Under the pieces are notes generated by a model that saw only the letters and a list, made by a program, of their open reading frames with translations, was not told where the DNA came from and ran no database searches. Below, piece by piece: positions 1 to 42,780 of a DNA stretch of 42,780 nucleotides (positions are counted from its first letter, which is position 1; every line of letters begins with the position of its first letter). A program made the translations under genes and the position numbers. Origin of the DNA: Thiobacillus sp. (GTDB taxonomy: Bacteria > Pseudomonadota > Gammaproteobacteria > Burkholderiales > Thiobacillaceae); the NCBI GenBank assembly GCA_019459325.1, contig JAIBFA010000061.1:1-42780 (forward strand). Reading direction: 5' to 3'.

Positions 1-3
1 ACG

Positions 4-1150
<1,147 letters not shown>

Positions 1151-1170
1151 TTTGAACATACAAGGGCTCT

Positions 1171-1770
1171 ATGAGTCTTGAAGTGCGTCTTAGCGCTCTC
1201 CGCGATCTGGTTCGCTGGATTGACGACAATACAAAAGGCATTGAGATCGCCGGGGATCGAAAACAGCATATTGCCTCTGGCTGTTTCGATGTGGCAATTG
1301 AGCACCAAGCGGCAATTGCTCTCCTTTGCGATTCTCATCTCTATGGATCCATGCACGCGATGATGCGGATTCTTGTCGAGTCTGTTACACGAGGGCTATG
1401 GATACTTCACTGCACAACCGATGTGCAGCTAGACAGTTTCGAGAAGCGCGGCATTAATAAACATTTCAGTGAGTTGACTGCTGAAATAGAGGCGGCAATT
1501 GGGGCTTACCAGCCTACGTTGTCTCAAATGAAGGCAAATGCGTGGAATGCATTGAATGACTTCACTCATACCGGCTAGATACAAATTACCCGCCGACATG
1601 GGGATGGAACACTTGGCTCAAACTACCCAAAAGAAGATGTGATCAAGTGCATTAATGCTACGGGAGCGTACGGATTACTCGCTTCGGCACAGTTATCTTC
1701 AATGGCAAAGCAAGATGCTCTTGTAGCAGCACATTTGCGGAAGATGGATGAGTTTGTAAATACGCCCTAA
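1171..1770 (+). pseudogene. gene of unknown function interrupted by a single in-frame amber codon
   Basis: The frame from the ATG at 1171 runs 135 codons to a TAG at 1576-1578. It then continues open in the same frame for a further 63 codons to TAA at 1768-1770. The sequence after the stop still reads like the natural continuation: FTHTG, stop, IQITRRHGDG, then an alpha-helical C-terminus. The whole would be a 199-residue soluble protein. I think it matches a small uncharacterised bacterial family (DUF6988-like), but this is from memory and uncertain. GC content is visibly lower than in the flanking genes, and the ATG lacks a clear ribosome binding site. With the IS element next door, this suggests acquired DNA that has decayed by one point mutation. 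A functional 135-residue product or read-through is possible but less likely. Confidence 0.7.
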
Positions 1771-1853
1771 CAATTTCACGCGCACCTTAGAAGGCAACTT
1801 GAGTGTTTACTGTGCGGCTTCTTCACGACGCTCCCTCTCTCAACCGTTTATCC

Positions 1854-1885
1854 AAAAAAAAACCGGGGCATATAGCCCCGGTTTT
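1854..1885 (-). terminator. intrinsic terminator of sodB
   Basis: A perfect 11-bp stem (1859-1869 with 1875-1885) closes an ATATA loop. On the minus strand it is followed by a run of nine U residues (1854-1862). It lies 41 bases past the sodB stop codon and could also work for plus-strand transcripts. Confidence 0.9.
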
Positions 1886-1926
1886 CATTTTCTGCATGGA
1901 AGCATAAAGCTCCCTCAAAGCCTAGT

Positions 1927-2511
1927 TTAAGCGAAGTTCGCTTCGGCAAACTTCCAGTTCACCAGCTTGTCGAGGAAGGTCTCGACGAACTTGGGACGCA
2001 GGTTGCGGTAGTCGATGTAGTAGGCGTGCTCCCACACGTCGATGCACAGCAGGGCCTTGTCGCCGGTGGTCAGCGGGGTGCCGGCAGCGCCCATGTTGAC
2101 GATGTCGACCGAGCCGTCGGCCTTTTTCACCAGCCAGGTCCAGCCCGAACCGAAGTTGCCGACGGCGCTGGTCTGGAAGGCTTTCTTGAACTCGTCGAGC
2201 GAGCCCCACTTCTTGTTGATGGCGTCGGCCAGCGCGCCGGACGGAGCGCCGCCGCCGTTGGGGGTCAGGCAGTTCCAGAAGAAGGTGTGGTTCCACACCT
2301 GGGCGGCGTTGTTGTAGACGCCGCCGGCGGGCGCGGACTTGACGATGTCCTCGAGCGACTTGTTCTCGAAGTCGGTGCCCTTGATCAGGTTGTTAAGGTT
2401 GGTCACGTAGGCCTGGTGGTGCTTGGCGTAGTGGTACTCGAAGGTTTCCTTGGACATGTGCGGCGCAAGCGCGTCCATGGCGAAGGGCAGTGCGGGCAAA
2501 GTGTGTTCCAT
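1927..2511 (-). CDS. sodB: superoxide dismutase [Fe]
   Basis: The enzyme converts superoxide to oxygen and hydrogen peroxide in the cytoplasm. The 194-residue protein has the four metal ligands His27 (EYHYAKHH), His75 (VWNHTFFWN), Asp158 and His162 (DVWEHAYY). Gln71, just before VWNH, is typical of the iron form, and the length and whole-protein pattern also match iron SodB. The ATG at 2511 is preceded by AGGAG at good spacing. The frame remains open upstream to 2604, but that part has no family similarity. The gene is monocistronic, with its own terminator downstream and a tRNA gene upstream on the same strand. Confidence 0.97.
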   Translation of the reverse strand: MEHTLPALPFAMDALAPHMSKETFEYHYAKHHQAYVTNLNNLIKGTDFENKSLEDIVKSAPAGGVYNNAAQVWNHTFFWNCLTPNGGGAPSGALADAINKKWGSLDEFKKAFQTSAVGNFGSGWTWLVKKADGSVDIVNMGAAGTPLTTGDKALLCIDVWEHAYYIDYRNLRPKFVETFLDKLVNWKFAEANFA

Positions 2512-2647
2512 AGCTCTCTCCTGATATTGAACAGACGTTAAATGATAGTAGCTCGGCCAGGAATTGCAGATGCCGCAATGGCAACAGGGTTTCGGCCGCC
2601 GCAAAGAAAAAGGGCCGGTATGAGCCGACCCTGATTCTTTAATTTAT

Positions 2648-2724
2648 TGGTCGGAACGGCAGGATTTGAACCTGCGACCCCTTGTCCCCCAGACAAGTGC
2701 GCTACCAGACTGCGCTACGCCCCG
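2648..2724 (-). tRNA. tRNA-Pro (anticodon GGG)
   Basis: The 77-base gene folds as a cloverleaf. The acceptor stem CGGGGCG pairs with CGTTCCG, including two G-U pairs. The anticodon loop CTGGGGG, closed by CTTGT/ACAAG, gives anticodon GGG. The T-arm contains GGTTCAAATCC, and CCA is encoded at 2648-2650. It sits between the MerR gene and sodB. Confidence 0.95.
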
Positions 2725-2771
2725 ACGAAGCCCGAGATTCTAACAGAGGAGCGGCGCCCCGCGGAAGCCTG

Positions 2772-3137
2772 TCAGCCCAATATTTTCAGGATCGCGGTAA
2801 TTTCGGTGCGCAACTTGGCGACATCCAGTGCGCCTGCAACAGGCGCGGGCGCTGTCTCGGTCGGTGCTTCGGCATCGTGCTCCAGACGCTGACGCGCGCC
2901 GCTGATGGTGAATCCCTCTTCGTACAGCAGTTCGCGGATGCGACGGATCAGCAGGACTTCGTGATGCTGGTAGTAGCGACGGTTGCCGCGCCGCTTGACC
3001 GGACGCAGCTGGGTGAATTCCTGCTCCCAGTAACGCAGCACGTGCGCCTTGACCGCGCAGAGTTCCGACACTTCACCGATGGTGAAATAACGTTTTGCCG
3101 GAATCGGCGGAAGTTCACTCTTCGCTGGGCGTTCCAA
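2772..3137 (-). CDS. MerR-family transcriptional regulator linked to ihfA
   Basis: This is a small DNA-binding protein of 121 residues. The N-terminal MerR helix-turn-helix and wing cover about residues 16-85, from [11 protein letters not shown] through LRYWEQEF and GNRRYYQ. A proline/alanine linker and a short helix follow. It has none of the C-terminal metal-binding cysteines of MerR or CueR, so the effector, if any, is unknown. Genes of this type follow ihfA in many betaproteobacteria. The start used is a TTG overlapping the last 23 bases of ihfA, chosen because no in-frame ATG precedes the conserved region. The pair is probably translationally coupled. Confidence 0.88.
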
Positions 3138-3426
3138 CTTGGGCGCCTTCGACCTGGGACTTGAGTTTCTGGCTGGCGTGGAAGGTCACCACGCGACGCG
3201 CGGAAATCGGCATTTCTTCGCCGGTTTTGGGATTGCGGCCAGGACGCTGCGGTTTCTCGCGGCACTGGAAATTGCCGAATCCGGACAGTTTGACGATGTC
3301 GCCCTTTTCGAGCGACAAACGGATTTCGTCGAAGAAGGACTCGACGACGTCCTTGGCTTCGCGCTTGTTCAAACCCACTTTTTCGAACAGCAGTTCGGCC
3401 AGATCAGCTTTGGTGAGGGTGGTCAT
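3115..3426 (-). CDS. ihfA: integration host factor subunit alpha
   Basis: IHF-alpha pairs with IHF-beta to bend DNA at specific sites during recombination, replication and sigma-54 transcription. The 103-residue product has the family start [11 protein letters not shown]. The beta-arm sequence [14 protein letters not shown] contains the conserved proline in RNPKTGE that intercalates in DNA. It follows pheT by 37 bases, as in E. coli and most proteobacteria, and overlaps the MerR gene at its end. It is probably co-transcribed with pheST. Confidence 0.97.
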
Positions 3427-3463
3427 GGTCGTTTATGGCAGGAATGGCTTAGAAGAAATAAGG

Positions 3464-5809
3464 TCATGCACGCAAGCTGGCATTGCACTGACGAAGCGCG
3501 GCATCGACCAGTTTTTGCACTGCATCCTCCACTTCCTGATCCGTCAATGTGCGTTCAGTATCTTGCATAACTACCCGAATAGCAAGGCTTTTTTGGTTTT
3601 CTGCCATGCCTTTTCCGCGGTAATCGTCAAATACGTCGATCGAGCGCACCCAGTCGGCTGCGGGTTCGCGCAGCACGGCCAGCAGTTCGCCGACCGGGGT
3701 GTGGGCGTCCAGCACAAACGCCAGATCGCGCCTCACCAGTGGGAAGCGCGACAGCGTCGCGTGGCGCGGCAGGCTGCGCTGCGCCAGCACCTGGCTGTCG
3801 AGCTCGAACAGCACCGGCACGGCCGGCAGGTCGAATGTCTGGACCAGACGGGGATGCAGGGCACCGATCCAGCCGATGACCCGGCCATCGGCCCACACCT
3901 CGGCACACTGGCCCGGATGCAGCGCAGGATGCGCGCCACGCCGGGTATCGAGCGCATGGCCGAACAGCCGTTCCAGGTCGCCCTTCAGGTCGAAGAAATC
4001 GACGCGGCGCGCGGCAGCGCCCCATTGCTCGGGCAGCACGTCGCCATAGGCCAGCCCGCCCAGCTTCATGGGCTGCTCGGTCTGCGACCGGTACACCCGC
4101 CCCAGCTCGAAAATGCGCACCCGCGCCTGCTGGCGGTTGAGGTTGTGGCGCAGGGTTTCGAGCAGGCCGGCCCACAGCGTGGTGCGCATCGCCGACAACT
4201 GGCTGGCCAGCGGATTGGCCAACGGAAGCGGACGCGCCGTGGGGTCGAGCGCAGTCTCCCACGCCGGATCGACAAAGCTGTAGGTGATGACTTCCTGGTA
4301 ATCCAGGTCGACCAGCATGTGGCGCAGACTATCGTCGGCCAGCAGCGTTTCGTCCTGCGGCAACATGCGCGAGGGTGCCGCCGGCGGCTGCGCCGGAATA
4401 TTGTCGTAGCCGAACAGGCGCACCGCTTCTTCGATCAGGTCTTCCTCGATCGCCAGATCGAAGCGGAAGCTTGGCGGCGTGACGATCAGGCGATCGTCCT
4501 GGCGCTCGACCTGCGCGCCGAGTGCGGCGAGGCCCCGCACCACTTCATCTGCGCCGAGTTCGACGCCGGCCACGCGCGTGAGGCGTGCCAGGCGCAGGGT
4601 GATCGGCTCACGCCTGGGCAATGCGGCCGCCGCCTCGGTGATCGGACCGGCCTGGCCGCCACAGATGTCGAGCAGCAGTTGGGTGGCGCGCTCCATCGCC
4701 TGGCGGGTGGCGCCGAAATCGACGCCCCGCTCGAAGCGGTGCGACGAATCGGTGGACAAACCAAGCCGCCGGGCGCGCCCGGCGATGGCCGCCGGCGCGA
4801 AGAAAGCGGCTTCCAGCATGACGTCGACGGTGACGCGTTCCACGCTGGTCGGCAAGCCGCCCATGATCCCGGCCAGTGCCACCGGCCCATTGGCATCGGC
4901 AATCACCAGCATGTCGGGCGCGAGTTCGGCGGTCTGACCGTTCAGCAGTTCGAGTGTTTCACCGGGACGGGCCAGCCGCACCTCGATACCGCCGTTGAGG
5001 CGCGACAGGGCGAAGGCATGCATCGGCTGGCCGAGTTCGAGCAGCACGTAGTTGGTGATGTCGACCGGCGCGAGCAGCGGGCGGATGCCGCTGCGCTCCA
5101 GCCGTTCGGCCATCCAGCGCGGGGTGGTGGCCTGCGCGTTGATGCCGCGCACCACGCGGCCCAGATAAAGCGGGCAGGCGTCCGCAGCCGCCACCTGTAC
5201 CGGCACCGCGTCCTGGATGCGTTCAGCGACGCCGCCAATCTGCGGCAGCCGCACTTCGGCTCCGGTGATGGCGCCGATTTCACGCGCCAGCCCCTGCATC
5301 GACAGGCAATCCGCGCGATTGGGCGTGAGCTTGAGCGTAATGAGGGTGTCGTCCAGGTTGAGCCAGCTGCGGAAATCCTCGCCCACCGGCGCGTCGGCAT
5401 CCAGCACCATCAGGCCGTCGGCCGCGCCTTCCAGACCCAGTTCCTTGGTCGAGCACAGCATGCCGAAGGATTCGACGCCACGCACCTTGGCCACCTTGAT
5501 TTCGATCCCGGGCAGCCTGGCACCGGGACGCGCGCACGGCACCTTGAGCCCGGCCGCCGCATTGGGGGCGCCGCACACGATGGTGACCGGCGAAGCTTCG
5601 CCAACGTCGACCTGGCACACGCGCAGGCGGTCGGCGTCGGGATGCTTCTCCGCCGACAGGATCTCGGCCACCACCACGTTATTGAACGGCGGCGCGGCGG
5701 GGGTCAGGGCTTCCACCTCGAGCCCGGCCATCGTCACGGTGTGAGCCAGCTGGGCGGTATCGAGCGCGGGATTGACCAGGCTACGCAACCAGGATTCCGG
5801 AAATTGCAT
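3464..5809 (-). CDS. pheT: phenylalanine--tRNA ligase beta subunit
   Basis: PheT pairs with PheS in an alpha2-beta2 enzyme that charges tRNA-Phe. It supplies tRNA binding and editing of mischarged tyrosine. The 781-residue protein has the expected order: an N-terminal EMAP/OB-type tRNA-binding domain at about 40-150 (VVVAEI, CGAPN), then B3/B4 editing, B5 (YDNIPAQPP near its end) and a catalytic-like core. The C-terminal ferredoxin-fold anticodon-binding domain contains FPLVRRDLAFV. Length is normal and the frame is intact. The spacer to pheS is 101 bases and contains a duplicated fragment of the pheS tail. Confidence 0.97.
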   Translation of the reverse strand: MQFPESWLRSLVNPALDTAQLAHTVTMAGLEVEALTPAAPPFNNVVVAEILSAEKHPDADRLRVCQVDVGEASPVTIVCGAPNAAAGLKVPCARPGARLPGIEIKVAKVRGVESFGMLCSTKELGLEGAADGLMVLDADAPVGEDFRSWLNLDDTLITLKLTPNRADCLSMQGLAREIGAITGAEVRLPQIGGVAERIQDAVPVQVAAADACPLYLGRVVRGINAQATTPRWMAERLERSGIRPLLAPVDITNYVLLELGQPMHAFALSRLNGGIEVRLARPGETLELLNGQTAELAPDMLVIADANGPVALAGIMGGLPTSVERVTVDVMLEAAFFAPAAIAGRARRLGLSTDSSHRFERGVDFGATRQAMERATQLLLDICGGQAGPITEAAAALPRREPITLRLARLTRVAGVELGADEVVRGLAALGAQVERQDDRLIVTPPSFRFDLAIEEDLIEEAVRLFGYDNIPAQPPAAPSRMLPQDETLLADDSLRHMLVDLDYQEVITYSFVDPAWETALDPTARPLPLANPLASQLSAMRTTLWAGLLETLRHNLNRQQARVRIFELGRVYRSQTEQPMKLGGLAYGDVLPEQWGAAARRVDFFDLKGDLERLFGHALDTRRGAHPALHPGQCAEVWADGRVIGWIGALHPRLVQTFDLPAVPVLFELDSQVLAQRSLPRHATLSRFPLVRRDLAFVLDAHTPVGELLAVLREPAADWVRSIDVFDDYRGKGMAENQKSLAIRVVMQDTERTLTDQEVEDAVQKLVDAALRQCNASLRA

Positions 5810-5825
5810 GATGTATTCGCTCTAA

Positions 5826-5860
5826 TTAATTGAATTGCTTGAGAAAGCGAAGGTAATTTT
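5826..5860 (-). pseudogene. remnant copy of the 3' end of pheS
   Basis: This 35-base stretch matches the true end of pheS (5911-5945) at 29 of 35 positions, exactly 85 bases away. On the minus strand both copies encode the same last eight residues LRFLKQFN before a stop (TAA here, TGA in pheS). Most differences are silent third-position changes, so it looks like the tail of a diverged pheS allele and not a fresh slippage duplication. No initiation signal accompanies it. Confidence 0.6.
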
Positions 5861-5910
5861 GGCTACGATTAACCTGAAGGCAAGGCTTCGCCGAAATGAT
5901 CCCCGCGTCA

Positions 5911-6945
<1,035 letters not shown>

Positions 6946-6957
6946 TCATTCACAAAC

Positions 6958-6983
6958 AAAAAAAGGCCTTGCGGCCTTTTTTT
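6958..6983 (-). terminator. hairpin with U-tract between rplT and pheS
   Basis: An 11-bp perfect stem (6958-6968 with 6973-6983) with a four-base loop carries A and T runs on both sides, so it can terminate in either direction. On the minus strand it lies between the rplT stop and pheS. It would partly separate ribosomal-protein from pheST expression. Only about 15 bases separate it from the rplT stop, too few for a Phe-rich leader peptide as in E. coli pheM. Confidence 0.8.
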
Positions 6984-6999
6984 GTGACAGTTTGACGGC

Positions 7000-7359
7000 T
7001 TACGCCGCCAGCTTGGCCTTGACCTGATCGACGATCTTGGCAAAAGCATCCTTGTCGAAAATCGCGATGTCGGACAGCACCTTGCGGTCGATCCCGATCT
7101 CGGCGCGGCTCAGACCGTTCATGAACACGCTGTAGGTCAGGCCGTGTTGGCGCGAGGCGGCGTTGATACGGGCAATCCACAGTGCGCGGAACTGGCGCTT
7201 GCGCTGACGGCGGTCGCGGTACTGGTACTGACCGGCCTTCATCACCGCTTCATTAGCGACGCGGAATACGTTCTTGCGACGACCGCGATAGCCTTTGGCG
7301 GCATCGAGGACTCGTTTGTGACTGGCTCGGGCGGTTACGCCCCGTTTGACGCGTGGCAT
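7000..7359 (-). CDS. rplT: 50S ribosomal protein L20
   Basis: L20 binds 23S rRNA early in large-subunit assembly. The 119-residue basic protein starts [18 protein letters not shown] and has the conserved core YRGRRKN and [10 protein letters not shown]. Length and sequence are typical. In E. coli L20 represses its own operon by binding mRNA near rpmI, and the 135-base infC-rpmI spacer here could hold a similar site, although I cannot show it. The gene lies 11 bases after rpmI. Confidence 0.98.
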
Positions 7360-7370
7360 CTAATCTCTCC

Positions 7371-7568
7371 TTATGCGTAGGGCAACATACGTGCAACCGA
7401 TTTGTGGTTGCTGGCATTGACGGTTTCCATGCCGCGCAACTGGCGCTTACGCTTGGTGCTCTTCTTGGTGAGAATGTGACGCATGAATGCGTGCGAGCGC
7501 TTGAATCCGCCGCCGCCCAGCGCACGGAACCGCTTGGCGGCGCCGCTCTTGCTTTTCATCTTAGGCAT
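7371..7568 (-). CDS. rpmI: 50S ribosomal protein L35
   Basis: L35 is a small, very basic ribosomal protein. The 65-residue product begins [14 protein letters not shown] and contains the conserved [15 protein letters not shown] segment. It lies between infC and rplT in the canonical order. The upstream spacer of 135 bases (7569-7703) has no open frame and is the likely region for L20-mediated translational control. Confidence 0.97.
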
Positions 7569-7703
7569 GATGCTTCCTTTTATCTCATGCGGCCAGGTGA
7601 TCCCACGACGTGGAATGCTTCACCAACCCGACTGCACGTATTGTGTGGCGTTTTTGGCGCCCGGCTTGATCCGCCAGGAACCGAGACACGCCAGTCTCGA
7701 AAC

Positions 7704-8225
<522 letters not shown>

Positions 8226-8228
<3 letters not shown>

Positions 8229-8240
8229 GAGTCGTTCTCC
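8226..8240 (-). promoter_or_regulatory. infC ribosome binding site and AUC start codon
   Basis: GGAG at 8237-8240 is spaced eight bases from an ATC codon at 8226-8228. This decides the start of infC and makes IF-3 autoregulation through start-codon discrimination likely, as known for the AUU start in E. coli. Confidence 0.8.
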
Positions 8241-8345
8241 AAATAAAAACCTGACGCTTTGCGCCAAGGCAAAAAGGTCAAACAAATAAAGAAGGCGCGG
8301 TGCCCAATCCCTCGCGGGAGGCCCCAACGCCTTGTTTGACCGCTA

Positions 8346-10259
8346 TTACTGACGCGCCAGCGTTTCCGCTTTCAGGCGCGCAATCAAGTCATCCAAACCG
8401 AGCTGCCCCAGATCCTGGTTGCCGCGGGCACGGACGGAGACCACACCGGACTCCATTTCCTTGTCGCCGACGACCACCTGATAAGGCAGCTTCTGCAAGC
8501 TATGTTCCCGGATTTTATAGTTAATTTTGTTATTACTCAAGTCCGACACGGCCCGGATGCCTGCCTCGCGCAGCGCCTGGGTCACTTTTTGCGCATAGCC
8601 GGCCTGGTTTTCGCTGATGTTCATCACCATCACCTGCACCGGCGCCAGCCACAGCGGGAAGTTGCCGGCGTGATGTTCGATCAGGATGCCGATGAAGCGC
8701 TCCATCGAGCCGAGGATCGCGCGGTGCAGCATGACCGGGGGCTTGCGGCTGTTGTCCTCGTCGACAAATTCGGCGCCGAGGCGCACCGGCAGGTTGAAAT
8801 CGAGCTGGATGGTGCCGCACTGCCACAGGCGGCCGAGCGTGTCCTTCAGCGTGAACTCGATCTTGGGGCCATAGAACGCGCCCTCGCCCGGCTGCAGGTC
8901 GTAGGCCAGGCCGTTTTTGTCCAACGCCGCCGCCAGTGCGGCTTCAGCCGTGTCCCAGGACTCGTCCGAGCCGACCCGCTTGTCCGGCCGGGTCGACAGC
9001 TTGACCAGCACGTCGTTGAAGCCGAAGTCGGCATAGACCTTCTGCAGCATGACGATGAAGTCGGCCACTTCCTGCTCGATCTGGTCCTCGGTGCAGAAGA
9101 TGTGGGCGTCGTCCTGGGTGAAGCCGCGTACCCGCATGATGCCGTGCAGCGCGCCCGAGGGCTCGTTGCGGTGGCACGAGCCGAACTCGGCCAGCCTGAG
9201 CGGCAGGTCGCGGTAGGAATGCAGGCCGCTGTTGAAGATCTGCACGTGGCCGGGGCAGTTCATCGGCTTGACCGCGTAGTCGCGGTTTTCCGACGCGGTG
9301 GTGAACATGTTGTCGCGGTAGTTTTCCCAGTGGCCGGACTTCTCCCACATGCTGCGGTCCATCACCGCCGGGGTGCGCACTTCCTGGTAGCCGTTTTCGA
9401 CGAACTTCTGCCGCATGTACTGCTCGATCTGCTGCCACACGATCCAGCCCTTGGGGTGCCAGAACACCATGCCCGGCGCCTCGTCCTGCATGTGCAGCAG
9501 GTCGAGCTGCTTCGCCAGCTTGCGGTGGTCGCGCTTCTCGGCTTCTTCCAGCCGGTGCAGGTAGGCGTCGAGGTCTTCCTTCTTCGCCCACGCCGTGCCG
9601 TAGATGCGCTGCAGCATCGGGTTTTTCGAGTCGCCGCGCCAGTAGGCGCCGGCCAGCTTCATCAGCTTGAACGCGCGCGGCAGCTTGCCGGTCGACGGCA
9701 GGTGCGGACCGCGGCAGACGTCGAACCAGTCGCCCTGACGATAAATGCTGAGTTCCTCGCCGGCCGGAATCACCTCGTCGATGATCTGCACCTTGTAGGT
9801 CTCGCCCAGCGCGGCGAACGCACGCTTGGCGTCCTCGCGCTCCCATACCTCGCGCTGGATCGGCAGGTCGCGCTTGACGATCTCGTCCATGCGCTTTTCG
9901 ATCGCGGCCAGGTCGTCGGGCGTGAAGGGAGTCTCGCGGGCGAAGTCGTAATAGAAGCCGTCCTCGATCGACGGGCCGATCGTCACCTGGGTGCCGGGGT
10001 AGAGCTCCTGCACCGCCTGCGCCATCACGTGCGCGGCATCGTGACGGATCAGGTCGAGCGCTTCAGCATCCTTGGTGGTGACGATGGCGAGCGCCGCGTC
10101 GGCGTCGATCAGGTGGCTGGTGTCGACCAACTTGCCATTGACCTTGCCGGCAAGCGCCGCCTTGGCGAGACCCGCACCAATGCTGGAAGCGACCTGTGCG
10201 ACCGTGACCGGCGCCTCGAACTGCCGGACCGAACCATCGGGAAGCGTGACGTTGACCAT
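8346..10259 (-). CDS. thrS: threonine--tRNA ligase
   Basis: ThrRS charges tRNA-Thr and removes mischarged serine. The 637-residue protein has a TGS domain (1-61) and a second additional editing domain with the HxxxH motif in HDAAHVMAQ (about residue 73) and a later CRGPH. The class II core carries the zinc ligands in MNCPGH, in the histidine of the [13 protein letters not shown] region and in the EHHAG histidine. The HGTP anticodon-binding domain is last ([11 protein letters not shown] onward). Length is standard. It begins the thrS-infC-rpmI-rplT cluster. A strong terminator-like hairpin ends about 18 bases before its ATG, so initiation or read-through there may be regulated. Confidence 0.98.
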
Positions 10260-10277
10260 GAACCCAACTCCAGAATG

Positions 10278-10304
10278 AAAAAAAGCGCGGACCGGCCGCG
10301 CTTT
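10278..10304 (-). terminator. strong intrinsic terminator just upstream of thrS
   Basis: A 9-bp stem (10282-10290 with 10296-10304) with a five-base loop is followed on the minus strand by a U-run reaching 10278. It separates tRNA-Val from thrS. The U-run ends about 18 bases before the thrS ATG, so it either ends the tRNA transcript or acts as an attenuator in a thrS leader. Confidence 0.8.
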
Positions 10305-10454
10305 CGGATACTACTTGAAGATGCAGAAAAGACTCAGAACTGCGATGCGCCGGGGATTAACCAGTGACATCCTTGCAAGTTCGCGGTGACATTTCGCAAC
10401 CTCCGTGGGCAGTTCAGCCCCTCTTGAAACTGGCCATCCCGGCCCTGTAAATAT

Positions 10455-10531
10455 TGGTAGGCGCGATTGGACTCGAACCAACGACCCCCACCATGTCAAG
10501 GTGGTGCTCTAACCAGCTGAGCTACGCGCCT
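10455..10531 (-). tRNA. tRNA-Val (anticodon GAC)
   Basis: The 77-base cloverleaf has acceptor stem AGGCGCG/CGCGCCT. The anticodon loop TTGACAT is closed by CCACC/GGTGG, giving anticodon GAC. The T-arm contains GGTTCGAGTCC, and CCA is encoded. It stands alone between thpR and thrS. Confidence 0.96.
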
Positions 10532-10589
10532 AATGCGGGGCGCATCATAACCGAAACGCGACGCCGCTGTCGAGTCGGCGCGGGAATTT

Positions 10590-11189
10590 TTAGCCTTGAT
10601 TCAAATTGAGCGGCCAGCGCCGGATCACGTCGTAATGCGCGCCGTCGGTCTCGGTACGCGAGACCACCAGCACGAACTCGCTGATCTGCCAGACCACCGG
10701 CGTACATTCCGGCACTTCGCCGCCAGCGGAATTACGTAACAAGGTGACGTGCGGAACGTGCGGGCGCGCGTCGACGGGGAACCCGGCATCTTGCAGGGCG
10801 GCGTTCAGCGCACCGACCAGTTCGATGTGCTGCGGCGGTGTTTCGCTCGCCCCCAGCCAGCCGATGCGGTTGTGCCGCCAGTAGCCGGCTTGATCGAGAA
10901 GCAGTTCGAATGTGTCGGCCTGAACAGTGTCAGCGCAGGCGGCCAGAACATCCAGTTGGTCGGTCGGCGTGCTGCCGAGAAAGGCCAGGGTGATGTGCAG
11001 GGTATCGGCGCGCATGCGGCGGCCTCCCCAGTGTTGGTGCAGCCATTTTCCGGTGCGATTGAGCGCGTCGCGGGTGGCGTCGTCCGGCCACAGGGCGAAG
11101 AACAGACGCAGCATATCCGGCTTGTCCGGACTGTGTTCACTCAGGCCCGGCTGGGCTTGGCTGGATTCGGTCTGGCCGTGTTCAGCCAC
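10590..11189 (-). CDS. thpR: RNA 2',3'-cyclic phosphodiesterase (2H family)
   Basis: This cytoplasmic 2H phosphoesterase opens 2',3'-cyclic phosphate ends on RNA. The 199-residue protein carries both HxTx motifs: His65/Thr67 in LHITLAFLG and His147/Thr149 in PHVTLLR. The core begins at [11 protein letters not shown] (Met26). The 25 residues before it are polar, unconserved and possibly absent if translation starts at Met26. The frame overlaps the end of ispF by 8 bases, suggesting coupling to the isp genes. Confidence 0.88.
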
Positions 11190-11664
11190 GCACGATCAGG
11201 CACACTGCCTCAGCGGCGATGCCTTCGCCGCGCCCGGTGAAGCCGAGCTTTTCGGTGGTGGTGGCCTTGACGTTGACGCGGTCGAGGGCGACGCCGAGGT
11301 CGTCAGCGATGTGCGCCGTCATGCGTGGGATGTGCGGCGCCATTTTCGGCGCCTGGGCAATGATCGTGGCGTCGACGTTGCTGACCTGCCAGGCGCGCGC
11401 CTTTAACTGTTCGGCGACGCGGCGCAGCAGGATGCGGCTGTCGATGCCGGCGAACGCGGTATCGGTATCTGGGAAATGGCGGCCGATGTCGCCGAGCCCG
11501 GCCGCGCCCAGCAGCGCGTCGCAGATCGCGTGCAGCAGCACGTCGGCGTCGGAATGGCCGGCCAGGCCCAGATCATGGGGAATGTCGACGCCGCCGATGA
11601 TGAGCTTGCGGTTCTCGGCGAAGGCGTGCACGTCGAAGCCGTGACCGACGCGAAGGTCATTCAT
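11182..11664 (-). CDS. ispF: 2-C-methyl-D-erythritol 2,4-cyclodiphosphate synthase
   Basis: IspF makes the cyclodiphosphate intermediate of the MEP isoprenoid pathway. The 160-residue trimeric enzyme has the zinc ligands Asp11, His13 (GHGFDVHAF) and His45 (DADVLLHA). The HSDAD segment and the nucleotide-binding [17 protein letters not shown] near the C-terminus are also present. It overlaps ispD by 8 bases, the usual ispDF arrangement. Confidence 0.97.
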
Positions 11665-12354
11665 TCAGCTTCCCCAGAATCAGGCCTGCCAACTCCAGGT
11701 CCTGCGGATAGGTGACCTTGAGGTTGCGGCTGTCGGATTCGACCAGCCTGGGTTGCAGCCCAAGCTGCTCGATGGCCGAGGCTTCGTCGGTCATGTCGCT
11801 ACCGGCGGCGCGCAGCGCTTCGGCCAGCTTGCCATGGCGGAACATTTGCGGGGTTTGCGCCTGCCACAGGCCGGCACGCGGCACGGTGGCTTCGACCCGC
11901 GCGCCGGATGCCGACTCGGGCGCGGCACGTTTGAGGGTGTCGGCTACCGGCACGGCAAGCAGACCGCCTACCGGGTCATCGGCGACTTCGTCCAGCAACT
12001 TGCCCAGCATTTCGTCCGGCAGACAGGGACGCGCGGCATCGTGTACCAGCACCCAGTCGTCAGCGGCGCAGACCCTGGACATGGCGTCGAGGCCATTCAG
12101 CACCGTTTCGGCGCGGGTGGCGCCGCCGCAGCGCAGCACTTCGATGCGTTCTTCCCACCCCTGCCACGCATAGTTGTTCCAGCGTTTGTCGGTGGGTGAC
12201 AGCACAACAAAAATCTTGGAGAGGCGGGGCTCGCGTGCCAGCACCATCATCGCGTGTGCGATCATGGGAACCGAATTGAGGGGCATGTACTGCTTTTCAA
12301 TGCTCCCGCCCATGCGTGAGCCCGAGCCCGCTGCGGGAATCAGTGCGTAAAACT

Positions 12355-12358
<4 letters not shown>
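11657..12358 (-). CDS. ispD: 2-C-methyl-D-erythritol 4-phosphate cytidylyltransferase
   Basis: IspD joins CTP to methylerythritol phosphate in the MEP pathway. The 233-residue protein shows the CTP-binding loop [10 protein letters not shown] at 8-17, with the glycine-rich loop followed by KQY. It also has [16 protein letters not shown] and TDEAS, all family signatures. It starts within the end of ftsK (ATGA overlap, 12355-12358) and ends within the start of ispF, so ftsK-ispD-ispF-thpR form one tightly packed unit. Confidence 0.97.
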
Positions 12359-15698
<3,340 letters not shown>

Positions 15699-15706
15699 GC
15701 TGAGCC

Positions 15707-16366
15707 ATGAAGCGCGGCCGCAGTGCGCTCGCGCCCGCCTCGTTCGAGGCGCTCGCCCGCATGCGCCGCGTGCTGCGCGAGCAGTCGGCTCAGCCCGCTA
15801 CGCTTCACCAGACCCCGCATAAACCCAAACCCGCAGCGGACGGCGCCATGCTGTTCCGCCGTGCCGTCGCCGACGCTGTCCCCCTGCCCCCCTCCGATCG
15901 CGCGGACATCGCACGCCCGCGCCCCAAACCCGTCGCCCATCAACGGCGCGCCGACGAGCAGCAGGTGCTGGTCGATGCCCTGTCCGATCCGTGGGACTGG
16001 GAAGCCGCCGTGTCAACCGGCGAGGAGCTATTTTTCTCGCGCCCCGGCGTGCCGACTGCGGCGCTCAGAAAACTGCGGCGCGGCGGCTGGGTCATCAAGG
16101 GCGAGCTCGACCTGCACGGCCATACCGGCGACGAGGCGCGCCTCGCGCTGGCCGCCTTCCTCAACCGCTGCATGATCGAAGACCGGCGCTGCGTGCGCAT
16201 CATCCACGGCAAGGGCCACGGCTCGAAAAACCGCCTGCCGGTGCTGAAGAACAAGGTGCGGCACTGGCTGATGCAGCGCGAAGACGTGCTCGCGTTCTGC
16301 CAGGCGCGCACCGTCGACGGCGGCGCCGGCGCCGTCATCGTGCTGCTGAAATCCTCATCCCGTTAA
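15707..16366 (+). CDS. Smr-domain protein, probable endonuclease
   Basis: The C-terminal Smr domain (about 130-215) has LDLHGHTGDEA and IIHGKGHGS, the two conserved motifs of MutS2-type Smr nucleases that nick DNA or cleave RNA. The 110-residue N-terminal part is rich in Ala, Pro and Arg and probably disordered, apart from a short conserved patch (DALSDPWDWE). The E. coli relative is YfcN/SmrB, which cuts mRNA at collided ribosomes; whether this protein does the same is unproven. It lies 8 bases after trxB and 16 bases before bcp, likely one transcript. Confidence 0.88.
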   Translation: MKRGRSALAPASFEALARMRRVLREQSAQPATLHQTPHKPKPAADGAMLFRRAVADAVPLPPSDRADIARPRPKPVAHQRRADEQQVLVDALSDPWDWEAAVSTGEELFFSRPGVPTAALRKLRRGGWVIKGELDLHGHTGDEARLALAAFLNRCMIEDRRCVRIIHGKGHGSKNRLPVLKNKVRHWLMQREDVLAFCQARTVDGGAGAVIVLLKSSSR

Positions 16367-16382
16367 ATAAGAAAGGCCCACT

Positions 16383-16838
16383 ATGAGCGAACCCGTCATC
16401 ACCGATTTCGAGCTGCCCTCCACCGGCAGCACCCCCTTCAAGCTGTCCGACCATCGCGGCAAAAATGTCGTCGTCTATTTCTACCCCAAGGACAACACCT
16501 CCGGCTGCACCCTCGAAGGCCAGGAATTCCGCGATCTGTACGCCGACTTTGCCAAGGCCAACACGATTGTCGTCGGCGTCTCGCGCGACAGCCTCAAGTC
16601 GCACGAAGGCTTCAAGGCCGAGTTTGACTTCCCGTTCGAACTGCTCGCCGACACCGATGAAAAGGTCTGCGAACTGTTCGGCGTGATGAAGCTGAAGAAC
16701 ATGTACGGCAAACAGGTGCGAGGCATCGAGCGCAGCACGTTTGTGTTCGATGTGAATGGGAAACTGGTGAAGAGCTGGCGCGGGTTGAAGGCGCCGGGAC
16801 ATGCGGCGGAGGTGTTGGGGTTTGTGCAGACGCTTTAA
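16383..16838 (+). CDS. bcp: thioredoxin-dependent peroxiredoxin of the Bcp/PrxQ type
   Basis: It reduces hydrogen peroxide and organic hydroperoxides in the cytoplasm. The 151-residue protein has the peroxidatic Cys42 in NTSGCTLEG and the conserved YFYPKDNT lead-in. The resolving cysteine found five residues later in E. coli Bcp is replaced by Gln47. The only other cysteine is Cys96 (EKVCELFG), so it is a one-Cys enzyme or uses Cys96. It lies downstream of trxB, the source of its likely reductant. Confidence 0.95.
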   Translation: MSEPVITDFELPSTGSTPFKLSDHRGKNVVVYFYPKDNTSGCTLEGQEFRDLYADFAKANTIVVGVSRDSLKSHEGFKAEFDFPFELLADTDEKVCELFGVMKLKNMYGKQVRGIERSTFVFDVNGKLVKSWRGLKAPGHAAEVLGFVQTL

Positions 16839-16855
16839 GCGCGTGAGCCCCGACC

Positions 16856-17019
16856 GTCGTTGCGAGCACGGCGAAGCAACCCAGTTAAATGTAGGCGCGA
16901 AGCACAACCGAGTAGTGCGATTTGTGGCTTGCTGCTGACCGTTGGCCGGGCTACCCCGGCCAACGGTCAATAGTCCTGTGAAGGTTTAACCGTTAAACGT
17001 GCTGCACGCTCGCAATGAC
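16856..17019. repeat. short inverted-repeat element (MITE/REP-like) overlapping the end of dinG
   Basis: The ends match as inverted repeats: GTCGTTGCGAGC at 16856-16867 and its near reverse complement at 17008-17019, with 11 of 12 bases matching. Inside lies a perfect 14-bp hairpin (16937-16950 with 16955-16968) with a 4-base loop, which may serve as terminator between convergent bcp and dinG. The GTCATTGCGAGC end motif resembles a repeat scattered through many proteobacterial genomes. The element supplies the last codons of dinG. Confidence 0.65.
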
Positions 17020-18960
17020 GGGCGAAGCTTCATGCGAAGCAAAAAACCGCTCAACCACCTCCAGCTTCCTTGTCCGCGTCATCGCCGGCAACGCATTCAA
17101 CAACAAGCGCCCATACGGCTTGTCCGCCAGCCGCGTGTCGCAAATCATCAACACCCCGCGATCCGTCTCGGTACGGATCAGCCGCCCCGCCCCCTGCTTC
17201 AGGCTGATCGCCGCATGCGGCAGCTGGTAATCCATGAAAGGCTTGCCGCCGTTCTTCTCGGCCTGGGCGATGCGCGCGGCGACGACCGGATCGTCGGGCG
17301 GCTGGAACGGCAGCTTGTCGATGATCACCACCGACAGCACCTCGCCGGGCATGTCGACGCCCTCCCAGAAGCTCTGACTGCCAAGCAGCACGGCGTTGCC
17401 GGCTTTCTGGAAGCGCGCGAGGAGTTCGTTCTTCGGCGCGTCGCCCTGCACCAGCAGCGGGTAGTCCCAGCCGCGAAACTTGAAGGCCTCGATCAGCAGG
17501 CCGCGCGCCTTGTCCAGCGCGCGCAGGCTGGTGAACAGGATGAAGGCGCGCCCCCGGCTGACTTCCAGCACCGGCAGGGCGGCTTCGACGACGGCTTCGG
17601 TGAAGTCGGGCGTGTTGGGCGCGGGGAGATTCTGCGGCACGTAGAGCACACCTTGGCGCGGGTAGTCGAAGGGACTGTCGACGCAGAGGGTTTCGGCTTC
17701 CTCGATGCCGAGCCGGGTTTTCAGGTGCGTGAAGTCGCCGCCGACGGAGAGCGTGGCCGAGGTCAGGATCCACGCCTGCGCGCGCTCGGTGAGCTTGGCG
17801 CCGAACATCGCGCCGACGGACAAGGGCGTCGCATGCAGCAGCAATGAGCTCATCGTGGTTTCGAGCCAGCGCACGCGCGGGTTCTCAGGGCCCTCGTCGC
17901 GCTGCCAGCTGGCCAGCGTGGCCTGCACCGCCTGCGCGCGCTCGAAACAGTTCTTCAGGTCGGCGTCGCGCTCGGCCTGGGTTTCCAGCAGCTTCGCCGT
18001 TTCATCGAGTGATGCCGACAGGGTTTTCAGCGCGTCCGGCCATTTGTCGTAGCGCGTGAGTTCCGCCACAGTCGATTTGACCGGATTCTGCGGGAAGGCC
18101 AGGCGCAGGTCGCGCGTGGCCTTGGTCAAGTCCTCGGCGGCGCGGCGCAGGGCGGGGAAATCGCCCGCCTTCACTGCGGCAAGGCGCTTGGTGTCGCCGG
18201 CGAGATCGAGCAACTGTGCGGTGGACAGCGTTTCGCCGAAGAACTGTGCGGCGGTTTCTGCGAGCTGGTGCGCCTCGTCGAGGATCACGGTGTTGCAGGC
18301 AGGCAGGAGTTCTGCGACACCTTCGTCCTTGAGCCACAGGTCAGCAAAGAACAAATGGTGGTTGACCACCACCACTTCGGCATCGAGCGCGGCCTTGCGC
18401 GCGGCCATGACGAAGCAGTCCTTGAAATGGCTGCATTCGCTGCCGAGGCAGGTGTCGCGGCTGGATATGGCGTAATGCCAGGCGGTGGCATCCTCGGGGA
18501 TGCCTTCTGCTTCGGCGCGGTCACCGCTGCTGCTGGTTTCGGCAAAGCGGGCGATTTTCTGCAGCCACATGGCATCGTCGCGGTGCGCGAAGCGGCCGTC
18601 GGCGAGATTGCGCTGCAGGTGATGGTGGCAGACGTAATTGGCGCGCCCCTTCAGCAGCGCGACCTTGACCGGTGATTTCAGCGCGCGACGCGCGGCCGGC
18701 AGATCGCGATGAAACAGCTGGTCCTGCAGCGCCTTGGTGCCGGTAGAGATCACCACCTTGCCGCCCGACAACAGGGCGGGGATGAGATAGGCCAGGGTCT
18801 TGCCCGTGCCGGTGCCGGCTTCGGCAAGCAGTACGCTATTGTCGGCGACCGCACGCTCGACCGCCTCAGCCATGGCGAGCTGCTGCGGCCGGGCGCGCCA
18901 GCCGGGCAGCACGGTGGCGCACGCGCCATCGGGGGAAAATATACGTTTCAGATCAAACAT
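16993..18960 (-). CDS. dinG: ATP-dependent DNA helicase of the DinG/YoaA type
   Basis: This XPD-like superfamily 2 helicase unwinds damaged or R-loop DNA. The 655-residue protein has Walker A in AEAGTGTGKT, four cysteines suited to a 4Fe-4S cluster (YVCHHH, TCLGSEC, KDC), the DEAH box in VILDEAHQ, and motif VI in QGAGRLIRTETDRG. The start at MFDLKRIF (18960) fits the family. Upstream codons to 19017 are in the divergent promoter gap. The last ten residues, SPVIASVQHV, are encoded by the inverted-repeat element, so the original C-terminus has been replaced. Confidence 0.92.
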   Translation of the reverse strand: MFDLKRIFSPDGACATVLPGWRARPQQLAMAEAVERAVADNSVLLAEAGTGTGKTLAYLIPALLSGGKVVISTGTKALQDQLFHRDLPAARRALKSPVKVALLKGRANYVCHHHLQRNLADGRFAHRDDAMWLQKIARFAETSSSGDRAEAEGIPEDATAWHYAISSRDTCLGSECSHFKDCFVMAARKAALDAEVVVVNHHLFFADLWLKDEGVAELLPACNTVILDEAHQLAETAAQFFGETLSTAQLLDLAGDTKRLAAVKAGDFPALRRAAEDLTKATRDLRLAFPQNPVKSTVAELTRYDKWPDALKTLSASLDETAKLLETQAERDADLKNCFERAQAVQATLASWQRDEGPENPRVRWLETTMSSLLLHATPLSVGAMFGAKLTERAQAWILTSATLSVGGDFTHLKTRLGIEEAETLCVDSPFDYPRQGVLYVPQNLPAPNTPDFTEAVVEAALPVLEVSRGRAFILFTSLRALDKARGLLIEAFKFRGWDYPLLVQGDAPKNELLARFQKAGNAVLLGSQSFWEGVDMPGEVLSVVIIDKLPFQPPDDPVVAARIAQAEKNGGKPFMDYQLPHAAISLKQGAGRLIRTETDRGVLMICDTRLADKPYGRLLLNALPAMTRTRKLEVVERFFASHEASPVIASVQHV

Positions 18961-19081
18961 TTTTGGACCGGATTTCGGGTCGGAGTGTAACATTCGGCCA
19001 GCCTGACGCGATTGCATCCTCGCTTCAGTTTCGTTGGCTTGGTGCCGTTAGTTGAATTGATTCCGTTTATCCGGTCCTCCC

Positions 19082-19936
19082 ATGCGTGTTTACCTGCTCT
19101 GCTTGCTGATATCGGCTTTTCCCGCCGCCGCTCACGCGGTGATTGCCCAGCAAGAGATGCGGCCCGGGATCGGGGCCAGCGCAGAATATCTGGTGGGGGA
19201 ACGCAGCAAACCCGCCGTGCTGCTGGTGCATGGTTTTTTGCAGACACGCGAGTTTTCCACTGTGGCCACGCTGGCCCGCGGCCTGCACGATTCAGGCTAT
19301 ACGGTACTGGCGCCCACGCTCAGCCTGAACGTTCCCAACCGGTCACAAAGCCTGGCATGCGAAGCGGTGCACAAGCACAGCCTGGAGGACGATGTCGCCG
19401 AAATCGGGCGCTGGGTGGCCTGGCTGAAATCGCATGGCCACCGCTCGATCGTTCTGGTCGGTCACAGTTTTGGCAGCCTGCAGTTGCTGGCTTATCTTTC
19501 GCTCAAGCCGGATCCGGCCGTAAAAGCCTATATCGGCGCTTCGCTGGTCGAAGCCCAGATCGGCACGGCTGATCGCCCCGCCCTGATCGGGCAACTGGAA
19601 GCCCGTATGCATGGCAAGCAGCGCGCGCTGGTCGCCCAGACCTTGTCATTCTGCAGAAAATATCCGTCGACCCCTGAAGGCCTGCTGTCTTATGTGCGCT
19701 GGGATCAGGCACGCGTGCTGGCCGCATTGAAGCAATCGCCGGTCGGCGTAAAGCTCATCATGGGCGATGCGGACACGCTGTTGGGCCAGGGCTGGCTCAA
19801 GACGCTGCAGCATGTGCAGGTCCCCATGGTGATCGTGGCGGGTGCCAACCATTTCATGGATGGCTCACATGAATTTGATCTGCTGGAACACGCGCTCAAA
19901 TCTCTCGACACGATTCAGCAGGCCCCAACCCGATGA
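19082..19936 (+). CDS. exported alpha/beta hydrolase of unknown substrate
   Basis: The 284-residue protein starts with a signal peptide (MRVYLLCLLISAFPAAAHA). The hydrolase core has the oxyanion strand LLVHGFLQ and the nucleophile elbow GHSFGS. A late Asp lies in MGDADTLL and the catalytic His in GANHF. All triad positions are present, so it should be active in the periplasm; the substrate is not evident. Its TGA overlaps the ATG of the following c-di-GMP gene (ATGA), implying translational coupling. No clear Shine-Dalgarno precedes the start, and an alternative start is not obvious. Confidence 0.85.
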   Translation: MRVYLLCLLISAFPAAAHAVIAQQEMRPGIGASAEYLVGERSKPAVLLVHGFLQTREFSTVATLARGLHDSGYTVLAPTLSLNVPNRSQSLACEAVHKHSLEDDVAEIGRWVAWLKSHGHRSIVLVGHSFGSLQLLAYLSLKPDPAVKAYIGASLVEAQIGTADRPALIGQLEARMHGKQRALVAQTLSFCRKYPSTPEGLLSYVRWDQARVLAALKQSPVGVKLIMGDADTLLGQGWLKTLQHVQVPMVIVAGANHFMDGSHEFDLLEHALKSLDTIQQAPTR

Positions 19937-22206
19937 AATGGCCGGACTCCATCTCAATCAAGCATATCGCGCTCGCCTTCATCACCGGGCTGCTGGTTCT
20001 GATGAGCCTGATCGGAGGGTTTGCCGCCTATCAAACCCGTGCCGTCTCGCATAGCCTGGAACAACAAAACCAGAACGCAGCCGAGTCCGAGCTGGCAGCC
20101 GCCGTTCAGCGGCTGCTGAGCCGAACCGAAGACCAGGCCCTCAAACTGGCTTACTGGGATGAAACCCGGCAACAGCTGGTGCTGCCCGAGTATTACGCCT
20201 ATTGGCGGGATCAGCGGGTGTACGAAAGCGGCATTCTGGACAACCGCCATGTCCGCGCGGCGTTGTATGACCCATCAGGCATGCAGCTTGCGCCCAGCCC
20301 GACGAAAATCAGCATGCCGGCCAGGCTGCCAGTCAGCACGCCGCCGCATCAGAGCTCCAGCTGGCTGGTCGACGAGGCAGGTGCAGTAGCGCTGTATTCC
20401 GCGTTCCCGGTGTACAGCGGCGAGCAACGGCAAACCCTGCTCGGCCACGGCCTGATCCGGCTCGATTTCATGCCGGCACTGTTGCGCCAGGAGTCTCTCC
20501 ATTTCACCGACACGACAAGCGTCAAGCTGATCCTCGAGCCGGGGGAAACGCTGGCCGCATCGGAACTGTTTTCACGCCTGCGTTTCAGTGCCCGCCCCGA
20601 TCCGGACCAACTCCAGTTCCAGACCATACTGTCGCGCACCCTGCTCGCCCTGTTTGTGCTGCTGGTGGTGACGGCCCTGCTGGGTTTTGTGGCGTACAAC
20701 CGTCTTCTGATGCGTCCGCTGGGGCGACTCTCGGAGTTCATCGATGCCATGCAGCACGGTCGTTTCAGCCCCAGTCCGTCGCGTTCGCAGACCATGCGCA
20801 TCAGCGAACTGGAAAATATCCGCCGTTCCCTCTATGACTACCAGCTGCAATTGCGCGAGTTGCATGGCTCGATGGAACACCAGAACCGTGAATTCCACTC
20901 GCAGGCACGCCAGGATGCGCTGACCGGATGCCACAACCGGCGCGCCTACGAAGAAGACTGGGAAAATTTCCGCCAGGAACTGAAGTCCGCACCGCAAGGC
21001 GTGGCCTTCCTGCTGTTCGATTGCGACCGCTTCAAGACCATCAATGACACCTACGGCCACGCGAAAGGCGACCGCGTGCTGTCCATCATTGCCGATGCGC
21101 TGGTGATGGCACTGCGCGCCAACGATCGCCTGTATCGCCTCGGCGGCGACGAATTCGCCACCTTCCTGTCGCGCACCACGCCCGCTCAAGCCAAGCAGAT
21201 CGCGCAGCGCTGCCAGAGTCTGCTCGATGCATCCGCCTTCAGCGATCTGGGAATCATCGAGCCGGTCGGCATCAGCATCGGCATCGCCTTCTGTGCGCCC
21301 GATCAGCTGGAGCACATCGACGAGCTGCCCAAGCAGGCCGACATCGCCATGTATACCGCCAAGCAGCCCGGACGCACCCGCATCGCACTGTATGGCGAAG
21401 ACACCGAGCGCGCCTCGCAGACCCTGGTGGCGAGCCGTGAAACCAGCGCCCTGTTCCAGGCTCTGGCCACCCCCGGCATGATCGAAATGCATTACCAGTC
21501 GATCCACAGCCTGCCCGGGCGCAAGGTGGGGTATTACGAGGCCTTGGCGCGCATCCGCTATCACGGCGATCTCATCATGCCGAATGCGTTCCTGCCGGTG
21601 GTCAGCAGCCGTCGTCTGGAAACCGAATTCGATCTGGCAGTGCTGCTCCAGGTCGATGCCGACCTGTCGTCAGGCCAATTGCCGGCCGGATGCGGGGTGT
21701 CGATCAACCTCTCGGCCCAGAGCATTTCTCGCCCTGAAATCGTCTCGCACCTGCTGGAACTGTCGCGCCACAATGCCCGCCATCCGCTGATGCTGGAAAT
21801 CACCGAAACCTCGCTTATCACGCAGATGGTCGAGGTGCGCACCTATCTCGATCTGTTGCGTACGGTGAATTACCGCATCGCCATGGACGATTTCGGCACC
21901 GGGTATTCGCCGCTGCGCTACCTGGTGGACTTGCCGGTGGACGTGGTCAAGTTCGACATCTCGCTGGTGAACAAGCTGGGAGAAAACAACCGCGCCGGCC
22001 AGGTGGTGGCCGACTTCGCACGCATGATGGGCGACGCGGGCTATGTTCTGGTGGCCGAGGGCGTGGAAACCGATGCCGTGCTGCGCAAGGTCGAAAGCCT
22101 GGGCATTGCCCATGTGCAGGGCTACTTGCTGAGCCGGCCCGTTCCCTTGGCGGAACTGGCCGCTGCCAACGCCGCCCAGAACCTCAAGACGACATGCAGT
22201 GTTTGA
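19933..22206 (+). CDS. membrane-bound GGDEF-EAL protein with periplasmic CHASE4-like sensor
   Basis: The protein probably makes and/or degrades cyclic di-GMP. The 757 residues comprise a first membrane helix (about 11-30), a periplasmic domain resembling CHASE4 (LAYWDETRQ, about 40-235), a second helix (about 237-258) and a HAMP-like linker. The GGDEF domain has an intact GGDEF at 404-408, with a product-inhibition site RAND at 395-398. The EAL domain has EAL at 536-538, plus EITET, DDFGTGYS and EGVET. Both domains keep their catalytic signatures, so either activity is possible. It is coupled to an exported hydrolase upstream. Confidence 0.92.
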   Translation: MKWPDSISIKHIALAFITGLLVLMSLIGGFAAYQTRAVSHSLEQQNQNAAESELAAAVQRLLSRTEDQALKLAYWDETRQQLVLPEYYAYWRDQRVYESGILDNRHVRAALYDPSGMQLAPSPTKISMPARLPVSTPPHQSSSWLVDEAGAVALYSAFPVYSGEQRQTLLGHGLIRLDFMPALLRQESLHFTDTTSVKLILEPGETLAASELFSRLRFSARPDPDQLQFQTILSRTLLALFVLLVVTALLGFVAYNRLLMRPLGRLSEFIDAMQHGRFSPSPSRSQTMRISELENIRRSLYDYQLQLRELHGSMEHQNREFHSQARQDALTGCHNRRAYEEDWENFRQELKSAPQGVAFLLFDCDRFKTINDTYGHAKGDRVLSIIADALVMALRANDRLYRLGGDEFATFLSRTTPAQAKQIAQRCQSLLDASAFSDLGIIEPVGISIGIAFCAPDQLEHIDELPKQADIAMYTAKQPGRTRIALYGEDTERASQTLVASRETSALFQALATPGMIEMHYQSIHSLPGRKVGYYEALARIRYHGDLIMPNAFLPVVSSRRLETEFDLAVLLQVDADLSSGQLPAGCGVSINLSAQSISRPEIVSHLLELSRHNARHPLMLEITETSLITQMVEVRTYLDLLRTVNYRIAMDDFGTGYSPLRYLVDLPVDVVKFDISLVNKLGENNRAGQVVADFARMMGDAGYVLVAEGVETDAVLRKVESLGIAHVQGYLLSRPVPLAELAAANAAQNLKTTCSV

Positions 22207-22214
22207 CGTCAGGG

Positions 22215-23894
22215 TCAGTGCTTGCCCGAGCGCCAGATGGAAAAGATGATCCACAGGCTGTTGAAAAACGCGATCAGGAACCCCAGCAGACCGAACAAAG
22301 GCAGCCCGAATAACTGAGGGCCGCCCTCCACCGTCATGATGATGCTGGAGCCCACCACCAGCGAAGCCGTCAGGATGCCCATGGTCAGCCGGTTGCTGGC
22401 GCTGTCCAGCTGGTGGCCGAACTGGTCCAGCCGTTTCAGGTCGAGATCGATCTTCACCCGGCCCCGCCGCATGTCACGCAGCAGGTGTTGCAGGTCGCGC
22501 GGCAGGTCGGCCACCACTTCCAATGCCTCGCGCACGCTCTTGCGTCCACGCGCAAATAGCGCATGAGGGGTATAGCGCTGCTGGATGATGCGTTCAACGA
22601 ACGGCGTGACGTGGTCGATCATGTGGAATTCGGGGTCGAGTTGCTGCCCCAGCCCTTCCAGCGTGATCAGCGTCTTGAACAACAAGGTCAGGTCGGCCGG
22701 CAACACCAGGTTGTTGTCACGCATCACGGCGGTGATGTCGTTCAGCAGCGCACCGATCTTCACGTCCTTGAGCTGCAGGTCGTCGTAGCTTTGCAGCAGT
22801 TCCGTCACGTCATAGGCCAGCCGGTCTTCATCGATCACCGATTCGCCGCTCCAGTCGAGCAGTACCTGCAACAGATCCTGCTCATCCTTGCGCGTCAACG
22901 CATGCAGCAGATCGACAATCTGGTTGCGGCGCAGATGGGTCAGCATCCCCACCATGCCGAAATCGATCAAGCCGATGCGGTTGTCGGGCAGGAACAGCAC
23001 ATTGCCCGGATGGGGGTCGGCATGAAAATAGCCGTGTTCCAGCACCATGCGCAGCACCGTGTCTGCGCCACGCGCCGCCAGCAACTGGGGATCGAGCCCA
23101 GCGGCACGCAGCATATCCGGGGACACGCCCGCCTTGCCAACGATTTCTTCCTGCACATTGACGTGGTCATTGGTGAATTCCCAGTACACCCGGGGAATCT
23201 TCACCAGCGGATCGTCGGCAAAGTGGCGTGCGAACTGGTCGATATTGCGCGCCTCCTTGGCCAGATCGAGTTCGCGATTCAGCGAGCGGCGGAACTGCGA
23301 GACGATATGCACCGGGTCGTAGCGCCGAGTATCCGGCACTTCGCTTTCCAGCAATTTGGCGGCGTGTTCCAGGATGCGCAAATCGGCCCGGATCACTCCT
23401 TCGATGCCGGGGCGGCGCATTTTGACGACAACCGGCGTGCCGTCCTTGAGCGTGGCGCGATGCACCTGCGCAATCGACGCCGCCGCCAGCGGCACCGGAT
23501 CGAACGCGGCAAACACTTCTCCGGGTTCGCCCTTGATCGCCGCCACCAGGCTAGGGTGCAGGACTTCATAAGGCACTGCAGGCACCTGGCTGTGCAGTTT
23601 CTCGAATTCGGCAATCCAGTTGGGCGGGAACATGTCCACCCGCGTCGCCAGCACCTGTCCCAGCTTGACGAAAGTCGGCCCCAGTTCCTCCAGGGCGCGG
23701 CGGATGCGCACCGGCGCCTCGAGCTGGCTGATCTCGCTGGTGCTCTGCCAGTGCAAAACGCGCCCGGCGCGTTCCAGTACGCCACTGATGCCGAGGACGC
23801 GCACCAGGTCGCCCCAGCCATAGCGGATCATCACCGAGGCGATTTCATGCAATCGCGGCAGGTCGCGCACGACCGAAATGGTTTCCCAGAGCAT
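22215..23894 (-). CDS. ubiB: ubiquinone biosynthesis protein UbiB (ABC1/ADCK family)
   Basis: UbiB is a membrane-anchored atypical kinase-like ATPase needed for aerobic ubiquinone synthesis. The 559-residue protein has the KxGQ motif at Lys77-Gln80 (FVKLGQ), the alanine-rich loop AAASIAQVHRA, then HADPHPGN and IDFGMVG. The C-terminus has two membrane helices (about 500-555). Length and motifs are typical. It converges with the GGDEF-EAL gene, with only 8 bases between stop codons and no visible terminator. No ubiE or ubiJ is next to it. Confidence 0.94.
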   Translation of the reverse strand: MLWETISVVRDLPRLHEIASVMIRYGWGDLVRVLGISGVLERAGRVLHWQSTSEISQLEAPVRIRRALEELGPTFVKLGQVLATRVDMFPPNWIAEFEKLHSQVPAVPYEVLHPSLVAAIKGEPGEVFAAFDPVPLAAASIAQVHRATLKDGTPVVVKMRRPGIEGVIRADLRILEHAAKLLESEVPDTRRYDPVHIVSQFRRSLNRELDLAKEARNIDQFARHFADDPLVKIPRVYWEFTNDHVNVQEEIVGKAGVSPDMLRAAGLDPQLLAARGADTVLRMVLEHGYFHADPHPGNVLFLPDNRIGLIDFGMVGMLTHLRRNQIVDLLHALTRKDEQDLLQVLLDWSGESVIDEDRLAYDVTELLQSYDDLQLKDVKIGALLNDITAVMRDNNLVLPADLTLLFKTLITLEGLGQQLDPEFHMIDHVTPFVERIIQQRYTPHALFARGRKSVREALEVVADLPRDLQHLLRDMRRGRVKIDLDLKRLDQFGHQLDSASNRLTMGILTASLVVGSSIIMTVEGGPQLFGLPLFGLLGFLIAFFNSLWIIFSIWRSGKH

Positions 23895-23931
23895 CGTTGG
23901 TTGTTTTTTGGAATCGGTAATGCCGAGAGTC

Positions 23932-24091
23932 TAGCCCGGATGTTTCATAAATTCGCGTGATGCCCTGAAGGATACCGGGCTACGCCCATAATCGCGCAGG
24001 ATTTTGATTGGGAGGGAGGTTTTACGAAGGCGTGTCGTAGTGACTCATCAAGCAAAAGACCAGCGCGCGCGTCAATTTATGAAATGCCCGG
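23932..24091. repeat. imperfect inverted-repeat element between ubiB and a phasin-like gene
   Basis: The segment at 23936-23953 and the reverse complement of 24074-24091 match at 15 of 18 positions, sharing TTTCATAAATT. At the left end a perfect 8-bp inverted repeat (TAGCCCGG at 23932-23939, CCGGGCTA at 23975-23982) forms a hairpin. No coding frame is evident. It fits a small non-autonomous mobile element or a REP-like cluster filling most of the 249-base gap. Confidence 0.5.
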
Positions 24092-24143
24092 ACTGGCCGC
24101 AAGAAGCGCGTCAGCAGCGTTTCCGCTGCCGGGTGATAGGGGG

Positions 24144-24833
24144 TCAGGAGCGCAGGCGTTCGCTCTGCCTTTTGAGGGAATCGGACAAGGCCGCCAAAAT
24201 GCCGCTCGCTACCTGCGACAGGCGCTCGGTGGCGGTGCTGGCTGTGTCAGTCAAACCAGCACGCCCCGCTTCGCTGCTGGCTTTCACGCCGCCCGCCAGC
24301 TGTTGCAGCGCTTCTCGCACCTGCTCGCCGGTGCGGGTACCGCTGTGTTTCAGATGCTCGCTCAGGGTGTCGAGTTCTTCCTTCAGCTTGCCTCCGGACT
24401 GTTTGGCTGTCTGCTTCAGGGTATCGACAAACTGCGCCTCGAGGTCGCGCAATTGTTCCAGGCTGGCTTTCAGTTCATTGTCCCTGAATGCCTTCCCCTG
24501 TTCGGCGGCTTCGCGCAACGTATAGGACGCTGCCTGCGCGGCGCTGCCGACGGCATCGTCGAGGCCGGACACGGCCTGCTTGAGCCCGTCCTTGATCTCG
24601 CCACCGCGCGCGCTGAGCCCGCTTCCTACGCCGGACGTAATCGCGCTGACGATCTCGCGCATGTCGCTCAGCGCCATCCGGCGCTCGTGCAGGGCGCGTG
24701 CGGTCAACTCGCGTACACGCTCGCGCAGGTCAGGCCCGGACGCCGCAGAAGCGGCCTCATCGTGCCATTGCACGAGTTGCGCATTTTCAGGGATACTGGT
24801 TTCGCTTGAAGCAGGTGTGTGCGCGTCATTCAT
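24144..24833 (-). CDS. helical phasin-like protein of unknown function
   Basis: I do not recognise this 229-residue family with confidence. After a short polar N-terminus, a segment at about 33-65 is rich in Arg and Glu. The rest is Ala/Gly/Ser-rich amphipathic helix with repeated patterns (AAQAASYTLREAAEQGKAF, LKQTAKQSGGKLKEEL), like phasins or apolipoprotein-type coiled coils. There is no signal peptide, membrane helix or cysteine. A storage-granule surface or membrane-curvature role is possible, but no polyhydroxyalkanoate gene is nearby. It is divergent from the NlpC/P60 gene. Confidence 0.75.
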   Translation of the reverse strand: MNDAHTPASSETSIPENAQLVQWHDEAASAASGPDLRERVRELTARALHERRMALSDMREIVSAITSGVGSGLSARGGEIKDGLKQAVSGLDDAVGSAAQAASYTLREAAEQGKAFRDNELKASLEQLRDLEAQFVDTLKQTAKQSGGKLKEELDTLSEHLKHSGTRTGEQVREALQQLAGGVKASSEAGRAGLTDTASTATERLSQVASGILAALSDSLKRQSERLRS

Positions 24834-24906
24834 GGTGAAGCCCTCAGGATCAAGATTCGCCGGAATTGGCCGTTGTCCATCTCACTATAGAGCAGATTTT
24901 TAGCCC

Positions 24907-25386
24907 ATGAATCCTGTCGCACTGTTGTCCCTGTTGGCTTTGCTGCTGGTGCCGGCCGCCCGCGCCAACACTCCGTCGGACGACATTCCGATATACGCCG
25001 TCAGTCTGGTCGGCAGCCCCTATCGCCTGGGGGGTACTTCGCCCGAATCGGGACTCGATTGCAGCGGCTTCGTCGGCCACGTGTTCAGGCAGGCCGCAGG
25101 CGTGGTGCTGCCGCGCGACAGTCGCGCGATCAGCGAAGCCGCGCAGCCGCTGGCGCAAGCTGAACTTCAGCCGGGCGATCTGGTCTTTTTCAATACCCTC
25201 AACCGCGCGTTTTCCCATGTCGGAATTTATCTGGGCAATGACCGTTTTGTGCATGCCGCGAGCAGCCGCACCGGGTCGGTCATGGTCTCTAGTCTCAACG
25301 ACCGCTACTGGCTCCAACGCTTCGACGGCGCGCGCCGCGTCCTGCCTTCCAGCCCAGTCCAGCCGGCGGATGCTGCCACCGAATAA
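24907..25386 (+). CDS. exported NlpC/P60 peptidoglycan hydrolase
   Basis: This is probably a cell-wall endopeptidase that cuts between D-glutamate and diaminopimelate. The 159-residue protein has a signal peptide (cleavage near ARA, residue 20). The NlpC/P60 domain has Cys52 (LDCSGFV), His104 (FSHVGIYLG) and His116 (RFVHAAS), the complete catalytic triad. There is no LysM or SH3 anchor, as in the minimal betaproteobacterial type. Its end overlaps the next gene by 17 bases. Confidence 0.92.
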   Translation: MNPVALLSLLALLLVPAARANTPSDDIPIYAVSLVGSPYRLGGTSPESGLDCSGFVGHVFRQAAGVVLPRDSRAISEAAQPLAQAELQPGDLVFFNTLNRAFSHVGIYLGNDRFVHAASSRTGSVMVSSLNDRYWLQRFDGARRVLPSSPVQPADAATE

Positions 25387-26035
25387 GCCCCTCTTTCGCC
25401 TCCTCTGGGGCGGCCTGCTGCTGCCCTTAAGCTTAAGCGCCAGCCTGGCCCTTGCCGCAGCCGACCTCACGTTTGAAAGCGCCGAGCAGGTCAACGAAGG
25501 CAAGCTGCATTTTCTGGAAGTCATCCCGGACAAGCCACTTCACCATCACCAGAATCGCATCCGCATCGATAGCGACAGCCTGAGCTCGGGCTGGGTCAGC
25601 CTGTCGCAATGCCACGACAATCTTGACGCTGTGCCGCGGGCCCAGATCACCTTCCGCGAGGGTTTCGTGCGCGACCTCAGGGTGGACACCTTCACCCATA
25701 TCGAAGATGCCTGGATCGAAGGCGCCAGCGTGCAGCTGCGCAATGTCGAACCCGGTGCGCGGCTCTGCCTGTCGGCGCAGACTCGCGCTCTGCGCAACAA
25801 CGGCAATGGTTATTTCAACCTGCAGAATGGCCCGTACATGCGCAAGTTTTTCGATGGCTATTATCCAATGCGCGTATCGCTGGCAATCGACTATCCGGCG
25901 CAGTTACTCACGCTGATCGACATTGCGCCGGCCGCCCAGCCCGGATTGGAACTGGACGAACGTCCTGGCGCCATCAGGATGGATGCGGTGTTCGAAGGCG
26001 AACTGATGACGCTGATCCAGTTCGAGCGGCCTTGA
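25370..26035 (+). CDS. exported protein of unknown function
   Basis: The 221-residue product has a hydrophobic signal sequence (about 8-29, ending ALAAAD), followed by a beta-rich domain. A histidine cluster PLHHHQNR lies at about 58-65, and two cysteines (SQCHDN, RLCLSA) could pair in the periplasm. I see no enzyme motif. The start at 25370 is chosen because it gives the signal peptide and overlaps the NlpC/P60 gene by 17 bases, a typical coupled pair. It is not obviously part of the iron operon that follows, which has its own promoter. Confidence 0.75.
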   Translation: MLPPNKPLFRLLWGGLLLPLSLSASLALAAADLTFESAEQVNEGKLHFLEVIPDKPLHHHQNRIRIDSDSLSSGWVSLSQCHDNLDAVPRAQITFREGFVRDLRVDTFTHIEDAWIEGASVQLRNVEPGARLCLSAQTRALRNNGNGYFNLQNGPYMRKFFDGYYPMRVSLAIDYPAQLLTLIDIAPAAQPGLELDERPGAIRMDAVFEGELMTLIQFERP

Positions 26036-26068
26036 ATTCCCGGGGAAGCAAATTCTTTAAATTTGTTA

Positions 26069-26097
26069 TTGATAACGGTTCTCATTTTTAGTACGAT
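26069..26097 (+). promoter_or_regulatory. sigma-70 promoter overlapped by a Fur-box-like site, for fbpA
   Basis: The -35 TTGATA (26069-26074) and -10 TACGAT (26092-26097) are 17 bases apart. The 19 bases at 26071-26089 match the Fur consensus at 13 positions by eye (GATAAcGgTtcTCATTTtT pattern) and cover the spacer. Fur repression of the iron transporter when iron is sufficient is therefore likely. Confidence 0.65.
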
Positions 26098-26130
26098 TAC
26101 GAATATCGTGAATATGAGGATCTACTCAAG

Positions 26131-27138
26131 ATGAAACTGACCCAACTGCTCGCCGCGCTTGCGCTCACCGTAGCTGCCCTGCCCTCGCTCGCTGAAGAAG
26201 TCGTGGTGTATTCCGCACGCAACGAACAGCTGATCAAGCCGCTGTTTGATGTCTACACCCGCGACACCGGGGTGCAGATCAAGTTCATCACCGACAAGGA
26301 AGGCCCGCTGATGGCGCGCCTGAAAGCCGAAGGTAAAAACACCCCCGCCGACATGTTGTTGACGGTCGACGCCGGCAACCTGTGGCAGGCCTCGGAAGAA
26401 GGGTTGTTGCGCCCGATCCAGTCGAAAACCCTGCAGGCCAACGTGCCGGCCCACTTGCGCGATCCGGACAACGAGTGGTTTGGTCTGTCGGTGCGTGCCC
26501 GCACGATGGTCTACAACACCAGCAAGGTGAAACCCGCCGATCTGTCGACCTACGAAGACCTGGCCCACCCGAAATGGAAAGGCCGCCTCTGCCTGCGCAC
26601 CTCGAAAAAGGTCTACAACCAGAGCCTGGTGGCGATGATGATCACCGAATACGGCGAGGGCAAGACCGAAGATATGGTGCGTGGCTGGGTCGGCAATCTG
26701 GCGACCTCGCCCTTCCCCGACGACACCAAGGCCATGGAAGCCGTGGCGGCCGGCCAGTGCGACGTCACGCTGGTCAACACCTATTACTTCGGCCGCCTGA
26801 TGGAGAAAAGCCCCACGCTGCCGTTGGCGATCTTCTGGCCCAACCAGAACCTGAAAAACAAGGCGTCCGGCGTACACGTCAACATTTCAGGCGCGGGCGT
26901 TACCCGCCACGCCAAGAACCCGGCCGGCGCGCAGAAGCTGATCGAGTGGCTCTCCTCCGACAAGGCGCAGAACCTGTTCGCCGACGTCAACCTGGAATAC
27001 CCGGTCAATCCGAAAGTAGCCCCGGACAAGACCGTGGCGGCCTGGGGCAGCTTCAAGCAGAACCTCATCAACGTGAAAGAGGCTGGCAGCCTGCAGACCA
27101 AGGCCGTAAAATTGATGGATCGCGCCGGTTATAAATAA
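26131..27138 (+). CDS. fbpA: ferric iron ABC transporter, periplasmic binding protein
   Basis: FbpA-type protein captures Fe3+ in the periplasm and hands it to the permease. The 335-residue product has a signal peptide (cleavage near LPSLA) and the mature start [16 protein letters not shown] typical of FutA/FbpA proteins. The conserved pair of tyrosines in VNTYYFGRL coordinates iron in the family. RBS GAGGA precedes the ATG. It is first in the fbpABC operon behind the Fur-like promoter. A terminator-like hairpin follows the gene, which would make it more abundant than the permease and ATPase. Confidence 0.94.
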
Positions 27139-27146
27139 GAGCCATC

Positions 27147-28823
27147 TTGTCCGATCACACCGCCGTACTCGCAAAAACGCCCTCAGCGGGCGTTTTTGTT
27201 TTACCTGACACCCGGCCGCGCTTCAGCGGCTGGATGCTGTTCGCCCTCGCAATCGCCGCGCTGGTGCTGGTTCCGGTGGTGGTCACCTTCTCGTCGTTCG
27301 CCCAGGTCGAAGGCGACATCCTCGCCCACCTGACCGAATTCGTTCTTCCAGAACTGGTGGGCAACACGCTGTGGCTGATGCTGGGCGTTGGGCTCGGCGT
27401 CAGCGTGCTGGGCGTGTCGCTGGCATGGCTCACGGCGATGTGCGAGTTTCCCGGTCGCCGCCTGTTCGACTGGGCACTGCTGCTGCCGCTGGCGCTGCCC
27501 GCCTACGTCACTGCTTTCGTTGCGATCGGCCTGTTGGACTTCACGGGTCCGCTGCAAACCTGGCTGCGCGAAAGCTGGGCCATCACCGGCTTGCCGGAGA
27601 TCCGCTCGCGCGGCGGCGTCATTCTGGTGATGTCGCTGGCGCTCTATCCCTATGTCTATCTGATTGCACGAAATGCCTTCGCGACGCAGGGCGCGATCGC
27701 ACTGGAAGCGGCGCAGTCTCTGGGGCTTTCCCGCACGCAGGGCTTCTTCCGGGTGGCGCTGCCGATGGCGCGGCCGTGGATCGCCGCCGGGCTGATGCTG
27801 GCGCTGATGGAAACGCTGGCCGATTTCGGCACCATGGCGATCTTCAACTACGACACCTTCACCACCGCCATCTACAAGGCCTGGTACAGCCTGTTTTCTC
27901 TGGCCGCAGCGGCGCAGCTCGCCTCGATCCTGATCCTGTTCGTGCTGGTCGCCGTGGTATTCGAGCAGCGCTCGCGCACGCAGATGCGCTACAGCACCGT
28001 GGGCCGCAGTGCCGCCTCGCGGCGGATCAAGCTGTCGCCCGCGCTCGCCGCGCTGGCCTTCCTGTACGCCGGGACGGTCCTGGCGGTCGCCTTCCTCATC
28101 CCGGTCACCCAGCTTGCAGTGTGGACCCGCGACGTCATCGCCGCCGACCTCGACGCCCGCTACTGGGCATTTGCCTGGCATTCGGTACTGCTGGCCGGCA
28201 TGGGCGCGCTGATGGTGGTGATGGTGGCGCTGCTGCTCGCCTACGCCGGGCGTCAGCGTCCCGGGGCGGCGATGATGTGGACGCAGCGCCTCGCCACCAT
28301 CGGCTACGCCTTCCCCGGTGCAGTGCTGGCGGTGGGCCTGTTCATCCCGGTGGCCGCACTGGACAACTGGCTGATCGACACCGGGCGCGCCTGGTTCGGC
28401 TTCGACGGCACCGAGGTCCTCAAGGGCACGCTGCTGGTGATGCTGCTGGCCTATCTGGTGCGTTTCCTCGCTGTGGGTTTTGGGCCCATCGACAGCGGAC
28501 TGCACCGCATCACCCGCAATGTGGACGAGGCCGCGCGCAACCTGGGCACCGGCGCCGCCGGCCTGCTGACGCGGGTGCACCTGCCGATGCTGCGCGCCAG
28601 CCTGCTGAGCGCGGCAGCACTGGCGTTTGTCGACATCATGAAGGAAATGCCGATCACGCTGATGACCCGCCCGTTCGGCTGGGACACGCTGGCGGTGCGG
28701 GTGTTCGAAATGACCTCGGAAGGCGAATGGGAGCGCGCCGCGCTGCCTTCTCTGGCCATTGTCATTGCCGGTATCATTCCCATCATTCTCCTGACCTGGC
28801 GCGGAGCGCATTCCCATGGCTGA
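27147..28823 (+). CDS. fbpB: ferric iron ABC transporter, fused permease
   Basis: This 558-residue inner-membrane protein has about twelve helices in two repeated halves. Each half carries an EAA loop for contact with the ATPase: GAIALEAAQSLGLSRTQGF in the first half, and NVDEAARNLGTGAAG in the second. The start is a TTG at 27147. An ATG at 27234 lies in frame just before the first helix and would shorten it by 29 residues. The first codons overlap the stem of a terminator-like hairpin (27173-27197), so the choice of start matters. The gene ends 6 bases before fbpC. Confidence 0.92.
   Translation: MSDHTAVLAKTPSAGVFVLPDTRPRFSGWMLFALAIAALVLVPVVVTFSSFAQVEGDILAHLTEFVLPELVGNTLWLMLGVGLGVSVLGVSLAWLTAMCEFPGRRLFDWALLLPLALPAYVTAFVAIGLLDFTGPLQTWLRESWAITGLPEIRSRGGVILVMSLALYPYVYLIARNAFATQGAIALEAAQSLGLSRTQGFFRVALPMARPWIAAGLMLALMETLADFGTMAIFNYDTFTTAIYKAWYSLFSLAAAAQLASILILFVLVAVVFEQRSRTQMRYSTVGRSAASRRIKLSPALAALAFLYAGTVLAVAFLIPVTQLAVWTRDVIAADLDARYWAFAWHSVLLAGMGALMVVMVALLLAYAGRQRPGAAMMWTQRLATIGYAFPGAVLAVGLFIPVAALDNWLIDTGRAWFGFDGTEVLKGTLLVMLLAYLVRFLAVGFGPIDSGLHRITRNVDEAARNLGTGAAGLLTRVHLPMLRASLLSAAALAFVDIMKEMPITLMTRPFGWDTLAVRVFEMTSEGEWERAALPSLAIVIAGIIPIILLTWRGAHSHG
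27173..27202 (+). terminator. intra-operon terminator or attenuator at the fbpA/fbpB junction
   Basis: A perfect 10-bp stem (27173-27182 with 27188-27197) with loop TCAGC ends in a T-rich run. It begins about 35 bases after the fbpA stop and lies inside the TTG-started fbpB frame. It likely causes partial termination after fbpA; ribosomes starting at 27147 could prevent the stem from forming. Confidence 0.75.
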
Positions 28824-28829
28824 GCCCCT

Positions 28830-29897
28830 ATGGCTGAACTGATCCTCGATTCGGTTTCCCAGTCGTACGCTAACCGACAGATCATCGCCGACCTCTCCTT
28901 CACCTTGCCGGAAGCGGCCATCGGCTGCCTGCTGGGGCCTTCGGGCTGCGGCAAGACCACTGCCCTGCGCTGCATCTCCGGCTTCGAGCCGATCCAGACC
29001 GGCGAAATCCGCATCGGCGGCGAGGTCGTCAGCCGCCCCGGCTGGATGCTGGCCGCAGAAAAGCGCCGCGTGGGCATGGTGTTCCAGGATTACGCGCTGT
29101 TCCCGCATCTGAGGGTGGCGGACAACGTCGGCTTCGGCCTGCGCGGCGAAACCAAAGCAGCGAGGCAGGCCCGCATAGCCGAGCTGCTCGAACTGGTCGG
29201 CCTGGCGGGCCACACCCACCAGTTTCCGCACCAGCTCTCCGGCGGCCAGCAGCAGCGCGTGGCGCTCGCCCGTGCCCTGGCGCCGCGACCGCGTCTGATC
29301 CTAATGGATGAGCCGTTCTCCAATCTGGATGTCGAGCTGCGCGAACGCCTCTCGATCGAGGTGCGCGACATCCTCAAGCGCGAAGCCACCACCGCGCTCA
29401 TCGTCACTCACGACCAGCACGAGGCGTTCTCGCTGGCCGACTGGGTCGGCGTGATGCACGAAGGCCGCATCCAGCAGTGGGACACGCCCTACAACCTGTA
29501 TCACGAACCGGTAAATCGCTTCGTCGCCGACTTCGTCGGCCAGGGCGCGCTGGTCACCGGCGAGGTCATCAACGATCACCAGGTGGAAATCGAACTCGGC
29601 GTGCTGAACGGCCATATCCCGGTCGAGTGCGATGCCAGCGGCTGCGACGAATGCGTGCGCAGCTGTCATGTCGACGTACTGCTGCGGCCGGACGACATCA
29701 TCCACGACGACGACAGCCTGCTACTGGCCGAAGTCGAGAACAAGGCCTTCCGCGGCGCCGAGTTTCTCTACACGCTGAAACTGCCGAGCGGCCAGCGGGC
29801 GCTATCGCTGGTGCCCTCGCACCACAATCACGCCATTGGCGAAAAGATCGGTATCAAGCTGGCGGTCGATCACGTCGTGGCGTTTCGCCGCGAATAG
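28830..29897 (+). CDS. fbpC: ferric iron ABC transporter, ATP-binding protein
   Basis: This ATPase drives iron uptake. The 355-residue protein has Walker [10 protein letters not shown] (about 36-44), the Q-loop VFQDYALF, signature LSGGQQQR, Walker [13 protein letters not shown] and the switch His in VTHDQ. The C-terminal TOBE-like regulatory domain begins near residue 240. It has an unusual cluster Cys267, Cys272, Cys275, Cys279 plus His280 (C-x4-C-x2-C-x3-C-H), suited to bind a metal or Fe-S cluster. The start ATGGCTGA repeats the last bases of fbpB. The ORF is followed 6 bases later by a hybrid histidine kinase. Confidence 0.94.
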
Positions 29898-29903
29898 GCG
29901 CCG

Positions 29904-32432
29904 ATGCCGCGCACCCCCCCCTCTCCGCTGCGCGGCCTGCTGTTCAATGTGGGCCTCGGCTTCGCCGCCGCCCTGTTGCTGATGCTGGCGGTGATCGGGC
30001 TGGGCGTCACCCAGATGGCCCGTCTGAATACAGAGCTGGAAAACGTGGTGTCGGTCAACAACGTCAAGACCCGCCTGGCCTCGCACATGCGCGACACCCT
30101 GCGCGACCGTGCGATGCTGATGCACAACATCGTGGTGTCGATCGATCCCTGGGAAAAGGACGCGCTCTTCCTCCAGTTCCAGGAATACGGCGAACGCTAT
30201 GCCAAGGACCGCAGCCAGTTGGTGGTCATGCTCAACACGCCGGAAGAAAAACAGCTGATGCGTGAAATCGACACCATCATTGTCAGCAATCAGCCGGTCA
30301 TGTTCGGCGTGGTCGAGGCGGCGCTCGACGAGAACAATTACGGCGCGCTGACGCTGCTGCAGGAAGAGGCGATCCCCCTGCAAAACCTGTTGGTCGAAGC
30401 GCTCGACAACATGACCAATCTTCAGCGCAAAGCCAACGAAGCGGCGCTCGGCAAAACCTTCGAGGCCTACCAGGCCACCCGCAATCTGATGCTGGTGCTG
30501 GGCATCATCGCCACGCTGATGGCCATACTGGTTGCCGTGCTGGTGGGCCGCCGCATGCTGACGCAGACGCGCCAACTGGGAACAGAAAAGCAGAAATACC
30601 AGACCCTGTTCGAAACCAATTCCGATGCCGTCGTCATCCTCGACGACAAAGGCTTTACCGATTGCAATCAAGCCACACTGTCTCTGTTTGGCGTGGACTC
30701 GGTCGCCGCCTTCCTCCATCTCCCCATTTCGCAGCTCGGCACCCCGGTTCAGGCGAATGGCATGACTGCCTATGACCACGCCATGCAGGCCATCGAGCAG
30801 GCAAAAAAGCAGGGGCATGCGGTGATGGACTGGGAGGGACGACGCCAGGACGGCTCGGTTTTCTCGGCCGAGATCGCCATGCACGCGATGCAGCTGGAAG
30901 GCCGGCCGGTGATCCAGGCGATCATGCGCGACGTCTCCGAACGTCGCGCCGCCGAAGCCGCCAAGGAAACCGCTCGCGAAGCCGCGCTGCAAATGGCGCA
31001 CGCCAAATCGGAGTTCGTCGCCAACGTCAGCCATGAAATCCGCACCCCGATGCACGGCATTCTGGGGATGAGCGGGCTGCTGCTGAAGACCCCGCTCGAC
31101 GGCCGCCAGCGCGAATATGTCTCCACCCTGAAAAGCTCGGCGGAAAGCCTGCTCACCATCATCAACGACATCCTCGACTTCTCGAAAATCGAGGCGGGAA
31201 AGCTGTCCATCGAAGCGGTCCCTTTTTCGCCGGTTGCGCTTTTGCAGGGGGTGGCCGCACTGTTTCAGGCGCGCGCGCTGGAAAAAAACCTTCACCTGAC
31301 GCTGACTCTGCCCGACCAGGCGCCCGCCGCCCTGCTGGGCGATCCCACCCGCATCCGTCAAATCCTGCTCAATCTGGTCGACAACGCCATCAAGTTCACC
31401 CATCAGGGTGAAGTCGAACTCAGCGCCAGCTTTGAAACGGTAAAAGATGACATCGGCTGTCGCTTCAGCGTGAAGGACAGCGGCATCGGCATGAATTCCG
31501 ACACACAGGCACACCTTTTCCAGGCGTTTTCGCAGGCAGATTCGTCGACCACGCGCCGTTACGGCGGCACCGGCTTGGGGCTTGCAGTCAGCAGCCAACT
31601 GGCCGAACTGATGAGTGGCCGGCTCGTGGTGGAAAGCGCGCCGGGCAAGGGCAGTTGTTTCACCCTGTATCTGATGCTGCCCCCGACGACCCTGCCGCTG
31701 GCCGAGTTGCCTGCACAGCCCGTTATTCAGCTACAGGGGCGCATCCTGGTGGTGGAAGACCATCCGGTAAACCAGAAAGTGCTGGCACACCAGTTGCGTG
31801 AAATCGGCCTGCAATACGCCGTCGCTGCCAGTGGCGCCCAAGCCTTGGGCCTGCTGGAGACGGAGGTGTTTGATCTCGTGCTGATGGACTGGCAAATGCC
31901 GGAAATGGACGGCCTGGAAGCCACCCGGAAAATCCGCCAGCTACCGACTGACCTCCGCCACATACCCATCATCGCGCTGACCGCCAATGCCAGTGCTGGC
32001 TTCCGCGAAGCCTGCCTGGCATCCGGAGCCAACGATTACATGAGCAAACCCTATAGCGAGGCTGCGCTGGCCGCCATGCTGATGCAATGGCTGCCGCAGC
32101 CGCGGCCTGCCAGCGACCGCTCCCCCCTGCTCGACCTGCCTGCCCTGCATGCGCGCTACCCCGGCAATCCGGGACTGGTGCACGATCTGGAAGCCGTGTT
32201 CCTCACCACAACCGAAGCCAGTCTCGCCGCCCTGAAACATGCGATCGAACAAGGCGATGCCGGGACGTGCCGCAAGGAGGCTCACGCGCTGAAAGGGGCG
32301 GCAGCAAGCGTGATGGCCAGCGCCATCCAGGAAGGCGCCGCACGCATCGAGCTGAGCGTGCAGAATGGCGATTTCGCCGCAGCCTCCGCCGAGCTGGCAG
32401 CACTGGAAGACCGCTTTCACGCACACGCCTGA
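29904..32432 (+). CDS. hybrid sensor histidine kinase with receiver and HPt domains
   Basis: A multistep phosphorelay sensor of 842 residues. Membrane helices at about 17-37 and 197-215 flank a four-helix-bundle periplasmic domain resembling the MCP type. A PAS domain follows (about 230-350, [15 protein letters not shown]). The HisKA domain has His377 in SHEIRTPM, and the HATPase domain has DNAIKF, DSGIGM and GTGLGL. The receiver has Asp662 in [11 protein letters not shown], and the HPt domain has His794 in AHALKGAA. All phospho-sites are intact. No separate response regulator is in the window. It starts 6 bases after fbpC, so it is probably transcribed with iron uptake; its signal is unknown. 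Confidence 0.93.
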
Positions 32433-32439
32433 GCTCGCA

Positions 32440-32467
32440 TTGACGCACGCGTTACGGCGCGTAGGAT
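32440..32467 (+). promoter_or_regulatory. candidate sigma-70 promoter for the DUF302 gene
   Basis: TTGACG (32440-32445) and TAGGAT (32462-32467) are 16 bases apart, and 28 bases upstream of the chosen ATG, in the 63-base gap after the kinase gene. Supported by sequence match alone. Confidence 0.4.
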
Positions 32468-32495
32468 GAAAACCTCACCGTCCAGGAGACACGCC

Positions 32496-33203
32496 ATGAC
32501 GCGCCTTCTTTCGTTCGCTCTCGCCTGGCTATGCAGCCTGCCGGCCTTCGCCGCCGATACCCCTGTTCCACCTGCAGAACCAACCCTGCCGCAAAGCTGG
32601 ATCGGGGTCACCCCCACGCCCTACGGCCCGGTGCTCATCCAGCAGGGACTGCCGCCTCCCTATCGCGACTACCAGATGAACCGCATCCTGACACCCGAGG
32701 AGAAAAAACGCTGGCTGCAGATGGCGATGCCGATGATGGCCAGCATGATGCAGATGGACGCGCGCGAGGCGATGAACCACTTCGCCGTCAAATACCAGGC
32801 CAAACCCGGCGTCAGCTTCGACGAGGTGGTGCAGTCGATGATGCTGCGCGCCAATCAGGTCAACCTCAAATTCGTCGGCAGCAATCTGATGTGGAAGGAT
32901 TTTGAGGCCGTGCTCGGCGACACCGGCGCGCCGCGCGTCGAAGTCTTCAGCTTCTGCGACATTGCCATCGGCCGCGAACTGCTGAAGATCATTCCGGAAA
33001 TGGTGGTGTTCCTGCCCTGCCGCATCGCCGTGATGGAAGACGCCGACAAGAACATCTGGGTGCTGATGATGGACTGGGACATCACCTGGCTCGACCTCGC
33101 GGGGAAGCAGGTCGGCATGACCCCGGAACTGCGCCTTGGGGTTCAGGAAATCCGCGAAAAAATGGAGGACGTGATGCGCGCCGGCGCCAGCGGCGCGTTA
33201 TAA
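32496..33203 (+). CDS. exported DUF302-domain protein
   Basis: The 235-residue protein begins with a signal peptide (MTRLLSFALAWLCSLPAFAA). A proline-rich stretch and a methionine-rich helix (MAMPMMASMMQMDA, about 79-92) follow. A DUF302 domain lies at about 105-195, with the typical VFSFCDIAIGREL and FLPCRIAVMED. The two cysteines (FSFCD and LPCR) are conserved in the family and may form a metal or disulfide site. The function of DUF302 is not established; it often occurs near sulfur-oxidation and respiratory genes. AGGAG precedes the ATG at 32496; an upstream ATG at 32466 lacks such a site and would spoil the signal peptide. Confidence 0.82.
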   Translation: MTRLLSFALAWLCSLPAFAADTPVPPAEPTLPQSWIGVTPTPYGPVLIQQGLPPPYRDYQMNRILTPEEKKRWLQMAMPMMASMMQMDAREAMNHFAVKYQAKPGVSFDEVVQSMMLRANQVNLKFVGSNLMWKDFEAVLGDTGAPRVEVFSFCDIAIGRELLKIIPEMVVFLPCRIAVMEDADKNIWVLMMDWDITWLDLAGKQVGMTPELRLGVQEIREKMEDVMRAGASGAL

Positions 33204-33233
33204 ACGCTGCGCACCCCGGGCAAAAAAACCTGA

Positions 33234-34328
33234 ATGACCCTCATGACGGCGGGGTGGCACCATACGGGATTCCCATCCGTCGTGCCGAACCGCATGTCGC
33301 CGCAGCCCTCCCCGTTCGATTCGCTCACCGCCCTGGAACAGAACTTCGCCGACGGGCTCGCCACGATGCTGGAAAGCCATCGCGGCCTCGGCGTGTACAT
33401 CCTGGTGCTGGCCAATGCCGCCTATGACAAAACCCTATGGGCCCAGCTCTCCCCCGCGCTGGCCAGACGCCACGCTGAACTCGCCGCCAAATTGACCGCC
33501 ACCCTGCAGTGCGGTGACAAGCTCGCCGAGCCCGACGACGACGTGATGGTGTTTCTCAAACTGAACCTGATCGGATTCGACCACCTCGGCCTGATGGAAA
33601 GCCGCCGCGCCGGACCGTGGGAGGTGATGTTCAATCCCCTTCGCGCCCTGCGCCCACCCCGCATCAGCGGCCAGAAGTTCGAAGGCCTGCTGCACCCTTT
33701 CGACCCCGCGGGCTTCCATTTCAACAAGCCATTCCTCGCCAAGGAACTGCAATGGGAAGGCAATCTCGCCGGCAAGCCGGCGCGCCTGCTCTACAACAAA
33801 TTCCCCTTCGCCCGACTGCACGGCCTGCTGGTTCCCGAGCCGTTGCGCGAGCTGCCGCAATACCTCACACCCGAACTGCACGGCTGGGCCTGGCACCTGT
33901 GCGCACACGCCGGAATGCGTAGCCTCTGCCTCGGCTACAACAGCCATGGCGCCGGCGCCTCGGTCAATCATATGCATTTCCAGAGCTTCGTGCTGGCCGA
34001 GCCGCTGCCGGTGCAGGATCCGCGCTTCGCCCACAACGGCGGCAATATCCCGTACCCACTGCCCTGCAAGCGCTTCACCGAACCGGCCGACGCCTGGTTC
34101 GAACTCGATCGCCTGCATGAGCAGGGCATCCCCTACAACCTGCTCTACGGCAGGAACTGCATGCAGCTGATTGCGCGCGTGCCGCAGGACAGTGGCCGAT
34201 TGAGTGCGCAGAGCCGTGGCTACGGCTGGAGCGAAATGGCGGGCGCCATCACCCTTTTTGGTCGTGAGAATTTTGAAGGCCTAGGTGCCACAGAATTTGA
34301 AAGAGACTTGGCGAGCTTTGCACCTTGA
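33234..34328 (+). CDS. GalT/HIT-superfamily nucleotidyltransferase-like protein
   Basis: A 364-residue cytoplasmic protein with a catalytic-type motif NHMHFQ (His246, His248, Gln250) preceded by GAGAS, as in galactose-1-phosphate uridylyltransferase, GDP-glucose phosphorylase and diadenosine-phosphate phosphorylase. An earlier KFPFARLHGLLVPEP strand resembles the same superfamily. The acceptor is unknown. Translation may begin at 33294 (MSPQPSPFDSL) instead; neither start has a convincing ribosome site. The C-terminus (GRENFEGLGATEFE) is normal. It converges on the phosphodiesterase gene, and the 145-base gap between them shows nothing firm. Confidence 0.75.
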   Translation: MTLMTAGWHHTGFPSVVPNRMSPQPSPFDSLTALEQNFADGLATMLESHRGLGVYILVLANAAYDKTLWAQLSPALARRHAELAAKLTATLQCGDKLAEPDDDVMVFLKLNLIGFDHLGLMESRRAGPWEVMFNPLRALRPPRISGQKFEGLLHPFDPAGFHFNKPFLAKELQWEGNLAGKPARLLYNKFPFARLHGLLVPEPLRELPQYLTPELHGWAWHLCAHAGMRSLCLGYNSHGAGASVNHMHFQSFVLAEPLPVQDPRFAHNGGNIPYPLPCKRFTEPADAWFELDRLHEQGIPYNLLYGRNCMQLIARVPQDSGRLSAQSRGYGWSEMAGAITLFGRENFEGLGATEFERDLASFAP

Positions 34329-34473
34329 AGGTATAGAGGTCAGCAAGCCTGCACTTTTGATTCAAGCTGCCCGCGACGCTTTGGTTGGCAGTGACGCTAC
34401 TTCCCTTGTTGGCACTGTCTGGCCGTAAACGCAAAGCCCCCGGCATGGCTTAACAGTCCGGGCAAATCATTGT

Positions 34474-35241
34474 TCATTCCAGACCAATCACTTGCCCCTG
34501 CATCAACGCCTCCACGCCCCACCCCGGAGCCGCCTCGCGCAGTTCGTTCATGATCGCCGACTCGTTGCCCGGCTTCAGGTGGGTGATCCAGACCTCGGGC
34601 TGCACGTTCAAGCCCTTCAGTTCCGCGGCCAGCGAATCCGGCCAGTGATGCTTCGATGCCTTGGCGATGTCAACCAGCGCATTCTCGAACGAGGTTTCGA
34701 TGATGAGATGGCGCAAGTCAGGGATGGCATTGAGCGCGGCGATGAAAGCCTCGCTGTGCGTGGTGTCGCCGCTGAACACCAGGCTGCCTGCGGGTGTGGC
34801 CACATGCAGGCCGCACGCGGGCACGATGTGGTTCACCGGCAGCGGCGTGAAGGTGCGTCTGTTCAGGGTGAACGTTTCACCCAACGCCAAAGGCGCGAAG
34901 CGCAGCCACGGCGCCTCCTTGCTCGGGATTTCGCGGAAGTCCGGCCACAGGTTCCAGTTGAAGAGATGGCTGGACAACACGTCCAGCACTTCGGGCAGCG
35001 CATGCACCGTCACCGGCGTGGCGCGCATGTCGCCGACGCTGTCGAGCAATAAGGGCAGGCCCAGCACGTGGTCGAGATGGGCATGGGTGAGGAAGACGTG
35101 ATCGATCTTCACCAGCGCCTCGAAGTCGAGCGTGGTGATGCCGCTGCCGGCGTCGATCAGGACGTCGTCGTCGACCTTGAGGCAGGTAGTGTGGCGCCCG
35201 CTGCCGATGCCGCCGCTGCAGCCGAGTACGGTGAGTTTCAT
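34474..35241 (-). CDS. class II cyclic-nucleotide phosphodiesterase-like metallo-beta-lactamase-fold protein
   Basis: Likely hydrolyses 3',5'-cAMP. The 255-residue protein has the metal motif THAHLDH at Thr52-His58, the HxHLDH signature of class II phosphodiesterases (yeast PDE1, Vibrio CpdP). The downstream ligands are in PVNHIVPACG, SGDTTHSEAF (Asp) and ITHLKPG. The fold start LTVLGCSGGIG is also typical. It begins 17 bases after the stop of an adenylate cyclase gene on the same strand, which strongly supports a cAMP substrate. Another metallo-beta-lactamase-fold activity cannot be excluded by sequence alone. Confidence 0.8.
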   Translation of the reverse strand: MKLTVLGCSGGIGSGRHTTCLKVDDDVLIDAGSGITTLDFEALVKIDHVFLTHAHLDHVLGLPLLLDSVGDMRATPVTVHALPEVLDVLSSHLFNWNLWPDFREIPSKEAPWLRFAPLALGETFTLNRRTFTPLPVNHIVPACGLHVATPAGSLVFSGDTTHSEAFIAALNAIPDLRHLIIETSFENALVDIAKASKHHWPDSLAAELKGLNVQPEVWITHLKPGNESAIMNELREAAPGWGVEALMQGQVIGLE

Positions 35242-35258
35242 CGCTGTGTTGATCTGGG

Positions 35259-37472
35259 TTATTTCGTTGTATAGACGAATACGCCGTCCCAGTCTGCGGG
35301 CGGCGGCGTTTCGCGGAAATGCGCGATGCGCTCGAGGTAGATATCGTACAGCGGACGCGGCGCGCTGGCATTGAGCGCCTGCAGCGCAGCTTCTGCGGCG
35401 GTCCAGTCCTGCCTCTGGTACGCGGCATAGGCGGCTTCGAATTCGGCGGCCTGCTGCCGTATCGCTTCATCCAGCCCGTCCTTCGGCCCCAGCGGCTCGT
35501 AGATCGCCACCGGCGTTTCCTTGCCCTTCACCCGCACGTCGTCGACCTTCATGAAGGCGTGCAGCGGATCGGCGTCGACCGTGGGTTGGGTGACGAGGAT
35601 GCCGACGCCGTACTGCTTGGTGATCCCCTCGAGGCGCGAGCCGAGGTTCACCGCGTCGCCCATCACGGTGTAGGACATGCGGAATTCCGATCCCATGTTG
35701 CCGACGCTCATGCGTCCGGTGTTGACGCCGACGCCGATCTTCACCTCGGGCCAGCCGCGTGCGGCGAACTCGCGGTTCAGTTGCGGCAGCGCGGCCTGCA
35801 TGTCGAGCGCGGTGGCAACGGCGCGGGGGGCATGGTCGGCGAGATCGACCGGTGCGTTCCAGAACGCCATGATAGCGTCGCCGATGTACTTGTCGATGGT
35901 GCCCTGGTGCTGCTGCACGATGCGCGTCATGGTCGACAGATAGGCATTGAGCACTTCGGCCAGGTCGGTCGGCGGCAGCTTCTCGGAAAAATTGGTGAAG
36001 CCGCGGATGTCGGAAAACAGCACCGTCATGTCGCGCGACTGGCCTTCCATGGTGTAGTGCGCCGGGTCCCGGCTCATCTCGGCGGCCAGTTCGGGCGGCA
36101 CGTACTGACCGAACAGCTTGGTGATCTGACGCTTGCTGCGCGTGGCGGCGAAAAAGCCGTAGGCGGTGTTGAGCGCATAGAGGCCGAACAGCGTCAGCAT
36201 CGGCGCCGCCATCGGCACCACCCAGAAGCGCGACCATGCCGCGCCGTAGGCAGCCAGCAGCAGCGCCAGCAGGACGATGGTGGCCGCCAGCCCGATGGTC
36301 GGCCCGAAACGCAGCAGCACGGCGGCCAGCAACGCGCCCAGCAGCAGCACAGCAATGAGCCGCGCGTCGTCCGCCCACGGCGGTGTGGCGCGGGTGGTGC
36401 CGTCGAGCATGCCGGCGATCAGGTGGGCATGGATCTCGACCCCTGGGAAGGCGTTGGAAAACGGCGTCACGCGCAGGTCGGCCAAGCCAGGCGCCGTCGA
36501 TCCCAGCAGCACGATGCGGTTCTCCAGTTGTTCCAGCGGTGCCTTGCCTGACAGTACCTGCGCCGCTGAAATGTAGGGAAACGGCGAACCGGCTCGATAC
36601 GGCACATGCACGGTGCCGTCCGCGCTGAGCGGGACGCGCAGCCCCCCCACCTCCACCCACGGCGACACATACTGCCGCCCCAGAATCGCCTGTCGATCAA
36701 CGCCGGCAAGGGCCGGATCGCCACCAAACGCCACCCGCAGCGTGGAAGCCGACAGCGCCAGGTAGTAGCCTGCGCCGTACGGGCTGACCAGATTCATCTG
36801 GCGCGCCGTGCCATCCTCATCGGCCCGCATATTGAAAAATCCTGCGCCCTGAGCCGCCTGCTGGAAGGCGGCCAGATTCGCACCATAGCCTGTGGGGAGC
36901 GTACCCGCCTGCAGCGTGCCAAATGCGGTGGCAGGCAGGGACGGCGGCGGCAGCATGCCGGTTTTAGCGTCACCGTAGCCTTCCGGGATGAAGTAATAGC
37001 CCAGCGACAAAGGCCGCTCGGCGAGCACGTGCGCAAAGCGGGCGTCGTAATCGAGGCGCGGCGCAAGCCGGTCAAATGCTGCCTTGAAATCACGGCTGCC
37101 CGCCAGATCGCGTTGTGCCAGCTGTTTGAGGGTGTCGAGCCCCGAACTCGTGTCCGGCTCGGCAAACACCACGTCGAAGCCGACCGCCGCCACGCCATAG
37201 CGGTCGAACAACTGCTCGACCAGCGTAGTCATGGTGTCGCGGCTCCACGGCCAGCGGCCGACGCTTTTCAGGCTGGCCTCGTCGATGTCGAGGATGGCCA
37301 CGCGATCATCCACGCCCGCCGGTGCCGTGCGCTTCAGCCAGGCGTCATACAGCCAGGCCTCGACGCGCTGCATCGGGGCGATGTGGATCAGTCCGGCAAC
37401 ATGCGCCGCGATCAGCAAGACAAACAGCGCAGACAAGCCTGCCTGCACCAGTTTGGATAAACCGCGCTTCAC
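35259..37472 (-). CDS. CHASE2-domain adenylate cyclase (class III)
   Basis: A 737-residue membrane enzyme making cAMP from ATP. The first helix is at about 9-29. A large extracytoplasmic CHASE2 domain follows (about 40-365, VAILDIDEASLKSVGRWPW, IVLLGSTAPGLAD, GVEIHAHLIAGML), then three membrane helices (about 375-450). The cyclase domain starts near 480 and has metal residues Asp488 (FSDIRGF) and Asp532 (DKYIGDA), adenine-selecting Lys528 and Asp606 (MGDAVN), and transition-state Asn609 and Arg613. The complete site supports activity on ATP. The C-terminal 100 residues are a helical tail. It lies between the M48 gene (stop and start overlap at 37469-37472) and the phosphodiesterase. Confidence 0.92.
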   Translation of the reverse strand: MKRGLSKLVQAGLSALFVLLIAAHVAGLIHIAPMQRVEAWLYDAWLKRTAPAGVDDRVAILDIDEASLKSVGRWPWSRDTMTTLVEQLFDRYGVAAVGFDVVFAEPDTSSGLDTLKQLAQRDLAGSRDFKAAFDRLAPRLDYDARFAHVLAERPLSLGYYFIPEGYGDAKTGMLPPPSLPATAFGTLQAGTLPTGYGANLAAFQQAAQGAGFFNMRADEDGTARQMNLVSPYGAGYYLALSASTLRVAFGGDPALAGVDRQAILGRQYVSPWVEVGGLRVPLSADGTVHVPYRAGSPFPYISAAQVLSGKAPLEQLENRIVLLGSTAPGLADLRVTPFSNAFPGVEIHAHLIAGMLDGTTRATPPWADDARLIAVLLLGALLAAVLLRFGPTIGLAATIVLLALLLAAYGAAWSRFWVVPMAAPMLTLFGLYALNTAYGFFAATRSKRQITKLFGQYVPPELAAEMSRDPAHYTMEGQSRDMTVLFSDIRGFTNFSEKLPPTDLAEVLNAYLSTMTRIVQQHQGTIDKYIGDAIMAFWNAPVDLADHAPRAVATALDMQAALPQLNREFAARGWPEVKIGVGVNTGRMSVGNMGSEFRMSYTVMGDAVNLGSRLEGITKQYGVGILVTQPTVDADPLHAFMKVDDVRVKGKETPVAIYEPLGPKDGLDEAIRQQAAEFEAAYAAYQRQDWTAAEAALQALNASAPRPLYDIYLERIAHFRETPPPADWDGVFVYTTK

Positions 37473-38422
37473 CGAATGCGGTAGAAACGGTCGGCCACTT
37501 CCTTGCCGCGAACGGTATCGAGACGCCCCCCCACAGCGTCGCCCAGTGCCGCCAGCCGATCAGCCGGATGCGGATGGGTTTTGAGAAGCAGGCTGGTGCG
37601 GCTGTCCTTGGCGGGCAGCCCGGCCATGTCCTGCAATACCTCAGGCAGTCCCCACGGGGTGTAACCCGCGCGTGCGGCATACACGATGCCGACGCGATCA
37701 GCCTGGAATTCGGCGTTCTTGTCGAGCCCGCGCGCCATGATTTCGGCGCCGTTGCCGATCAGGTTCTGCACCACCTGGTCGCTGTCCTTTGCCTTGTTGC
37801 TGGCGGCCTGTCCCAGCGCGCCGATCAGGCTGGACTGCTTGAGCACCTTGAGATGATGTTTCTGGGTGACGTGGGCGATTTCGTGTGCCAGCACGCCAGC
37901 CAGCTCGGCCTCGTTGTTGAGGCGCCGGTAGAGGCCCTTGGTCACGAAGATATAGCCGCCCGGCGCTGCAAAGGCGTTGATGTCTTCGGTATCGAGCACG
38001 CCAAAATGCCAGGTGACATCCTTGCGCCCGCTCTGCAGCGCCACCCAGTTGCCGACGAGGTTGACATAGCGTTGCAGCTTGTCGTCGCGTACCAGCGGCA
38101 CCGCACCCAGCAAGTTGCCGGAAATCTGTCTGCCGATACGCGTCTCTTCTTCAAGCGAGTAATCGCCGAACAGCGCGAAGCCGAGCTGCCGGGCATCAAT
38201 TTTCTGTTTGGCCGGAGGCGGCGGGGCAGCGGCGCTTTGTGCCGCTGCAGGCGCCTGGCCTGGGGTCGGTGCGGGCTGCTCCGCCGGCGCCGGCTGCTTC
38301 GGCTTATCCTTGTTCAGTTCCTGGTTGATGCGCTCTTCGAGCAATTTTCCGAAGTCGATTCCAGCTGCCCCCCCGCTGAAAGCCACCAAGGAAACGGCCA
38401 GCACGATCAGTTTCATTTTCAT
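37469..38422 (-). CDS. exported M48-family metalloprotease
   Basis: A 317-residue zinc protease with a signal peptide (about 1-20) and a long Pro/Ala-rich linker (about 40-72). The M48 catalytic domain has HEIAH at 180-184 and the third ligand Glu238 in EFQADRVGI. It resembles the BepA/LoiP class that maintains outer-membrane proteins. The start at 38422 has GGGAG eight bases upstream and overlaps the preceding stop by one base (TGATG); a start at 38437 is also open. Its last four bases overlap the cyclase ATG. Confidence 0.9.
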   Translation of the reverse strand: MKMKLIVLAVSLVAFSGGAAGIDFGKLLEERINQELNKDKPKQPAPAEQPAPTPGQAPAAAQSAAAPPPPAKQKIDARQLGFALFGDYSLEEETRIGRQISGNLLGAVPLVRDDKLQRYVNLVGNWVALQSGRKDVTWHFGVLDTEDINAFAAPGGYIFVTKGLYRRLNNEAELAGVLAHEIAHVTQKHHLKVLKQSSLIGALGQAASNKAKDSDQVVQNLIGNGAEIMARGLDKNAEFQADRVGIVYAARAGYTPWGLPEVLQDMAGLPAKDSRTSLLLKTHPHPADRLAALGDAVGGRLDTVRGKEVADRFYRIR

Positions 38423-38952
38423 CAGTTGCTCTCCCATGACGATGCGGGTTGCGCAGGTTTGGGCTCGGGCAGGGCCGGCACATTGACTGCCACCAGACCC
38501 GACTGGCCGGCATGACTCCTGGCCTGCGATGCTGTCACCTTCAAGGCCTCCAGCCGTCCCAGTTCGTCAGCATTGAATTTGGCCTGCTTCAGGTCTTCGT
38601 CGTTAAGCCCACGCAGACCGGCCACTGCGACGACGCGACTGGGATCGGACCGGGTGGTGGCAGCGCCCACCACATCGCCCAGCCCGGCTCCGCCCAGCCC
38701 GCCCGCCCCCGCCCGCACCGACAGCAGTCGTATCCAGCCGGTGGTTTTTCCTGAAGTCACGCGCAGCCAGCCCCCCTGCTTGGCGTGGATATTCACGCTG
38801 GCCCCTTTGGCCACCGTTCCTGCCAGCTTGGCGTTGGCACTGGGCTGACTGTAGAGCTTTTCATTGCGCAAGACCGTGCCGGGCGCTGCCCAGGCAGATG
38901 CTGCGGTCACGCACAGCATCAGTGCGGCTGCCGGAATCAAGAATGTTTTCAT
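38422..38952 (-). CDS. exported SH3-domain protein
   Basis: The 176-residue product has a signal peptide (cleavage near AWA, residue 22) and a bacterial SH3-type domain at about 25-80 (RNEKLYSQPSANAKLAGTVAKG, GGWLRVTSGKTTGWIR). A Gly/Ala linker and a conserved-looking tail (VAVAGLRGLNDEDLKQAKFN) follow. SH3 domains of this type bind peptidoglycan. It is the first gene of the minus-strand block with the M48 protease and may direct or modulate it. The gene is divergent from the Mla-like operon, 83 bases away. Confidence 0.85.
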   Translation of the reverse strand: MKTFLIPAAALMLCVTAASAWAAPGTVLRNEKLYSQPSANAKLAGTVAKGASVNIHAKQGGWLRVTSGKTTGWIRLLSVRAGAGGLGGAGLGDVVGAATTRSDPSRVVAVAGLRGLNDEDLKQAKFNADELGRLEALKVTASQARSHAGQSGLVAVNVPALPEPKPAQPASSWESN

Positions 38953-39035
38953 CGTGTGTCTTCTCCGTTGACTGCAAAACTGTATGGCCTGCTACCCGAT
39001 GGCGCAAGCGCCTTTGATGACGTTATGATGCCGCG

Positions 39036-39830
39036 ATGAATTTTCTTGCGACATCCATCGAATCGCTCGGCGCCAAAGTCACCGGCTGGTTTACCGTCGG
39101 TTACGGCATGTTTGCCTTTCTGGCCACGGCCGGCTTGCTGCTGCTGGACCGCACCACATGGAACCGCGCCACTTTCGACGTGGTCGTGAAACAGGTTTAC
39201 TTTACCGCCGTGCAGATTCTGCATGTATTCATGGGCTACGTACTGGTCATTTCGTGGCTCATCATCACCATTATTCTGTCCACTGCACGCGATTTCGGCC
39301 TCACTGCATTCGCCAGCGAAATGACCATTCGCGTGCTGGTGCTCGAACTGCTGCCCTTCCTGACTGCGCTCCTTATTGCCTTACGTTCCGGCAGCGCGAT
39401 CAACACCGAAGTCGCGCTGATGCAGGTCAACAATGAATTGGATGCATTGGCGCACTGCAAGGTTCCGCCGATGCAGTTCGAGTTTCTGCCGCGGCTGATC
39501 GGCGGGGTGGTTTCGGTCGTCACCCTTGCAGGCCTGGCCGGTCTGCTCGCCCTGTTGATGGGCTACCTTACCATCTACGGTGTGAGCACGGCGGGCTTCG
39601 AGCCATACACCCAGACCATAGCAAAAATCTTCGATTTCACGATCATGGCCGGGCTGATCGTCAAGTGCGCGCTGTTCGGGCTGGCAGTCACCCTGATCCC
39701 GGTCACCGCCGGACTCGAAACGCCGAAAAAACTCTTTATGGTGCCGGTCTCCGTGCTGCGCGGCATGATGCGGGTGTTCTTCGCCATTGTGACGATCGAG
39801 GTGGTGTCATTAGCGCTCAAATACATCTGA
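39036..39830 (+). CDS. MlaE-family permease of a lipid ABC transporter
   Basis: An inner-membrane protein of 264 residues with about five to six helices. The central segment LLPFLTALLIALRSGSAINTEVALM, followed by VNNELDAL, matches the signature loop of MlaE/YrbE permeases, which contacts the ATPase (family motif around PxxTxLLxAxRxGxAxxxE). These permeases move phospholipids between the inner membrane and an MCE protein. It begins the operon with an ATPase-like gene, an MCE gene and a lipoprotein gene. Its stop is shortly before the ATPase-like gene. Confidence 0.85.
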   Translation: MNFLATSIESLGAKVTGWFTVGYGMFAFLATAGLLLLDRTTWNRATFDVVVKQVYFTAVQILHVFMGYVLVISWLIITIILSTARDFGLTAFASEMTIRVLVLELLPFLTALLIALRSGSAINTEVALMQVNNELDALAHCKVPPMQFEFLPRLIGGVVSVVTLAGLAGLLALLMGYLTIYGVSTAGFEPYTQTIAKIFDFTIMAGLIVKCALFGLAVTLIPVTAGLETPKKLFMVPVSVLRGMMRVFFAIVTIEVVSLALKYI

Positions 39831-39856
39831 CCCCGTTTGCCGGCCGCGCCGCGCTG

Positions 39857-40279
39857 ATGGCTGCAATTGCCGTGCTGCCGGAAGACGTGGCGCGCGTTGC
39901 ACTCGATCTGCCGTTGCGGGCGAATCTGTCGGCGCTCGAAAACATTGCGCTGATTCCGCTCTACCAGCGCCATTACAACGCAGCCGAATCGGCCCGGCAG
40001 GCGCAGGCCATGCTCGATCAACTGGGCCACGCCGGGATTGCGCTGCTGCGCGACCCCGACATGACGCCGGCCCAGCGCTTCGTGACCAAACTGGCGCGCG
40101 CGCTCATCCTCAAGCGCCCGCGCCTGGTGATCGACCGTCCCGGCGCCATGCTTTACGATGTGCCCTATCCCGCCTTCATCGGGCAACTGGCAGCGCGGGC
40201 AGAGATGACAGGCACCTGGGAAATTTACGACTTCAGCTGGAACCAGGTTCTCTATAACCAGGCACTTGATTCGGAATGA
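39857..40279 (+). CDS. truncated, degenerate ABC ATPase-like protein of the Mla-type operon
   Basis: A 140-residue protein if it starts at the ATG at 39857. The sequence resembles the second half of an MlaF-type ATPase: SALENIALIPLYQ aligns with the region after the Q-loop, MTPAQRFVTKLARAL sits where LSGGMARRVALARA is expected, and LVIDRPGA sits at Walker B. There is no Walker A, the signature is altered (MTPAQ for LSGGM), and the catalytic Glu after Walker B Asp is Arg. An upstream ATT at 39809 with a GAGGTGG-like site could extend it by 16 codons, still without Walker A. It should not hydrolyse ATP. It is intact and overlaps the MCE gene by 4 bases, so it seems maintained. The start is uncertain. 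Confidence 0.7.
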   Translation: MAAIAVLPEDVARVALDLPLRANLSALENIALIPLYQRHYNAAESARQAQAMLDQLGHAGIALLRDPDMTPAQRFVTKLARALILKRPRLVIDRPGAMLYDVPYPAFIGQLAARAEMTGTWEIYDFSWNQVLYNQALDSE

Positions 40280-41223
40280 ACAAACTACATTTCAAGGTCG
40301 GATTGTTTGCCGTCGCCTCGCTGCTTCTGGCGGGCGCATTCGTGGTGTATCTGCTGCATGCGCGTGGCTTTTTTGAAGACACCTTCCACCTGCAACTCGC
40401 CGCAGCCAGCGCCGATGGCGTCGCAGCCGGGGTGCCGGTGGTGTTTTCCGGCATCGAAATCGGCCGCGTCACCACGCTGGGGCTCAATGAAGAAGGCGGC
40501 ATCGTCATTCGCGCCGAATTCATGGGACGCAATGCCAAGTGGCTGCGGGAGAACAGCACCTTCACCCTCGACAAACCCATCGTCGGCGGCGCCAAGATCC
40601 GCGTCGACTCGCCCGATCTCGATGCCCCCGCACTGCCCGACGACGCCACCGTGCTGCTGCTCACCGCTGACATCAGCAAGGAGCTTCCAGTACTGGTCGA
40701 ACGGGTGAAGGCGGTTCTCGACAATGTCGAATACCTCACCCGCAAGGATGGCGAAATCAATGCCACCCTGGCCAACGTCAAGACGGTGACCGGGCGCATG
40801 ACCGGCGAATACGGCATGCTGGAAAGCATCCTCGGAAGCCCGGAAAAGGCCCGCGCGGTAACCGATTCTCTCGACAAGACCCGTGCCCTCATCGGCAAGC
40901 TCGACGGCCTGGCGGTGAAGGTGGACGGCATGGCCGGCAAAACCGATCAGTGGCTGTTCGCGCCGGACGGCGTGGCCGAACAGACGCGCGAATCGCTGGC
41001 CCAGATACGATTGATGCTGAACGACGCGCAATCCAGCCTGAAGAAAGCCGATGCCCTGATGACCAATGCCGTGGAGATTTCCGCCGACGTCAAGGAAGGC
41101 ACGCAGGACATCGCCGCGCTGCGCGCCGAAATCGACGATGCAGTGAGCAAGGCCAACGCGCTGGTCAACAAGATCAACAAGATGTGGCCGTTTGCGCGCG
41201 ATCCCGAGGTGAAGCTGCCATGA
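40276..41223 (+). CDS. MlaD-like MCE-domain protein
   Basis: A 315-residue protein anchored by one N-terminal helix (about 9-27). The periplasmic MCE domain at about 37-115 contains GVAAGVPVVFSGIEIGRVTTL and VGGAKIRV. A long helical tail (about 135-310) could form a bundle or tube across the periplasm. MCE proteins form hexameric rings through which lipids pass, and the tail is longer than that of E. coli MlaD. It overlaps the preceding ATPase-like gene by ATGA and the next lipoprotein gene by ATGA, so the set is translationally coupled. Confidence 0.92.
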   Translation: MNKLHFKVGLFAVASLLLAGAFVVYLLHARGFFEDTFHLQLAAASADGVAAGVPVVFSGIEIGRVTTLGLNEEGGIVIRAEFMGRNAKWLRENSTFTLDKPIVGGAKIRVDSPDLDAPALPDDATVLLLTADISKELPVLVERVKAVLDNVEYLTRKDGEINATLANVKTVTGRMTGEYGMLESILGSPEKARAVTDSLDKTRALIGKLDGLAVKVDGMAGKTDQWLFAPDGVAEQTRESLAQIRLMLNDAQSSLKKADALMTNAVEISADVKEGTQDIAALRAEIDDAVSKANALVNKINKMWPFARDPEVKLP

Positions 41224-41885
41224 AGATCCTGCTCATGCTCGCCGGCCTGGTCATGCTTACCGCCTGCCGCGGCGGCCCGCCGCCACCCGACTGGAAAACC
41301 GATGCGGCCGACCTGATCGAGCGTTATCAGAAACATGCCCTGCTGGGCGAAAACATCCTCGCCGAGCGCTATTTCCAGAAGGCCGTCGGCGCCACCGGCG
41401 GCGCCGGCCGCGTCGCCGAGACCGCGCGCCTGTGGCTGGTGCGCTGCGCCACCCGCCGCGCCATGCTGATCGACGACGCCTGTGCTGAATATGCCGAACT
41501 CGCCGGCAGCGCGCCGAACGCGGCGGACCATGCCTACTACCGTTTCCTCACCCTGCGCTGGGACGCCCTCGACGTCGCCCTGTTGCCCAGCCAGCACCAC
41601 GATCTGGTGCGCGCGCCGGCTGTAAAGCGGCCTGAAGCGCTGAGCCGGATCGCCGATCCGCTGGCGCGCCTGCTCGACGCCAGCCTGCTGGTGATGCGCC
41701 AGGAAGCCGATGCCGCCACGCTGACGCTGGCTGCGGAAACCGCCTCGGAGCGAGGCTGGCGGCAGCCCCTGCTGACCTACCTGAAACTGCAGCAACAACA
41801 GGCAGCCACCCGGGGCGATCCCACTGAACTGGACCGGCTCGACCGGCGAATTCGGCTGATCGAACAGAGCTTCAGCGGCTCATGA
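41220..41885 (+). CDS. lipoprotein of the Mla-like operon
   Basis: A 221-residue lipoprotein with lipobox LTAC (Cys16) after a short hydrophobic signal. The mature part is helical and looks repeat-like (ERYFQKAVGATGG, AEYAELAGSAPNAADHAYYRFLTLR), similar in style to TPR-type scaffold proteins. It has no recognised enzyme motif. In related operons the last gene is often a periplasmic accessory lipoprotein; here the sequence does not look like the usual ABC auxiliary lipoprotein (PqiC-type), so its role is inferred from position only. ATGA overlap with the MCE gene. Confidence 0.75.
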   Translation: MKILLMLAGLVMLTACRGGPPPPDWKTDAADLIERYQKHALLGENILAERYFQKAVGATGGAGRVAETARLWLVRCATRRAMLIDDACAEYAELAGSAPNAADHAYYRFLTLRWDALDVALLPSQHHDLVRAPAVKRPEALSRIADPLARLLDASLLVMRQEADAATLTLAAETASERGWRQPLLTYLKLQQQQAATRGDPTELDRLDRRIRLIEQSFSGS

Positions 41886-42064
41886 AACAAGGCATCCGCG
41901 GCGGGCGGAAGGTGGTGAAAGAACGCCTGCCTGTAACAACTTATAAATAAACGACGGCTGCATTGACAAGCCTGTGCGGCATGATTACCGTGCAGCCTCG
42001 GAGGATTTTCCCTTCGTGTACTACAGTCAAGCTGTAACCCAATATTCAATAAAGAGGAGTTCCC

Positions 42065-42574
42065 ATGAAATACACGACAATCGCGCTGGCTGCCCTGGCA
42101 GTGCTCGCAACCACCGCACACGCCGCACCCGCCATGATGTCCCCCGAGTGGACCGCGCAAGCTTGCGACGCCTGGAACAAGGACGCCACCCTCACCAATG
42201 GCCTGGCTGACCAATGGATCAAGAATGACAAGGGCCGCGGCCACAAGATCATTCACCTGTATCGCACCGACTGCGGCGAGACCACCCAAACCGAAATGAA
42301 GATCGTCCCCAAGGACGGCAAGGCCATCTGCGTCTACGGCGGCGCCGTGCAAAACACCAAAATGGATCATGCGGCCGACTACACCATGCACGCCACCACC
42401 GAGCGCTGGAACGAAATGGGCGCGGGCCAATATGGCCCGATGAAGGCCATGATGTTCGGTCGCCTCAAGTTCACCGGCCCGAAGATGGAAGCCATGGGTG
42501 TGATGGGACCGTTCGGTGCCTTCCTGCAGTTGCCGGGCAAGATCGCCGGCGACCAGGCCTGCCCTGCGAAGTAA
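42065..42574 (+). CDS. exported SCP2-like sterol-carrier-domain protein
   Basis: A 169-residue protein with a clear signal peptide (MKYTTIALAALAVLATTAHA). The mature domain resembles SCP2/sterol-carrier folds in its final half: DYTMHATTERWNEMGAG, then GPMKAMMFGRLKFTGPKMEAM and an end helix. SCP2 domains bind lipids or acyl chains, and a periplasmic form beside an MCE lipid-transport operon suggests a soluble lipid carrier. Three cysteines (QACDAW, TDCGET, ICVY) and a fourth near the end (DQACPAK) could form disulfides. AGAGGAG precedes the ATG. Its own upstream gap (179 bases) may carry a promoter (TTGACA at 41963-41968). A strong terminator follows. Confidence 0.72.
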   Translation: MKYTTIALAALAVLATTAHAAPAMMSPEWTAQACDAWNKDATLTNGLADQWIKNDKGRGHKIIHLYRTDCGETTQTEMKIVPKDGKAICVYGGAVQNTKMDHAADYTMHATTERWNEMGAGQYGPMKAMMFGRLKFTGPKMEAMGVMGPFGAFLQLPGKIAGDQACPAK

Positions 42575-42592
42575 GCGGCGTACGCCACACGG

Positions 42593-42622
42593 AAAAGGCC
42601 GGGATCGCTCCCGGCCTTTTTT
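42593..42622 (+). terminator. intrinsic terminator of the SCP2-like gene
   Basis: A perfect 12-bp stem (42593-42604 with 42609-42620) closes loop TCGC and continues into a run of six T. It begins 18 bases after the stop codon. The A-run on the other side makes it bidirectional. Beyond it, to 42780, I see no gene. Confidence 0.93.
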
Positions 42623-42780
42623 ATGTCACCAGACCACCGAACCGGACTGATTTGATGTAACGATTGTTCATCAAACGATTTATGGCGCGTAGGGTGCACA
42701 CCGGGGCCCGAGTGTTTACCCAAGGTGGCCGGTGTGGCCCCAACACAAAGCAACTCGGCCGAATTAAAAATCCCGGTTGT

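Follow-up and report, generated by a model that had tools for sequence, protein, structure and literature searches.

The window analysed here is a stretch of 42,780 nucleotides of Thiobacillus sp. DNA. At positions 39036..41885 it carries four coupled genes on the + strand, encoding an MlaE-type permease, an ATPase-like ORF product, an MCE protein and a lipoprotein, and joined by short overlaps as an earlier sequence-only reading had described. The permease (39036..39830, +; 264 aa) has PF02405 as its sole Pfam match (134.7 bits against a cut-off of 22.5) and matched E. coli MlaE in the PDB (E 7.4e-9). The MCE (MlaD-like) protein (40276..41223, +; 315 aa; PF02470 at 29.4 bits against a cut-off of 25.1) consists of a transmembrane helix, a single MCE domain and a long helical C-terminal part. 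Its AF2 model has a mean pLDDT of 59, with low confidence past residue 130, and is too weak to be used beyond secondary structure; it shows a helix at residues 2-29 and strands between residues 36 and 130. The MCE alignment comprised 27 rows, with L074, in which the MCE frame stops early (172 aa), and others omitted for brevity. The last gene of the operon encodes the lipoprotein (41220..41885, +; 221 aa), in which a lipobox, LTAC, was recognized by eye. No Pfam or NCBIfam family matched it above cut-off, and its homologues occupy the same position in relatives with and without the ATPase-like gene. Profile searches recognized none of the four products as MlaC, a STAS protein or an intact MlaF, and these four genes thus do not make up a canonical Mla operon.

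The second gene (39809..40279, +; 156 aa from an inferred ATT start) encodes a miniature version of an ABC ATPase domain that lacks Walker A, referred to below as the pseudo-NBD. The search against ABC ATPase profiles that the sequence-only reading had proposed gave a divided result: no Pfam family was matched at E <= 1, leaving the protein short of the ABC ATPase family cut-off, whereas NCBIfam returned weak matches to full ABC ATPases (GlnQ best at 1.7e-5, LolD at 1.4e-4), far under their cut-offs. The pseudo-NBD of the relative L036 reached 16.5 bits for PF00005, against a cut-off of 25. Alignment with the MlaF-like ATPase of the same genome by hhalign (probability 51%, E 0.00015) sets MTPAQ (40061..40075, +) opposite the ABC signature LSGGM, and DRP opposite DEP, so that the Walker B Asp is followed by Arg where the catalytic Glu belongs (40133..40138, +); the motif changes claimed in the sequence-only reading therefore hold. 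Pattern searches extended them to 79 distinct copies, counted as open frames of at least 120 residues, among which broken copies could not figure: Walker A, GxxGxGK(S/T), occurs in 0/79 even with 60 in-frame upstream residues included, SGG in 0/79, and the residue following the Walker B acid is Arg in 74/79 and Glu in none. The best AF2 model, from an input of 46 rows of close homologues only, which like the 27 MCE rows came solely from the window and the genome contigs, reached a pLDDT of 83.1 and a pTM of 0.79, while three of the five models stayed at pLDDT 54-65. Foldseek with this model returned ABC NBDs, MlaF included, as the top PDB matches (E from 1.5e-8 to around 1e-6; TM, normalized by query length, as high as 0.76), and in a viral library the top matches were only general ABC proteins. 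As modelled, the pseudo-NBD is a reduced ABC fold homologous to ABC ATPases, in line with the descent that had been proposed for it.

The gene probably starts at the ATT at 39809, a start that is conserved at the DNA level: ATT was found in 46/46 distinct proteins, from 47 named loci. A Shine-Dalgarno-like GAGGTG (39798..39803, +; judged by eye) lies 5 nt ahead of it, and in the relative L067, whose pseudo-NBD gene does not adjoin the permease gene, GGAG again precedes ATT. Within the overlapping permease gene, the rare Leu codon TTA contributes to forming this start. Of 75 distinct permease genes followed by a pseudo-NBD gene, 57 have TTA at the site and 7 more have TTG; TTA accounts for 48 of the 3030 other Leu codons in those genes, and among 34 permeases that lack a pseudo-NBD one has it at the site. 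The length of 140 residues given originally presumed an ATG at 39857, whose Met is unconserved, and gives way to 156 aa. A CTG in the CTGA overlap is absent where the permease stop of relatives is TAG or TAA, whereas ATT persists, and a GTG is out of frame.

Of 36 genomes from the genus, 32 gave strong full-length matches to the pseudo-NBD, and in one more the match is interrupted by a contig end. Across the order it is present in 32 of 399 genomes from six families (E <= 1.4e-35), after which the matches drop to 1.4e-10 or weaker and come from ordinary ABC ATPases, and a sample of the class added one genome from another order (operon L192). The truncation and the motif losses are thus conserved with the operon across six families and one other order, as the sequence-only reading had asked, and some residues are invariant across families. 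Median dN/dS, for pairs with dS of 0.1-1.2 among 47-48 Thiobacillus-group sequences, was 0.188 for the pseudo-NBD, 0.110 for the permease and 0.171 for the MCE protein. Such constraint on an identically truncated gene agrees with the suggestion that the intact frame marks a retained role and not decay, and the dN/dS together with the fold rules out a chance ORF. A full-length ATPase with Walker A at this locus in close relatives, the finding that would have pointed to a recent deletion, was absent from the loci fetched, and the identical truncation in six families rules such a deletion out. Judged by these comparisons, the pseudo-NBD is old and is retained under constraint.

A close permease was found in 67 of the 399 genomes: 32 with the pseudo-NBD, 34 without an NBD gene between permease and MCE protein and one (G097) with another pseudo-ATPase. 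In the 34 NBD-free operons, at most 256 nt separate the permease stop from the MCE match, and the lipoprotein follows; a plasmid search for named NBD-free members gave zero matches. In a tree of 87 permeases (duplicate L172 omitted), this permease group does not group with 29 ATPase-linked MlaE rows, from which it is split with support 100/99. The permeases without an NBD form one clade (85/94), the first branch within the group is the pseudo-NBD row from the other order, and a single clade of all pseudo-NBD rows was only marginally disfavoured (p-AU 0.0502). The G097 permease falls among the ATPase-linked rows, at the end of a long branch; G097 is therefore treated as a separate case and not as an intermediate of the same lineage. 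Absence of the gene from a large clade, like the loss of its NBD motifs, is what would be expected of a functionless remnant that is decaying and being lost, but a truncation shared by six families and one other order, the low dN/dS and the residues invariant across families make this account very improbable.

The NBD-facing segments of the permease are conserved where the pseudo-NBD is present and decayed where it is absent. Coupling-helix conservation was 0.51 with the pseudo-NBD, 0.32 without it and 0.46 in ATPase-linked MlaE, as against 0.49 with and 0.45 without the pseudo-NBD for the remainder of the permease (thinning at 70% identity had left 12, 22 and 13 sequences; L191, L192, L172 and L173 omitted). 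None of 300 label shuffles, which ignore relatedness, produced an equally large difference. The coupling helix is not the sole decayed segment, since 28 of 158 windows outside it, mostly near residues 227-250, differ as much. In the portion of PMC7784689 consulted, Q128 and S131 of E. coli MlaE are residues that contact MlaF. The aligned permease residues E134 and A137 are invariant with the pseudo-NBD and fall to 0.16 and 0.24 without it, whereas differences at the other three of the five positions in contact with MlaF are small (-0.16, -0.05 and +0.21). Alignment noise could be a partial source of the low conservation in the operons without an NBD.

These data also bear on a pseudo-NBD that would act elsewhere as a regulator, not docked as an NBD, perhaps serving as a stability factor or linking translation of the permease to that of the MCE protein. 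The tight overlaps and the conserved unusual start would suit such a role, as would three genomes of genus g27 (G355, G236, G164), in which the pseudo-NBD gene adjoins the MCE and lipoprotein genes and the permease gene is located elsewhere, so that the pseudo-NBD and permease genes need not be linked. Retention of the NBD fold, and the tie between the presence of the pseudo-NBD and a conserved cytoplasmic face of the permease, nevertheless leave a regulator of this kind improbable.

Mycobacterial Mce systems share the ATPase MceG, and a full-length MlaF-type ATPase encoded elsewhere might likewise drive the present permease in trans, with the pseudo-NBD regulating it or pairing asymmetrically with it. 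MlaF-type ATPases were found in 26/26 genomes searched, and 9 of the 17 pseudo-NBD genomes among them have an additional MlaF-like gene apparently unlinked to mlaE, by position in four (G011, G024, G078, G123) and by sequence identity only in five (G005, G016, G032, G306, G326). The unlinked copies read in G011 and G024 have Walker A, the signature and the Glu intact, and the pseudo-NBD clade retains the coupling helix on which such an ATPase could dock. However, no additional copy was seen in six pseudo-NBD genomes (G058, G082, G192, G195, G261, G321), and an unlinked one is also present in 3 of 9 genomes without a pseudo-NBD (G138, G185, G276), so it does not track this system; in G000 and G266, both pseudo-NBD genomes, the single copy has an in-frame stop. 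Loss of coupling-helix conservation in the NBD-free operons would leave little docking surface for an ATPase in trans, and a pair of MlaF and pseudo-NBD would be short of one Walker A and one signature. A borrowed motor is therefore unlikely, although its chance is appreciable. Among the options left open by the sequence-only reading, working independently of an ATPase is favoured by the NBD-free relatives and by the decay of their NBD-facing permease segments.

The operon resembles Mla (MlaFEDCB of E. coli) in its MlaE-type permease, its MCE protein and a pseudo-NBD that shares homology with MlaF and other ABC NBDs. It differs in comprising four genes without an active MlaF, MlaB or MlaC, in the long helical part of the MCE protein, in its own lipoprotein and in having a pseudo-NBD or no NBD gene. 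In heterodimeric ABC exporters, a degenerate full-length NBD is paired with a catalytic one; such NBDs are likewise motif-poor beside a permease, whereas the pseudo-NBD also lacks the Walker A part. Mycobacterial Mce/YrbE systems, unlike the present one, have an active shared ATPase, and we know of no pseudo-NBD in them. They are similar in that, according to the part of PMC5561183 consulted, permeases are frequent in mce operons and ATPases only occasional. MlaDEF and MlaDE clusters were used alongside each other in a survey of 1083 genomes, which cited uncertainty in MlaF annotation; the sections consulted describe no pseudo-NBD in the MlaDE clusters without MlaF (PMC10665443).

Mpc of Brucella, as presented in the consulted sections of PMC12436622, combines a permease fused to STAS with a full ATPase and a PqiC-like lipoprotein. 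Mpc, on that description, and the similar operon L034 (G000:C7; full ATPase, PF03886 lipoprotein, permease of 364 aa whose STAS match lies below threshold) share with the present locus a permease, an ATPase or its remnant, a long MCE protein and a lipoprotein in one operon. Here, by contrast, the ATPase appears from its motifs not to be a working one, the permease is short (264 aa) and matches PF02405 only, and the lipoprotein is unrelated, which sets the operon apart from the Mpc type as there described. PqiABC and LetAB are MCE systems in which, by the same sections (PMC12436622), the inner-membrane protein has no ATPase domain. They combine PqiA/LetA-type membrane proteins with multi-MCE proteins, whereas the present operon has an MlaE-type ABC permease and a single PF02470 stretch, and so belongs with neither.

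Homology, loss of motifs, conservation and constraint were observed directly, as were the operon variants, the tree and the loss-linked decay of the permease cytoplasmic face; docking of the pseudo-NBD, an absence of ATP use, lipid as the cargo and the energy source are inferred. The reading that we favour, at somewhat better than an even chance, is that of an MlaE-type MCE conduit in which ATP-driven transport has been abandoned, with the pseudo-NBD as a structural cap or gate on the permease. The operon would be the third MCE lipid-transport system of its lineage, built from the MlaE-type permease, the single-MCE protein with its long helical part and the lipoprotein. An ancestral ABC ATPase would have been reduced to a pseudo-NBD of 150-160 residues, in which the helical subdomain, a short beta-alpha-beta start and the strand that corresponds to Walker B would persist, while the motifs for ATP binding and hydrolysis would be gone. 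This pseudo-NBD would most likely occupy the MlaF site, where it would contact the permease at its cytoplasmic face and coupling helix, and in one large clade its gene would then have been lost from the operon. Lipids may move through the permease and the MCE tube down affinity or concentration gradients or be driven by some further partner, as in PqiAB and LetAB, which have no ATPase. For Mla, the part of PMC10212509 consulted describes a dispute over whether ATP determines the direction in which MCE systems move lipids and, if so, how.

Overall, the data suggest that this branch of a normally ATP-driven machine now operates without its own ATPase. We tentatively propose, at a little under an even chance, that an MlaE-type ABC transporter lineage passed from an ATP-driven to a pseudo-NBD-capped and then to an NBD-free state, both later stages being extant, with the permease as an ATP-independent lipid conduit and the AUU-started miniature NBD as a non-catalytic cap or gate. 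The MCE protein, permease and lipoprotein would have been kept while the motor was removed stepwise, in steps that can be compared inside one bacterial order. If confirmed, this would mean that an ABC permease fold is able to act as an ATP-independent lipid conduit and that an unusually small NBD is still under selection, and it would provide tractable systems for separating the role of the motor from that of the permease and MCE tube.

The window is an entire contig (G000:C28) of a draft genome with a completeness of 87.8%. Its plus strand encodes an MlaE-type permease (39036–39830), a miniature ABC nucleotide-binding domain protein lacking Walker A (pseudo-NBD, 39809–40279), an MCE protein (40276–41223) and, as the fourth gene of the operon, a lipoprotein (41220–41885). 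The permease and the MCE protein score above the Pfam cut-off; the pseudo-NBD has no Pfam match at E <= 1, and its matches to NCBIfam ABC ATPases are weak. A profile-based comparison with the genome's own full MlaF-like ATPase (probability 51%, E 0.00015) aligns MTPAQ to LSGGM and DRP to DEP, which bears out the sequence-only reading of an ATPase-like protein with no Walker A, a replaced signature and Arg for the catalytic Glu. Aligned with full ATPases, the pseudo-NBD lacks the C-terminal part and most of the region before the Q-loop, including Walker A. Pattern searches found neither Walker A (0/79) nor SGG (0/79) in the distinct pseudo-NBD copies; the position following the Walker B acid holds Arg in 74 of these, His in two, Ala, Gln or Thr in single copies, and Glu in none. 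The best of five AlphaFold2 models, built with 46 Thiobacillus-group sequences, reached a pLDDT of 83.1 and a pTM of 0.79, three of the five having a pLDDT of only 54–65. Its elements run strand, helix, strand, two helices, a helix at the place of the signature, a strand at that of Walker B, two helices, strand and helix, and Foldseek ranks ABC NBDs, including E. coli MlaF, as its top PDB matches.

The length of 140 residues first assigned to this protein presumes an ATG start, and that ATG is not conserved. Strong comparative evidence points instead to the conserved ATT at 39809 (39809–39811) as the likely start codon. It is kept in all 46 distinct proteins from named loci and spans a serine-leucine codon pair of the overlapping permease gene. 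Among 75 distinct permease genes with a downstream pseudo-NBD, 57 use TTA and 7 use TTG for the leucine at this site; TTA occupies 48 of 3030 other leucine codons in the same genes, and this site in 1 of 34 permeases without a pseudo-NBD. At two loci where the two genes lie apart (L061 and L067), ATT AGC still precedes the pseudo-NBD with no permease reading it, L061 having an alternative in-frame GTG three codons upstream; a third genome with separated genes (L069) has ATG in place of ATT. Stand-alone permeases (L140, L195 and L142) carry CTG at the site in two cases and TTA in one. An ATG near the permease stop is found in relatives of family f24 and in several of f30. AUU is a rare start codon, with infC and pcnB as known cases.

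A strong full-length pseudo-NBD match was found in 32 of the 36 genomes of the genus, many of which are incomplete assemblies; among the other four, the match in G003 is cut by a contig end, two have no match and one has a weak match only. Among the order's 399 genomes, a 17-row profile detected the pseudo-NBD at E <= 1.4e-35 in 32, belonging to families f1, f11, f24, f30, f35 and f47. Of the 53 reported matches, the remaining 21 (1.4e-10 to 8.6e-9) lie in longer frames and are probably ordinary ABC ATPases. Screening 369 genomes sampled across the class added a single one that reaches 1e-12, G666, from outside the order. This genus-wide and six-family distribution rules out a recent deletion of the ATPase. 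The sequence-only reading had asked whether truncation and motif loss are shared by relatives and whether dN/dS indicates constraint: the former recur across the six families, with the motifs absent from every distinct copy, and the median pairwise dN/dS (Nei-Gojobori, overlap with the permease excluded) is 0.188 for the pseudo-NBD (48 sequences), 0.110 for the permease (48) and 0.171 for the MCE protein (47).

Relatives with a pseudo-NBD gene among the named loci are mostly Thiobacillus, the best being L073, with an identical pseudo-NBD; in another, L074, the MCE frame (4139–4654) ends after 172 codons, versus about 310, which may be real or a sequencing error. The complete operon occurs a second time in the window's own assembly (L035, G000:C55:12000-24000), with identities to the window operon of 78% (pseudo-NBD), 94% (permease), 88% (MCE) and 78% (lipoprotein). 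Because no other genome searched within the genus set has two strong copies, the second copy may reflect a paralogue, a recent transfer or a foreign contig within the bin. All 18 fully annotated pseudo-NBD operons, which include the second copy and that of G666, contain genes for permease, pseudo-NBD and MCE protein. In the pseudo-NBD genomes G355, G236 and G164, of genus g27, the permease is located elsewhere, about 6 kb off or on another contig, and the genes for pseudo-NBD, MCE protein and lipoprotein remain clustered (L140, L141, L142, L194 and L195).

The closest described systems are Mla, Brucella Mpc and the ATPase-free Pqi and Let. As outlined in the part of PMC12436622 available, Mpc comprises a STAS-permease, an ATPase, a needle MCE protein and a PqiC-like lipoprotein, and Pqi and Let have no ATPase. 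The window operon has an MlaE-type permease like Mla, its genes are ordered as in an Mpc-like operon and, like Pqi and Let, it lacks an ATPase. A further operon of this genome (L034, G000:C7:19000-31000) resembles Mpc. It combines an MlaE permease of 364 aa, whose STAS match falls below the cut-off, with a full MlaF-like ATPase, an MCE protein and a lipoprotein of family PF03886; the next gene encodes another small protein, whose start is signal-like. A published survey, in the excerpt available, used MlaDE clusters alongside MlaDEF and cited uncertain MlaF annotation (PMC10665443); operons without F may therefore have been seen before. The literature searched, as far as the accessible text of those papers extends, yielded no account of a pseudo-NBD in an MlaE-type system.

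A full-length MlaF-type ATPase encoded elsewhere might drive the permease in trans. Such ATPases are encoded in all 26 genomes searched, and 9 of 17 pseudo-NBD genomes have an additional MlaF-like gene apparently unlinked to mlaE; however, it was not seen in 6 of the 17 and is ambiguous in 2, and 3 of 9 genomes without a pseudo-NBD also have one, so that its presence does not track the system. We consider a borrowed motor of this kind rather unlikely. The unlinked gene lies away from any mlaE in G011 and G024, of the same genus, and in G185; further copies were assigned by position (G078, G123 and G276) or by sequence identity only (G005, G016, G032, G306, G326 and G138). The three copies read (L244, 4104–4820, plus strand; L245, 4772–5581, minus; L246, 4634–5446, minus) have Walker A, signature and Glu intact and Tyr at the H-loop position, where His is found in the mlaE-linked G011 copy (L248). 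The gene adjoining the unlinked one in G011 and G024 presumably encodes a 2-oxoglutarate dehydrogenase E2 component. The nearest match to this unlinked MlaF-like gene in the window's own genome (G000:C52:39638-40426, minus strand) is 85% identical and is reported with one in-frame TAG, which may be real or an assembly error.

With the window permease as probe, a close relative was found in 67 of the 399 order genomes: 32 with the pseudo-NBD, 34 without an NBD gene, and G097. In the 34, the permease stop lies 18 to 256 nt from the MCE match, with the lipoprotein gene next and no pseudo-NBD match between permease and MCE gene. The stretches examined around these operons, several of which reach contig ends (L131, L135, L174 and L175), revealed no ABC ATPase having both Walker A and signature, with one exception located upstream of the permease in L175. 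Outside the order, a sample of 340 genomes from the class contained permeases this close only in G666 and G707 (next best 1.5e-27); the G707 operon (L222) is of the form without an NBD gene and is possibly a transfer. G097 (L191, 3978–4604) and its relative G802 (L225) encode in an MCE operon a different, 208-residue ATPase-like protein, 84% identical between the two, without Walker A or signature and with Asp-Gly at Walker B and His at the H-loop place. It is a second, separate pseudo-ATPase, with no close match to the G097 protein in the other 20 of 22 family genomes searched, and the permease beside it is a more distant one.

Fifteen genomes were searched for MlaE permeases, and 13 have three and two (G064 and G276) have two. 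In the tree, these permeases fall into a canonical-type set, a set of longer ones like that of L034, and the group of the window permease. Maximum-likelihood analysis of 87 permeases splits this group (100/99) from 29 ATPase-linked MlaE rows, the linkage being read directly for L034, indicated by position of an adjoining MlaF-like gene for many others and assumed from the clade for the rest. The G666 row, with a pseudo-NBD, is the first branch. The 34 rows without an NBD form one clade (85/94) nested among pseudo-NBD rows, which implies that the NBD gene was lost once, already truncated; the nesting is not firmly proven, since constraining all pseudo-NBD rows to one clade gave a p-AU of 0.0502.

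Per-column conservation was compared in thinned sets of permeases with the pseudo-NBD (12), without it (22) and ATPase-linked (13). Segments 52–59 (0.82 vs 0.32), 116–131 (0.79 and 0.75 vs 0.37 and 0.33) and 236–243 (0.67 vs 0.24) are conserved with the pseudo-NBD and decayed without it, and all three are predicted to face the cytoplasm by the MlaE topology in the available part of PMC7790496. Several other segments (84–107, 172–203) show the reverse pattern. Conservation in the coupling helix (127–149) is 0.51 with the pseudo-NBD vs 0.32 without, and in the rest of the permease 0.49 vs 0.45; this difference was matched in none of 300 label shuffles, which ignore relatedness, and an equally large one occurs in 28 of 158 windows outside the helix. 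Five positions align to the MlaF-contacting residues of E. coli MlaE named in the accessible text of PMC7784689: two are invariant with the pseudo-NBD and variable without, and at the remaining three the difference is -0.16, -0.05 and +0.21. The simplest reading of these alignments is that the pseudo-NBD would occupy the MlaF docking face of the permease, a face that would decay once nothing docks there.
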